A stretch of DNA of 64,000 bases from Mycetocola sp. (GTDB lineage: Bacteria; Actinomycetota; Actinomycetes; Actinomycetales; Microbacteriaceae), in NCBI RefSeq assembly GCF_025464835.1, contig NZ_JAODMP010000021.1, positions 62,001-126,000 of the forward strand, given 5' to 3'. The translations under genes and the position numbers were made by a program. The notes below the pieces were generated by a model, which worked only from the letters and a program-made list of their open reading frames with translations, ran no database searches and was not told the DNA's origin. Positions 1-64,000 of this stretch are shown piece by piece (position 1 is the stretch's first letter; every line of letters begins with the position of its first letter).

Positions 1-1045
1 GCACCGCACCGACACCCTTGGGGGCGTACTTGTTGGCGGCCGCGTACCAGGGGCTGGACGGAAGACCTGAGTAGTTGACGCTCGCGATGTCCGGGTGGCC
101 GTCGAGCCACTCGGCGATCTCCTGCGCGTTCTGCACATGGCGTTCGATCCGGAGAGACAGCGTCTCGATGCCTTGGATGAGCTGCCACGCGCTCGCGGGG
201 GCGATCGCCGAACCGAGGTCACGGAGCAGCTGCACGCGCGCCTTGATGATGTACGCGAGACCGTCACCGACCGCTGTCGTGTAGCTGGCGCCGTGGTAAG
301 ACGGGTCCGGCTCGCTGAGGCCAGGGAACTTCTCCACGTTCTTCGACCACTCGAACGTTCCCCCGTCGACGATCACACCGCCGATGACGGTGCCGTGGCC
401 GCCGAGGAACTTCGTCGCAGAGTGCACGATGATGTCAGCGCCGTGCTCGAACGGGCGGATCAGGTACGGCGTCGCGATCGTGTTGTCGACGATGAGCGGG
501 ATGCCCGCTTCGTGGGCGATGCTCGACACCAGCGCGATGTCGAGGATGTTGATGCGCGGGTTGCCGATGGTCTCGGCGAAGAACGCCTTCGTGTTCGGGC
601 GGATCGCACGGTGCCATTCCTCCGCGTCATCTTGATCCTCGACGAACGTCGTCTCGATGCCCAGCTTCGCGAGCGTGTACTTGAACAGGTTGTATGTGCC
701 GCCGTAGATCGACGAAGAGGAGACGATGTGGTCGCCAGCCTGTGCGATGTTGAGGATCGAGAACGTCGATGCCGCCTGGCCCGATGCGAGCAGGAGGGCG
801 CCTGTGCCCCCTTCGAGCGCAGCGACGCGCTCCTCGACGACAGCCTGGGTCGGGTTCTGGATGCGGGTGTAGATGTTGCCGAACTCAGCCAGCGCGAACA
901 GGTTCTTTGCGTGGTCTGCGCTGTCGAACACGTAACTGGTGGTCTGGTAGATCGGGGTCGCCCGCGCCTTGGTGGTCGGGTCCGGGGCAGCGCCCGAGTG
1001 GATCTGCTTGGTTTCGAACTGCCAGGTGGCGTTGGAATCGGCCAT
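1..1045 (-). CDS. metY: O-acetylhomoserine aminocarboxypropyltransferase/sulfhydrylase (MetY-like), 3' part outside window
   Basis: Minus-strand translation from ATG at 1045: MADSNATWQFETKQIHSGAAPDPTTKARATPIYQTTSYVFDSADHAKNLFAL...VHSATKFLGGHGTVIGGVIVDGG; Cys/Met PLP-enzyme family with SATKF lysine motif; runs off the left edge. Confidence 0.9.
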   Translation of the reverse strand, partial: MADSNATWQFETKQIHSGAAPDPTTKARATPIYQTTSYVFDSADHAKNLFALAEFGNIYTRIQNPTQAVVEERVAALEGGTGALLLASGQAASTFSILNIAQAGDHIVSSSSIYGGTYNLFKYTLAKLGIETTFVEDQDDAEEWHRAIRPNTKAFFAETIGNPRINILDIALVSSIAHEAGIPLIVDNTIATPYLIRPFEHGADIIVHSATKFLGGHGTVIGGVIVDGGTFEWSKNVEKFPGLSEPDPSYHGASYTTAVGDGLAYIIKARVQLLRDLGSAIAPASAWQLIQGIETLSLRIERHVQNAQEIAEWLDGHPDIASVNYSGLPSSPWYAAANKYAPKGVGAV

Positions 1046-1174
1046 GGAAGCCCCTCGTTTCCTGAAATTGGGCGGAAGATTGCGGATGCTCGTTCCTTCG
1101 AGCCTAGGCACCGAGCGAAACCGGGACAATCCTCACCGCAATAGTACGTAACGCGAGCGTCATAGGCTGAAGCC

Positions 1175-1939
1175 ATGAGTGCACAGCGCGTGATCGTGAC
1201 CGGGGCGAGTTCAGGGATCGGTGCCGCCACCGTGCGGCTGTTCCGGTCGCGAGGCTGGGACGTGGTCGGCGTCGCCCGCCGCGCGGACCGGCTGGAGGCG
1301 CTCTCCGCTGAAACCGGGGCACAGGTGGTTGTCGCCGACCTGACCGTGCAGGAGGATGTCGACGCACTGCGCGACGCCGTGGCGGCATCCGGGGGAGCGG
1401 ACGCCCTCATCTGCAACGCCGGCGGCGCGTTCGGGATGGACACCGTCGAAGCCGGCGACCCCGACGACTGGGCCCGCATGTTCGACATCAACGTGCTGGG
1501 AACCAAGCGGGTGATCTCGGCTCTGCTCCCGATCCTGAGAAAGGCGGATGCCGCGTCGATCGTCGGCGTCACGTCGATCGCCGGCAGCGTCGCGTACGAG
1601 GGCGGAGGCGGTTACAACGCCGCAAAGTTCGCCCAGCGGGCCCTGTTGCAGGTTTTGCGGCTCGAGTTGGCAGGGGAACCGATCCGGGTCATCGAGGTCG
1701 CCCCAGGGATGGTGCGCACCGAGGAGTTCGCTCTCGTTCGGTTCGGGGGAGACCAGGCGAAAGCGGATGCCGTCTACGACGACGTCAGGAACCCGCTCAC
1801 CGCCGAGGACATCGCTGAGACCATCGTCCACGCGGTCGAGCTGCCTGCGCACGTCAACCTTGACTCGATCACGGTGAAGCCGGTCGCGCAGGCGGCGCCG
1901 CACAAGATCATGCGCGGCGACCTGTCGATGAAGGCCTGA
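1175..1939 (+). CDS. SDR family NAD(P)-dependent oxidoreductase
   Basis: ORF with TGASSGIGAA cofactor motif and YNAAK active-site motif. Confidence 0.92.
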   Translation: MSAQRVIVTGASSGIGAATVRLFRSRGWDVVGVARRADRLEALSAETGAQVVVADLTVQEDVDALRDAVAASGGADALICNAGGAFGMDTVEAGDPDDWARMFDINVLGTKRVISALLPILRKADAASIVGVTSIAGSVAYEGGGGYNAAKFAQRALLQVLRLELAGEPIRVIEVAPGMVRTEEFALVRFGGDQAKADAVYDDVRNPLTAEDIAETIVHAVELPAHVNLDSITVKPVAQAAPHKIMRGDLSMKA

Positions 1940-2029
1940 GCACGGACGGCGCCACGGCCGGCGGCAACATGAACGCGGTTCCCCGGGTCGGGGGCACGGT
2001 GCGGCGCGGAGCGGGGCCTCGGACGCCGA

Positions 2030-2331
2030 CGGTGCCGCGGTATCAGCGAAACCCTCGGCTGCCGCAAAAGCCAGGTCATCGATCATCGGCCGGCGCAGAA
2101 GTCCGCGACGGCGGTGGTCGGGGCGAACGGTGACCGAGGAGATGAGATGAGACGAGATGAGGTGGGCGGGCAGCATCCGCCCACCGACGTTGAGCGACTG
2201 AGTGACTGAGCGGGATCTGGCGTAGGCGCCGGTGCCCTGGGCATTGGCCTGCAGCCAGCCACGGGTCTCCGGGCTGACGTCCGCCCCTGACGGAGCGAAG
2301 CGGCGGAATTCGTAGTCGTCATCGACAGCAT
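2030..2331 (-). pseudogene. Truncated/frameshifted Eis-like GNAT acetyltransferase remnant
   Basis: Minus-strand reading contains DYEFRRFAPSG...GGRMLPAHLISSHLISSVTVRPDHRRRGLLRRPMIDDLAFAAAEG, resembling the Eis-family acetyl-CoA-binding segment (VTVxPxHRRRGLLRRMM); no start in that frame, breaks up after AAAEG. Confidence 0.55.
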
Positions 2332-2466
2332 TCAGCCGAAACCCTATGCTGCAGCATGACAGCGCAGACACCCGCCGGCCGGCCGGTAACCGCCCTTCCT
2401 TGGCGGTGGTCGCGCCTGAGCGCAATCCCCCTCCGGAGCGGCGCAGCCTCGCTGTAACGTGACGTC

Positions 2467-2976
2467 ATGACCACACCGACCACCGAACTCCCGGCGTCTT
2501 TCCCTCCCGAACGGGAGGTGCTCGACTGGGAAGAGTTCGGCCGGGCCTCGCGCGAACTCGCCGTCAAAGTCGTCGAATCCGCGTTCCGCCCAGACATCGT
2601 GGTCGCCGTCGCCCGCGGCGGCCTTCTGCTCGCCGGATCGGTCGCATATGCGCTCGGAACCAGGAACTGCGGCAGCATCAACGTCGAGTTCTACACCGGC
2701 ATCGACGAACAACTTCCCGAGCCTGTGCTGCACCCGCCCCTGCTCGACGCCCCAGCGCTGAGCGGCAAGAACGTGCTCCTCGTCGACGACGTCTCGGACT
2801 CCGGCCGCACGCTCGCGATGGTCCTCGAGCTCCTCCAGGCCCACGGCGCGACGGTCAAAACGCTCACGCTCTACAGCAAGTCCCGCACGGTGCTCGCCCC
2901 CGACTATGTCTGGCGGGACACCGAGAGGTGGATCACCTTCCCGTGGTCGGCGTTGGCACCGCTCACCGCCCCGTAG
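2467..2976 (+). CDS. Phosphoribosyltransferase (type I PRTase, Gpt-like)
   Basis: ORF with PRPP-binding motif VLLVDDVSDSGRTL. Confidence 0.88.
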   Translation: MTTPTTELPASFPPEREVLDWEEFGRASRELAVKVVESAFRPDIVVAVARGGLLLAGSVAYALGTRNCGSINVEFYTGIDEQLPEPVLHPPLLDAPALSGKNVLLVDDVSDSGRTLAMVLELLQAHGATVKTLTLYSKSRTVLAPDYVWRDTERWITFPWSALAPLTAP

Positions 2977-2985
2977 GCTCGAAGC

Positions 2986-3711
2986 ATGAGTGTGCACCTG
3001 GTTGGCGGCGGTTGGTCCGAATCGAACGACGGGGCGGTATACGCCCCCTTCCTTGCCGAAGCTGCCGAGCGTGCGTCCGCTTCAGGCTTCGAGGGAGCGC
3101 CGCGGATCGCCGTGGTCGTCGTCCGCAACGGTGACGGCGCTGACCATGCCGAGAGGCTGATCCAGGCGACCGGTGCACCGGGCGATTTCGAAGCGGTGGT
3201 CACCGCGCTCTCGCACGGTGACGAGGCCACGACGGCGGCGCTCGCCGACGTGCACGGCATCATCGTCGGCGGCGGGCTCACACCCGCGTACCTCGAGGCC
3301 CTTCGGCCGATCTTCGGCGAGATCCGCAGGCAGGTCGCCGCCGGCGTGCCCTATCTCGGTTTCTCCGCAGGGTCATCGATCGCCTCCGAACACGCGCTGG
3401 TCGGCGGCTGGCGGATCGGCGGCGTCGAAGTGAGCCCGGAAGACGGATCGGAGGACCTCGATGAGGTCACCGTCGAAAACGGCATAGGACTCCTCGACAT
3501 CTCGGTCGACGCCCACGCAGTGCAGTGGGGCAACCTGTCCCGGCTCATCGCTGCGACCGAAGCCGGCCTCGTCGCTGGGGGCATTGCCATCGACGAGAAC
3601 ACGGCGTTCATCGTAGGAGAAGGCGCCCTCCGTGCAGTCGGGGCCGGCAACGTGTGGCAGGTTCTTCCCGCCGAGGCAGGTGTGCGCGTCTCGTCGCTGG
3701 CCGCCGGATGA
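2986..3711 (+). CDS. Type 1 glutamine amidotransferase-like / peptidase E (S51) family protein
   Basis: ORF with [16 protein letters not shown] and [10 protein letters not shown] nucleophile-elbow motif typical of S51/cyanophycinase-like proteins. Confidence 0.8.
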
Positions 3712-4418
3712 CGGGCAGGTTCAACGTCGCCGAGCTGGCGGCATCCGGCCGGATGGACGAGGGGTGGGCGCACGCGCTCGCTCCTCTTCAGGCGCAGCTG
3801 GATGCCATCGGGCAGGTCCTTGACGCCGACGCCGCAGCAGGGATCTCCGTGCTCCCCGCTGAGCGGAACATCCTGCGGGCGTTCACCGCACCCCTCGACG
3901 CTGTGCGCGTACTGGTCGTCGGTCAGGATCCCTACCCGACACCCGGGCACTCGATCGGGATGGCGTTCGCCGTCGAACCGCACGTGCGCCCGTTGCCGCG
4001 CAGCCTCGCCAATATCTTCCGTGAACTCGCTGACGACCTGCGAGTTCCGCCGCCCGCATCCGGGGATCTCACCCCGTGGACGAGAAACGGTGTGCTCCTT
4101 CTCAACCGCGTGCTCACCGTCCGCGCGGGAGAATCCGGGTCACACCGGGGAATCGGCTGGGAAGCTGTGACCGACCACGCCATCCGGACACTCGTCGACC
4201 GCGAGCAACCGCTCGTCGCCATCCTCTGGGGCCGCGACGCCCAGGCCCTCACCCCGGTGCTGGGGAGCACCCCGATCGTGGCCAGCGCCCACCCGAGCCC
4301 CCTGTCAGCGTCGCGCGGATTCTTCGGGTCCCGGCCGTTCTCGAAAGCCAACGCTCTTCTCGTGAAACAGGGTGCCGAGCCGGTGGATTGGAATCTCGAC
4401 TCCGCCGGCCTGTGGTGA
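3708..4418 (+). CDS. ung: Uracil-DNA glycosylase family 1
   Basis: [16 protein letters not shown] and [21 protein letters not shown] motifs; ATG at 3708 overlaps the stop of the previous gene. Confidence 0.96.
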
Positions 4419-4454
4419 AACACGCCCGCAACGCAGTTCGTCTACGCTGTATCC

Positions 4455-5033
4455 GTGCTTGAAGAGGAATACCAGCCGCGCAGGAAGCTGCCCCCGCACC
4501 TGCGGAAGAAACCGGAGCCGGAGGCGCCGTTCTCGTACACGATCCGGGACGCGGAACTCGCGGACCTTCCGCACATCCGCGAGATCTACAACCACTACGT
4601 CGCCAACAGCGTCGTCACCTTCGACGAGGAGAAAATGTCCCTCGCGAAGTGGAAGGCGAAGTTCGCTCACCTGCAGAAACTCGGGCTGCCGTTCATCGTC
4701 GCCGAGTCACCGAACAAGGTGATCCTCGGGTACGCACTGGTCTCTCCGTGGAAGGAGAAACGGGCCTACCGGTTCACCGTTGAGAACTCCATCTACCTGG
4801 GGCCCGCGTCAACGGGCAAGGGCCTCGGCCGTGCCCTGCTCGGCGAGCTGATCGACAGGTCAAGGGCCGCCGGTCTCAAAGAGATCCTCGCTGTGATCAG
4901 CGACAGAGGTGCGGAGTCGTCGATTGCGCTGCATGAGTCGTTCGGGTTCACCGAGATCGGCCGGATGGGTCGCGTCGGTTTCAAGTTCGAACGCTGGCTC
5001 GGCACGGTTCTGCTACAGAAGTCCCTCAAATAA
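4455..5033 (+). CDS. GNAT family N-acetyltransferase (phosphinothricin acetyltransferase-like)
   Basis: IRDAELADLPHIREIYNHYV...GKGLGRALLGELI; GTG start. Confidence 0.85.
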   Translation: MLEEEYQPRRKLPPHLRKKPEPEAPFSYTIRDAELADLPHIREIYNHYVANSVVTFDEEKMSLAKWKAKFAHLQKLGLPFIVAESPNKVILGYALVSPWKEKRAYRFTVENSIYLGPASTGKGLGRALLGELIDRSRAAGLKEILAVISDRGAESSIALHESFGFTEIGRMGRVGFKFERWLGTVLLQKSLK

Positions 5034-5065
5034 CGGATGCCGGCCGGCTGCGATAGCGTGTCGGC

Positions 5066-5437
5066 ATGCCGAAATCCGCACCATACGACCGCCCGGTAAA
5101 GAACACCGTCCTTCGCTCATACGCTGGGGAGATCCACGCGAATCCGGCCGACGTGTACGCCGCCATCAAGCGAAGGCTGACGCCGCCCGGCCCGGACGTG
5201 TCCGGCTTCACCGCTGATGACGACCAGCGTCTGCTGATCATCCAGGGCGGCTGGTGGTACCGCGGCGAGTACCGGGTGCTGCCGTCTCCAGGTGGTTCCC
5301 GGATCGAACATGAACTCCTCAACGTGGCGCAGGCCGTGCACTGGGCCGGGCCGGTCGCCGGGCGCACGTCGATTCAGCAGTCGGCGCACGTCTTCGGCCG
5401 TCTGCTCACGGAACTGGCGGCCGAACTCGAGGAGTGA
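5066..5437 (+). CDS. Hypothetical protein
   Basis: 123-aa ORF in gene-dense collinear context; no family recognised. Confidence 0.65.
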   Translation: MPKSAPYDRPVKNTVLRSYAGEIHANPADVYAAIKRRLTPPGPDVSGFTADDDQRLLIIQGGWWYRGEYRVLPSPGGSRIEHELLNVAQAVHWAGPVAGRTSIQQSAHVFGRLLTELAAELEE

Positions 5438-5460
5438 GCGGTTCGGAATAGGCTCGAGAC

Positions 5461-6894
5461 GTGACCGAACTGCACGAACTCAGCGCCCTCGACCAGTGGC
5501 TCGCTCTTCAGCGAGGCGAAGTGTCTCCGTCCGAGCTGACGGCGCACTACCTCGAGCGGGTGGAGAAGCTCGACCCTCAACTCGGTGCGTTCGTCACCGT
5601 GACCGCTGATGCCGCCACCCGGCGCGCGCAGGATCTCGAACGCATCGTGCCACGGACCAGTGCGCTGTGGGGGCTGCCGATCGCAGACAAGGACCTCACC
5701 ATGCGTCGGGGGGTCGCCACCGGCTTCGGGTCACGGGCGTTCGCTGGAACGATCTCCCCGCGGTCGGATGAAATCGTCGAGGTGCTCGACGGTGCGGGCG
5801 CGATCAGCCTGGGAAAGACGAACACTCCCGAGTTCGGGATGCACGGCTACACTGAGTCGCTCATCGCTCCGCCCGCACGGAACCCCTGGGATCTCGCATT
5901 CGGTGCCGGCGGATCAAGCGGCGGAGCGGCGTCTGCGGTGTCAGCACGGCTGCTGCCCTTTGCCCCGGGAAGCGACGGCGGCGGCTCCATCCGAATCCCG
6001 GCGGCGGCGTGCGGGCTCGTCGGCATCAAGCCGTCCCGCGGGCTCGTCCCGGCGGGTTCCGGCATCGAATCGATCGGCGGCCTCGCGGTGAAGGGCCCTA
6101 TCGCCCGTTCGGTGACCGACGCTGCGCTGCTGCTGGATGCGATGATCGGCCGAAGGAACGGCCGTATCGATCACCACTTCGCCCTCCGCGCACCCGACGA
6201 GAACGACGGGGACCTGCTGGGCGCCGCCGTTCGGGGCGAGGGCCGGTTTTCGATCGGAGTGCTCGGCAACTCCCCGTTCGAGGACGGCATGGAGATCCGC
6301 GTCGACCCTGAAGCATCCGCCGCCGTCAGCGTCGCACTTGCGCACCTCGGTGCGATGGGACACGGGATCGAAGAGCTGCACCTCCAGCACGACGGCGTCT
6401 ATCCGGATGCCTTCCGACGGCTCTGGCGAGTCTCGGCCGCGTCGATCCCCGTCGACGACGACCGGCTGTCGCTGCTCGAACCAGTGACCAGGCACCTGGT
6501 CGAATCAGGGAGGAAGCTTGGTGCCCGTGAGGTGGCAGAGACGCTGGCCGTCCTGACGGCGTTCGAACGCAGCGTCATCGAGCAGTTCTCGCGGTTCGAT
6601 GTGGTCCTGACACCGACGCTCGCGCAGACGCCACGGCCGGTCGGCTGGTTCGACACCGAGGACGCTGAACGCAACTTCATCCAGCAATGCCAGTACTCGC
6701 CGTTCACCTCTTTCGTGAACGTCGCAGGACTTCCCGCGATCACGCTGCCCGTCGCTGAGACCGCCGACGGTCTGCCGATGGGCGTGCAACTGATCGGCAG
6801 ACCGGGTGGCGAGTCGACGCTGCTCTCGATCGGCAGCCAGCTGGAGCGTCGCATCCGCTGGCAGCTGCGCACGCCGCCGGTCGCCGCACGCTGA
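5461..6894 (+). CDS. Amidase (amidase signature family)
   Basis: GTG-start ORF with GLPIADKDL, GGSSGGAASAVSARLLPFAPGSDGGGSIRIPAAACGLVGIKPSRG (amidase signature). Confidence 0.94.
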   Translation: MTELHELSALDQWLALQRGEVSPSELTAHYLERVEKLDPQLGAFVTVTADAATRRAQDLERIVPRTSALWGLPIADKDLTMRRGVATGFGSRAFAGTISPRSDEIVEVLDGAGAISLGKTNTPEFGMHGYTESLIAPPARNPWDLAFGAGGSSGGAASAVSARLLPFAPGSDGGGSIRIPAAACGLVGIKPSRGLVPAGSGIESIGGLAVKGPIARSVTDAALLLDAMIGRRNGRIDHHFALRAPDENDGDLLGAAVRGEGRFSIGVLGNSPFEDGMEIRVDPEASAAVSVALAHLGAMGHGIEELHLQHDGVYPDAFRRLWRVSAASIPVDDDRLSLLEPVTRHLVESGRKLGAREVAETLAVLTAFERSVIEQFSRFDVVLTPTLAQTPRPVGWFDTEDAERNFIQQCQYSPFTSFVNVAGLPAITLPVAETADGLPMGVQLIGRPGGESTLLSIGSQLERRIRWQLRTPPVAAR

Positions 6895-6920
6895 CCCACG
6901 CTGAGAGCGTCAGGAGGTCG

Positions 6921-7406
6921 ATGGGCCACAATGGTCCTATGACCACCGCCGCCCGCGTGCACCTCTCGAAAACCCGCCCGACCGCATACGAGAAGCTTGC
7001 GGCCCTGTCCAAGGAGATCGGCCGCCTCGCTCGTGACGCGGGTATCGAACCGCTCCTGTGTGAGCTGGTGCAGATGCGGGCATCGCAGATCAACGGTTGT
7101 GCGTACTGCCTCCGAGTGCACACGAAGAAAGCCCTGTCGCTCGGAGAGACCACAGAACGGATGACGGTGCTTCCCTCCTGGCGGGAAGCCGGGCTGTACT
7201 CCGAACGGGAGCGCGCAGCCCTCGCACTCACCGAGGCGATCACCCTTGTTTCGCACGGTCACGTTTCCGACGAGGTCTACGCCGCCTCTCTCGAAGTCTT
7301 CGATGAGGAGGAGTTCGCCACGCTGTCCTGGATGATTGTCTCGATCAACGCGTTCAACCGGATCGCCGTGACCAGCAGGTACCTCGTCGACCCGGAGGAG
7401 TCCTGA
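6921..7406 (+). CDS. Carboxymuconolactone decarboxylase / AhpD-like family protein
   Basis: QMRASQINGCAYCLRVHTKKA (CxxC...H motif); start may be ATG 6921 or the downstream ATG near 6940. Confidence 0.88.
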   Translation: MGHNGPMTTAARVHLSKTRPTAYEKLAALSKEIGRLARDAGIEPLLCELVQMRASQINGCAYCLRVHTKKALSLGETTERMTVLPSWREAGLYSERERAALALTEAITLVSHGHVSDEVYAASLEVFDEEEFATLSWMIVSINAFNRIAVTSRYLVDPEES

Positions 7407-7457
7407 CCGGCGCGACGCTGGGAGCCCGCTGGACAGGTTCCCTTCCCTCTGGCCAAG

Positions 7458-7476
7458 TCAGGTAAGGCTTGCCTAT
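7458..7476. promoter_or_regulatory. Putative DtxR/IdeR-type iron box
   Basis: tcaggtaaggcttgcctat, 14/19 to the textbook TTAGGTTAGGCTAACCTAA; partly palindromic; directly upstream of a SIP-domain gene. Confidence 0.65.
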
Positions 7477-7488
7477 ACTGGAGGGGAA

Positions 7489-7965
7489 ATGACGATCCGA
7501 CAGACCCGCACCGACCACACCGGTCACCGTGCCAATGAGGCGAACCACAAGCATCGCGTTCAGTTTCTCATCGCCGGGGACGAAACGGTGCTTCCCGAAC
7601 TCGAAGCGATGCTGACGACGCTTCCGCTCTGTGCAACCGGTCGGGTCTTCGTCGAAGTCGCCTCCACAGACGACATCGGTGCGTTACAGGTTCCTCCGCG
7701 GATGACGGTGACCTGGTTGCCGCGCTCCCATCGATCAGGTGCTCCCGGATCCGGCCGGAGCTGCGCACCCGGCGAGGCCGCATCCCGGGCCGTTCGGGCC
7801 TGGGCCGGTGAGATGCTGTGCGAGCACCCGGAAGAGGTTCACGTCTGGCTCGGGGGCCACTACCGCGGCGTTGCCGAGGCTTACGACTACCTCACCGCGG
7901 AGCTCGGAGTCGTTGCGGACGTCATCGAGACTCCTCCGGCTTACCGCCTCGGCGTCTCCCGCTGA
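7489..7965 (+). CDS. Standalone SIP (siderophore-interacting protein) domain protein
   Basis: HRVQFLIAGDETVLPELEAML...VHVWLGGHYRGVAEAYDYL resembles the C-terminal NAD(P)H-binding SIP domain; no FAD-binding domain present. Confidence 0.75.
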   Translation: MTIRQTRTDHTGHRANEANHKHRVQFLIAGDETVLPELEAMLTTLPLCATGRVFVEVASTDDIGALQVPPRMTVTWLPRSHRSGAPGSGRSCAPGEAASRAVRAWAGEMLCEHPEEVHVWLGGHYRGVAEAYDYLTAELGVVADVIETPPAYRLGVSR

Positions 7966-7978
7966 TATCCCTTCGGTT

Positions 7979-8400
7979 TCAGCGCTGACGCTCGGTCTCG
8001 TGCTCCGGTTCGAGTGTCGAACGGTGACCTGACACGATGAGATCAACCCGCTCACGCGTTCCGTCGGACGTGGAGAACGCCTCCTCTCCGAACATCCACC
8101 GCTCCCATCGGTGTCGGTGGCTCTCGCCGTCACGCTCGATCCCGCGCTCGAGGCACAGTTCTGCTGGAGCGTCTACCCGGATCGAGTAGGCGAGCGACCC
8201 GGATGCAGCTCTCCGGCAGCAGGTGATGCCCTCGACGACGACGATCGGGGCCCACTGCTCGGTCCGCCAGCCGGCGAGACCACCCAGGAGACGACGTCAT
8301 CGATCTGGATGAGTGGGGCATCGAGGGCGACTGCCACGAGCGCGCCGAGGGTGCTCTAACCTGAACCTGGCGGTCCGTCGATGCCAACGATCCGGATGCC
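7979..8400 (-). pseudogene. Uridine kinase/P-loop kinase-like pseudogene
   Basis: Minus-strand fragments: GIRIVGIDGPPGSG*STLGALVAVALDAPLIQIDDVVSW (stop TAG at the Walker-A Lys position, 8356-8358) then, after a frameshift, GLAGWRTEQWAPIVVVEGITCCRRAASGSLAYSIRVDAPAELCLERGIERDGESHRHRWERWMFGEEAFSTSDGTRERVDLIVSGH. Confidence 0.75.
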
Positions 8401-8411
8401 GCGGATTGCTT

Positions 8412-8789
8412 TCAGACACGTTCACCTCGTGCACGACCCGAGCGACGGTGGCGGTACCCGGAATACCCCAGAGCGCGTTCGGAGCGTTTCGCGATCACCC
8501 CGGCACCGGCCGCGAGGATCGCGTCGAACTCCGATCGGACCCGGGCGGCATCGGTCAGCAACGCCTGCAACACATCGTTCCCGGCCCGGTCGATCAGCAC
8601 AGACAACGGAACCTCGCCGGCAACCGCGGTCAACGAAGAACCGGTACCGCGGGACCCCGCGAGACCGGTCGAGACAGCGACCGCGGCGGGCGACGATGGC
8701 ACGTTCTGGGCGACCCTGGCCTCGAACAGATCCAGCCGGTGGCACACGCTGAGTGCTACCTTCCTGACCTGCTCTGACCTCTTCGCCAT
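8412..8789 (-). pseudogene. N-terminal fragment of a DUF222/HNH-endonuclease-like (13E12-type) protein
   Basis: ORF MAKRSEQVRKVALSVCHRLDLFEARVAQNVPSSPAAVAV...LTDAARVRSEFDAILAAGAGVIAKRSERALGYSG, then loses similarity; VIAxRSxRxLGYSG resembles DUF222 N-terminal regions; preceded by a LexA-type box. Confidence 0.45.
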
Positions 8790-8822
8790 GCCCCCAAGTT
8801 TACCAAGCGGCCACCAAAATTA

Positions 8823-8834
8823 GAACGGGTGTTC
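8823..8834. promoter_or_regulatory. Putative LexA/SOS box
   Basis: GAACgggtGTTC (minus strand: TTCGAACACCCGTTCTAA), matching the actinobacterial GAAC-N4-GTTC core; about 34 nt upstream of the 8789 minus-strand start. Confidence 0.6.
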
Positions 8835-8889
8835 GAAAATGTGGATAAGTCCTCGAGTCGGAAACGTTGACTGCCGCGATAATGGGGCC

Positions 8890-9717
8890 ATGTCCTCCGG
8901 CCTTCCTGCCCTCGCCCTCAACGACGGTCACACCATCCCGCAACTGGGCCTCGGCCTCTACAAGGTGCCGGACGACTCCGTCGCGGATGTCGTCACCACC
9001 GCCATCGACGCCGGGTACCGTCACCTGGACACGGCGACGCTGTATGCCAACGAACGTGGTGTGGGGGAAGGGATCCGCCGCTCAGGCATCGAGCGGGACA
9101 CCCTCTTCGTCACCACGAAGGTGTGGAACTCGGACCAGGGTTTCGACAGCACGCTGCGAGCGTTCGAGCACAGCATGGACCTTCTCGGCCTGGACCTGCT
9201 CGATCTCTATCTCATCCACTGGCCTGCACCGAAGCAGAACCGCTACGTCGAGACCTGGCGTGCCCTCGAACGGCTCCAGACCGAGGGGCGGGTGGTGTCG
9301 ATCGGGGTCAGCAATTTCCACCCCCACCACCTGGACCGGCTGTTCGCCGAAACGGGCATCGTGCCCGCCGTCAACCAGATCGAGCTGCACCCGTGGCTGC
9401 CGCAGCGGGAGGCCCGTGCGTTCCATGACGCGAACGGCATCGTGACTGAGGCATGGTCTCCGCTCGCCCGCGGCGGCATCCTGAACAACCCCGCTCTGGA
9501 CCGAATCGCCGGCAAGCACGGTGTCAGCCCGGCGCAAGTTGTGATCCGGTGGCACCTTCACCTGGGCAACGTTGTCATTCCCAAGTCGGCAACCCCCGCG
9601 CGAATCGACGAGAACATCGACGTCTTCGGCTTCGAGCTCGACGAGTCCGACCTGGCCGGCATCGCCTCCCTGGCGTCGGGCGAGCGCACAGGGCGTGACC
9701 CGGACGACCTCGACTGA
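8890..9717 (+). CDS. Aldo/keto reductase
   Basis: GLGLYKVPDDSVADVVTTAIDAGYRHLDTATLYANERGVGEGIR...LYLIHWPAPKQNRYVETWRALERL. Confidence 0.95.
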   Translation: MSSGLPALALNDGHTIPQLGLGLYKVPDDSVADVVTTAIDAGYRHLDTATLYANERGVGEGIRRSGIERDTLFVTTKVWNSDQGFDSTLRAFEHSMDLLGLDLLDLYLIHWPAPKQNRYVETWRALERLQTEGRVVSIGVSNFHPHHLDRLFAETGIVPAVNQIELHPWLPQREARAFHDANGIVTEAWSPLARGGILNNPALDRIAGKHGVSPAQVVIRWHLHLGNVVIPKSATPARIDENIDVFGFELDESDLAGIASLASGERTGRDPDDLD

Positions 9718-9723
9718 TTCGGG

Positions 9724-10761
9724 TCAGTCCAGAGCAGCCCGCACCTGGGGCAGAACCTCGGTGGCGAGCAATTCGATGGAACGCATCACGAGGGCGTGCG
9801 GGACTCCCGACCAGTCCATCTGAAGACAGTGACGGTCGTAGCCGAGGTGTTCGTGCAGGGCGACGATCTTGTCTGCGACCTCGTTCGGGCTGCCGGCGAA
9901 GATCGCTCCACGCTTCGCCGTCTGCGTGTCGTAGCCCAGCCGGCTGGGGGCGGTGAAACCGCGTTCAGCGGCGATCTTCGTCATCGAACTCTTCCAGTAC
10001 GGAAACAGCGTGTCTTTCGCCTCCTGGCTCGTCGGCGCGAGGAAGCCGGGCCCGGAGACGGCTACCTTCAGGTCGGTCGCGTCGTGCCCGGCCTTCTGGG
10101 CAGACTGCCGATACAGCGCCGCCAATGGCGCGAACTGCTCGGGGTAGCCCCCGATGACCGCATAGTTGATCGGCAGGCCGAGGTAGCCGGCGCGCATCGA
10201 TGACTCGGGGTTGCCGCCAGTCGCGATCCAGATGTCGAGCTTCTCGGAATGCGGGCGCGGCAGAATGAGCGCGTCGTTCAGCGCAGGGCGGAACCGCCCG
10301 CGCCAGGTCACTCGCTCGCTTGCGTTGAGCTCGAGCAGCAAACCCAGCTTCTCCTCGTACAGGTCGTCGTAGTCGGCGAGGTTCGCGCCGAACAGCGGGA
10401 ATGACTCGATGAACGAACCGCGACCGGCCGCGAGTTCGACCCGGCCGCCGCTCAGCAGGTCGATCGTCGCGAATTGCTGGAAGACGCGCACCGGGTCCTC
10501 GGTCGAGAGGACCGTCACCGCACTGGACAATCGGATGCTTTTCGTCACCGTCGACGCCGCAGCCAGAACGGTCGCAGGCGAGCTGATCGAATACTCCGCC
10601 CGGTGGTGTTCTCCGATGCCGAACCAGTCGAGTCCGGCCTGATCGGCGAGGCGGATCCGTTCGATCGTCTCGGTGAGCTGCTGTGCAGGGGAGATCAGCA
10701 TCCCCGTCGAGGGATCGGTTGGGATATCACCGAAGGTATAAACACCGAGTTGGAAGGTCAT
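9724..10761 (-). CDS. LLM class flavin-dependent oxidoreductase (luciferase-like)
   Basis: MTFQLGVYTFGDIPTDPSTG...LDWFGIGEHHRAEYSISSPATVLAAAS...; start corrected to ATG at 10761. Confidence 0.92.
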   Translation of the reverse strand: MTFQLGVYTFGDIPTDPSTGMLISPAQQLTETIERIRLADQAGLDWFGIGEHHRAEYSISSPATVLAAASTVTKSIRLSSAVTVLSTEDPVRVFQQFATIDLLSGGRVELAAGRGSFIESFPLFGANLADYDDLYEEKLGLLLELNASERVTWRGRFRPALNDALILPRPHSEKLDIWIATGGNPESSMRAGYLGLPINYAVIGGYPEQFAPLAALYRQSAQKAGHDATDLKVAVSGPGFLAPTSQEAKDTLFPYWKSSMTKIAAERGFTAPSRLGYDTQTAKRGAIFAGSPNEVADKIVALHEHLGYDRHCLQMDWSGVPHALVMRSIELLATEVLPQVRAALD

Positions 10762-11150
10762 GAGCGTGCCTCCAGGTGTGCGTGTCTGGCCGGACGGAGA
10801 TAGCCGCCTTTCTCGAGGCCGGCCTCGATCTCGAACCGGTTCCTGAGCGGATTGGTGCCAGCCGAGAGGTAGAGCAGGGGGAAGAGCATGCCGTAACGCT
10901 GCCACTGGCGTTTGTGCACGGCTTCGTGCTCGAGCACGTCGTCAGAGACGTTCGTCCTGGTGAGATAGCAGCCGCCGACACACGAACCGCCTCGCCCGAA
11001 CGTCCAGCTCGGCATCCCGGTGAATACCCACAGACCGTTGCGCCGTTGTACCGGCCCGGTGGACCAGATCGAACCCCAGATCAGTCCGACGAGGTTGGCG
11101 TAGAGGTAGCCGAGCCGGCTGAGGGGAGAGTCGAAGAGCATCCGCTTCAT
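10758..11150 (-). CDS. Hypothetical protein with HExxH motif
   Basis: 130-aa ORF with LEHEAVHKRQWQRYGMLFPLLY; overlaps the luciferase-like gene by 4 nt. Confidence 0.78.
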   Translation of the reverse strand: MKRMLFDSPLSRLGYLYANLVGLIWGSIWSTGPVQRRNGLWVFTGMPSWTFGRGGSCVGGCYLTRTNVSDDVLEHEAVHKRQWQRYGMLFPLLYLSAGTNPLRNRFEIEAGLEKGGYLRPARHAHLEARS

Positions 11151-11222
11151 CGTTCGTTCCTGGTGTGGCGTGCGGTGTCCGTCATGCTCCGAGGCTACCG
11201 GCCGGTGATGCCCCCGGCATTC

Positions 11223-12041
11223 TCAGCGTGCGAGCGCGCCGAGGATTCTCAGGATGGTGCCGAGGTCGTCGACGGCATGCGTTGCGCTGGCCGGCGCGAA
11301 ACCGGTGATGCCGGCGCCGGCGAGTTCGAACTCTCCACGGACGGCCCCGATCAGTTCGACGAGGGTCGCCGCCGGGAGCCCGAACGGTTCGGCCCAGTCC
11401 GTCCCTGCGATGTCAGCCGGGTCGAGGACATCCAGGTCGACGTGCACATAGACCCGTTTCGCCCCGGATGCCGTCACCGCGTCGACCAGGGCGGCCGCTG
11501 TGGCATCCTCAACGGACAGGGTGCGGATCGCGGAGTCGTCGAGACGGGCCTGCTCGCCAGGGTCGACGTCCCTGGCCCCGATGATCACGAGCCGCTCAGG
11601 CGCCAGCGGGGTCTTCGGCGACAGTTCAGGGATACCCTCACCGATCAGCGCGCGCAGGACCATGCCGTCGAACGACCCGGAGGGGGAGTCGTCCGGGGTA
11701 TTCAGGTCGGGGTGGGCGTCGAACCAGAGCACGCACGTGTCCTCGCCCGACGAGAGAACGTGGTCGACAGCAGCGAGCTCCACGGAGCATCCGCCCCCGA
11801 CGGTGATCACCGGGGCAGCCGCAGCGCGGAGGGCGGCGTTCTGGCGTTCCCGGATGATCCGTAGCGACGACAGCCGATTCACTCCGGTCTCGAGCGACTC
11901 ACCCGCCTCCGCCGGCACATCCACGAGCAGCGTGGCCGATGAGGGGAGGTCCCCGCGGATCGCCTCGGCGCCGTCGATGAGGCGCATCGCGCGAGAGGAA
12001 CCGGAACCCTGCCACGCGGGCACAACCACGAAAGTCGCCAT
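11223..12041 (-). CDS. Arginase/agmatinase family protein
   Basis: GGGCSVEL, LWFDAHPDLNTPDDSPSGSFDGM, VHVDLDVLDP metal-binding motifs. Confidence 0.92.
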   Translation of the reverse strand: MATFVVVPAWQGSGSSRAMRLIDGAEAIRGDLPSSATLLVDVPAEAGESLETGVNRLSSLRIIRERQNAALRAAAAPVITVGGGCSVELAAVDHVLSSGEDTCVLWFDAHPDLNTPDDSPSGSFDGMVLRALIGEGIPELSPKTPLAPERLVIIGARDVDPGEQARLDDSAIRTLSVEDATAAALVDAVTASGAKRVYVHVDLDVLDPADIAGTDWAEPFGLPAATLVELIGAVRGEFELAGAGITGFAPASATHAVDDLGTILRILGALAR

Positions 12042-12188
12042 TGTCTTAGTATCCGGTTTTCCCACACGAGGCGCGAGGTAGGCTCGCCATTCGAGCCAGT
12101 ATTGCCGCCTGTTGCAGTGCGCATGGCACGGCGAGGGCGAGCACGGCAGAATGGTTCCCGGGCCACAATCCGAGCGGAAGGAGCCGGC

Positions 12189-12941
12189 ATGAGCGAAAGC
12201 ACCGATGGTCGCCACCTCCTGATGGTCGAGGTGACCGCCCAGCGCGAGAACGCGCCCGCCTACGACGCCTATGTGCGCACCATGATCGACCGGGCAGCTG
12301 CAGAGGCCCGCGCATCCGGCTGGGATGTCTCCCAGGTGTCAGCAGCCGACCTCGGCGTCGACGGGCTCCTGCAGGCGGCGGAGCACGCCGCCGCCGTCGT
12401 CATCATGGGCGGTGAAGACATCGACCCGCAGTTCTACGACGGCCAACGCGGGTATGAGGGTGAGGGGTACCACTTCGAGGTGGCGGATGCCGCCCAGATC
12501 CAACTGGTCCGGCTCGCGGTCGCCCGTTCCCTGCCGGTCCTCGGCATCTGCCGGGGGCACCAGGTCATCAACGTCGCCCTCGGCGGAAGCCTCCTTCAGC
12601 ATGTCGAGGACGCCGGGCACCGGAACATCGACCTGCCCGTCGAATATGCCCTCGTCGAACACCCGGTCCGGCTCGAGCCCGGCAGCAACCTGGGCGAGCG
12701 GTTCGGTCGTGACCACATCGTCGTGCAGAGCGCCCACCATCAGGTCGTCGACCGGCTCGGCGCCGGACTCCGCGCGGTTGGCTGGGCTCACGACGGGCAT
12801 GTCGAAGCGATCGAGCACGAGAGTCTGCCGATCGTCGGTGTGCAGTGGCACCCTGAGGCGCTCCTCGCGCCGGCCGGGCAGTTGCGTGTGCTGCTTGACG
12901 GCCTCGCCGCCCAGGCCGGTGCCGTCCTCGAAAGCGCCTGA
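12189..12941 (+). CDS. Gamma-glutamyl-gamma-aminobutyrate hydrolase family protein (class I GATase)
   Basis: VIMGGEDIDPQFY, LGICRGHQVINVALGG, GVQWHPE. Confidence 0.9.
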   Translation: MSESTDGRHLLMVEVTAQRENAPAYDAYVRTMIDRAAAEARASGWDVSQVSAADLGVDGLLQAAEHAAAVVIMGGEDIDPQFYDGQRGYEGEGYHFEVADAAQIQLVRLAVARSLPVLGICRGHQVINVALGGSLLQHVEDAGHRNIDLPVEYALVEHPVRLEPGSNLGERFGRDHIVVQSAHHQVVDRLGAGLRAVGWAHDGHVEAIEHESLPIVGVQWHPEALLAPAGQLRVLLDGLAAQAGAVLESA

Positions 12942-12966
12942 CCGGCATCCGTTCGCCCGCTGAACG

Positions 12967-13029
12967 AGGACATCGCACGCTTATCAGGGCCGAATCCGGA
13001 GAAGCGGCCTGACAACCGTGCGATGTCCT
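12967..13029. repeat. Long imperfect inverted repeat between convergent genes (terminator or palindromic repeat element)
   Basis: AGGACATCGCACGcTTaTCAGGgCCG / CGGCCTGAcAAcCGTGCGATGTCCT; outer 13 bp perfect, arms about 25 nt with 3 differences. Confidence 0.8.
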
Positions 13030-13066
13030 GCTAAAGATGCGTCGCCCTCTGCACGAGGGGCATCGG

Positions 13067-13855
13067 TTACTGGTTCGGCGTGTACGGCGCGCTCTGGGTC
13101 GCCTCAACCGCGGGCTGGGTCTGTCCACCTGAGATCGGGGACGGGCCGCCGGACTTCATCGCTGCGAGTCGCGCCTCGACCTCGGTGAGCTCACCGATGT
13201 CCTCGAGCGACTCGAACTGGGCGTCGAGGCTCGACGCAGCAAGCTCCTGCTGGCCACGCACCCTGGCTTCCTCGCGGCGGATCTTGTCTTCGAACCGGCT
13301 GACCTCGCTGGTCGGATCCATGATGTCGATGCTCTTGACGGCATCCGCGACCTTCCGCTGGGCTTCGGCGGTCTTGGAACGGGCAACGAGCTCGCTGCGC
13401 TTCGACTTGAGCTGCTCCAGCTTCTGCTTCATGCCGTTGAGGCCGTTCTTCAACTGGTCGACGACCTGCGTCTGCGCGACGATCTGCGGTTCGGCCATCT
13501 TCGCCTCGTTCTCAGAGGTGATCTGGCGCTGCAGCGCGACCTTGGCGAGGTTGTCGAACTTGTCGGCGTCGGACGCGTTGCCCGAGGCGCGGTACTCGTC
13601 GGCCTTGCGGCTCGCTGCAAGGGCCTTGTTGCCCCAGTCGCTCGCAGCACGCACGTCTTCTGAGTGGTCCTCTTCGAGGAGGCGGAGGTTGCCGATCGTC
13701 TCGGCGATGGCGCTTTCGGCCTCGGCGATGCTGTTGGTGTAGTCGCGAACCATCTGGTCCAGCATCAGCTGGGGGTCCTCGGCCTGGTCGATGAGTGCGT
13801 TGATGTTCGCTTTCGCGAGCTGGGCGATGCGCCCGAAGATCGATTGCTTGGTCAT
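13067..13855 (-). CDS. PspA/IM30 family protein
   Basis: MTKQSIFGRIAQLAKANINALIDQAEDPQLMLDQMVRDYTNSIAEAESAIAETIGNLRLLEED. Confidence 0.92.
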   Translation of the reverse strand: MTKQSIFGRIAQLAKANINALIDQAEDPQLMLDQMVRDYTNSIAEAESAIAETIGNLRLLEEDHSEDVRAASDWGNKALAASRKADEYRASGNASDADKFDNLAKVALQRQITSENEAKMAEPQIVAQTQVVDQLKNGLNGMKQKLEQLKSKRSELVARSKTAEAQRKVADAVKSIDIMDPTSEVSRFEDKIRREEARVRGQQELAASSLDAQFESLEDIGELTEVEARLAAMKSGGPSPISGGQTQPAVEATQSAPYTPNQ

Positions 13856-13898
13856 GGGATTCTTCCTCTCGATCGGTATCTGTGTTCTGTTTCGGTCG

Positions 13899-15947
13899 TC
13901 AGAAACGGCCGCCACCCCGTCGGGAGCGTGTGCCGCCCCCGCCGAAACTTCCTGCGCTGCGGCCCCCGCGGGAGCCTCCGCCGAATCCGCCGCCGAGCCC
14001 GCCGCCGAAACCGCCGAACCCGCCGCCCGAACGGCCTCCGCCGCTGAGTACGGAGTTGATGATGATGCCGCCGAGGATGGCGCCCATCATGCCGCTGCCC
14101 GACTGCTGGCCGCCGCCCATGAGCCCTCCGCCGCCGAACCCGCCGGGCTGCATCCCGAAACCGGAGACGTCCGACTGGGCGGAGTCGATCGCGGCGCGGG
14201 CGAGCTGGTTGGAGGTCTGTGCGTAGGTGAGCGCTGACACCGGGTCGGATGCCGCCAACTGCTGCGCCTCAACCAGGTTGCGTCCCGCTTCGGCCAGCCG
14301 GGTGCGTGCGTCAGGGCCGACAGCGCCCCTGCGGGCTGTGATGTAGTCCTCGGCCGCTGACACCTGTGCTCCTGCGGCGGAGAGAGCGTGGCCGAGCTGG
14401 GACTGTGCCCGCTGGAACTGGGCCTGCGCATCCCGCACCCGCTGGAGGATCCCATCGATCGACGTGTTCGCGGCCTGAAGCCGACGAAGCAGTTCGAGTG
14501 GGTTATGGATCCTCGCGCGCTGCTGCTCGACCTCGGCAACGGCGTTCTCCGTCTCCCGGATCACGTTGACGAGTGAGCCATCCGCGTCCGGCTGCGACCT
14601 GGCGAGCTGGAGGTCACTGCGCAGATCCGCCACAGCATCGGAGATCGAACGCTGGGCGGCGTCCAGGTCCGCGCCGAGCTTGTCGATGGCGTCGAGCAGC
14701 AAAGCGGCCTGGTCGATGGCCTCTTCTGATGCCCGGATGTCGACCGCGGCCGCGCCGAGCTGGTCGGCGGCGACGTCCTCGGCGGCGGCGTTGAGGTTCT
14801 CGCTCGCGAACGCGAGCCGTTCCCCGGACTGTGCCACGTTGTCCCTGACCGTGCTCAGGGCGGCAGCGTCATAGCGCACCGAGAGCGACTGCAACGTGGC
14901 GGATGCTGTGGAGAGGCGGTCAGTCACCTGCCGATGCTCCGCGCGCAGCTTCTCGACGGCCGCTGGAGCGTTCTGCTCCAGTTGTCTCAGTTCGTCGAAC
15001 GCCTCCGCCTCCCGGTCGAGCGCGGCGTTCGCGTCGATGCACAGCCGGATGATCTCGGCGTTCCAGGCGCGCACCTGCTGCTCGGTGTCAGGCTCGGCGT
15101 CCGCCAGCTTCTGCCGGATGGTGAACGCTCGCGAAAGGCTACCCTTCGCCGCGGCGATTGCGGAACGGAACGCGGTGACCGTCTCCTCGCCGTACTGGGC
15201 GACGGCGAAGCCGAGTTCTTCCTCGCTGGTCTTCACTGCATCGTCCGTCTCCACGAGGGCGCTCCCGGCCTGGCGCTCGAGGTCTGCCGTCTCAACGGCC
15301 GCAAGGTCGGCCGGCTCTCCTGCACGGGGATCGAGAGCCTTCTTCTTATTGCGCTTGCGGAGGGTCGAGGCGATGACGATGATCCCGATGACCACGATCA
15401 GGCCGATCACCAGCCACACCACCGAATTCGACACACCGGCGCCCCCGCCAGGTGAGGCGGCGACGTCGTCGCCGGCGATCGCGTTGCCGAGACCGGAGGC
15501 CGCAGCCACCGCGGCGCCTGCCCAGTCCTCATCGCTCAGGCGCGGCTGGACCAGCTGCTGTTCGATGGCGCCGAGCTGTTCGTTGTTCACCGGCCCGCCG
15601 GTCGCGCCCGAGAGGTAGTAGGTGCGCTGCTCGGTGGCCACCGCAAGCAGGTACTGCGACGGGCCGAGGCCGTTCGCCTCCGCCGTCGTGTTCGTCCACT
15701 CGGCTGCATCGCTCGGATTCGTGAACTCGTCGACGTAGACAACCCAGAGGTCGGCCCCGGAATCGGAATTGAGGGCATCGATCGCGGATTCGATCTCGGC
15801 GGCATCTGAACCGCCCAGCACGCCGGCCTCGTCGAGCACGCGCCCAGAGCCAAGCTGAACCGGATCGGTGGCGATCGCGGCGGCAGGGGTCCCCAGCACA
15901 AGAGCGGCCGTGACGGCCGCAAGGGCCCAGAGTGAGCGTGCCCGCAT
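13899..15947 (-). CDS. TPM-domain membrane protein with coiled-coil region and Gly-rich C-terminal tail
   Basis: Signal peptide MRARSLWALAAVTAALVLGTPAAAIA, N-terminal TPM domain (VLDEAGVLGGSDAAEIESAIDALNSDSGADLWVVYVDEF), TM helix SNSVVWLVIGLIVVIGIIVIA, GGGFGGFGGGLGGGFGGGSRGG tail; start corrected from the upstream ORF. Confidence 0.9.
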   Translation of the reverse strand: MRARSLWALAAVTAALVLGTPAAAIATDPVQLGSGRVLDEAGVLGGSDAAEIESAIDALNSDSGADLWVVYVDEFTNPSDAAEWTNTTAEANGLGPSQYLLAVATEQRTYYLSGATGGPVNNEQLGAIEQQLVQPRLSDEDWAGAAVAAASGLGNAIAGDDVAASPGGGAGVSNSVVWLVIGLIVVIGIIVIASTLRKRNKKKALDPRAGEPADLAAVETADLERQAGSALVETDDAVKTSEEELGFAVAQYGEETVTAFRSAIAAAKGSLSRAFTIRQKLADAEPDTEQQVRAWNAEIIRLCIDANAALDREAEAFDELRQLEQNAPAAVEKLRAEHRQVTDRLSTASATLQSLSVRYDAAALSTVRDNVAQSGERLAFASENLNAAAEDVAADQLGAAAVDIRASEEAIDQAALLLDAIDKLGADLDAAQRSISDAVADLRSDLQLARSQPDADGSLVNVIRETENAVAEVEQQRARIHNPLELLRRLQAANTSIDGILQRVRDAQAQFQRAQSQLGHALSAAGAQVSAAEDYITARRGAVGPDARTRLAEAGRNLVEAQQLAASDPVSALTYAQTSNQLARAAIDSAQSDVSGFGMQPGGFGGGGLMGGGQQSGSGMMGAILGGIIINSVLSGGGRSGGGFGGFGGGLGGGFGGGSRGGRSAGSFGGGGTRSRRGGGRF

Positions 15948-16088
15948 TTGCCGCCTTCTGTCGTCGGTCGAGAACACCTGCGAGTCTAGGGTTGCCTGGC
16001 TGAGCGCGTCCAGCGAGTCGGTGTGAGCCTCCCGGGGTCGCCGCGTGGCATCCTCCTGTGCTATGAATTCCGGTCTAACCTTGCCCGG

Positions 16089-16928
16089 GTGAGCAACGAC
16101 CGTTACGGATCCGACGTGCTGGCGACCAACTGGCGCGCAAGCAAAACGCCCCCTCCGCTCGAAGAGGAGGCAACAACCGACCTCGTCGTCGAAGAGGCCT
16201 CGACCGGCTGGTGCGGTGCGGTCACCGGGATCGAAGGCAAGACCGTCCAACTCGAGGACCGCCACGGCAAACGCCGGGTGTTCCCGCTGGGCGGTGGATT
16301 CCTGATCGACGGCAAACCGGTGATCCTCGTCGCGCCGAAAAAGAAGAAGCCGGCCGGCCCAACCCGCACGGCCTCCGGATCCTTCGCCGTCGCCGATTCC
16401 CGCGCCAGGGTCGCGTTGCCCTCCCGCATCTACGTCGAGGGCCGGCACGACGCCGAGCTCGTCGAAAAGGTCTGGGGCGACGACCTCCGCGTCGAGGGTG
16501 TCGTCGTCGAGTACCTCGGCGGGATCGACGACCTCGCGGCGATCATCACCGACTTCGCACCGACCCCTCAACGAAAAGTCGGTGTGCTCGTCGACCACCT
16601 CGTTCCCGGCTCGAAGGAGTCGAGGATCGCGGATGCCGTGATGCGCGGCAGCCACGGAGGGAACGTGCTCGTTGTCGGGCATCCGTACATCGACGTCTGG
16701 CAGTCGGTGAAACCGGCCAGGGTCGGCCTGAAAGCATGGCCGGACATCCCCAGGTCGATCGAGTGGAAGAAGGGCATCTGCGCGGCCCTCGGGCTGCCGA
16801 ACGAGAGCCAGGCCGACATCGCCAGGGCCTGGCAGGCCATCCTCGGGCGGGTCCGCAACTACTCAGATCTCGAGCCCGCATTCCTCGGCCGGGTCGAGGA
16901 GCTCATCGACTTCGTCACCGCTCCGTAG
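16089..16928 (+). CDS. DUF3097 family protein
   Basis: RYGSDVLATNWRASKTPPPLEEE...RIYVEGRHDAELVEKVWGDDLRVEGVVVEYLGGIDDLAAII...GVLVDHLVPGSKESRIADAV; GTG start. Confidence 0.85.
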   Translation: MSNDRYGSDVLATNWRASKTPPPLEEEATTDLVVEEASTGWCGAVTGIEGKTVQLEDRHGKRRVFPLGGGFLIDGKPVILVAPKKKKPAGPTRTASGSFAVADSRARVALPSRIYVEGRHDAELVEKVWGDDLRVEGVVVEYLGGIDDLAAIITDFAPTPQRKVGVLVDHLVPGSKESRIADAVMRGSHGGNVLVVGHPYIDVWQSVKPARVGLKAWPDIPRSIEWKKGICAALGLPNESQADIARAWQAILGRVRNYSDLEPAFLGRVEELIDFVTAP

Positions 16929-17034
16929 AGCGCAGCTTCCGTCTGCGCCCATCAGGGATCGTCCCGGTCGCCAGAGCGATCGGGACGGCGTCCGCGGCGT
17001 TTCGCGGACGTCGTTCGGCGCGTGGAGAAAAGTG

Positions 17035-17107
17035 TGCCCTCGGCAGGATTCGAACCTGCGACCTGCGGTACCGGAAACCGACGCTCTATCCCCTGAGCTA
17101 CGAAGGC
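17035..17107 (-). tRNA. tRNA-Arg (anticodon CCG)
   Basis: GCCTTCGTAGCTCAGGGGATAGAGCGTCGGTTTCCGGTACCGCAGGTCGCAGGTTCGAATCCTGCCGAGGGCA folds as a cloverleaf; loop TTCCGGT gives anticodon CCG; one mismatch at the top of the anticodon stem. Confidence 0.95.
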
Positions 17108-17207
17108 GTGCACCACAAAACTATCAGAATTCTGCGCCGGCAAATCTCCGTCGCTGGGAGCACCACGAGCGGCGGATGCCGCTGTGACCCCGTGTGTTGA
17201 TGGACGG

Positions 17208-17735
17208 ATGCATCGCACCGTCTCCGCTCACCTGGAAATCCGGCCGGGCGGGCCGAGCGATGTCGTTCTTCCCCTCGCCGTCGCCGCGGGGACGCCCATC
17301 CTCTCCGAGACCCTGGCGATCCGTTCCGGTGGCAGCAGATCGCCCCGCTGGAGCTGATCGACCGCCACGGAACACGACGGCATCGTTTCGCCGGGCAGCC
17401 CGGTCCCGTTCACGTGCACGACCACTCTGTGGTCGCCGGGCAGCGTCCCATCGAGCCGCTACGCGGAATCAGGCGAACTGCAGCGTGTGGCGGCGAGCGG
17501 TTCGGGGGCTCGGCGGCCAGATGCTCCTGGACGGGTCGCCTGGTGCGTTCAGGACGGCCTCAGCTCCGTCCCCGGCTCGAGCGACAGCGCCGCCACCACA
17601 CGCGCATCCGGGCAGGGTGGCTGCCGGGATTACGCCCACCTGGTGATCGCGCTGCTCCGCGTGCGACACCCAGCCTGCAGGGTGTCTGCCTTTGCGCCGG
17701 CCTGAAGCCGACGAACTTCCACGTGCTCGACCATC
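17208..17735 (+). pseudogene. Transglutaminase-like family protein pseudogene
   Basis: Fragments in several frames: MHRTVSAHLEIRPGGPSDVVLPLAVAAG; PLELIDRHGTRRHRFAGQPGPVHVH; SRYAESGELQRVA; VQDGLSSVPGSSDSAATTRASGQGGCRDYAHLVIALLRV; APGLKPTNFHVLD, matching Cys (GxCRDYAH) and His (FH) signatures of transglutaminase-like proteins. Confidence 0.7.
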
Positions 17736-17769
17736 GAACACCGGTGCTGCCGCCCCGACGCTGTCCGCG

Positions 17770-18387
17770 CTAGGACAGGTGTGCGATCGCAGCCTCGGCC
17801 AGCTGCTCGGCATCGCCAGGCTCGGAGAAGTCGATGGCGCGAATGGTGATCCAGTACGGCCCGGTGAAGACCTGGGCTTCTCCCTCGTTTTCCACCATCG
17901 TGAAATAACCCTCGACAGGGGGAGCGGCATAGGTGGGCACCTGCTTGCTCTCGGTGACCGCACGGTTCTTCAGATCCGTCAACGCGGCGTCACCGAGCCT
18001 GGCGACGGCCACATCGATGGTGGTGTTGCTCGAGTTGTTGGCCCACTGGCAGAACTGGCCACCCATTGCGGCGATCTCGCTCGCTTTGCTGCCCGCCTTC
18101 GGCGTGGCTTCCGCCACCATGCTGATGTTGGGGTTGAACGCGTACATGTCCGCCGGGGTGATCAGGGCTTCACAGGCGATCTCGACCGGTTCGCTCGCGA
18201 CCGCTGTCTCAGCCGGCGACGGGGTCGGCGCGCCGCTCGCTGCGGGGCCTGACTCAGTCGGACCAGTGGTCGGCGACGAGGACGCCGCCGGCGCCGGAGT
18301 GCAACCGGCGAGGAGGAGTGAGCCGAGAAGCGCGGCGGTGACGGCGAGCGGGCGGAGCGCGTGTGTGCGGGCGAACGTGGAAGCCAT
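17770..18387 (-). CDS. Hypothetical lipoprotein
   Basis: Lipobox [19 protein letters not shown]; Pro/Ser/Thr-rich linker then a globular domain. Confidence 0.82.
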
Positions 18388-18491
18388 ATCCATCTCTCTG
18401 TGGGGGATGGTTCGACCATAACAACTGTCACAGGTGCGATCGCGCATACGCCGCGCGAGGCGGATTCACGGGTCCGGATAGAATCGGTTGT

Positions 18492-20159
18492 GTGACCCCA
18501 GACGACCTTGCCGCCGCCCTGTTCGAACTCGTCGTGCCGCTCGCTGAGAACCGCCGCGCTGGAGCCGGAGCAGAGATCAGCCGCGACGACGTCGTTCTCG
18601 AGCGTCCGCGCAATCGCGACCATGGCGACTGGGCCTCCAACGTCGCCATGCGGATCGCCAAGCGGATCGGTGCCAACCCTCGTGAGGTGGCAGCCGAACT
18701 GGCCGAAGGGATCGCTTCGGTTCCCGGCGTCGCCACTGCTGAGGTCGCGGGGCCAGGGTTCCTCAACGTCCGCCTCGACGCTGCGGCGACAGGCGCCCTC
18801 GCCAAGGTCATCGTCGAAGCCGGGAACGCGTACGGCCACAACGTCTCGCTCGCCGGCCAGTCGATCAACGTCGAGTTCGTCTCAGCCAACCCGACGGGGC
18901 CGCTCCACATCGGGCACACCCGCTGGGCTGCGCTCGGCGACTCCATCGCCCGCGTGCTGAAGGCATCGGGTGCGACCATCGCCAGCGAGTATTACATCAA
19001 CGACGCCGGCAGCCAGATGGACACGTTCGGTGCCTCCATTCTCGCGGCGATCAAGGGGGAGGAGACGCCGGAGGGCGGCTACCCCGGCGCATACATCGCC
19101 GAACTCGGCCGCCAGGTGCTCGAGATGGAGCCGAAGCTCCTCGACCTGCCCGACGAGGAGGCGCTCCCCGCCGCCCGAGAGCTCGCATACAAACTGCAGC
19201 TCGTCGAGATCGAGAAGTCCCTGGCGAGCTTCAACGTGCACTTCGACGTCTGGTTCTCCGAGCGGGAACTTCATGCCACGAACCCCGAGACGGGCCACAG
19301 CGCCATCGACGACGCCGTCGAGCGCCTTCGCGAGCAGGGTCACGTCTTCGACGAGGACGGTGCCGTCTGGGTGCGCACCACCGACTTCGGCGACGACAAG
19401 GACCGGGTGATCCGCCGCGGAAACGACATCTACACCTACTTCGCAGCGGATGCCGCCTATTACCTGTCGAAGTCCGACCGCGGGTTCGCGCATAAGATCT
19501 ACCTGCTCGGCGCCGACCACCACGGTTATGTGCACCGCCTCAAGGCGCTCGCGGGAGCAGCCGGTGACAACCCCGACATCGACATCGAGATCCTCATCGG
19601 ACAGCTGGTCAGCGTCAACGGTGCCAAGCTCTCGAAGCGTGCAGGCAACATCATCGAACTCGACGACCTCCAGGCCTGGCTCGGCACCGACGCCCTGCGT
19701 TACTCGCTTGGGCGCTACCCGGCGGATTCCCCACTGACCCTCGACCCCGAGCAGCTGCGCAAACGCAGCAATGACAACCCGGTTTTCTACGTGCAGTACG
19801 CCCACGCGCGCACGCACTCGGTCGCCCGCAACGCCGAGGTGGCTGGGGTCGACCGCAGCGCTTTCGTGCCAGAGCTCCTCGAGCATGAAACCGAACGGGC
19901 GCTGCTCGGCGCGCTGCAGGAGTTCCCGCGGATCGTTGCCCAGGCCGCGGAACTGCGCGAGCCCCACCGTGTCGCCCGGTTCATCGAAGAGGTCGCCGGT
20001 CTGTATCACCGCTGGTATGACAACTGCCGCGTGATTCCGCTCGGTGACGAGCCGATCGGGGATGTGCACCGCAGCCGGCTCTGGCTCAACGACGCGACAG
20101 GCCAGGTGGTCCGCAACGGCCTCGACCTTCTCGGCGTTTCGGCTCCGGAGCGGATGTAA
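18492..20159 (+). CDS. argS: Arginyl-tRNA synthetase
   Basis: [41 protein letters not shown]-type KMSKS region [12 protein letters not shown]. Confidence 0.97.
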
Positions 20160-20160
20160 C

Positions 20161-20979
20161 GTGTCCGACGCGGACGGCTGGACGCGATTACAGCGGGCGG
20201 CAGAATCCGACGGCGGACCGGCCAGGAAGCCGGCACGCCGGCGCGTGCTCACCGGTGTGATCATCCTCGTCGTTGCGGTTCTCGTCGTGGTGAGCGGCGC
20301 GTTCCTCGCCGAATATCTCACCCGCGGCATCGCCGAGGACACGGTGGCCGCCGCCGTGGAGTCCAACCTGCCTGCGAACGTCGACGGAACGGTCGATGTG
20401 GACATCGCCGGGGACTGGGTGCTCCTTCAGCTGTTCAGCGGACGGATGCACGAGGTGACCCTCTCTTCCGACGACATCCGCTTCGACGGCATCCCCATCG
20501 AGAAGATGACGGTGACGGCATCCGGGGTCCCGATCGACCTCAAGGCCGCTGTCGAGGACATCGACGCGACGGTGACGCTCGACGAATCAGCACTCAACGA
20601 ACTGCTGACCCTGCCGGAGAACGATGCGGTGATCACGCTCGGGAATGGCACCGTTGGGTATGACGGCTCGACGACGGTGTTCGGGGTGCCCATCGGTTAC
20701 GTCGTCACCGCTTCGCTCGCCCCGGACGGCACGGACGTGCTCGTCACCCCGCAGGGTGCCGAAGTGACGTCAGCCGTTGGCGACCTCGACCTGTCCGGGC
20801 TTGTGAACCGGGTCGTCGGCTCGGAGCCCGTGAGGATCTGCCTCGCGGAGAAGCTTCCTGTGGGCGTCTCGATCTCAGCGATCGAGGTCCGCAACGGCGA
20901 AGCGACGCTGAGCTTCGCCGCGTCCGACTTCACGCTCTCCGGTGGTTCGCTTCGGTCGACGGGGGAGTGCCCCGCCTGA
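20161..20979 (+). CDS. DUF2993 (LmeA-like) domain protein
   Basis: Single TM helix followed by AAAVESNLPANVDGTVDVDIAGDWVLLQLFSGRMHEVTLSSDDIRFDGIPIEKMTVTASGVPID; GTG start. Confidence 0.78.
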   Translation: MSDADGWTRLQRAAESDGGPARKPARRRVLTGVIILVVAVLVVVSGAFLAEYLTRGIAEDTVAAAVESNLPANVDGTVDVDIAGDWVLLQLFSGRMHEVTLSSDDIRFDGIPIEKMTVTASGVPIDLKAAVEDIDATVTLDESALNELLTLPENDAVITLGNGTVGYDGSTTVFGVPIGYVVTASLAPDGTDVLVTPQGAEVTSAVGDLDLSGLVNRVVGSEPVRICLAEKLPVGVSISAIEVRNGEATLSFAASDFTLSGGSLRSTGECPA

Positions 20980-21054
20980 CGGATGCCGCCGGCTGGATAC
21001 CCTGCCCCGCATACGTCGCGTGCCACAATTTCACGAGGGGCCACGAGCTCTCAG

Positions 21055-21060
21055 TAGAAT
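21055..21060 (+). promoter_or_regulatory. Putative -10 element upstream of lysA
   Basis: tagaat about 60 nt upstream of the lysA GTG; no strong -35 identified. Confidence 0.3.
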
Positions 21061-21120
21061 TGAATTGTCTCCACCGCTCATCCGCGCGGTACATTCCCCT
21101 CCGCACGATTGGTTCCTGCC

Positions 21121-22524
21121 GTGGCTTCTCACCCACTCGCCCCGTCATGGCTGCGCGCGCCCGATGACGCGAATGCGCTCGCAGCAGCAGTCTGGCCCGC
21201 CCATGTCTCCCGGGCGCCGACCGGCGAACTCACCGTCGCCGGCGTCTCAGCACCAGACATCGCCGCCCGTTTCGGCACCCCGGTATACGTCGTCGATGAG
21301 GCGGATGCCCGCGACCGCGCCGCAGGCGTTCTCGCTGCCTTCCAGCGGGAATTCACCGCGATCGGCAGCTCCGCCACCGTCTACTACGCAGGAAAAGCGT
21401 TCCTCTGCGCCGAGGTGGCCCGCTGGGTCACCGAAGCCGGCCTCAACATCGATGTCTGCTCCGGTGGCGAACTGGCCGTCGCCCTCGCTGCCGGTGTCGA
21501 CGCCTCCCGCCTCGGCCTCCACGGCAACAACAAATCCATCGCTGAGATCGACCGTGCCGTCGAAGCCGGCATCGGCGCCATCGTCATCGACAGCCTGCAG
21601 GAGATTCCGCGCGTCGCGGCGGCCGCGGAGCGCCATGGTCGCAAGCAGCGGGTCCGTCTTCGGGTCAACAGCGGCGTGCACGCACACACCCACGTCTTCC
21701 TGGCGACGGCACACGAAGACCAGAAGTTCGGTCTTCCGCTCGAGCACGCTGCGGACGCGGTCGCGAGCATCCGGGGCTTCGACTCCCTCGAATTCCTCGG
21801 CCTGCACTGCCACATCGGTTCGCAGATCTTCGGATCGGACGGGTTCGCTGAGTCAGCCGCGCGGCTGCTCACCGTGCACAGGGACCTGCTCGCCGCAGGC
21901 CCCGTACCCGAACTCAACCTCGGCGGCGGCTTCGGCATCGCCTACACCGACGTCGACGACCCCACACCGATCGACGAGCTCGCCCGCGAGATCGCACGGA
22001 TCGTCGCCACCGAATGCGAGCGCCTGGGCGTGCCCATTCCGCGCGTGGCGTTCGAACCCGGCCGTGTCGTGATCGGTCCGAGCACGTTCACGCTGTACGA
22101 GGTCGGAACGACCAAGGACGTCGAACTGCTGACGGATGCCGGTGGCTCGGCCACGAGGCGCTACGTCAGCGTCGATGGCGGAATGAGCGACAACGCCAGG
22201 CCGGCCCTGTACGGCGCCGACTACTCTGTCCGGCTGGCCGGGCGCGCCTCAGACGCGGAACCGGTGCTCGTCCGGCTGGCGGGTAAGCACTGCGAATCCG
22301 GAGACATCGTCGTCCAGGACGACTACCTGCCAGGCGACGTCGCCCCTGGCGACCTCGCGGCTGTCCCGGCGACCGGCGCATACTGCTGGTCTCTCGCGAG
22401 CAACTACAACTACCTGGGACGCCCGCCGGTCGTCGCTGTCCGAGATGGCGTCGCCCGCGTGATCGTCCGTGGCGAGACCGAAGCCGACCTGCTGGCGCGA
22501 GACGCCGGATTGGATGCACGATGA
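21121..22524 (+). CDS. lysA: Diaminopimelate decarboxylase
   Basis: FGTPVYVVDEADARDRA...VYYAGKAFLCAEVARWVTEAGLNIDVCSGGELAVALAAG; GLHCHIGSQI. Confidence 0.96.
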   Translation: MASHPLAPSWLRAPDDANALAAAVWPAHVSRAPTGELTVAGVSAPDIAARFGTPVYVVDEADARDRAAGVLAAFQREFTAIGSSATVYYAGKAFLCAEVARWVTEAGLNIDVCSGGELAVALAAGVDASRLGLHGNNKSIAEIDRAVEAGIGAIVIDSLQEIPRVAAAAERHGRKQRVRLRVNSGVHAHTHVFLATAHEDQKFGLPLEHAADAVASIRGFDSLEFLGLHCHIGSQIFGSDGFAESAARLLTVHRDLLAAGPVPELNLGGGFGIAYTDVDDPTPIDELAREIARIVATECERLGVPIPRVAFEPGRVVIGPSTFTLYEVGTTKDVELLTDAGGSATRRYVSVDGGMSDNARPALYGADYSVRLAGRASDAEPVLVRLAGKHCESGDIVVQDDYLPGDVAPGDLAAVPATGAYCWSLASNYNYLGRPPVVAVRDGVARVIVRGETEADLLARDAGLDAR

Positions 22525-23828
22525 CCGAATACCGCACTGTCCGAGTGGCGCTGCTCGGGGCCGGCTCCGTCGGCTCCCAGGTGGCAAGGCTGCTCCTCGC
22601 CAACGGGGACGAGCTCGCCGCCCGCGTCGGCGCGAGACTCCAGCTCGTTGGGATCGGCGTCCGTGACCTCGACGCGCCCCGCGACGTCGAGCTGCCCCGT
22701 GAACTGCTGACAACGGATGCCGAGTCCCTCGTCGTCGGCGCCGACATCGTCATCGAGCTCATCGGCGGGATCGAACCGGCCCGGACACTCATCCTGCAGG
22801 CCATCAACGCCGGGGCCGATGTCGTCACGGGAAACAAAGCGCTCCTCGCCGCGCACGGCCCGGAGCTCTTCGACGCCACCGAACAGGTCGGCGCCGAGAT
22901 CTACTACGAAGCCGCCGTCGCCGCCGCGATCCCGATCATCCGGCCCCTCCGTGACAGCCTCGCCGGCGACAACGTCAAACGCATTCTCGCGATCGTCAAC
23001 GGCTCGACCAACTTCATCCTCGACCGGATGGACCGGTTCGGCGACAGTATGGAAGCCGCCCAGAAGACGGCGTTCGAGCTCGGGTTCCTGGAAGCGGATC
23101 CGACGCTTGACGTCGACGGCTACGACGCCGCCCAGAAAGCCACCATCCTGGCCAGCCTCGCCTTCCACAGCACGGTTCCCGCGGACGGCGTCTACCGCGA
23201 AGGCATCGCCGACATCACGCCCGCCCAGATCGACGCCGCCCGAGCCGCCGGCTATGTCATCAAACTGCTGGCCATCGCTGAACGGATCACCGCCGACGAC
23301 GGCACCGAGGGGATCTCGGCACGGGTGTACCCCGCGCTCGTCGCCCGTGAGCATCCGCTCGCCGCTGTGCACGGAGGAAACAACGCGGTCTTCGTCGAAG
23401 CCGAAGCAGCAGGGTCCCTGATGTTCTACGGAGCAGGAGCCGGGGGAGTGCAGACGGCGTCAGCAGTCCTCGGCGACCTCGTCTCGGCTGCGCGCCGCCA
23501 CATTGCCGGAGGCCCCGGTCTTGGCGAGTCCACGCACGCCGACCTCCCTCTGCTGCCGATCGGCGCCGTGATCACCAAGTACCAGATCACCCTGCGGGTG
23601 AGTGATCTTCAGGGGGTCCTCGCCGAGGTGGCGATGATCTTCGCCAACGGCGGCGTCTCGGTCGAGACCGTCGAGCAGACGGTCGATTCGGTCGACGCGG
23701 GAACGGCATTCCTGGTGATCGGCACGCACGCTGCCCGTGAGCGCGCGCTCCAGGCCACCGTTGCCGCGCTGAAAGCCAGCGATGTAGTGGATTCAGTTGT
23801 CAGTGTTCTACGAGTTGAAGGAGTCTAG
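22521..23828 (+). CDS. hom: Homoserine dehydrogenase
   Basis: [29 protein letters not shown]-terminal ACT-like region. Confidence 0.96.
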
Positions 23829-23830
23829 AT

Positions 23831-24913
23831 ATGGCGAAGCAGTGGCGCGGAGTTTTGCACGAGTACGCAGACCGTCTCGATGTGACCGACAAGACACCCA
23901 TCATCAGCCTCGGTGAGGGCGGCACCCCGCTCATCTACGCGGCAGCCCTGTCCGCCAGAACCGGCGCGAAGGTGTGGGTCAAGTACGAAGGCATGAACCC
24001 CACAGGTTCCTTCAAGGACCGCGGAATGACCATGGCGGTATCGAAGGCTGTCGAGGCGGGAGCGAAAGCGGTCATCTGCGCCTCCACCGGCAACACGTCG
24101 GCGTCTGCGGCTGCCTACGCAGCCCACGCCGGCATCACCGCAGCCGTCCTCGTCCCGGAGGGCAAGATCGCGATGGGCAAGCTCGCCCAGGCGATCGCAC
24201 ACAACGCCCAGCTGATCCAGGTCCGGGGCAATTTCGACGACTGCCTCGACATCGCACGTGAGCTGTCCGCGAACTACCCGGTTCACCTGGTGAACTCGGT
24301 CAACAACGACAGGATCGAAGGCCAGAAGACCGCGGCATTCGAGGTCGTCGAAGTACTCGAGGACGCCCCTGACTTCCACTTCATCCCCGTCGGCAACGCC
24401 GGCAACTACACCGCGTACACCCGCGGTTACACCGAGGAACTCGAACGGGGGATCAGCACGAAACTGCCCCGGATGTTCGGATTCCAGGCTGCAGGAAGCG
24501 CCCCGCTGGTCACCGGCAGCGTCGTGAAGAACCCGGAGACGGTGGCAAGCGCCATCCGCATCGGCAACCCGGCGTCCTGGGACCTCGCGCTCGCTGCCCG
24601 GGAGGCAACGGACGGTTACTTCGGCGCCATCGAGGACGACATGATCCTCGCCGCGCAGCGCATACTGTCGACCGAGGTCGGCATCTTCGTCGAACCGGCG
24701 TCGGCGATCAGCGTCGCCGGCCTGCTCGAACGGTCTGAGGCCGGTGAGGTGCCGGCAGGGTCGACCGTCGTGCTCACCGTCACCGGTCACGGTCTCAAGG
24801 ACCCGCAGTGGGCGCTCCGCAACGCAGACGGCGGCGAAATCACTCCGACGATCGTCCCCGTCGACGTCAACGAGGTCGCCAGCGTCCTCGGGCTGGCCAA
24901 GGACTCCGCGTGA
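23831..24913 (+). CDS. thrC: Threonine synthase
   Basis: [48 protein letters not shown]. Confidence 0.96.
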
Positions 24914-25827
24914 GTCCGACGGGCCGCTCCGTCACGGTTCGCGTTCCGGCCACTTCGGCCAACCTTGGGCCAGGTTTCGACACGCTCGGGCTCGCCCTCA
25001 GCGTCTATGACGAGGTCACGGTCACCGTTCGCGACGAACCAGGCGCTTTCGTCGAGATCCACGGCGTCGGCGAGTCGGTCGTCCCCACCGACGCGTCGAA
25101 CCTGGTCGTCCGTTCGCTCGCCCACACGTTCGAAGCGATGGGCCGGCCGGTGCCGGGGGTCGACCTCGTCGCCCACAACGTCATTCCGCACGGAAGGGGC
25201 CTCGGCTCCTCTGGCGCCGCCGTCGTCGCTGGAATCGTCGCAGCCAAGGGGCTCCTCGAGGGAATCGTCGACGTCGACAGCGACACGCTCCTGCGGCTCG
25301 CCACCGAATTGGAGGGGCACCCGGACAACGTGGCGCCCGCCCTGTTCGGCGGTCTGACCATCGCGTGGGTCGAAGGATCAGGGCCACAGCACAAGAAGCT
25401 GCTCGTCCACCGGGGTGTTTCACCGCTCATCCTCGTTCCCCAGCACACGCTCTCCACGAAGCTCGCGCGGAGCCTGCAACCGGCCAGCGTGCCGCATGAA
25501 GACGCTGTGTTCAACGTCTCCCGGTCGGCCCTGCTCATCGCCGCCCTCACCCAGAGTCCCGAGCTGTTGTTCGCAGGGACCGAAGACCGGTTGCACCAGA
25601 GCTACCGGGCTTCTGCGATGCCTGAAACGGACCGGCTGGTGACGCTTCTGCGTGGCCACGGCCACGCCGCTGTCGTATCCGGCGCCGGCCCATCGGTACT
25701 CGTCCTCGCCGACGGTCCAGGCCAGCGGCTCGAGGCGGCGGAACTCGTGGCGAGGGAATCCGAGTCTCCGTGGGAAAGCAAACTCCTTGCTGTGGATGTG
25801 CGTGGAGCGACGATCGTTTCGGACTGA
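24910..25827 (+). CDS. thrB: Homoserine kinase
   Basis: [38 protein letters not shown] (GHMP kinase); GTG start overlapping thrC stop. Confidence 0.96.
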
Positions 25828-25920
25828 GTAAGTCACCGGGTGACGGGCTTCGCTGGGCAAAGGTGGCTGGGGAACGCCGTCTCGTTTTCGAGGTTGCCTG
25901 AGTGAGCGCTGCCGCCACTC

Positions 25921-25937
25921 CGAACGCTCCGCGTTCG
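25921..25937. terminator. Short GC-rich hairpin downstream of thrB
   Basis: CGAACGC tcc GCGTTCG perfect 7-bp stem; no U-tract. Confidence 0.35.
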
Positions 25938-26129
25938 GGGGGTGCGGCCCGCCGGTGCGGAAGTGATAGAGTTGGCTCGATCCCGACAGGCAAGCCGAAT
26001 AGGTAAATCTGGCCTTCGGGTGATTTCTGCAAACCCAACGCCATCGCCGACTGCATTGTGCGTCTCCGTTCTGGGGCACACACGGCGCGCAGGGTGCGAG
26101 TCAATCTGACGGACTCTCCTGCCCACGCG

Positions 26130-26186
26130 ATGTGCTCTCCTGACGTGTATTCCGCGGTTCAGGGGGAAGGAACCCACTCTCAGTGA
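26130..26186 (+). other. Candidate uORF overlapping the rho start codon
   Basis: ATG-MCSPDVYSAVQGEGTHSQ-TGA; its TGA (26184-26186) overlaps the rho GTG (26183-26185). Confidence 0.35.
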
Positions 26187-28396
26187 CCAATGTCAACATC
26201 CGTTTCGATACGGAATCAGGCGCAAACCTGACCTCACTCAAGGTCTCAGACCTTCAGCTGCTCGCCAGCCAGTGGGGCATTCAGGGCGCATCCAAACTTC
26301 GCAAGGGGGACCTCGTGGCGAGAATCTCAGAGGCTCAGGCCGCTGCCGAGGTCGACGGGGCGACGCTGCCCGTCGAGCCGGAGGCCGACGGTCAAGCTGA
26401 GGCTCCGGCGCAGGCTGAGGCTCCGGCGCAGGCAGAGGCACCCACCCTCGTGGAAGCCCCCGCAATCGTGGCCGAGCAGCCGCAGGCCGAGGTTCCCGCC
26501 GAGCAGGCCGCCCCGGTGGTCAAAAAGCGTGCACCGCGGCGGGCGACGACCCAGTCCGCGAAAGAGGCTGCCGTTGTCGCACCAGGCAACAACGAACTCG
26601 AAGCAGCCGTGTCGGCTCCTCCGGCTGTCGAGGCTCCGGCCGAGAACGTCGCAGCGACCGAGGCGGCAGAAGCAACTCCGGCCGAACAGAAGCCGGCCGA
26701 GTCGGGGGACGAGGCTGGCGCTCAGCGCCCCAAGAAGAACAACCGGCGCGGACGCGGCTCGAGAGCCGACCGTGCCGAGGCGGAATCCGCCGAGCAGTCC
26801 GTCGAATCCGTAAGCGTCGACGCCGAGCCTTCCGAGCAGGGCGAATCGGACGACTCGCAAGAGCCACGCCAGGGACGCGGACGTAACCGTAACCGAAACC
26901 GCAACAGCGACCAGGCGACGGACGAGAAGCAAGGCGGACAGAACGACCGCAGCCGGAACACGGACCGTGGAAGCAACGCCGGCAACGACCGCACCAACAA
27001 CGACCGCGCTGACCGCACCAACACCGAGCGCAGCGTCGGCAACGAACGCCAGGCCGACCGTGACAACGACCGTCAGGGCGGCGACCGCAACGGCAACCGT
27101 GACCAGCAGCGCGAGCAGCAGGACGACGGCAGCAGGAACGGCCGCAACCGCTACCGTGACCGCAAACGCCGTGGCGGCACGGACAACGCCGACTTCGAGC
27201 CGGAGATCTCCGACGACGACGTGCTCCTGCCTGTCGCAGGCATCCTCGACGTGCTTGACAACTACGCGTTCGTTCGCACCTCCGGCTACCTGCCCGGCTC
27301 CAACGACGTCTACGTCTCGCTCGGACAGGTCAAGAAGTACAACCTGCGCAAGGGTGACGCCGTCGTCGGCGCGATCCGCCAGCCGCGGGAGAACGACACC
27401 AACGCTCGCCAGAAGTACAACGCGATCGTCAAGGTCGACTCCGTCAACGGACAGAGCGTCGACGAGGCAGCTGCCCGTGTCGAATTCGGCAAGCTCACCC
27501 CGCTCTACCCGCAGGACCGCCTGCGGCTCGAGACGGAACCGGGCAAGCTGACCCAGCGCATCATCGACCTGATCGCCCCGATCGGCAAGGGACAGCGCGG
27601 ACTCATCGTCGCCCCGCCCAAGGCAGGCAAGACGATCGTGCTCCAGCAGATCGCCAACGCCATCTCGATCAACAACCCCGAGGTTCACCTCATGGTCGTC
27701 CTGGTTGACGAGCGCCCCGAGGAAGTCACCGACATGCAGAGCACGGTGAAGGGTGAGGTCATCGCCTCCACCTTCGACCGTCCGGCCGAGGACCACACCA
27801 CGGTGGCGGAGCTGGCCATCGAGCGCGCCAAGCGGCTCGTCGAGCTCGGGCACGACGTTGTCGTCCTCCTCGACTCGATCACCCGCCTGGGTCGCGCGTA
27901 CAACCTGGCAGCACCGACCTCGGGACGCATCCTGTCCGGTGGAGTCGACGCATCCGCCTTGTACCCGCCGAAGCGTTTCTTCGGCGCCGCGCGCAACATC
28001 GAGAACGGTGGCTCGCTCACCATCCTCGCAACCGCGCTCGTCGAGACCGGGTCGAAGATGGACGAGGTCATCTTCGAGGAATTCAAGGGAACGGGTAACT
28101 CCGAACTCCGCCTGTCGCGCCAGCTGGCCGACAAGCGCATCTTCCCCGCCGTCGACGTGAACGCGTCCTCGACGCGCCGTGAGGAGATGCTCCTCGGAGC
28201 AGACGAAGTCCGCGTCACATGGAAGCTGCGCCGCGCGCTCGCCGGTCTCGACCAGCAGCAGGCGCTCGAGGTTGTCCTCGGCAAGCTCAAGGAGACCCAG
28301 TCGAACGTCGAGTTCCTTGTTCAGATGCAGAAGACGATGCCGGCGCCTGTCGCGGGCACCGGCCGCAGCCACGACCACGAGCGCGACCACCGCTAG
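26183..28396 (+). CDS. rho: Transcription termination factor Rho with large N-terminal disordered insertion
   Basis: GKGQRGLIVAPPKAGKTIVLQQIANAI, VLVDERPEEVTDMQ, LDSITRLGRAYNLAAPTSGRILSGGVD; Asp/Arg/Asn-rich N-terminal insert. Confidence 0.97.
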   Translation: MTNVNIRFDTESGANLTSLKVSDLQLLASQWGIQGASKLRKGDLVARISEAQAAAEVDGATLPVEPEADGQAEAPAQAEAPAQAEAPTLVEAPAIVAEQPQAEVPAEQAAPVVKKRAPRRATTQSAKEAAVVAPGNNELEAAVSAPPAVEAPAENVAATEAAEATPAEQKPAESGDEAGAQRPKKNNRRGRGSRADRAEAESAEQSVESVSVDAEPSEQGESDDSQEPRQGRGRNRNRNRNSDQATDEKQGGQNDRSRNTDRGSNAGNDRTNNDRADRTNTERSVGNERQADRDNDRQGGDRNGNRDQQREQQDDGSRNGRNRYRDRKRRGGTDNADFEPEISDDDVLLPVAGILDVLDNYAFVRTSGYLPGSNDVYVSLGQVKKYNLRKGDAVVGAIRQPRENDTNARQKYNAIVKVDSVNGQSVDEAAARVEFGKLTPLYPQDRLRLETEPGKLTQRIIDLIAPIGKGQRGLIVAPPKAGKTIVLQQIANAISINNPEVHLMVVLVDERPEEVTDMQSTVKGEVIASTFDRPAEDHTTVAELAIERAKRLVELGHDVVVLLDSITRLGRAYNLAAPTSGRILSGGVDASALYPPKRFFGAARNIENGGSLTILATALVETGSKMDEVIFEEFKGTGNSELRLSRQLADKRIFPAVDVNASSTRREEMLLGADEVRVTWKLRRALAGLDQQQALEVVLGKLKETQSNVEFLVQMQKTMPAPVAGTGRSHDHERDHR
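26393..26446 (+). repeat. Coding tandem repeat in rho (about 18-nt period, QAEAPA x3)
   Basis: caagctgaggctccggcg caggctgaggctccggcg caggcagaggcaccc. Confidence 0.8.
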
Positions 28397-28514
28397 CGAA
28401 ATCGACGAACCCGTTTGCCCGGGCTGTGCCGCTCCGAGAAGAGCCGGCCGGCCGGGGCAGGCGGGTTTTGTCATTAGCTGGCCGGCAGGATGAAACGCAA
28501 AGGACGGATGAGAA

Positions 28515-29594
28515 ATGTTTGAATCGGTACAGGTACTGATCGACGAGCACAAGGACCTGCAGGAACAGCTCGCTGACCCCGCGGTGCACGCTGACCCGGC
28601 TCGGTCGAAGAAGATCAACCGGCGCTACGCCGAGTTGTCGAAGATCCTCGCTGCGCACAATGCGTGGATCGAGGCGCAGGATGACCTCACCGCCGCGCGC
28701 GAACTCGCGAAGGAGGACGACGCGTTCGCCGCGGAGGTCCCCGGACTCGAGGAGGGCCTCGCGACGGCACAGGAGAAACTGCGCCGGCTGCTCATCCCAC
28801 GCGACCCGGACGACGGCCGTGACGTCATCATGGAGATCAAGGGCGGAGAGGGCGGCGCTGAGAGCGCGCTGTTCGCCGCCGACCTGCTGCGGATGTACCT
28901 GCACTACGCAGAGTCGAAGGGGTGGAAGACGGAACTCCTCGAGCGCACCGAGAGCGACCTCGGCGGCTACAAGGACGTTCAGGTCGCCATCAAGTCCAAC
29001 GCGACCGACCCGTCGCAGGGTGTCTGGGCGCACCTCAAATACGAGGGCGGCGTCCACCGCGTCCAGCGGGTCCCTGCGACAGAGTCGCAGGGACGCATCC
29101 ACACGTCGACAACAGGTGTCCTCGTCTTCCCGGAGGTCGACGCCCCTGAAGAGGTCGAGATCAGCCAGAACGACCTGAAGATCGACGTCTATCGGTCGAG
29201 CGGCCCTGGCGGACAATCAGTCAACACGACAGACTCCGCCGTGCGCATCACCCACCTGCCGACCGGCATCGTCGTTGCCATGCAGAACGAGAAAAGCCAG
29301 CTGCAGAACCGTGAGGCAGGCATGCGTGTGCTTCGGGCCCGCATCCTCGCCCGCAAGCAGGAGGAGCAGGCGGCGCTCGACAGCGCCCAGCGCAAAACCC
29401 AGATCCGCACGATGGACAGGTCGGAGCGCATCCGCACGTACAACTTCCCCGAGAACCGGATCGCCGACCACCGCACCGGTTACAAGGCGTACAACCTCGA
29501 TGCCGTCATCAACGGCTCGCTCGGTCCTCTGATCGAGTCCGCGATTCGGGCCGATGAAGAGGCACGCCTCGCAGACATCGGCGATCAGAGCTGA
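28515..29594 (+). CDS. prfA: Peptide chain release factor 1
   Basis: GGQ motif [26 protein letters not shown]. Confidence 0.97.
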
Positions 29595-29611
29595 ATTCGA
29601 CGCTCAGTTGT

Positions 29612-29651
29612 GCCGAAAGCCGGTCATTCCGTGGAATGACCGGCTTTCGGC
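29612..29651. terminator. Perfect 19-bp inverted repeat between convergent prfA and cysE (bidirectional terminator candidate)
   Basis: GCCGAAAGCCGGTCATTCC gt GGAATGACCGGCTTTCGGC. Confidence 0.75.
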
Positions 29652-29674
29652 GTTGACAGCGACTGGCGCAACCG

Positions 29675-30238
29675 TCAGATGTGGTACTCCGGTTCGGTGA
29701 GGCCGTAGGTCTTGCCTGGTTCACGGGGACGGGCCTGGGCCGGAACCCCGACGAGCAATGACATGGCCGGGGCATCCTTCGTCACAACGGCGTTCGCGCC
29801 GACGATGCTGCCTGCGCCGACCGTGATCGGACCGATGATCTTGGCGCCAGCGCCGACCTGAACACCGTTGCCGAGCGTCGGGTGCCGTTTCTCCCGCCCC
29901 TTCGACTTACCGCCGAGCGTGACGCTGTGGAACAGCATGACGTCGTCGCCGACCTCGGCCGTCTCGCCGATGACGACCCCCATGCCGTGGTCGATGAAGA
30001 ATCGCCGGCCGATGACGGCTCCAGGGTGGATCTCCACCCCGGTGAGGAACCGGGTGAACTGCGAGAGCATGCGTGCCGGCATCCGGGCGCCACGCGCCCA
30101 CAGCCTGGATGTCAGCCGGTACGCCCAGATCGCGTGGAGGCCTGAGTAGGTGAGGAAGATCTCCACGGATCCGCGCGCGGCTGGGTCGTGCACACGTGCG
30201 GCCGAGATGTCTTCCCGGATTCGGGAGAGAACGGGCAT
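29675..30238 (-). CDS. cysE: Serine O-acetyltransferase
   Basis: Left-handed beta-helix hexapeptide protein: [44 protein letters not shown]. Confidence 0.95.
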
Positions 30239-30241
30239 CGT

Positions 30242-31180
30242 CTAGTCGGCGAGATCTGACCAGAGAGGCGTCGAGATGTAGCGTTCCCCCGTGTCGCAAA
30301 CCACGGCAACGATGCGCTTGCCGGCGTTCTCCGGGCGCTTCGCGAGTTCGATCGCCGCCCAGATGATCGCTCCTGAAGAGATTCCGCCGAGGATGCCCTC
30401 CTCAGCCGCCAGGCGCTTCGCGACCCGGATGGAATCCTCGAAGCTGACGTCGATGACCTCGTCGTAGATGGTGGTGTCGAGGACTTCGGGCACGAAGTTC
30501 GCGCCGATGCCCTGGATCTTGTGCGGGCCAGGAGCGCCGCCGTTGAGGATGGGGGAGTCGATCGGTTCGACAGCGACGACCTGCACGTCGGGTTTGCGCT
30601 GCTTGAGAACCTGCCCGACCCCGGTGATGGTCCCTCCGGTGCCGACGCCGGCGACGAAAATATCGACGTTGCCGTCGGTGTCGCGCCAGATCTCCTCAGC
30701 GGTGGTCTTGCGGTGAATCTCCGCATTGGCTTCGTTCGCGAACTGCCGGGCGAGAATCGCACCCGGGGTCGATTCCACGATCTCCTCCGCGCGGGCGACG
30801 GCGCCCTTCATGCCGAGCGCCGGCTCGGTGAGGACGAGCTCAGCGCCGAACGCACGCAGCAGGACCCGGCGTTCGGTGCTCATCGACGCGGGCATCGAGA
30901 GGATCACCTTGTAGCCCCTGGCGGCGCCGACGAGGGCGAGGGCGATCCCGGTGTTGCCACTGGTTCCCTCGACGATCGTCCCGCCGGGTTTCAGCGCACC
31001 GGCGGCCTCTGCGGCGTCGACGATCGCGACGCCCAGGCGGTCTTTCACGCTTGAGCCGGGGTTGTAATACTCCAACTTCGCGAGAACGGTGGCCCCAGCG
31101 CCATCGGTCACTCGGTTCAGCTGTACAAGAGGGGTGTTGCCGAACGCCTCGGTGATATTGGCGTAGATTTTTCCGGCCAC
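30242..31180 (-). CDS. cysK: Cysteine synthase A
   Basis: [38 protein letters not shown] start. Confidence 0.96.
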
Positions 31181-31508
31181 GTATATGCTCCTTGGGTTAT
31201 GGTCCGCGCTCAGCGCAGTCGACTGGATTACAGCTTATTGCCCGGTGCAACCGCTGACTGCTTCGTGTCATTCCTCCCGCGGTCCGAGTGATGCTTCCAG
31301 CCCGGAGCGGCGCTGGAACATTGTGCTCCTCAGCTCGAAACTCGACACCCCGCACAACGCTTCAGCGTCTCACGGCGGCCGCTCGCGGTACTGTCGCGTA
31401 CTGTCCGCAGCTGACGAATACCCAGCTGACAACGCAGGCGGGTAGGCTCGAAGATCGGCGGCTTCCCCTTTTCCCCCTCTATCCCCGACAGGCAAGGCCC
31501 GGCACTTC

Positions 31509-32381
31509 ATGACCTCGAGACCCGTAACCGTCGGCTCGCTCGTTCGCGCGATCACGGACGTTCTGGCGAAGGCGGGAGTTCCCAGTCCGGAGGTCGACGC
31601 CGAACTCCTGATCGGCCACGTGCTCGATCTCGGCAGGGGAGAGATCCAGGCCGCCGGGCTCACCGGCCGTGCCGTGGCCGAGCCCCAGGCTGAGGTCGTC
31701 CTGCTGCTCGCCGAGAGACGCGCCCAGCGTGAACCGCTCCAGCACATCCTCGGCCGGGCCGCGTTCCGGTCGCTGTACCTCGCCGTTGGCCCCGGGGTCT
31801 TCGTCCCGCGGCCGGAGACCGAACAGGTGGTCCAGTTCGCGATCGATGCGTTGCGATCGGTGCCGGACCCCGAACCGATCGGCATCGACCTGGGGACCGG
31901 TTCAGGCGCCATCGCGCTGGCGATGGCGACCGAAGTGCCGAACGCCCGCATCTACGCCGCCGAGAACTCGGTCGACGCGTTCCTCTGGGCTCGGCAGAAC
32001 TTCACCGAGACGTCGGCAGCCAACGCCACCCTCGTCTTCGACGACCTGGCGGGCGCGTTCCCCGAACTCGACGGGCTGGCATCCGTTGTCATCTCCAACC
32101 CGCCGTATGTTCCGGATGCCGCGATCCCGCGCGACCCCGAGGTCCGCTTCTACGATCCAGCGGCAGCACTGTACGGGGGAGAGGACGGCCTGGACGTCGT
32201 GCGCCAGCTCTCCGAGACCGCCGCACGCCTGCTCCGGCCGGGCGGCACCCTCATTCTCGAGCACGGGGAACTGCAGGGGGAGGCGATCCGCGAGATCCTC
32301 ACCGGTGACGGCTGGCGGGCCGCAGCGACGTTCCGGGACCTGACCTCACGGGATCGGACGACGACAGCGCTTCGCGGGTAA
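31509..32381 (+). CDS. prmC: Peptide chain release factor N(5)-glutamine methyltransferase
   Basis: FVPRPETEQVV, IDLGTGSGAIALAMA, VISNPPYVP (NPPY motif). Confidence 0.95.
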   Translation: MTSRPVTVGSLVRAITDVLAKAGVPSPEVDAELLIGHVLDLGRGEIQAAGLTGRAVAEPQAEVVLLLAERRAQREPLQHILGRAAFRSLYLAVGPGVFVPRPETEQVVQFAIDALRSVPDPEPIGIDLGTGSGAIALAMATEVPNARIYAAENSVDAFLWARQNFTETSAANATLVFDDLAGAFPELDGLASVVISNPPYVPDAAIPRDPEVRFYDPAAALYGGEDGLDVVRQLSETAARLLRPGGTLILEHGELQGEAIREILTGDGWRAAATFRDLTSRDRTTTALRG

Positions 32382-32503
32382 CCGCGCCGACGAGCTGTGA
32401 AAGGTCGTCCGGCCGGGGGCCTCCGGTGCCCAGCCGTATCGATTCGGGAACAGCACGGGTGTTCCCGGGCTCCTCCCACCGGCTCCGGGATAGAATCGGC
32501 GAG

Positions 32504-33190
32504 ATGTCTCGCCTCTTCGACTGCTCCCAGGATTCCGACCTCCTTGCCGGCATGCGCCTCGCTCGCGCTGCCGTGCGCAAGGGAGATCTCGTCGTGATCC
32601 CCACAGACACGGTGTACGGCGTCGCCGCCGACGCCTTCTCACCTGCTGCCGTGCAGAAGCTGCTCGACGCGAAGGGCCGCACCCGGCAATCGCCTCCACC
32701 CGTTCTCGTGCCGGGGATCGCTACCCTCGAGGCCCTGGCCGCAGAGATCCCTGAAGCCGTCCGGAACCTCGTCGACGCGTTCTGGCCCGGGGGACTCACC
32801 ATCGTCCTGCCAGCCCAGCCTTCGCTGGCATGGGACCTCGGCGACACAGAGGGAACCGTTGCCGTCCGGATGCCGGACAACCGCATCGCCCTTGAGCTGC
32901 TCGAAGAGACCGGCCCGCTGGCCGTCTCCAGCGCCAACCGCACCGGGATGCCGGCGGCCACAACGGCGCAGGAAGCCATGGACATGCTCGGGGAATCAGT
33001 CGAGGTCTACCTCGACGGCGGTGAGAGCGAGTCGACGGCATCCACCATCGTCGACGCGACCGCGCTCGTCGCGCCAGGCGGCAAAGTGACGATTCTTCGG
33101 GAAGGCGCGATCACCCGCTCTCAACTGCGCGAGGTCCTCGGCGACCTGCTCGACGAGCCGGCGGCCGTCGACGGTGTGTCAACGGCATGA
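32504..33190 (+). CDS. L-threonylcarbamoyladenylate synthase (Sua5/YwlC/YrdC family)
   Basis: GDLVVIPTDTVYGVAADAFS...KGRTRQSPPPVLV...VSSANRTGMPAATTA. Confidence 0.94.
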   Translation: MSRLFDCSQDSDLLAGMRLARAAVRKGDLVVIPTDTVYGVAADAFSPAAVQKLLDAKGRTRQSPPPVLVPGIATLEALAAEIPEAVRNLVDAFWPGGLTIVLPAQPSLAWDLGDTEGTVAVRMPDNRIALELLEETGPLAVSSANRTGMPAATTAQEAMDMLGESVEVYLDGGESESTASTIVDATALVAPGGKVTILREGAITRSQLREVLGDLLDEPAAVDGVSTA

Positions 33191-34473
33191 TCCTCTACGC
33201 CCTGATCGCCTGTGCAACCGCGCTCATCACGTTCGTCCTCTCGCTCATCGTCTACAAGGTTGCGTTGCGGTACGAGCTCTACCCGGGCATCCGGGAGCGC
33301 GACGTGCACACCCGGCCCACCCCGCGACTCGGCGGCGTGGCCATGTTCATCGGGGTGGTCGCCGCCTTCGGGCTCGCCTATCTGATCTCCAGAATCACCC
33401 CGTTCTTCGAGCAGACCTTCAACCCGCCCGGGTCCATCCTTGCCATCCTCGGCGCCTCACTCCTGATCGTCGTCATCGGCATCGCCGACGACATCTGGGA
33501 CCTCGACTGGATGATCAAACTTGCCGGCCAGTTCTTGGCAGCAGGTCTCATCGCCTGGCTGGGGGTGCAGATCTACTCCCTGCCGATCGGCGGACTCACC
33601 GTTGGCTCCTCATGGATGTCAGCGGCACTCGCCGTGTTCGCCATCGTGCTCGTCATGAACGCCGTGAACTTCATCGACGGCCTCGACGGTCTCGTCGCCG
33701 GCGTCGGACTCATCGCCAACGGGGTGTTCCTCGTCTACGGTTACCTCCTCGTCCGCGACCTCGGGCAGTCGACGTACTTCAACCTCTCTCTGCTGATATC
33801 CGCCGTCCTCGTCGGCGCGTGCGCCGGTTTCCTGCCGATGAACTGGCATCCGGCCAAAATGTTCATGGGAGACGCGGGGGCGCTTCTGGTCGGTCTCCTG
33901 ATGGCGACGTCAGCTGTCGCCATCACCGGGCAGATCGACCCGTCGGCGCTCAACGCCGACCCCAGCAGCGGCGGGGGAGTCGGGCGCAGTCAGCTGATCG
34001 GTGCGTTCATCCCGATCATCCTGCCGTTCGCGATCCTCGTGGTTCCGCTCGTCGACTTCGCGCTCGCCGTCATCCGTCGGCTCCGGGCCGGAAAATCGCC
34101 CTTCAGTGCCGACCGGATGCATCTTCACCACCGCCTCCTCGACATGGGCCACTCGCACCTCCACGCGGTGCTGATCTTCTATGCGTGGACGGCCGTCATC
34201 GCGCTGTCGTGTCTGCTGTTCTTCGTCTTCCAGCCGTACTGGTTCGCGCTCGGTTTCCTCATCGTCGGCGTCATCGTCTGCACCGTGTTCACCCTCGCCC
34301 CGCTCGGTCGCCGCAAGTCAGCGGAGATTCGAGCGCAGGCGGCGCCCGAGGGCACGGGCCGTGCCGACACGCTCGCCGTGTACGACCCGCTCGACGAGGC
34401 CTCCGACCTCAGAGACCGGGACCTGCCCATCGCCGATGAGAACCTCGCAACCCCAGACAAGGAACCCCGATGA
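33187..34473 (+). CDS. MraY/WecA-family undecaprenyl/decaprenyl-phosphate GlcNAc-1-phosphate transferase
   Basis: TPRLGGVAMFIGV, IGIADDIWDLDW, MNAVNFIDGLDGLVAGV, DAGALLVG, HLHHRLLDMGHSH; multiple TM segments. Confidence 0.93.
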   Translation: MILYALIACATALITFVLSLIVYKVALRYELYPGIRERDVHTRPTPRLGGVAMFIGVVAAFGLAYLISRITPFFEQTFNPPGSILAILGASLLIVVIGIADDIWDLDWMIKLAGQFLAAGLIAWLGVQIYSLPIGGLTVGSSWMSAALAVFAIVLVMNAVNFIDGLDGLVAGVGLIANGVFLVYGYLLVRDLGQSTYFNLSLLISAVLVGACAGFLPMNWHPAKMFMGDAGALLVGLLMATSAVAITGQIDPSALNADPSSGGGVGRSQLIGAFIPIILPFAILVVPLVDFALAVIRRLRAGKSPFSADRMHLHHRLLDMGHSHLHAVLIFYAWTAVIALSCLLFFVFQPYWFALGFLIVGVIVCTVFTLAPLGRRKSAEIRAQAAPEGTGRADTLAVYDPLDEASDLRDRDLPIADENLATPDKEPR

Positions 34474-34916
34474 AGTCAGCAGAGATCCTCAAAGCCAGCC
34501 TTAAATGGGGTGGCGTCCTCGCCGTCGCGATCGCGGTGGTCGGCGGCGGGCTGGGTTACCTCTTCGACGGAAGCCGCGGGCTGACGAGCGCGTTGATCGG
34601 AACGGCCATGTCGATCCTCTTCCTGGGGATCACGGCAGCAAGCATCCTGTTCGCGAACCGGTGGTTCGGGACCGACCTTTTCGTACCGATCTTCTTCGGC
34701 ATCGTCATGGGGGGCTGGCTGGTCAAGTTCGTGCTCTTCCTCGTGCTCGCCGTGCTCCTCAGAGACCAGCCATGGATCAACCCCACGGTGCTCTTCCTGA
34801 GCATCATCGCCGGGGTGATCGCGGCACTCACCGTCGACGTCATCGTCGTGTCCAGGTCGCGGATGCCGTACGTCAGCGACATCTCCCTCCCCGGCGACGA
34901 GAACCGGCCCAAATAA
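34470..34916 (+). CDS. AtpI-like membrane protein preceding the ATP synthase operon
   Basis: Four predicted TM segments, position directly upstream of atpB. Confidence 0.75.
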   Translation: MKSAEILKASLKWGGVLAVAIAVVGGGLGYLFDGSRGLTSALIGTAMSILFLGITAASILFANRWFGTDLFVPIFFGIVMGGWLVKFVLFLVLAVLLRDQPWINPTVLFLSIIAGVIAALTVDVIVVSRSRMPYVSDISLPGDENRPK

Positions 34917-34928
34917 ACGGGCTCTCAA

Positions 34929-34958
34929 TTCGTCCGGCCACGCATCGTTTGATAGTGT
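34929..34958 (+). promoter_or_regulatory. Candidate promoter upstream of atpB (TTCGTC-18 nt-TAGTGT)
   Basis: Weak -35/-10-like pair in the atpI-atpB gap. Confidence 0.25.
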
Positions 34959-35081
34959 TATCGGAGATTCCCCGCCCGAACATGTCGCAAGAAGTATGTG
35001 CGTCGGGCACTTCCCACCGTTCGTCGTCGCGAGAGCCTAGCTCCCCGCCCGAAACAGGAGAGCGCGCTGTTAGCTAACGCT

Positions 35082-35879
35082 GTGAACTTACTGGTTCAGA
35101 CCTCAACCGACGACGGGACCTTCCACGGGCCGTCGATCATGGAATTCTTCCCGGACATTATTTTGTTCGAGGGTACCGGATTCGACATCAACCGGATCAT
35201 GCTGATCCGCTTCCTCGCGGTTCTCGCGCTGCTGGTCGTCTTCTGGCTCGGCACGCGGAACATGAAGATCGTCCCGAGCAAATTCCAGAGCCTGATCGAG
35301 ATGGCGCTCGACTTCGTCCGCGTCAACATCGCCGAGGACCTCCTCGGCAAGGTGGACGGCAAGCGCTTCCTTCCGATCCTCACGACGATGTTCTTCATGG
35401 TCTTCACCATGAACATCACCGGCATCATCCCGTTCCTCAACATCGCGGGAACGTCGGTCATCGGTGTGCCGCTTGTGCTGGCGCTGATCTCGTACGTCAC
35501 GTTCATCTACGCGGGCATGAAGAAGAGTCCTGGGAAGTTCTGGAAGAACTCGCTGTTCCCCACCGGAGTGCCGTGGCCGGTGTACATCATCGTCACGCCG
35601 ATCGAGTTCATCTCGACCTTCGTCATCCGGCCGGTGACTCTGACTCTCCGACTCCTCATGAACATGGTCGTCGGTCACCTCCTGCTTGTGCTGTTCTTCG
35701 CAGCCACCCAGTTCTTCGTCGTCACCCTCGGTGGATGGTTCATCCCGCTCGGCGGCGTCACGCTCGCCTTCGGATTCGCCTTCACCCTGTTCGAAATCCT
35801 GGTCGCACTGCTCCAGGCCTATGTCTTCACCCTGCTCACCGCGGTTTACATCCAGCTCGCGGTAGCTGAAGAGCACTAA
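35082..35879 (+). CDS. atpB: F0F1 ATP synthase subunit A
   Basis: Hydrophobic ORF with RPVTLTLRLLMNMVVGHLLLVLFF (conserved Arg region); GTG start proposed. Confidence 0.94.
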   Translation: MNLLVQTSTDDGTFHGPSIMEFFPDIILFEGTGFDINRIMLIRFLAVLALLVVFWLGTRNMKIVPSKFQSLIEMALDFVRVNIAEDLLGKVDGKRFLPILTTMFFMVFTMNITGIIPFLNIAGTSVIGVPLVLALISYVTFIYAGMKKSPGKFWKNSLFPTGVPWPVYIIVTPIEFISTFVIRPVTLTLRLLMNMVVGHLLLVLFFAATQFFVVTLGGWFIPLGGVTLAFGFAFTLFEILVALLQAYVFTLLTAVYIQLAVAEEH

Positions 35880-36161
<282 letters not shown>

Positions 36162-36190
36162 ACCTCTTTCACCCCTCGTAAGGAGGCAAG

Positions 36191-36742
36191 ATGCTACACG
36201 CACTCGTTGCGGCGGCTGAAGAGGGCGCTACTCAAAACCCTCTGATTCCCGCGACCTACGACATCGTCTGGTCAGCGGTGTGTTTCGCCATCCTCTTGGT
36301 GTTCTTCTGGAAGAAAATCCTCCCGAAGATGCAGACCATGCTCGAAGAGCGTTCTGCGGCCATTGAGGGCAACATCGCCAAGGCGGATGAGGCACAGCGC
36401 CAGGCAGAGGCAGCGCTCGAGCAGTACACCGCTCAGCTCGCCGAAGCACGCCAGGAGGCCGGCCGCATCCGTGAGGCCGCTCGCGAAGACGGCAAGCAGA
36501 TCGTCACCGAGGCTCGCAGCCAGGCGATGGTCGAAGCTGCACGAGTGACGGCAGGCGCCCAGGCGCAGATCGAAGCCGAGCGACAGGCTGCTCTCGTCTC
36601 TCTTCGGAGCGACGTCGGCACCCTCGCCATCGACCTCGCCGGCAACGTCATCGGCGAGACCCTCGCTGACGACGCCAAGGCGACTGCCATCGTCGACCGT
36701 TTCCTCGCTGAACTCGAAGCTTCGGAGAAGGCCACCAAATAA
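36191..36742 (+). CDS. atpF: F0F1 ATP synthase subunit B
   Basis: N-terminal TM then Ala/Glu-rich helix (EERSAAIEGNIAKADEAQRQAEAALEQY); operon position. Confidence 0.95.
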   Translation: MLHALVAAAEEGATQNPLIPATYDIVWSAVCFAILLVFFWKKILPKMQTMLEERSAAIEGNIAKADEAQRQAEAALEQYTAQLAEARQEAGRIREAAREDGKQIVTEARSQAMVEAARVTAGAQAQIEAERQAALVSLRSDVGTLAIDLAGNVIGETLADDAKATAIVDRFLAELEASEKATK

Positions 36743-37536
36743 TGGGAAGCGCAACTCGGGAAGCTATCGCATCCTCGAAAAGGGCCCTGTCTGACACCGG
36801 GCGCATCGACCTGGCCACCGCTACGGATCTTTTCGCAGCCGGCCGGGTCGTCGGCGAGTCCGGTCAGCTGCGTTCGCTCCTCGCCGATCCGTCGGCCGCG
36901 AGCAGCGTGAAGGTCTCGGTCGTCGACCGGGTCTTCCGCACGCAGCTCAGCGCGCAGGCGCTCGACCTCCTCCGGGAGATCGTCTCCGCGCGCTGGTCGA
37001 ACGCGGACGACCTTCTGGGCGGGATCGAAGAGCTCGGCCTCCGGGCCGCTGCGGTTGCAGCCGGGCCGGACGCCCGGCTGGAGGCACAGCTCTTCACGTT
37101 CGGCCAGTCCGTCTCCTCCGACTCGGGACTCGAGCTCGCGCTCGGCTCGAAGCTCGGTGCACAGGATGCGAAGAGCACGCTCGTCGAGAAACTCCTCAGC
37201 GGCAACGGCTCAGTGGAAACCGTCGAGATCGTCAAGCACCTCGTGTTGCAGCCTCGCGGCCGTCGTATCGGAGAGCTTCTCCGCCACGCTGCTTCCGTCA
37301 TCGCTGACCAGCAGGGTTACATCGTCGCCAACGTCACCAGCGCTTTCCCGCTCGGGGCGGCTCAGGTGGAGCGACTCGAAAAGGGACTCGCGGCGCAGTA
37401 CGGCCGCAAGCTCCGACTCAACCAGATCGTCGATCCGAGCGTCATCGGCGGCCTGCGCGTGCAGGTCGGCGACGATGTCATCGACGGCAGTATCGCCTCA
37501 CGCCTCAGCGAACTTAGACTTCAGCTTGCTGGCTAG
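36742..37536 (+). CDS. atpH: F0F1 ATP synthase subunit delta
   Basis: C-terminal RLNQIVDPSVIGGLRVQVGDDVIDGSIASRLSELR. Confidence 0.95.
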   Translation: MGSATREAIASSKRALSDTGRIDLATATDLFAAGRVVGESGQLRSLLADPSAASSVKVSVVDRVFRTQLSAQALDLLREIVSARWSNADDLLGGIEELGLRAAAVAAGPDARLEAQLFTFGQSVSSDSGLELALGSKLGAQDAKSTLVEKLLSGNGSVETVEIVKHLVLQPRGRRIGELLRHAASVIADQQGYIVANVTSAFPLGAAQVERLEKGLAAQYGRKLRLNQIVDPSVIGGLRVQVGDDVIDGSIASRLSELRLQLAG

Positions 37537-37587
37537 CGCCAGTAGACAACGTAGGGGACATCCGTCCCCACACAGATAGGGAAGAAG

Positions 37588-39225
37588 ATGGCAGAACTTA
37601 CGATCAGCCCCGACGAGATTCGGGATGCTCTCAAGGACTTCGTCACGGCTTACGAGCCGGGTAAGGCCACAACCACTGAGGTCGGCTACGTCACCGACGC
37701 TGGTGACGGCATCGCCCACGTTGAGGGTCTGCCAGGCGTGATGGCCAACGAGCTCATCCGTTTCGCGGATGGAACGCTCGGGCTCGCACAGAACCTCGAT
37801 GAGAACGAGATCGGCGTGGTCGTGCTCGGCGAGTTCAACGGCATCGTCGAAGGCATGGAAGTCACCCGCACGGGAGAGGTGCTCTCGACCCCGGTCGGCG
37901 ACGCGTTCCTCGGCCGCGTGGTGGACCCGCTCGGTGCTCCGATCGACGGCCTCGGCGAGATCAAGGCGGAGACCCGCCGCGCCCTCGAACTGCAGGCCCC
38001 TGGTGTCATGCAGCGCAAGAGCGTGCACGAGCCGATGCAGACCGGTATCAAGGCGATCGACGCCATGATCCCGATCGGCCGCGGCCAGCGCCAGCTGATC
38101 ATCGGTGACCGCCAGACCGGCAAGTCAGCGATCGCGATCGACACCATCATCAACCAGAAGGCGAACTGGGAGACCGGCGACCCGAACAAGCAGGTTCGCT
38201 GCATCTACGTCGCCATCGGCCAGAAGGGTTCGACGATCGCCGCCATCAAGGCAGCGCTTGAAGAGTCCGGCGCCATGGAGTACACGACCATCGTCGCAGC
38301 TCCGGCATCCGACCCGGCCGGCTTCAAGTACCTCGCCCCTTACACCGGTTCTGCCATCGGCCAGCACTGGATGTACGGCGGCAAGCACGTCCTCATCGTC
38401 TTCGATGACCTGTCGAAGCAGGCAGAGGCCTACCGTGCCGTCTCGCTGCTGCTGCGCCGTCCGCCAGGACGCGAGGCGTACCCCGGTGACGTGTTCTACC
38501 TGCACTCCCGTCTGCTCGAGCGTTGTGCCAAGCTCTCGGACGAGCTCGGCGCCGGATCGATGACCGGTCTTCCGCTCATCGAGACCAAGGCGAACGACGT
38601 CTCCGCATACATCCCGACCAACGTGATCTCGATCACCGATGGCCAGATCTTCCTCCAGTCCGACCTGTTCAACGCCAACCAGCGTCCGGCAGTCGACGTG
38701 GGAATCTCGGTCTCGCGAGTCGGTGGTGACGCCCAGGTCAAGAGCATCAAGAAGGTTTCGGGAACGCTGAAGATCGAGCTCGCTCAGTACCGGTCGCTCG
38801 AGGCATTCGCGATGTTCGCGTCCGACCTCGACCCGGCCAGCCGCCGCCAGCTCGCTCGTGGTGCCCGACTGACCGAGTTGCTGCGCCAGCCGCAGTACTC
38901 GCCGTTCCCCATCGAGAACCAGGTCGTCTCTTTCTGGGCCGGTACCAAGGGCAAGCTGGACGAGGTCCCTGTAGAGGACATCCTGCGGTTCGAAAGCGAA
39001 CTGCACGACTACCTCGGCCGGAACACCCAGGTCCTGACCAAGCTCCGCGACAGCAACGTGCTGAGCGATGACATCGTCGACGAACTCGATGCTGCCGTCG
39101 ACCGGTTCAAGCAGGAGTTCCAGACCGGTGCGGGCAAGCCCCTCAGCGGCCCGGGCTCCGAGCAGTTCAGTGAGCTGCCGGCTGAAGACGTCAACCAGGA
39201 AAAGATCGTCAAGGGACGTCGATAA
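37588..39225 (+). CDS. atpA: F0F1 ATP synthase subunit alpha
   Basis: [28 protein letters not shown]. Confidence 0.98.
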
Positions 39226-39228
39226 GTA

Positions 39229-41620
<2,392 letters not shown>

Positions 41621-41622
41621 GA

Positions 41623-41886
41623 ATGGCGTCGCTCAAGGTCAGCGTTGTCGGTGCCGACCAGGAAGTCTGGTCGGGCACCGCCTCCATGGTCATCGCCAGG
41701 ACGGTCGAAGGAGAGATCGGTATTCTCCCCGGCCATGAGCCGATGCTGGCCATCCTCGCTGAAGGTGAAGTGCGCGTGACCGCCGAAAACGGCGATAAAA
41801 TCACCGCACGGGCGGCCGATGGTTTCCTTTCCGTCGACAACAACATCGTCACCGTCGTGGCCGGCAACGCCAGCCTCGTCAAGTAG
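41623..41886 (+). CDS. atpC: F0F1 ATP synthase subunit epsilon
   Basis: VVGADQEVWSGTASMVIARTVEGEIGILPGHEPML. Confidence 0.96.
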   Translation: MASLKVSVVGADQEVWSGTASMVIARTVEGEIGILPGHEPMLAILAEGEVRVTAENGDKITARAADGFLSVDNNIVTVVAGNASLVK

Positions 41887-41905
41887 CCCGCCGCAAGGCC
41901 CCCGT

Positions 41906-41968
41906 AACGCCCCGTGTTGATCCTGCTCCCTCCGTCTGAGACGAAGAGAGCGGGTGGCACGGGGCGTT
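41906..41968. repeat. 11-bp perfect inverted repeat spanning the yaaA start codon
   Basis: AACGCCCCGTG (41906-41916) and CACGGGGCGTT (41958-41968). Confidence 0.7.
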
Positions 41969-42654
41969 CGTTGTCGCTCGAACAGTTGCGTTTCCCTGCT
42001 CTGACGGATGCGCGTCGTGCGCTCATCGAGGATGTCGTGACCCTGTCGCAGGATCCGGATGCCGCGATCGCCGCCCTGAAGCTGGGCCCGAAACAGCACG
42101 GTGAGGTCGAGACGAATCGCGGGCTGTGGCAGTCACCGACGATGCCTGCTCTCGATCGCTACACCGGAGTGCTGTTCGACGCACTGGACCCGGCAACGCT
42201 CGGTGCCGAGGCCCGCTCGTTCGCCGGGCGGCATCTGGTTATCCACGCGGCGCTGCTCGGACCGATCGGGGCGCTCGACCCGATTCCGTCTTACCGCCTT
42301 TCGCATGACTCGCGGGTGCCAGGCCGTCCGCTCAAGCGTCACTGGCGGGCCGTCGTCGAGGTGGCGCTCGGCACAGAGCCCGGGCTCGTGCTCGATCTGC
42401 GCTCGGAGGCGTACGTCGGTCTCGGGCCGGCACCGTCCGGGTCACGCTTCCTCAGGGTGCTCACCGAGGGGCAGGGCGGCACACGGCGCGCGCTCAACCA
42501 CTTCAACAAGCAGGCGAAAGGCCGCTTCACCCGAGCGCTGCTTCAGGCCGGCGTCGCGTTTTCCGACGTCGGCGAACTGCTCGACTGGGCTGCGAGTGCC
42601 GGGTTCCAGCTCGAACGCCAGCCAGACACGACCGACCTGGCACTCGTCGTCTGA
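41914..42654 (+). CDS. yaaA: YaaA family peroxide stress protein (DUF328)
   Basis: MLILLPPSETKRAGG...; RFLRVLTEGQGGTRRALNHFNKQAKGRFTRALLQ; GTG start. Confidence 0.88.
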   Translation: MLILLPPSETKRAGGTGRSLSLEQLRFPALTDARRALIEDVVTLSQDPDAAIAALKLGPKQHGEVETNRGLWQSPTMPALDRYTGVLFDALDPATLGAEARSFAGRHLVIHAALLGPIGALDPIPSYRLSHDSRVPGRPLKRHWRAVVEVALGTEPGLVLDLRSEAYVGLGPAPSGSRFLRVLTEGQGGTRRALNHFNKQAKGRFTRALLQAGVAFSDVGELLDWAASAGFQLERQPDTTDLALVV

Positions 42655-42665
42655 ATCGGCCAGGC

Positions 42666-43247
42666 TCAGCCTGCGGCGCGCCAGCAGCCCGCGACGTGGT
42701 CGTCGACGAGACCGGCGGATTGCATCAACGCGTACATCGTGGTCGGGCCGACGAACCGGTAGCCCCGCCGCCGCAGCTCCGCGCTCAACGCGGAGGACTC
42801 GGTGGTGACGGCGGGGATGTCGCCCAGCTGCGTCGGGCGCGGACGCCCCGGTGCCGGCTGGAAGCTCCAGACCAGGTCGGACAGGCTCTCGCCCAGTTGC
42901 TGAGTGACGCGAGCGTTGCCGATCACGGCGTTTATCTTGCCGCGGTGGCGGATGATCGTCGCGTCCAGGACGAGACGATCGACGTCAGCCTCCGTCATCG
43001 CCGCGACGCGGTCGATGTCGAACTCGGCGAATGCCGCCCGGAAGGCCGGGCGCCGGCGGAGGATCGTGATCCATGAGAGCCCCGCCTGGAAACCCTCGAG
43101 GCTGATCTTCTCGAATACGGGGCGGTCACCGAGAAGCGGGGTTCCCCATTCCTCGTCATGGTATCTCTGATACTCCGGATCGGATCCCGCCCAGGCGCAG
43201 CGCGAGCGGCCATCCGCGCCGACGACCAGCGATCGGGAGTCGGTCAC
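42666..43247 (-). CDS. tag: DNA-3-methyladenine glycosylase I
   Basis: RCAWAGSDPEYQRYHDEEWGTPLLGDRPVFEKISLEGFQAGLSWITILRRRPAFR. Confidence 0.96.
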   Translation of the reverse strand: MTDSRSLVVGADGRSRCAWAGSDPEYQRYHDEEWGTPLLGDRPVFEKISLEGFQAGLSWITILRRRPAFRAAFAEFDIDRVAAMTEADVDRLVLDATIIRHRGKINAVIGNARVTQQLGESLSDLVWSFQPAPGRPRPTQLGDIPAVTTESSALSAELRRRGYRFVGPTTMYALMQSAGLVDDHVAGCWRAAG

Positions 43248-43301
43248 AGCTGGGTCCTTCGGGTCGCGGCAAGAATGGGGGCGTCGTCAGGATAGCCGAC
43301 G

Positions 43302-43835
43302 CTAGCGGTGGGGGATGCCCTCGTGGTCGAGGAGCCACAGCTTGGTCGACACGCCGTCGCCCTGGCTGTAGCCGACCACCCCTCCCGCGCCCGACAGGAC
43401 CCGGTGGCATGGAACCAGCAAGGGAAGCGGGTTCGCACGGATCGCGCCGCCGACAGCGCGCCCTGAAGGGCCCGAACCGACGCCGTGACCGAGAAGTCCG
43501 TAGGTGCTCGCCGTGCCGAACGGGATGTCGGCGAGAGCTGACCAGACCCGGATCTGGAACGGTGTGCCTTCAGCGGCAATCGGGATGTCGAAGAGCCGCC
43601 GCTCACCGTCGAAGTATTCGGCCAGCTGTTCGGCGGCCGTCATCAGCACGTCGATCGCCGTTTCACGATAGCCGTCTCGAGGCAACCGTCCGCCACGTTC
43701 GATCTGCACGCCGGTGACAGCGGCGCCGTCGCTCGTGAGCTCGATCCGCCCGAGTGGGCTCGTCATTCGTACGAGACCGACCGGCCGGTCGAACAGGGTG
43801 GGCTGAGGCTCTTGGGGAAGTGTGCGAGGTGTCAT
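43302..43835 (-). CDS. ogt: Methylated-DNA--[protein]-cysteine S-methyltransferase
   Basis: ALADIPFGTASTYGLLG, NPLPLLVPCHRVLSGAGGVVGY (PCHRV active site). Confidence 0.96.
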   Translation of the reverse strand: MTPRTLPQEPQPTLFDRPVGLVRMTSPLGRIELTSDGAAVTGVQIERGGRLPRDGYRETAIDVLMTAAEQLAEYFDGERRLFDIPIAAEGTPFQIRVWSALADIPFGTASTYGLLGHGVGSGPSGRAVGGAIRANPLPLLVPCHRVLSGAGGVVGYSQGDGVSTKLWLLDHEGIPHR

Positions 43836-43943
43836 GGACCGACAGTACGAGTGCGCGGCCAGCCGATCCGTTGCTCGACCGTTTCGGGGGAGAAGATGCC
43901 TCCGGAACGCCCTGTGGAGGAACCGCCCCGCTAGCCTTGGGGG

Positions 43944-44921
43944 ATGGCAGACATCGAATACCGCACCCTTGGCAATAGCGGCCTCCGCGTTTCAACGATC
44001 GGGCTTGGCTGCAACAACTTCGGCAGGCTTGGCACCGCCACTGAGACCCAGCAAGGCACCGACGCCGTCCTGTCCGCGGCCCTGGACGCCGGAGTCACCC
44101 TGCTCGACACGGCAGACATGTACGGCAAAGCGCCTGGCCTCAGTGAAACCCTGATGGGGAACGCTCTTCGCGGCCGCCGCGACCAGGTGGTGCTCGCGAC
44201 GAAGTTCGGCCATTCAGGCGCCGATGTGGGCATCGAGGGCTGGGGGGCGAAGGGGTCGAGACGATACGTCCGCCTCGCCGTCGAAGCTTCCCTCAGGCGA
44301 CTGCAGACCGACTGGATCGACCTGTACCAGTTGCACACGCCAGACCCCGTCACTCCGATCGAGGAGACACTCGCGGCGCTCGACGACCTGATCCGCGAGG
44401 GCAAAGTTCGCTACATCGGTTCCTCGAACCTCGCCGGCTGGCAGATAGCCGAGGCGGAGTTGACCGCCGAGCTTTCCGGGCACCCGAAATTCATCTCGGC
44501 GCAGAACGAGTTCAGTCTCATCGTGCGTGACGCCGAGCGGGAGGTGCTTCCGGCGGTCCGGCACTTCGGGCTCGGCTTCCTGCCATACTTCCCGCTGTAC
44601 AACGGCCTCTTCACCGGCAAATTCGGCCGGGAAGGCGGACCGCTCGATTCCCGGATCATGCGCCAGCGCAGCCACCTTCTCGACAGTGCTCCGTGGGACG
44701 CGATCGACGCGTTCCAGGCGTTCTGCGACGAACGCGACATCACGATGCTGCAGGCGACGTTCGCCTGGCTGCTTGCCCAACCCGCGCTCACGAGCGTCAT
44801 CGCGGGGGCAACCCGACCGGAGCAGATCGCGCAGAACGCGGATGCCGCGACGGCGTGGCATCCGTCGCCTGAGGATGTGGAGGCCATCTCGGCCCTGTTC
44901 GCTCCGGCCGCCGACGCCTGA
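43944..44921 (+). CDS. Aldo/keto reductase
   Basis: MADIEYRTLGNSGLRVSTIGLGCNNFG...LLDTADMYGKAPGLSETLMG. Confidence 0.95.
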   Translation: MADIEYRTLGNSGLRVSTIGLGCNNFGRLGTATETQQGTDAVLSAALDAGVTLLDTADMYGKAPGLSETLMGNALRGRRDQVVLATKFGHSGADVGIEGWGAKGSRRYVRLAVEASLRRLQTDWIDLYQLHTPDPVTPIEETLAALDDLIREGKVRYIGSSNLAGWQIAEAELTAELSGHPKFISAQNEFSLIVRDAEREVLPAVRHFGLGFLPYFPLYNGLFTGKFGREGGPLDSRIMRQRSHLLDSAPWDAIDAFQAFCDERDITMLQATFAWLLAQPALTSVIAGATRPEQIAQNADAATAWHPSPEDVEAISALFAPAADA

Positions 44922-44984
44922 AACCGGGCGACGGCCCCGGCGACGGGAACGTTCGCTGGAGGCGGAGAGAAGTCGGCCTCGAGT

Positions 44985-45010
44985 CAGCTGAGTGAGCACT
45001 CACTCAGCTG
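44985..45010. promoter_or_regulatory. Perfect palindromic TetR-type operator
   Basis: CAGCTGAGTGAG ca CTCACTCAGCTG (12+2+12), directly upstream of a TetR pseudogene. Confidence 0.75.
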
Positions 45011-45019
45011 GAACCGCCG

Positions 45020-45635
45020 GGTTCCCTTCCCCGAATCGACTCTCGACCAACCCGCCGCGCGGCGCCACTCTCTCCCGAAGACCGGCGCTCGATGTTCGTC
45101 GACGCGGTTCTTTCGCTGATCCTCGAACGGGGCAGCGAAGTCGCCTCCCGCCAGCTCGCCGAGAAGACGGAGCCGCCGAACGAACGGTCTTCCTGGCGTT
45201 CGGCGTCAAGAACAGCGTCCTCACCGGGGCGGTAGCCCGCTTCCTCGACCGGGAACCCCCGCTCACCGAACTGGCCGCCATCAACCCCGCCCGGCCGTTG
45301 GAGCAGAAGATCCGGTCGATCGTCGCAGCACTTCACCGTCGCTTCGAAGGAGTCTTCCGCCTGATGTCCACGCTCGACGAAGAGGACCGCCCGACCCCGG
45401 CGTCCGTCCGGGAGGACATCGAGCGACTCGTCGGCGCGGCGCTCGCCCCCGACTCGGAGAAGCTTCGGTGGAGCGCGGCGCAGATCGCCCAGCTTGCTCG
45501 ACTCTTGCCTTCTCGAGTTCGTTCCCACTCCTCCGCGACGCCGACGTCATCCTCGTCATGGAGGCTGGACGGATCGTCGAGCAGGGCACCCACGACTCGC
45601 TGCTGGCCCAGGGCGGCGCCTACGACAGCCTGTGA
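45020..45635 (+). pseudogene. TetR-family regulator pseudogene fused by deletion to the 3' end of an ABC exporter ATPase gene
   Basis: Fragments MFVDAVLSLILERGSEVASRQLAEKT / TVFLAFGVKNSVLTGAVARFLDREPPLTELAAINPARPLEQKIRSIVAALHRRFEGVFRLMSTL (frameshifts), then LAFSSSFPLLRDADVILVMEAGRIVEQGTHDSLLAQGGAYDSL* (ABC ATPase C-terminus). Confidence 0.8.
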
Positions 45636-45762
45636 AACTGGCCGTTCGCTGCCCCGGTGAGCGACGGGGCGTAATCCTCCCCAGGCGGCACCCCCGCTGG
45701 GGCTGTCCACAGATTGCCTGGGTTCTGCGGGGGAGGCGCCCGCATAACTCAGGCTTTCCGGC

Positions 45763-46917
45763 ATGACCACCATCATCAAGGCTTCCGAAGCGCAGGACTT
45801 CCTCGCCCTTGTCCCGCACCTGACCGGCTTCCAGCCGGAACAGAGCATCGTCCTCGTTGCGTTTCGCGGAAACCGCACCTGCGGGGCGCTGCGCCTCGAC
45901 CTTCCGGCAGCGGACGCTACCGTTGCGGCTCGCCGTCGCGCTGCCACAACGATGCTCGGAATGGTCTGCAGGATCCCGGACGCCGACGCACTCGTCCCCG
46001 TCGTCTACACGCACGCCTCGTTCACCTCCCGAGACCGGATGCCGTACCGGACCGTGATCGACAACGTCCTCACCAGGGCCAGATACTCGGGTTTCCTGGT
46101 GCGCGACGCCCTGTGCGTGGCGTCGGATGCCTGGGGTAGCTACCTCGACGAGGACTGCCCGGCACAGGGCCGGCCACTCGAACTGATCGCCGCTTCGCCG
46201 GCCAGACGCACGCTCGCCCGCACGGCAGAGCCTCCACGTCTCGTCGATGTGGAGGCGGAGTCCCGGCTGCCGGTACCGGATTTCCCGACACGTGAACAGA
46301 CGGCCACACGTTATACCGAGCTGGACTCCCTGCGCGGATCTGCGGAACTCGGGCCGGCACTCATGTTCGACCACTCTTTCGGAGGCGACGTCGTCGCATT
46401 CGCCGACGCGCTGCTCGTCGGCGCCGATGAGTCGGTCTCACCTCACGATGCCGCTCTTCTGGGCTTTCTTGTGCAGGCGCCTGCCCTTCGCGACGAAGTG
46501 CTCCTGACCTGGGCCTGGGGTCCGGAATTCGGGGTGTCGGTCGGTGAGATGAACGCCAGGTATTCCGCCGGCGAAGACATCAGCATGGTGCCCGGCGCGA
46601 TGGCGCTCGGGGGTTTCGGCATGCCGAGACCGGATCCGCGACGGCTGAAGACAGCCATCCGGGTTCTTCGGTACACGACCCCCCGGCTTCCCCGCCGTGC
46701 GCAGGCACCGCTGCTCACCATGCTCGCGTGGGCGCACTGGTCGCTGGGCTCGGGAACCCTCGCCTCGCGCTGGGTGGCGCAGGCTCGGACCCTCGACCCG
46801 GAGCACGGCCTTGCCCGACTTCTCGATCAGATGCTCTCGGCCGGCCGGCTCCCGGATTGGGCGTGGGACGTCCCCCCGGACGCCACGGCTGGGACGACAA
46901 TCGACGCCAGAGGGTAA
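45763..46917 (+). CDS. DUF4192 domain protein
   Basis: ASEAQDFLALVPHLTGFQPEQSIVLVAFRGNRTCGALRLDLP typical opening of DUF4192 proteins. Confidence 0.82.
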   Translation: MTTIIKASEAQDFLALVPHLTGFQPEQSIVLVAFRGNRTCGALRLDLPAADATVAARRRAATTMLGMVCRIPDADALVPVVYTHASFTSRDRMPYRTVIDNVLTRARYSGFLVRDALCVASDAWGSYLDEDCPAQGRPLELIAASPARRTLARTAEPPRLVDVEAESRLPVPDFPTREQTATRYTELDSLRGSAELGPALMFDHSFGGDVVAFADALLVGADESVSPHDAALLGFLVQAPALRDEVLLTWAWGPEFGVSVGEMNARYSAGEDISMVPGAMALGGFGMPRPDPRRLKTAIRVLRYTTPRLPRRAQAPLLTMLAWAHWSLGSGTLASRWVAQARTLDPEHGLARLLDQMLSAGRLPDWAWDVPPDATAGTTIDARG

Positions 46918-46996
46918 GCCTCGTCTCCGGTCGTCTGCCGCGACCGCTATTATCGACGCAGGCCACACGTTCGTGAGGCATCGAAAGGATGATTGC

Positions 46997-47809
46997 GTGA
47001 CCGCCATCGACGTGCGCACCGGATCGCGAGTCGTCGACGTGCCCAGCAGGGCACCATTGGCGTTGTCCTGGGCGTCGGTCACCGACACCGGACGAAAGCG
47101 CCAGGTCAATCAGGACGCTCTCATCGTCGACTACCCGATCTTCGCGGTCGCAGATGGCATGGGCGGCCACGACGCGGGTGAGGTGGCCAGCGCCGCCGTC
47201 ATCGCCCGGCTTGCCGAACGTGTCGCATCGGGCGACACGGTCGACCGGGGAGCTGTTGAGAACGCCCTCCGCGCGGCCGTCGACGACATGTTCGAACAGG
47301 TCGGCAAGTCAGCACTCGGCACGGGCACCACAGTGACGGGGATCGTTTTCGGTTTCTCGGGGCCGGATGGCGACGTCCCGGCCTGGACCGTCTTCAACAT
47401 CGGTGACTCCCGTGTGTACAGGCTCCTCGGCGATGAACTCATCCAGGTGACCCTCGACCATTCGGTTGTGCAGGAACTCATCTCGATCGGCGCAATCACC
47501 CCGGACGAAGCAGAGTCCCACCCGCACGGCAACGTGATCACAAGGGCGGTCGGATTCTCCGACGACCCGCTGCCCGACTACACCGATGTACCCTCGGCGG
47601 ATCGCACGCGGTGGCTGGTCTGCTCGGACGGGCTCACCAAGGAACTCACCGACTTCGGGCTTCGCCACTTCCTCATGCAGAGCAGAACCCCTGAGGAAGC
47701 TGTGCGCAGCCTCGTCGGCGCAGCGCTCGAGAACGGCGGCCGTGACAACGTCAGCGCCATCGTCCTCGACGAACTCCTGATCGACCCGGTCGAGCCGGCC
47801 GACGCTTAG
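46997..47809 (+). CDS. PP2C-family serine/threonine phosphatase
   Basis: GRKRQVNQDALIVDYPIFAVADGMGGHDAGEVAS; NIGDSRVYRL; CSDGLT; GTG start. Confidence 0.94.
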   Translation: MTAIDVRTGSRVVDVPSRAPLALSWASVTDTGRKRQVNQDALIVDYPIFAVADGMGGHDAGEVASAAVIARLAERVASGDTVDRGAVENALRAAVDDMFEQVGKSALGTGTTVTGIVFGFSGPDGDVPAWTVFNIGDSRVYRLLGDELIQVTLDHSVVQELISIGAITPDEAESHPHGNVITRAVGFSDDPLPDYTDVPSADRTRWLVCSDGLTKELTDFGLRHFLMQSRTPEEAVRSLVGAALENGGRDNVSAIVLDELLIDPVEPADA

Positions 47810-47943
47810 CACGCGCAGGGTGCTCCCGGGAACGGCCACGTGTGGCCGCGCCGGTCGTCCTCCACCGACCGTCTCGGGACCCCGGTTCTCCACCTCGTGC
47901 CGGTTCCCGGCCCGGACTGGAACGGTCCTGCTTGGCTTGAGGT

Positions 47944-50835
47944 ATGCACGAATCCAGCGACGAAACGATCTCCGTTCCCGCCGAGCCGGCCCCAGTGGCC
48001 GGGTCCCCGTTCCCGGTCGTCGCAAGCATCGCACCCGTCGTCGCATCCGTTGTCATCTGGCTGCTCACCCGATCACCGTTCGTTCTCATCTTCGCGTTCC
48101 TCGGCCCGGTCATCGCCGGAGCGAGTCTCGTCGACAACCGCTGGTCTGCCCGTCGGCGCCTGCGTACAGCCACTGCGGCTTACCGGGCCGAACTCGACAG
48201 GCTTTCCGGCCAGATCGACGACAGGCACGCCGCCGAGCGTCGTGGCCGGGACGCCACCTCCGTCGGTGCCCGGCGGATCATCGACGCACCGGATGCCCCG
48301 GAGACCGGTTTCGCCCGGTGGCGGGCGTCGCCCGAACGGCGGTTCGTCGTGGTCGCCGGGCGGGGGGAACAACCCAGCGCCGTGCGGGTGGACGGTCCGC
48401 CGGGGAATGGTGCCGCTGGATTGAGGGAGCGCGCCAGGACGATATCGGATGTGCCGGTCGAGGTGGACGCCTCAGCCGGCATCGGTGTCGTCGGACCCCC
48501 GATCATCACCCATGCCTTTGCCCGCGGGCTCCTCGTTCAGCTCTGTGCCGCAAGCAGCCCCGAGGTGCTCACTGTCGTCGGTGTTCCGACGGGCTGGGAG
48601 TGGGCGTCTGCCCTTCCCCATAGCCGGAGGCGGAACGGATCTTCGTCCCTGCTGGTTGCCGAGGTGTCACCGGATGCTGCGGCGCCCATGTCGGCGGACC
48701 TCCTGGTGGTTCTCGCCGACCGGCTGGACCGGATTCCCCCACGGTGTTCGGCCGTGATCGAACTGACGGGGGTGGCGACAGCCGTCCTCCGCCGCACGAC
48801 CGGCGCCGGGCCGGGTGGGCCTCTTCGCTTGACGGTCGAACTGATCTCCGCTGCGGAATCCCGGCGGTTCGCCGAGAAGCTCGCGACGCTCGCGCGCCAG
48901 GCCGGCACGGGGCTCAGCGACGCCGAACCGCCCGACACGGTCGGCTTCTCCGAAGCGTCGGCTGGAGCACCCGCACCGGCCGGTGGCCCGTCCCTGTCCG
49001 CCGTCCTCGGAGCGACGGCCAGCGGGCCGCTGTGCGTCGACATCGTCTCCGACGGCCCGCACGCCATCGTGGGGGGCACGACCGGCAGTGGCAAGAGCGA
49101 GCTGCTGGTCACCTGGGTGACGAGTGTCGCCGAACGATACCCGCCGAGCGTGGCGAATCTGCTGCTGGTGGATTTCAAGGGCGGTGCGGCGTTCGCGCCG
49201 TTGCTCGGTCTCCCTCACGTGGTCGGTGTCCTGACCGACCTGGATTCCAGTTCAGCCGCCAGGGCGCTGGAAAGTCTGCGCGCAGAGGTGCGCGTGCGGG
49301 AACGGCACCTCCGAGAGCTCGGAGTCCGTGACATCGCCCAGGCTCCTGATTTGACCAGGCTCGTCATCGTCGTCGACGAGTTCGCGGCGATGCTCGACGG
49401 CTTCCCGGACCTCCACGCGTTGTTCGTCGACATCGCCGCTCGGGGCCGTTCTCTCGGGATGCACCTCATCCTCTGCACCCAACGACCGGCCGGTGTCGTG
49501 AAGGACTCACTCCTCGCGAACTGCGGATTGCGGATGTCCCTCCGCGTGAACAACCGGGCAGACAGCGCAGCGGTGATCGGGACGGATGCCGCCGCCTTCC
49601 TGCCCGCGGCAGTGCCCGGCCGGTTGGTTCTCGCCGGCGCTTCCGGCGCCGTTCGGCTGCAGGTCGCCAGCACCACCGAAGCCGACATCACCCGCGTTGA
49701 GAAGCGCTGGCCGCAGATCACAGCGGTGCGACGGCCGTGGCTGGATCCTCTGCCGGCGTGGGTGGAGCGCGAGAGCCTTGACATGTCGATCGGCGGCATC
49801 CGTGTCGGGCTCGCCGACCTGCCCGCCGAGCAGCGCCAGGACACTGCCGTGTGGGACCCGGAAACCGACGGGAGCATGCTCGTGATCGGCATGGCGCGCA
49901 CCGGCAAGACGACGCTTCTCGACACCATCGCCGCCGAAGCGGCACGGCTGGGCACTGTGGTCCTCGAGCGCATCGGCCCGGACGCGGAACGGGCGTGGGA
50001 CGTTGTGCATTCCCTCACCACAGCTCTAACGTCTCCGACGGTCGACGCTCCCGGAGTGCTGGTGCTCGTCGATGACCTCGATTCGCTCCTCGCCGGGATC
50101 GATGCCGACGACGCAGTCGCGTTGCGCGACGGCATCCTGACCCTTCTCCGCGACGGTCCACGCCATCGGGTTCACGTGGCGGTAGCGGTGCAGCGGCTGG
50201 CAGGGCCAACGGTGTCCATCAGCGGCCTCGTCGGCTCCACAGTGCTCCTCGGCACAGCGAACCGGCAGGAGCACATGCTCGCCGGCGGGGAAAGCACCGC
50301 CTGGGTCGAGGGCCGCCGGCCGGGCAGCGCCATCTGGCGGGGCGTGCCGGTGCAGCTCTGTGCTCCGGAAACGTTGGTGAGCCGCACGCCCCGGCATGGG
50401 GCCAGCCGGACGGTTCGCCCGGTCGACTGGGCCGATCACCCGGTCTGGCTGGTCGTGTCAGGGGCGCCGGGGCGCCTGGTCGACGAAATCCTGGCCCGCA
50501 ACACCGAATCGCCGGCCGGGCCGCCGGTTCGCGTTGCAGCCCTCGCTGACGCGCCGTCCGGCCTGGTCACAGCCGAGCAGGTTCGCCGGAGTGCTGACAG
50601 CCCCGTCGTGATCGTCGGCGACAGCGAACAGTGGCAGGCGCACTGGCCGCTCCTCACCGCCTTGCGCGCCGATGCCGCCGTGCTGGTCGAAGGATGCTCG
50701 GTGGCCGAGTTCCGATCGCTCACCCGGATCCGGGATCGACCGCCCCTGCTCGCGCGGCAGTCAGGCAGGGCATGGCTCGTGGAACCCGCCGGTACGGTCA
50801 GGCGGGTCAGCGTTCGCTCGCCCGCTACCGGCTAG
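47944..50835 (+). CDS. FtsK/SpoIIIE-domain (EccC/EssC-like) ATPase, two ATPase-like domains
   Basis: N-terminal TM pair; IVGGTTGSGKSELLVTWVTSVAERYPPSVANLLLVDFKGGAAFAPLLGLPHVVGVLTDLDSSSAARALESL; second P-loop VIGMARTGKTTLLDTI. Confidence 0.9.
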   Translation: MHESSDETISVPAEPAPVAGSPFPVVASIAPVVASVVIWLLTRSPFVLIFAFLGPVIAGASLVDNRWSARRRLRTATAAYRAELDRLSGQIDDRHAAERRGRDATSVGARRIIDAPDAPETGFARWRASPERRFVVVAGRGEQPSAVRVDGPPGNGAAGLRERARTISDVPVEVDASAGIGVVGPPIITHAFARGLLVQLCAASSPEVLTVVGVPTGWEWASALPHSRRRNGSSSLLVAEVSPDAAAPMSADLLVVLADRLDRIPPRCSAVIELTGVATAVLRRTTGAGPGGPLRLTVELISAAESRRFAEKLATLARQAGTGLSDAEPPDTVGFSEASAGAPAPAGGPSLSAVLGATASGPLCVDIVSDGPHAIVGGTTGSGKSELLVTWVTSVAERYPPSVANLLLVDFKGGAAFAPLLGLPHVVGVLTDLDSSSAARALESLRAEVRVRERHLRELGVRDIAQAPDLTRLVIVVDEFAAMLDGFPDLHALFVDIAARGRSLGMHLILCTQRPAGVVKDSLLANCGLRMSLRVNNRADSAAVIGTDAAAFLPAAVPGRLVLAGASGAVRLQVASTTEADITRVEKRWPQITAVRRPWLDPLPAWVERESLDMSIGGIRVGLADLPAEQRQDTAVWDPETDGSMLVIGMARTGKTTLLDTIAAEAARLGTVVLERIGPDAERAWDVVHSLTTALTSPTVDAPGVLVLVDDLDSLLAGIDADDAVALRDGILTLLRDGPRHRVHVAVAVQRLAGPTVSISGLVGSTVLLGTANRQEHMLAGGESTAWVEGRRPGSAIWRGVPVQLCAPETLVSRTPRHGASRTVRPVDWADHPVWLVVSGAPGRLVDEILARNTESPAGPPVRVAALADAPSGLVTAEQVRRSADSPVVIVGDSEQWQAHWPLLTALRADAAVLVEGCSVAEFRSLTRIRDRPPLLARQSGRAWLVEPAGTVRRVSVRSPATG

Positions 50836-51958
50836 GCCCGCGCACCTGACACGAGGTCGACAGCTCCTCATGGCGGAGACCGTGCGCCGTGGCCACCGGT
50901 TCGCTGTAGACCGCGCCCCCGTGAACGTTCAGCCCGAGAGCCAGGGCCGGATCGGCGGCGAACGCGTCGCGCCAGCCGGCATTCGCGATCGCGCGGGCGT
51001 ACGGCAGGGTCGCGTTGGTCAGGGCGTACGTCGAGGTGTGCGGCACAGCACCGGGCATGTTGCCGACGCAGTAGAACACCGAACGGTGCACGGGGAAGGT
51101 CGGGTCGGCGTGCGTGGTGGGGTGGGAGTCCTCGAAACACCCACCCTGGTCGACCGAGATGTCGACAAGCACGCTGCCGGGCTTCATCTTCGCAACCAGG
51201 GCGTTGCTGACCAGCTTCGGTGTCTGCGCTCCGGCAACGAGAACCGAGCCGATCACCAGATCAGCGCTCAGGAGAGAATGCTCGATCTCGAACGTGTTGC
51301 TCGCGATGGTCTTGATCCGTCCGGCGTACAAGGCGTCGAGTTCTCGAAGCCGCGCGATGTTCGTGTCGAGCACGGTGACGTCGGCGCCGAGTCCGACCGC
51401 GACAGAGGCCGCGTTGGTCCCAGCGACCCCGCCGCCGAGAACGGTGACTCGGGCAGGCGATGTCCCAGGCACACCAGGGACCAGAAGGCCAGGACCGCCG
51501 TTGGGTTTCAGCATGGTGTTGGCGCCGACGATCGTCGCCAGCCGGCCGGCGACCTCACTCATCGGCGCGAGCAACGGGAGCGAGCGGTTCGGCAGTTGCA
51601 CGGTCTCGTACGCGATCGCCGTGATGCCCGAGTCCACCAGCGCCTGCGTCAGCTCACGTTCCGCCGCCAGGTGCAGGAAGGTGAACAGCACCAGGTCTGA
51701 ACGGAAATACCCGTACTCGGATCGGATCGGTTCCTTCACCTTGAGCACCAGGTCTGCCCGTCCCCACGTCGACGCGGCATCCGGGAGGATGGTGGCCCCC
51801 GCCGCGGCGTACGCGTCGTCCGGGATCGATGACCCCTCGCCTGCGCCTTTCTCGATGAAGACCTCGTGACCGTGGACGGTGAGGTCGTGGACTCCTGCCG
51901 GGGTGATGGCTACGCGGAACTCGTTGTTCTTGACCTCACGGGGGATGGCGACTCGCAT
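50825..51958 (-). CDS. ald: Alanine dehydrogenase
   Basis: MRVAIPREVKNNEFRVAITPAGVHDLTVHGHEVFIEKGAGEGSSIPD; 3' end overlaps the convergent FtsK-like gene by 11 nt. Confidence 0.96.
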   Translation of the reverse strand: MRVAIPREVKNNEFRVAITPAGVHDLTVHGHEVFIEKGAGEGSSIPDDAYAAAGATILPDAASTWGRADLVLKVKEPIRSEYGYFRSDLVLFTFLHLAAERELTQALVDSGITAIAYETVQLPNRSLPLLAPMSEVAGRLATIVGANTMLKPNGGPGLLVPGVPGTSPARVTVLGGGVAGTNAASVAVGLGADVTVLDTNIARLRELDALYAGRIKTIASNTFEIEHSLLSADLVIGSVLVAGAQTPKLVSNALVAKMKPGSVLVDISVDQGGCFEDSHPTTHADPTFPVHRSVFYCVGNMPGAVPHTSTYALTNATLPYARAIANAGWRDAFAADPALALGLNVHGGAVYSEPVATAHGLRHEELSTSCQVRGPSR

Positions 51959-52081
51959 GGTGCTCCTTTGTCCTGGCCGCTCCTGGTGGGAGCGGCGCAC
52001 GAGGGAAATGCCTCGCACCCCGATGAGAGGTCCGACGGCACTGTCAGGCGGGCATGACTGCCCGAGGCCAGCCTAGCCAGA

Positions 52082-53104
52082 TCAGGCCTGTTCGAGCAGA
52101 GGTGAGACGCGGATCTCTCCGACGGTGCGATCGCCGCCCAGGATCGACAGCTTCAGGTCAGGGAGCACAGCGTCGACGGCGTCCCGGTCGAGAGCGCCGG
52201 CATCCGCGAGCAGGCTCAGGCCGACGAGGGTTGCGGCGCGCAGGCTCCCGTCGAGCATCTTGAGAGCGACGGTCGTTCCATCGGGAGCGGCTATCACCAT
52301 GACCCCCTCGGCGCCGAGCTTCGCGAACACGCCGAGACGGTCGATCACAATCGTATTGGCGCGGCCTGCGCCATCGATCGCCCACCCGTTCTCGAGAACG
52401 GCGGCGCACAGGATCCCGGCGTTGCGGTAGATGGCGAACGGCGAGGTGGGTGACGACGTGCGGATGCGACCTATTCCCCTGGCGAGGCCGGAGAGGGACA
52501 GCGCGTGGACAGGAGTGCCGCACCCGTCGACGCCGGTGAGTACCGGGCGTTCCCCGGTGAACCTCTCGAGAACATCCCGGACCTGCACCTGCATCGGGTG
52601 GTCGTTCTCCAGATACGTCTCGATCGGCCAGCCGTTGGTGACACAGGCGAGGAGCATGGCCGCGTGCTTGCCTGAGCAGTTCATGTAGATAGGAGACGCT
52701 GTGCTGTTGTCCCGCACGAGCTCCATCCGGGCGGCATCGTCGGTCGGCCAGTCCGCCGGGCACTGCAGGGCGACCTCCGTGAGCCCGGCCTGAGCCAGAA
52801 TGCTCCGGACGACCGAGATGTGACGCTGGGTCCCCGCGTGGCTCGCGGCCGCAAGGACGGCTGCGGCCCCGCGGAGCCCAACGCCCGCGTTCATCACCGC
52901 GATCGCCTGGAACGGTTTGAGGGCTGAACGGCCGAACACCGGAGCCGCCGGGTCCCCGAGGGTACGGATCACATCGGCGTGCTGGTTGAGGACGATGGCC
53001 GAGCCGGAGTGGCGTGACTCGACGAAACCGCTGCGGGTGACGATGGCGAGTTCGGCGGCGCTCGCCGATGAGAAGGTTTCAACGAGGTCGGGTGCAGTAG
53101 TCAC
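52082..53104 (-). CDS. Asparaginase (Asparaginase_II family)
   Basis: VTRSGFVESRHSGSAIVLN...PIYMNCSGKHAAMLLACVTNGW...GVDGCGTPVHALSLSGLARG. Confidence 0.93.
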   Translation of the reverse strand: MTTAPDLVETFSSASAAELAIVTRSGFVESRHSGSAIVLNQHADVIRTLGDPAAPVFGRSALKPFQAIAVMNAGVGLRGAAAVLAAASHAGTQRHISVVRSILAQAGLTEVALQCPADWPTDDAARMELVRDNSTASPIYMNCSGKHAAMLLACVTNGWPIETYLENDHPMQVQVRDVLERFTGERPVLTGVDGCGTPVHALSLSGLARGIGRIRTSSPTSPFAIYRNAGILCAAVLENGWAIDGAGRANTIVIDRLGVFAKLGAEGVMVIAAPDGTTVALKMLDGSLRAATLVGLSLLADAGALDRDAVDAVLPDLKLSILGGDRTVGEIRVSPLLEQA

Positions 53105-53154
53105 CGGTCAAGGGTAGCCCTGATCTCCACCGCGGGGCGTGACAGACTGGGGCC

Positions 53155-53625
53155 ATGTTGGGCACGCATGAGTACACCGTCGGCGTCGAATGGCACGGAA
53201 ACCGCGGCACAGGCACGAGCGGGTACCGCGACTACAGTCGCGAGCTCATCGTGTCGGCGGAGGGGAAGCATCCGCTCGAGGGATCGGCTGACAAACCGTT
53301 TCGGGGCGACCCGGCGAGGTGGAACCCTGAGGAGTTGCTCCTCGCTGCACTCGCGCAGTGCCACCTGCTGTCGTACCTGCACGTCGCCGTCACCGTCGGG
53401 GTCGTTGTCACCGCCTACGAGGACGACGCCCGCGGCACGATGGTCGAGGACGGCATGGGAGGCGGCGCGTTCACCGAGGTGGTGCTCCGACCCAGGGTGA
53501 CGGTCGCTGACCGGTCGATGGCGGATGCCGCGCGTGCGGCACATCAGCGGGCTTCCGAGCTTTGCTTCATCGCCAACTCGGTGAACTTCCCGGTGCGTCA
53601 TGAACCGGAGATCCTCGTCGCCTGA
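53155..53625 (+). CDS. OsmC family protein
   Basis: WNPEELLLAALAQCHLLSYLHVAVTVGVVV. Confidence 0.9.
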   Translation: MLGTHEYTVGVEWHGNRGTGTSGYRDYSRELIVSAEGKHPLEGSADKPFRGDPARWNPEELLLAALAQCHLLSYLHVAVTVGVVVTAYEDDARGTMVEDGMGGGAFTEVVLRPRVTVADRSMADAARAAHQRASELCFIANSVNFPVRHEPEILVA

Positions 53626-53647
53626 CGACGTGGCGGATGCTGCCGGG

Positions 53648-54412
53648 TCAGAAGCGCTCGGGGCGAAGTACCGCGCGCTTCAACTTCTCGATGGCGTGCG
53701 CCGGCGGAGCCTCGTTGTACGAGTCTGCACGCTCCTGCCCGGTGAGGGCGTGGATGGCGGCCATGATCTCATCGGTGGCGTGTCGCCTGGCCTTGCCGCT
53801 CGAGGCAGGTCCGTGGGCGCTGAGGTCGAGGGGTTCACCGAAGATCACGGTCACGCGCTTGAGCTTCGGGACGGTGCTTCCCACCGGCATGAGCTCGTCA
53901 GTGCCGATCAGCCCGACGGGGACGACGGGGGAGCCAGTGGAGAGGGCGAGCCAGGCGACGCCTGTGCGTCCCTTGTACAGCCGGCCGTCCAGCGAGCGGG
54001 TGCCCTCCGGGTAGATCGCGAACGCGCTCTCGTTCTCGAGAATCCTTTTACCGGCATCCAGTGCTTCAGTCGCGGCCGCTCCCGCCCCCCGCTCAACGGC
54101 CACAGCACCGATCGAAGAGAAGAACGTGCGGGAGACCCACCCTTTCAACCCGGTTCCGTCGAAGTAGCTCGATTTGGCGAGGAACTGCACCCGACGCGGC
54201 GCGACGACGGGAATGGCGATGCTGTCGATGAACGACAGGTGGTTGCTGGCCAGGATGACACGGCCCGATCTCGGAACATTCGACCGTCCGAGAATCCGCG
54301 GGCGGTACACCAGGCGGGCGACCGGGATCAGCACTGCACGCCCGAGGTGGTAGACCAGCCCAGGAGCTGTGGCCGCGTTGTCGTCGGCGACGCCGGGTTC
54401 CGTGATTGACAC
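53648..54412 (-). CDS. Lysophospholipid/1-acyl-glycerol-3-phosphate acyltransferase (PlsC-like)
   Basis: SNHLSFIDSIAIPV (NHx4D), FAIYPEGTRSLDGRLYKGRTG. Confidence 0.93.
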   Translation of the reverse strand: MSITEPGVADDNAATAPGLVYHLGRAVLIPVARLVYRPRILGRSNVPRSGRVILASNHLSFIDSIAIPVVAPRRVQFLAKSSYFDGTGLKGWVSRTFFSSIGAVAVERGAGAAATEALDAGKRILENESAFAIYPEGTRSLDGRLYKGRTGVAWLALSTGSPVVPVGLIGTDELMPVGSTVPKLKRVTVIFGEPLDLSAHGPASSGKARRHATDEIMAAIHALTGQERADSYNEAPPAHAIEKLKRAVLRPERF

Positions 54413-54536
54413 AAATGATGAGCGTAGTTCCTGACGTATTCCTCCTTGCGCATGAGGTCACCGGGAGCCTTTGCAGGCAACGACAGGGTTGGTGCGGCAG
54501 ACTTGCGGTTCCACCCCTCTGTGAAAGCGATTCCCT

Positions 54537-55514
54537 GTGCGCACTTCCCTTCCCGTTCTCGTCGCAGCCGCGGCGGCATCCGCCCTCGTCCTTGCGGGCT
54601 GCGCTTCACCGGAACCGGCTCCGCAAGCGAGCGCCGAACCGGCTGGGCTCAGCTGTGACGACACGCCGGGCGGGTCGGTTGTCGACTCGGTGACGGCGAC
54701 AGGCGACTTCGGCGTCGCACCGGCCGTGGACTTCCCGGAACCGCTCCGTGTCGACGCCTCCCAACGCTCCGTGGTGATCGAGGGCACCGGCGCTGAGGTG
54801 CAGCCGGGCGACATCGTCAACTTCGAGGTGTCGATCTTCAACGGAACCAGCGGAACTCTCGTGTCGCAGAGCGCCTATTCCGGTGGCGGCTGGGGCGCAA
54901 TCGAAGTCAACGACACCAAGTTCATCCCCGGTCTGGTGCGCACCCTGGAGTGCGTCAACGAAGGCTCTCGCGTGGTGAGCGTCGTGCCGGCTGAGGACGG
55001 GTTCGGTGACACCGGTTCCCCCGATGGCGCGGTCGGGCCTGGTGACCCCCTCGTCATCGTCGCCGATGCCGTCGGTATCGTCCCCGCCACAGCGACCGGC
55101 ACCCCGCAGCCGCCGGTGGAAGGCATGCCGGGTGTGAAGCTCGACTCGGAGGGAGTGCCGACGGTCACGATCCCGGACGGTGAAGCTCCAGCGGAACTGC
55201 AGCTCGCGACCCTGAAGCAAGGCACGGGCGAACTGGTCCAGGAAGGTGACAGCGTCACCGTTCAGTACCAGGGAGTGAACTGGCGCACCGGCAAGGTCTT
55301 CGATCAGAGCTGGGGCAAAGGCGCGGCCACCTTCCCGACGACCGGTGTCGTCCCCGGGTTCTCCGCAGCCCTCGTCGGTGCTGCTGTCGGGTCGCAGGTC
55401 CTCGCTGTGCTCCCGCCGTCGCAGGGTTATGGCGAGGCGGGCCAGCCCAGCGCCGGGATCGAAGGGACGGACACGCTCGTCTTCGTCGTCGACATCCTCG
55501 CCACCAGCCGCTAG
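54537..55514 (+). CDS. FKBP-type peptidyl-prolyl isomerase lipoprotein, two FKBP-like domains
   Basis: Lipobox VLAGCASP; second domain EGDSVTVQYQGVNWRTGKVFDQSWGKGAATFPTTGVVPGFSAALVG...GYGEAG; GTG start. Confidence 0.9.
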   Translation: MRTSLPVLVAAAAASALVLAGCASPEPAPQASAEPAGLSCDDTPGGSVVDSVTATGDFGVAPAVDFPEPLRVDASQRSVVIEGTGAEVQPGDIVNFEVSIFNGTSGTLVSQSAYSGGGWGAIEVNDTKFIPGLVRTLECVNEGSRVVSVVPAEDGFGDTGSPDGAVGPGDPLVIVADAVGIVPATATGTPQPPVEGMPGVKLDSEGVPTVTIPDGEAPAELQLATLKQGTGELVQEGDSVTVQYQGVNWRTGKVFDQSWGKGAATFPTTGVVPGFSAALVGAAVGSQVLAVLPPSQGYGEAGQPSAGIEGTDTLVFVVDILATSR

Positions 55515-55523
55515 GTGTTCGTT

Positions 55524-55542
55524 CGGCAGGGGTTTCCTGCCG
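55524..55542. terminator. GC-rich hairpin downstream of the FKBP gene
   Basis: CGGCAGG ggttt CCTGCCG, 10 nt after the stop; no clear U-tract. Confidence 0.4.
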
Positions 55543-55781
55543 GGCGCACGCCGAACAGGAGAATACGGACCTTTTCGGGCCCGTGCCCCTGTCCAACGGC
55601 GCCGGACGTCGCTGCCGACGGGTCGACGCGACGAGGGAGAGGGCCAACGACGGGACACCGGCAGCTGATGCGCGTCGGACAGGAGATACCGCTCCCGGCG
55701 CAGGGTGAACAGGAGCAATGGCGGCGTCGGATGAGACCCCTTGTTGACGGAGCACTCGGAGCTCGCCGCTAGGCTGGCCCT

Positions 55782-56867
55782 GTGCGACGCGTCATACTTC
55801 TCGGATCAACCGGCTCGATCGGGACCCAGGCCCTGGACGTCATCCGGGCCAACCCTCGACGCTTCGAAATTGTCGGCCTCTCGGCGCACAGCAACCGTGA
55901 TCTGCTCCAGGCGCAGGCCGACGAATTCCGCGTCGAGGACACCGCTCTCGGTGCCGATGAGGCCGAACGCCTTGTCCGCTCCGTCGACGCCGATGTCATC
56001 CTCAACGGAATCACGGGTTCTGTCGGCCTCGGCCCGACGCTCGCTGCGCTCGAGACCGGGCGCACCCTCGCTCTCGCCAACAAGGAGTCACTCATCGTCG
56101 GGGGAGACCTCGTCAGCCGGATGGCGAAACCCGGCCAGATCGTGCCCGTCGACTCCGAGCACTCCGCGATCGCGCAGGCGCTTCGCTCGGGAACGAAAGA
56201 GGAGGTCCGTCGACTCGTGCTGACGGCATCCGGTGGTCCGTTCCGGGGAAGCAGCAGGCAGTCCCTGGCGAAGGTCACGCCGGCGGAGGCCCTCGCCCAT
56301 CCGACCTGGGACATGGGACGCGTGGTCACCACCAACTCGGCGACCCTCGTCAACAAGGGGCTCGAGGTCATCGAAGCGCACCTGCTGTTCGATGTGCCAT
56401 ACGAGCGGATCGAGGTGGTCGTGCACCCCCAGTCGATCGTGCACTCGATGGTCGAATACGTCGACGGGTCCACCATCGCCCAGGCGTCACCGCCGGACAT
56501 GCGGCTGCCGATCTCGCTCGGCCTCGACTGGCCCGCCCGTGTCGCCGGTGCCGGGAAACCGCTGGACTGGACCCGCGCCCAGAACTGGACGTTCGAGCCG
56601 CTCGACGACGCGGCGTTCCCCGCGGTCGAGCTGGCGAAAACCGTCGGCCGTGCCGGTGGCACGTACCCTGCAGTGTTCAACGCGTCGAACGAACAGCTCG
56701 TGGCGGCGTTCCACGCCGGCGCCATCGGATTCCTGGACATCGTCGACACGATCTCCCGCGTCGTCGACGCGCACCGCCCGGATGGCGAACTCACCCTCGA
56801 GACTCTTTCTGCGGCAGAGACGTGGGCTCGCGATGAGGCCGATCGGGCGATCGCAAACCTGCGTTAG
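55782..56867 (+). CDS. dxr: 1-deoxy-D-xylulose-5-phosphate reductoisomerase
   Basis: [43 protein letters not shown] start. Confidence 0.97.
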
Positions 56868-57022
56868 CCGCTGCCGCCCGCCTGTTCACGCGTTCCGCAC
56901 GAGTACACGCGGCACCCCGGGTGTTCCGGTCCGGGTCGGGTGTTTTCGCCCCCGCCGATCGGGGGATCGCGGAGATGCGCTGAGCAGTCGCCCGCATCCG
57001 GACTCCGCCCTCCTTGTTTCAC

Positions 57023-57118
57023 ATTCAGCAGAATTGAGTGACACGCCGTGCGAAACGGACCTCGCGTCGGCGTGTCGCGAGAATCTGCTGAATTTGAGGG
57101 CCGTTGCTGAATTTGAGG
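57023..57118. repeat. Composite intergenic repeat: imperfect palindrome plus 14-nt direct repeat
   Basis: ATTCAGCAGA-7 nt-GACACGCCG (57023-57048) inverted against CGGCGTGTC-7 nt-TCTGCTGAAT (57068-57093); TGCTGAATTTGAGG at 57086-57099 and 57105-57118. Confidence 0.75.
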
Positions 57119-57167
57119 TCTGCCGGTGAGCTGCTGGGCCCCGCGGTGGCGAGCGGGGTGCTGGGGT

Positions 57168-58667
57168 CTAGACCCAGCCGGCCTCAGCCAGTGCGGCCCG
57201 CGTCTCGACGAGCACCGAGAAAGGGATCCTGACTCCGGCGACTTCGCGGTAGTCCTTCTCGGCGAGACCAGCCCAGAGGATCGTGTCTGCGGCGGTCGCC
57301 TCTCGGACGGCGACGCGAATCGCCTCCTCAGGCGCGGCGACCTCACGGATGTCTCCCGCCGGTTTGGCAGCGCGCGCTCCTGCGAGCACCGCCTCGCGAA
57401 TGAGGGCCGGGTCCTCGGACCGTGGCTGGTGGTCGGTGACGATGAGCAGGTCGCTGCCCAGGGCGGCCTCACGCCCCATCTCGGGGCGTTTGGACTGGTC
57501 GCGGTCACCGTTGGCGCCGGCGACCATGATGACGCGCCCGGTGGTGAGGTGACGGACCGCCTCGAGCGTTTTCGCGAAGGCCTGTGCCGTGTGCCCGGAG
57601 TCCACGTACACGGCGGGACCGCCGGGCACAGGAACCTGCACGGCGCGCCCAGGCAGGGAGGCGGTGATGCCCCCGTCCCGCCGGAGAACGGCTTCGATGT
57701 CGGCGAGTGGGACGCCTGATTCGACGAGCATGGCGACAGCGAGTCCGCCGTTCGCGGCCATATGCCTGCCGATCACCGGAACCCGGCTGGAGAGCGTCCC
57801 GTGTTCCCTGTGCCGAAGCGTGAAGGCGGTGTACGACGGTTTCTCCTCATCGACGGTGACGGTCCAGTCGGCTGCCGCGTCCTCGATCGAGGTGATGGTG
57901 GTCACCGGGATGCCGGCACGCTCAACGACCACCGACCCGGCAGGAGTGTCGAGGGAGACGACCCCGTGCCTGGCATGAGCCGGCGTGAAAAGCTCCAGCT
58001 TGGCCGCGAAGTAATCGTCCATGTCGGTGTAGTCGTCGAGGTGATCCTGGCTGAGGTTCGTGAAACCGGCGACGTCGAAGACGAGTCCGTCGACCCGGTG
58101 CCGTGTGAGGGCGTGCGCGCTGACCTCGACGATCGCCGCATCCACACCGGACTCACGCATCCGTGCAATCAGGGCATGCAATTCGGGGGACTCCGGCGTC
58201 GTCATCGAACTAGGGACGACCTCTGCGCCGATCCGGCGCTCTGCGCTCGAGCTCAGTCCGGTCGACCGCCCCAGCTGCCGAAGAACGGAGTCGAGGAAAT
58301 GCGCCGTCGACGTCTTCCCGTTGGTGCCGGTCATGCCGAAAAGCTGCGGCGCGTCCCGGTCGGTCTGGTAGAGCCATGCCGACATCTCACCGACGAGGAT
58401 GCGCGGCGATTCCACAGTGACCAGCACCGGCACTCCGGATGCCGTCGCCTCGACCAGGCCGGCGGCATCCGTGAGGATGGCGACCGCTCCGCGCTCGACT
58501 GCCTCGACGGAGAACGTGGCGCCGTGGAATCGCGCCCCTGGTACGGCGACGTAGAGGTCACCCGGTTGGACGGCACGACTGTCCATCGTGATGCCGGTCA
58601 GGGTCACCGGCTGGAGCTCATCATGCACCGCGAGGCAGAACCGGGCAGCGAAGGCGTCGAGGGTCAT
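57168..58667 (-). CDS. Mur ligase family protein (MurE-like)
   Basis: ITMDSRAVQPGDLYVAVPGARFHGATF, MTGTNGKTSTAHFLDSVLRQLG, FTNLSQDHLDDYTDMDDYFAAKLELF, DHQPRSEDPALIREAVLAGA; start taken at ATG 58667. Confidence 0.92.
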   Translation of the reverse strand: MTLDAFAARFCLAVHDELQPVTLTGITMDSRAVQPGDLYVAVPGARFHGATFSVEAVERGAVAILTDAAGLVEATASGVPVLVTVESPRILVGEMSAWLYQTDRDAPQLFGMTGTNGKTSTAHFLDSVLRQLGRSTGLSSSAERRIGAEVVPSSMTTPESPELHALIARMRESGVDAAIVEVSAHALTRHRVDGLVFDVAGFTNLSQDHLDDYTDMDDYFAAKLELFTPAHARHGVVSLDTPAGSVVVERAGIPVTTITSIEDAAADWTVTVDEEKPSYTAFTLRHREHGTLSSRVPVIGRHMAANGGLAVAMLVESGVPLADIEAVLRRDGGITASLPGRAVQVPVPGGPAVYVDSGHTAQAFAKTLEAVRHLTTGRVIMVAGANGDRDQSKRPEMGREAALGSDLLIVTDHQPRSEDPALIREAVLAGARAAKPAGDIREVAAPEEAIRVAVREATAADTILWAGLAEKDYREVAGVRIPFSVLVETRAALAEAGWV

Positions 58668-58775
58668 GGGGAGGGGCTGGGAGGGTCGCACAGCCCATGT
58701 TCTCACAGGCGCATCGGAGCGTCCCTCACAGCGCGCCACCAGCATCCATACAGCGCCGGGCGCTACTCTCTGGGA

Positions 58776-60104
58776 GTGGAATCCGTGCTGCTGTACATCC
58801 TCGGCGTGCTGATCATTCTGATCGGTGTCGCCGTGTCGATCGGTCTGCACGAAATCGGGCACCTGATTCCCGCCAAGCTGTTCGGCGTCAAAGTCACCCA
58901 GTACATGATCGGGTTCGGCAAGACCCTCTGGTCGACGAGGAAGGGCGACACCGAATACGGCATCAAGGCGATCCCGCTCGGCGGCTACATCTCCATGATC
59001 GGCATGTACCCGCCAGGGAAGGACGGCGCCACCCGCAGCTCAAGCACCGGTTTCTTCCAGACCCTGGTGCAGGACGCCCGCTCGGCGAGCGCCGAGACCG
59101 TCGGCGACGGCGACGAGCACCGGACCTTCTCCGGGCTCCCCGTGTGGAAACGCGTCATCATCATGCTCGGCGGGCCCGCCATGAACCTGCTCCTCGCGAT
59201 CGTGCTCGTCGCGATCGTGCTGATGGGCTTCGGCATCCCGCAGTCCACGCCGACGCTCGCGTCGGTGAGTCAGTGTGTGCTTCCGGCGACGAGCGAGAAG
59301 ACCGCGTGCGAGGCAGGGGATCCGCTCGCCCCGGGCGCCGCGGCAGGTCTCAAGCCCGGTGACACAATTCTCTCCATCGATGGAACGAACATCGACTCGT
59401 GGGCCGATGCGACCGAGATCATCCGCACCTCGCCAGGCACCGAACTCGATGTCGCCGTCTCGCGCGACGGCGCCGAGCTCGCGGTGACACTGACGCCGCT
59501 GCTCACCGAACGGTACGCGATCGACGCGGACGGCGAACAAGTGACGGATGCCTCGGGCGAGCCGGTAACGGAGGAGGTCGGTTTCGTGGGCATCGCCTCC
59601 CAGACCGAGCTCGTGCCGGAGCCGCCCACCGCGGTTCTCCCCGCCGTCGGCGACAACATCGGCCACGTCGCGAACATGATCGTCAACCTGCCCGACCGCC
59701 TCGTCGACGTGGCCAACGCCGCATTCGGGCCGGGGGAGCGCGACCCGAACGGGCCGATCAGCGTTGTCGGCGTCGGCCGGATCGCCGGTGAAGTGGCCAG
59801 CCTCGAAGAGGTTCCGCTGGCGAGCAAAGTGCAAACCATGGTCGGCATCGTCGGCTCGCTCAACGTCGCCCTGTTCGTCTTCAACCTCATCCCGCTCCTG
59901 CCGCTCGACGGCGGCCACGTCGCAGCAGCACTGTGGGAGTCGATCCGTCGGGGCTTCGCGAAGCTGTTCCACCGTCGCGACCCGGGCCCCGTCGACGCTG
60001 CGAAACTGATGCCGGTTACGTTCCTTGTCGTGATCCTGCTCGGCGGAATGAGCGTGCTCCTGATCTTCGCCGACATCGTCAAGCCGGTTAACCTCTTCGG
60101 CTGA
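58776..60104 (+). CDS. RseP-like site-2 intramembrane metalloprotease with PDZ domain
   Basis: GLHEIGHLIPAKLFGVKVTQYMIGFGKTLWS (HExxH), PDZ region AAGLKPGDTILSIDG, NLIPLLPLDGGHVAAALWE; GTG start; downstream of dxr. Confidence 0.94.
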   Translation: MESVLLYILGVLIILIGVAVSIGLHEIGHLIPAKLFGVKVTQYMIGFGKTLWSTRKGDTEYGIKAIPLGGYISMIGMYPPGKDGATRSSSTGFFQTLVQDARSASAETVGDGDEHRTFSGLPVWKRVIIMLGGPAMNLLLAIVLVAIVLMGFGIPQSTPTLASVSQCVLPATSEKTACEAGDPLAPGAAAGLKPGDTILSIDGTNIDSWADATEIIRTSPGTELDVAVSRDGAELAVTLTPLLTERYAIDADGEQVTDASGEPVTEEVGFVGIASQTELVPEPPTAVLPAVGDNIGHVANMIVNLPDRLVDVANAAFGPGERDPNGPISVVGVGRIAGEVASLEEVPLASKVQTMVGIVGSLNVALFVFNLIPLLPLDGGHVAAALWESIRRGFAKLFHRRDPGPVDAAKLMPVTFLVVILLGGMSVLLIFADIVKPVNLFG

Positions 60105-60109
60105 CCTCG

Positions 60110-60125
60110 TACTCCGCACGGAGTA
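60110..60125. repeat. Perfect 16-nt palindrome just after the RseP-like gene
   Basis: TACTCCG ca CGGAGTA. Confidence 0.5.
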
Positions 60126-60269
60126 GCCGGTCGCGTCGCCGGAGGATGTCGGCACACCGGCAGGTCACGACGCTGAGGGGATGCTCCGAGGGGCGGTCGA
60201 CTCCGAACTCGGAGACCGGTTTGCTCGCTGGGGAGGCCGCCCGCCGTTCCAGGAACTTCCCGCGCCGAT

Positions 60270-60640
60270 GAGGCTCTGGCTCCCGGCCATCCTCTCCTTC
60301 GTCGTTCAGGTGCCGGCCACGATCGCCATCCTGTGGCGAATCGCGCCGGTCGGCTCCGCATGGCTCGAAACGGCGAGTGTCGGTAAAGCACGCCGCAAAA
60401 CCGTCGAGCACAGGCAGTCAGCCGAGCAGGCGAAACGGCGCAGCGCCGGGAACTACACGAGGTGCTCGCGCACTCCCTCTCGCAGATCCACGTCCAGGCG
60501 GGAGTCGGGCTGCACCTCATGAACAGTCAGCCGGACACGCTCGCGCGGCGCTTGTGAATGTCACGTCATCGAGCAAGACGGCGCTCGATGAGGTGTGCGC
60601 TGTTCTCACCGCGGTGACACTGGCAACGGCATCCTGGGCA
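60270..60640 (+). pseudogene. Two-component sensor histidine kinase pseudogene
   Basis: Frames read MRLWLPAILSFVVQVPATIAILW..., then ELHEVLAHSLSQIHVQAGVGLHLMNSQPDTLARRL* and VTSSSKTALDEVCAVLT, resembling the NarL-partner HisKA_3 region (xLHDVLAHSLSxIxVQAGVGLHL...SKxALDEVRxVL); frameshifts and missing TM/HATPase parts. Confidence 0.75.
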
Positions 60641-60675
60641 TGACCGAACGGAAACCCGTTCTCCCCGCGTAAGGG

Positions 60676-60948
60676 CTACGCGCGGGCAAACCGGCTCAGC
60701 GACCGCGCCCTGGCCTTCTCCGCTTCGACCTCGCGGTCCTTCGGCGGCGCCGTGGTCACGAGGTCCTCGATCAGGTGCCTGGTGATGTGGGCGATCTGGG
60801 CGACAGCCTGGTCGAACACCTCGGCGTTCGCCTTGGACGGTTTCGTCGACCCGCTGACCTTGCGGACGTACTGGAGGGCGGCTGCATGAACTTCGTCGTC
60901 CGTTGCTGCTGGCTCGAAGTTGTGGAGCTGGTGGATGTTTCGGCACAT
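60676..60948 (-). CDS. DUF2277 family protein
   Basis: MCRNIHQLHNFEPAATDDEVHAAALQYVRKVSGSTKPSKANAEVFDQAV typical of DUF2277. Confidence 0.9.
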   Translation of the reverse strand: MCRNIHQLHNFEPAATDDEVHAAALQYVRKVSGSTKPSKANAEVFDQAVAQIAHITRHLIEDLVTTAPPKDREVEAEKARARSLSRFARA

Positions 60949-60988
60949 GGCTTCAGATTAATCACTGCAGACGCGTTCCGGAAGGGTG

Positions 60989-61426
60989 TCAGCCTTCCAT
61001 GCCGCCGGTGTCGGCGCCGCTCCCGGCGATGTTCACCAGCCAGGAAACACCGTAGCGGTCGACCAGCATCCCGAAGGTGTCACCCCACGGGGCGGCGACG
61101 AGGGGCTCGACGATCGTGGCGCCTTCCGCGAGTCCGTCCCAGTAGCCGCGCAGCTCGGAGTCGTCGTCGCCGCTGAGCGAGACGGAGAAATCGGTCCCTC
61201 GCGTGTACTCCATCCCCTCCATCACATCCGCCCCCATGAGGCTCAGCCCGTCGGTGGTCACCAGTTCTCCGTGCATGATGTTGTCAGCCTGGGCCGGGTC
61301 CTCGTTCATCTGGAACTCACCGAATGTGCTCAGCGTGAGTTCGCCACCGAAGACGTCGCGGTAGAAGGTCATTGCTTCACGGGCGTTGCCTTGGAAGTTG
61401 AGGTACGGGTTGAGTCTCGTAGGCAT
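60989..61426 (-). CDS. VOC family protein (PhnB-like)
   Basis: MPTRLNPYLNFQGNAREAMTFYRDVFGGELTLSTFGEF...DRYGVSWLVNI. Confidence 0.93.
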   Translation of the reverse strand: MPTRLNPYLNFQGNAREAMTFYRDVFGGELTLSTFGEFQMNEDPAQADNIMHGELVTTDGLSLMGADVMEGMEYTRGTDFSVSLSGDDDSELRGYWDGLAEGATIVEPLVAAPWGDTFGMLVDRYGVSWLVNIAGSGADTGGMEG

Positions 61427-61537
61427 CGCTTTCTCCCTCGTCTGTTCGCCGGGTGTGACCGATCCGTGGCCTCGATTATTGACCAATGGCAGGGCGAAGC
61501 AGAAGTCCCCATTTTCGCCGTTCGGTCTCAGGGGCCA

Positions 61538-62917
61538 TCAGCCGGCAGCGGCCATCGCCCGGCGGACCGCGTCGATCGAGGCGGCGACGTCCGTGGCGTC
61601 CGTCGACCAGTTGCTGACCGAGATGCGAAGCACCTCCCGACCCTGCCAGCGTGAACCTGACATCCAGACTGCGCCGTCGGCGATGAGCGCCTGGGTCACG
61701 TCGCGGGTGCGTTCGTCGGTGCCGAAACTGAGACAGACCTGCGTGAACACGACCTCGTTGAGAACCTCGACACCCGGCAGGGCACTCAGGCCCTGCGCGA
61801 GTTCCCTCGCGTTCCTGGCGAGGCGCTCAACAAGGGCGATCGTGCCCTCCCGGCCGAGGGAACGCAGAGCCGCCCAGACGGGGATGCCGCGGGCGCGGCG
61901 GGACATCTCCGGAACGCGTTCAAACGGGTCACCATGCGCATCGAGGATGAGGTAATCGGTGTGGGCGCCGAACTCCGACCTCAGGAGAGCGCGGTCGGCA
62001 ACGATGGCGACGCCGCAGTCGTATGGCACGTTGAGGGTCTTGTGAGCGTCGGTCGCCCAGGAGTCGGCCAGTTCCAGTCCGTTGAGAGCCGGGGCCCAGC
62101 TGCGGCTCACAGCCGCCCACAGGCCGAATGCACCGTCGACGTGCACCCATGCGCCCCGCGCACGGGCCAGTTCGATCGCCTCGAGAAACGGGTCGAACGC
62201 GCCTGAGTGCAGGTTCCCGGCTTGAAGGCAGAGGATCGTCGGTCCTGACGCGGCGTCGAGAGCCTCCTTCAGCGCATCGACCCGAATCCGGCCCTGGTCG
62301 TCGGCGGCGACCGGTGTCGCGAGGCCCAGCCCGAGGTAGCGCAGCGCCATGTCGACGGAAACGTGACTTTCCGCACCGGCGAGCACGGTGATCCGTGGAG
62401 ATCCGGAGAGACCGTCTGCCCGCAGATCCCAGCCAACGTCGTCCAGTGCCTTCTTCCTCCCAGCCGCGAGACCAACGAAGTTCGCCATGGTCGCGCCGGT
62501 GGTGAACCCGACCCCCGACGACGCCGGGAGGCCCAGCAGGTCGAGGAGCCAGTCCTCGGCCGCCTCTTCGATCGACGCCGTCGCCGGTGTCGCGAAGCGC
62601 ATCGCCGCGTTCTGGTCCCACGCGCTCACGAGCCAGTCAGAGGCGAGGGCGGATGGGAGGGTGCCTCCCATCACCCAGCCGAAGAACCGGCCGGACGGTA
62701 TCCCCATCAGCCCTGGTTCAGCGAAGGTGGCGAGTTCATCGATGACCTCCGCCGGGTCGATGCTGCTCTCCTGCAGAGGCACCCGGAAGTGTTCAGCGAC
62801 CTCGTCGGCCTTCTGCCGTGGCGCGACCGGGCGCGTCGTGAGCGATTCCAGCCACTCGATCGAGTGGTACCGAGCTCGATCGAGAGCGTCGCGATAGTCG
62901 TCCGGCTGCGCTGTCAC
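61538..62917 (-). CDS. Pyridoxal-dependent decarboxylase / aminotransferase class V-like (aromatic amino acid decarboxylase family)
   Basis: GVGFTTGATMANFVGLAAGRKKAL; VHVDGAFGLWAA; ADSWATDAHKTLNVPYDCG (PLP lysine); GTG start inferred from the ORF-track frame. Confidence 0.93.
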   Translation of the reverse strand: MTAQPDDYRDALDRARYHSIEWLESLTTRPVAPRQKADEVAEHFRVPLQESSIDPAEVIDELATFAEPGLMGIPSGRFFGWVMGGTLPSALASDWLVSAWDQNAAMRFATPATASIEEAAEDWLLDLLGLPASSGVGFTTGATMANFVGLAAGRKKALDDVGWDLRADGLSGSPRITVLAGAESHVSVDMALRYLGLGLATPVAADDQGRIRVDALKEALDAASGPTILCLQAGNLHSGAFDPFLEAIELARARGAWVHVDGAFGLWAAVSRSWAPALNGLELADSWATDAHKTLNVPYDCGVAIVADRALLRSEFGAHTDYLILDAHGDPFERVPEMSRRARGIPVWAALRSLGREGTIALVERLARNARELAQGLSALPGVEVLNEVVFTQVCLSFGTDERTRDVTQALIADGAVWMSGSRWQGREVLRISVSNWSTDATDVAASIDAVRRAMAAAG

Positions 62918-63012
62918 AGTGGAAGGGTAGACCCGGATCCGACCGCGGAACAGCCCCCAGCACCCGACGGAGAAGACCACCGTCGGGCTGACGGCCTCCT
63001 AGGCTTGAGCGT

Positions 63013-64000
63013 ATGACCGTCGCCGAACATGACCCTTACCTCTGGCTCGAAGAGATTGACAGCGAAGCAGCGCTGGACTGGGTCCGCGCCCGCAACGCGG
63101 AGACGGTCGGCAGTCTTGTGGCCACCGAGGCGTTCGCCGGCACCGAGAGGGCGATTCGTGAGGTGCTCGACTCGGATGCCAAGCTTCCGATGGTGCAGAA
63201 GGTCGGCGAGTACTACTACAACTTCTGGACGGATGCCGCCCACCAGCGTGGCCTCTGGCGGCGCACGACTCTCGACGAGTACCGCAAACCGCAGCCTGCC
63301 TGGCAGATCGTCCTCGACATCGACGCACTGAACGAAGCCGAGGGGGAGGACTGGGTCTGGCACGGGGCAAGCATTTTGCGCCCGGGGTACCGCAAGGCGC
63401 TGATCGACCTCTCGCATGGCGGGTCCGACGCGGATGTGACGCGCGAGTTCGACCTCGACAGCTTCCGGTTCGTTCCCCCGGAAGACGGGGGTTTCTTCCG
63501 TCCTGAGGCGAAGGGCGGCCTCGGCTGGATCGACGACGACACCGTGTACCTGTGCTCGGAACTCGGTGAAGGCTCGCTGACCTCGTCCGGGTACCCGAGG
63601 GTCGCCCGTCGCTGGCGCCGGGGGACCCCGATCGAGTCGTCTGAGGTGGTCTTCGAAGGCGAGGTGACCGACGTGTCTGTTCGGGCCTTCCGGAGCCACA
63701 CGCCCGGCTACATCCGTGACTTCTACTGGCGGGCGCCCACCTTCTACACGTCGGAAGTGTTCGTTCTTCTCCCAGGCGGACCGACACGGATCGACGTCCC
63801 GGACTCCGCCGAGATCGGGTTCTCGCGGCAATGGCTGCTCATCGAATTGCGGGAGAACTGGACCCCTGACGACATCACCTACCGAGCGGGCTCGCTGCTC
63901 GCCGCCGATTTCGACGGCTTCCTCGCCGGTGACCGCGGGTTCGAGGTCGTGTTCGAACCGACACCGACCACCTCTCTCGCCGGCGCGGCGTGGACACGCG
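63013..64000 (+). CDS. S9 family (prolyl oligopeptidase-type) peptidase, N-terminal propeller part, truncated by window end
   Basis: MTVAEHDPYLWLEEIDSEAALDWVRARNAETV...YYYNFWTDAAHQRGLWRRTTLDEYRK; open to the window edge. Confidence 0.92.
   Translation, partial: MTVAEHDPYLWLEEIDSEAALDWVRARNAETVGSLVATEAFAGTERAIREVLDSDAKLPMVQKVGEYYYNFWTDAAHQRGLWRRTTLDEYRKPQPAWQIVLDIDALNEAEGEDWVWHGASILRPGYRKALIDLSHGGSDADVTREFDLDSFRFVPPEDGGFFRPEAKGGLGWIDDDTVYLCSELGEGSLTSSGYPRVARRWRRGTPIESSEVVFEGEVTDVSVRAFRSHTPGYIRDFYWRAPTFYTSEVFVLLPGGPTRIDVPDSAEIGFSRQWLLIELRENWTPDDITYRAGSLLAADFDGFLAGDRGFEVVFEPTPTTSLAGAAWTR

Follow-up and report, generated by a model that had tools for sequence, protein, structure and literature searches.

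The locus and its promoter

On the minus strand of the window (the whole 64-kb stretch of DNA that was analysed), a LexA-type SOS box stands in front of a 125-aa open reading frame at 8412-8789, whose ATG occupies 8789-8787 (Table 1). Scored against the actinobacterial consensus TCGAAC-N4-GTTCGA, as all boxes were, it is the sole site with at most one mismatch in the window. The minus strand around 8.79-8.85 kb is TTATCCACAttTTCGAACACCCGTTCTAAttttggtggccgcttggTAAACTtgggggcATG, and the region from box to start reads ...ATTTTCGAACACCCGTTCTAATTTTGGTGGCCGCTTGGTAAACTTGGGGGCATG. The preliminary description had correctly recognised the box with its perfect GAAC-N4-GTTC core, its position before the reading frame and a -10-like element between the two; the distance to the ATG, given there as about 34 nt, is 31 nt. 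A second perfect core in the window, CCGAACGGCGGTTCGT at 48332-48347, has two mismatches to the full box.

Table 1. Features at the locus (window coordinates)
Feature	Position	Strand	Remarks
LexA-type SOS box TCGAACACCCGTTCTA	8821..8836	-	1 mismatch to TCGAAC-N4-GTTCGA; perfect GAAC-N4-GTTC core
Right half of box, TTCTAA, at putative -35 position	8820..8825	-	17 nt upstream of TAAACT
Putative -10, TAAACT	8797..8802	-	7 nt before ATG
TTATCCACA, DnaA-box-like, contains TCCACA	8840..8848	-	TCCACA recurs upstream of Microbacteriaceae DUF222 genes
DUF222-HNH gene remnant, N-terminal ~111 codons	8456..8789	-	tblastn homology; lacks the DUF222 core and the HNH domain
Read-through tail of the 125-aa frame, non-homologous to DUF222	8412..8455	-	homology stops at 8456-8458
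Decayed segment resembling a P-loop kinase (uridine-kinase/PRK06547-like), where the DUF222 C-terminus would have been	8005..8411	-	frameshifted IRIVGIDGPPGSG motif; weak NCBIfam/Pfam kinase matches
Aldo/keto reductase gene, divergent, conserved neighbour	8890..9717	+	PF00248 E 4.9e-51; also in G002 and G005, without box
Flanking gene opposite the reductase, marks the orthologous site	7489..7965	+	conserved across congeners

With its putative -10 so close to the ATG, the transcript is probably leaderless, and the spacing between TTCTAA and TAAACT would put the right half of the box at the -35 of this promoter. Relatives in the same clade show a similar spacing from the right half of the box to the -10, and their -10-like elements (TAAAAT, TAGAAT or TACACT) lie 5-7 nt before the ATG. 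It could be asked whether box and reading frame stand together by coincidence, given that the genome (2.66 Mb) holds 42 sites with at most one mismatch; at that frequency, however, about 0.001 sites would be expected in a stretch of 60 bp, and the element also stands, conserved, in front of the orthologues, which leaves chance a negligible explanation.

Each of the six genomes of the genus has genes for LexA and RecA; TCGAACATCTGTTCGG or TCGAACACTCGTTCGG stands upstream of recA in 6/6, and boxes with two mismatches precede lexA in three of them. The window box agrees with the recA operator TCGAACACTCGTTCGG at 13 of 16 positions and differs at three, the GAAC-N4-GTTC core being conserved, and would be expected to bind LexA. 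Intact orthologues at the same site have weaker boxes, with GAAC-N4-CTTC or -TTTC, a degeneracy that makes strong LexA binding there uncertain. Alternatively, LexA may not bind here at all, the element being a -35 or other promoter feature (TTCKAA) in this DUF222 clade or a target for a different regulator. Its right half does fit a -35, and at a position that is G in LexA boxes, intact clade members carry C or T (TCGAACATAGCTTCTA). On the other hand, the left half TTCGAACA is conserved too, which a -35 does not require; the window copy combines a perfect core with close agreement with a recA operator; and DUF222 promoters throughout the phylum contain near-perfect palindromes, several of them between the -35 and the -10. 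We regard this alternative as unlikely and treat the box as a candidate LexA operator.

Presence, decay and absence at one site

In tblastn searches of the five other genomes of the genus, the best matches had E values between 1.8e-4 and 4.5e-23; almost all fell within the N-terminal region of reading frames that also match DUF222. Identity between the window frame and the beginning of full-length DUF222-HNH proteins is ~40-70%; over the long alignments to clade members it is 34-49%. Pfam and NCBIfam scans of the frame itself gave no match, the Pfam result being explained by the fragment's end, which lies close to where the DUF222 domain begins; the similarity to DUF222 suggested for the whole 125-aa fragment thus holds for ~111 codons by tblastn and does not appear in a direct Pfam scan. 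The closest full relative is the syntenic M. manganoxydans protein L022 (527 aa, beginning MAKMSELVRDVALSVCDRLAEFEGRV), which matches DUF222 with E 6.6e-7 and HNH (PF01844) with E 1.4e-7, and whose gene is 79.5% identical in DNA to 8458-8579.

The C-terminal HNH motif of this syntenic orthologue is absent from the remnant, where the lost remainder of the gene is replaced by ~450 bp holding the frameshifted kinase-like segment. The idea of a decayed DUF222/HNH gene is therefore borne out, both by homology to the DUF222 frames of five congeners and by the intact orthologue with its two domains. Judged from its sequence, the window copy is a pseudogene of a DUF222-HNH family member, of which about the first fifth is left, and no working member. 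In another gene of the same clade, L074 (G004:C1:1219044-1220415), a 121-codon N-terminal open frame is split from the rest of the domain; it is probably frameshifted, in which case decay would recur in this clade.

The flanking gene opposite the reductase, at 7489-7965 (+), we take to be SIP-domain-like. Between the same two neighbours, intact DUF222 genes are found in M. manganoxydans (G001), G003 and G004, the last with an extra stretch of other sequence. Their boxes, TCGAACATACTTTCGC in M. manganoxydans and TCGAACATCGCTTCTA and TCGAACAAAGCTTCTA in the other two, are each two mismatches from the consensus, so that a box stands at all three intact congener sites; intact homologous loci without one had been named in the preliminary description as evidence that would count against its reading. 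G002 (84% identical) and G005 have neither a DUF222 gene nor a box here; the distance between the alignable neighbours is ~150 and 73 bp, respectively. Presence, decay and absence of the gene all occur at this one site.

These comparisons bear on a further possibility, that the box is the operator of the divergent aldo/keto reductase and that its place before the DUF222 remnant is incidental. The two genes share the intergenic region, with the box 54-69 bp ahead of the reductase start codon (ATG at 8890). Nevertheless, G002 and G005 keep the reductase and a CATAATGG-type promoter in the absence of both gene and box, which ties the box to DUF222; in paralogues elsewhere (L059, L069, L072) the element keeps a similar distance from the ATG; and the box overlaps the putative DUF222 -35. 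Reductase control is accordingly very improbable.

It is very likely, in our estimation, that what remains at the locus is the start of a DUF222-HNH nuclease gene once repressed by LexA, together with its operator-promoter. In the intact ancestor, LexA on the box would have covered the -35 of the leaderless promoter and blocked RNA polymerase until RecA on single-stranded DNA provoked LexA self-cleavage, after which the HNH protein would be made. In this strain everything past about codon 111, HNH included, appears to have been lost and filled by decayed kinase-like DNA, and under DNA damage the surviving operator-promoter could now direct the synthesis of no more than a short, non-catalytic peptide.

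Congeners in which the same site is occupied or empty, together with the multicopy and patchy occurrence of DUF222-HNH genes in genomes and the mobile-element characteristics described for 13E12 genes (PMC5005354), also invite the view that these are homing-type selfish elements that spread through SOS induction. Against it, the two empty sites, read by eye, show no footprint or duplication and no clear junction; no relative was found in viral contigs in one pattern-based scan; and presence at a single syntenic site in three congeners is as compatible with loss as with gain. Nor was an intron or terminal repeat noticed, though no systematic search was made. We hold spread as a selfish element to be doubtful, and the mobile-intron-like role that had been suggested for the family finds no backing here.

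Regulatory elements before DUF222 genes

The link between this family and the SOS response is already known from M. tuberculosis. In line with the preliminary description, which had pointed to LexA boxes of several of them, 13E12 (DUF222/HNH) genes there belong to the LexA regulon, with LexA ChIP supporting added members (PMC4181829); LexA control is also reported in PMC5005354 and PMC7911356, the latter with strong induction of Rv3074 and Rv3776 by moxifloxacin, and five HNH genes are RecA-dependent (PMC8151990). Like the genes described here, those of M. tuberculosis (Rv0515, Rv1702c, Rv3074, Rv3776 and others) are multicopy DUF222-HNH genes with TCGAAC-N4-GTTCGA boxes upstream; the window copy differs in being a truncated gene of Microbacteriaceae, with its box at the putative -35 of a probably leaderless promoter, and in having intact orthologues whose boxes are slightly degenerate. 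The open-access literature, to which our search was confined (subscription papers being outside its scope), yielded no report on DUF222 regulation outside mycobacteria, on the phylum-wide extent of SOS control or on PafBC-type promoters of DUF222 genes.

Among Microbacteriaceae, 114 regions upstream of DUF222 genes showed a 3-4 fold enrichment of boxes with at most two mismatches, and most DUF222 genes of this family have no good box. Upstream of 29 loci from the wider phylum, 22 sites with at most two mismatches fall within 520 bp (1.58 vs 0.15 per kb). A further 58 DUF222 genes, from 31 other actinobacterial genomes in the same set as the 29 loci, were picked by hand from listed matches, at most four per genome and without prior sight of their upstream DNA; 30 of these 58 carry a box with no more than one mismatch in the 500 bp upstream. 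The density of such sites is 1.04/kb upstream of DUF222 genes vs 0.0064/kb elsewhere (162-fold); 29 of the 30 lie within the 250 bp adjoining the domain start, several between a TTGACA -35 and a TATAGT-like -10, and 21 of the 31 genomes have at least one DUF222 gene so equipped. Counted by gene, a box precedes 21/95 Microbacteriaceae DUF222 genes vs 14/319 other reading frames (at most two mismatches; Fisher P 8e-7) and 21/47 vs 5/166 in the phylum (at most one mismatch; P 7e-12), P values that overstate the certainty because they ignore relatedness among genes. The five boxes of phylum control genes are the same DUF222 boxes, recounted from a divergent frame. Operators thus recur before DUF222 genes of distant actinobacteria, more strongly than the preliminary description could have foreseen.

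A second damage-related motif appears in the same promoters. The mycobacterial RecA-independent (PafBC) motif is TGTCGG/TGTCAG-N10-TA-N3-T (PMC8151990); TGTCRGTG-N7-9-TA-N3-T occurs in 11 phylum and five Microbacteriaceae DUF222 promoters, always within 250 bp upstream, and once elsewhere in the DNA examined. The shorter TGTCRGTG precedes 60/111 Microbacteriaceae DUF222 genes, with a few of the 60 matches in coding sequence, vs 2-6% at control offsets, and 30 of the 58 matches to TGTCRGTG-N7-9-TNNACT in the genomes of the genus lie upstream of DUF222 genes. The motif was spotted while reading these promoters and tested on the same ones, and its TNNACT form was derived from them, so that the enrichment was recognised post hoc, albeit with a strong internal control.

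As in mycobacterial RecA-NDp/PafBC promoters, the motif stands before many DUF222 genes with the same spacing, that of the M. manganoxydans orthologue (TGTCAG-N10-TACACT) among them; in contrast to those promoters, it is degenerate or absent in the window copy (TTTTGG-N11-TAAACT), and the Microbacteriaceae -10 is often TNNACT. Tandem WYL genes consistent with pafB-pafC are present in each of the six genomes. Promoters of this type before DUF222 genes are apparently leaderless, and PafBC would be the candidate regulator to bind them.

Since intact relatives across the phylum carry the same switch, the DUF222-HNH family is probably turned on by DNA damage. We further consider it rather likely that these proteins form a phylum-wide family of damage-response nucleases wired to two independent regulators, LexA and PafBC, with SOS boxes in most of the phylum and PafBC-type promoters in Microbacteriaceae; the family would then be part of the common actinobacterial damage response and no mycobacterial oddity. 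Both damage induction and nuclease activity are what we infer for intact members, which probably act on damaged or recombining DNA. Phage P1 Ref, an HNH-superfamily nuclease that cuts only RecA-bound DNA (PMC4713147), offers a functional analogy, and only that, for an HNH nuclease tied to the DNA-damage response; its parallel with Rv3074 and Rv3776 has already been drawn (PMC7911356). A sequence search of the PDB found no DUF222 relative, and a PADLOC scan for a defence role gave no informative match.

Locally, the finding is a modest one, a pseudogene with a surviving operator, but it led to a broader regularity: across Actinomycetota, SOS boxes or PafBC-type promoters stand before the genes of a putative nuclease family that often has at least 10 copies per genome. 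Such regulation gives a direct, testable hint at the role of DUF222, a domain of unknown function.

Other elements were noted in passing. TCCACA, in the DnaA-box-like forms TCCTCCACAG or TTNTCCACAG, is strongly enriched upstream of Microbacteriaceae DUF222 genes and much more weakly in the rest of the phylum; often two direct copies lie 26-28 bp apart, ~66-69 and ~93-96 nt from the ATG. A further candidate, TCCTCCACAGG, was rejected as specific to DUF222 genes, being found also in genomes that have none. Finally, pairs of PafBC-type motifs ~2.8 kb apart (G000:C103:13273 and 16078, with counterparts in G001, G002 and G005) have no listed DUF222 gene near them and may mark another damage-response locus.
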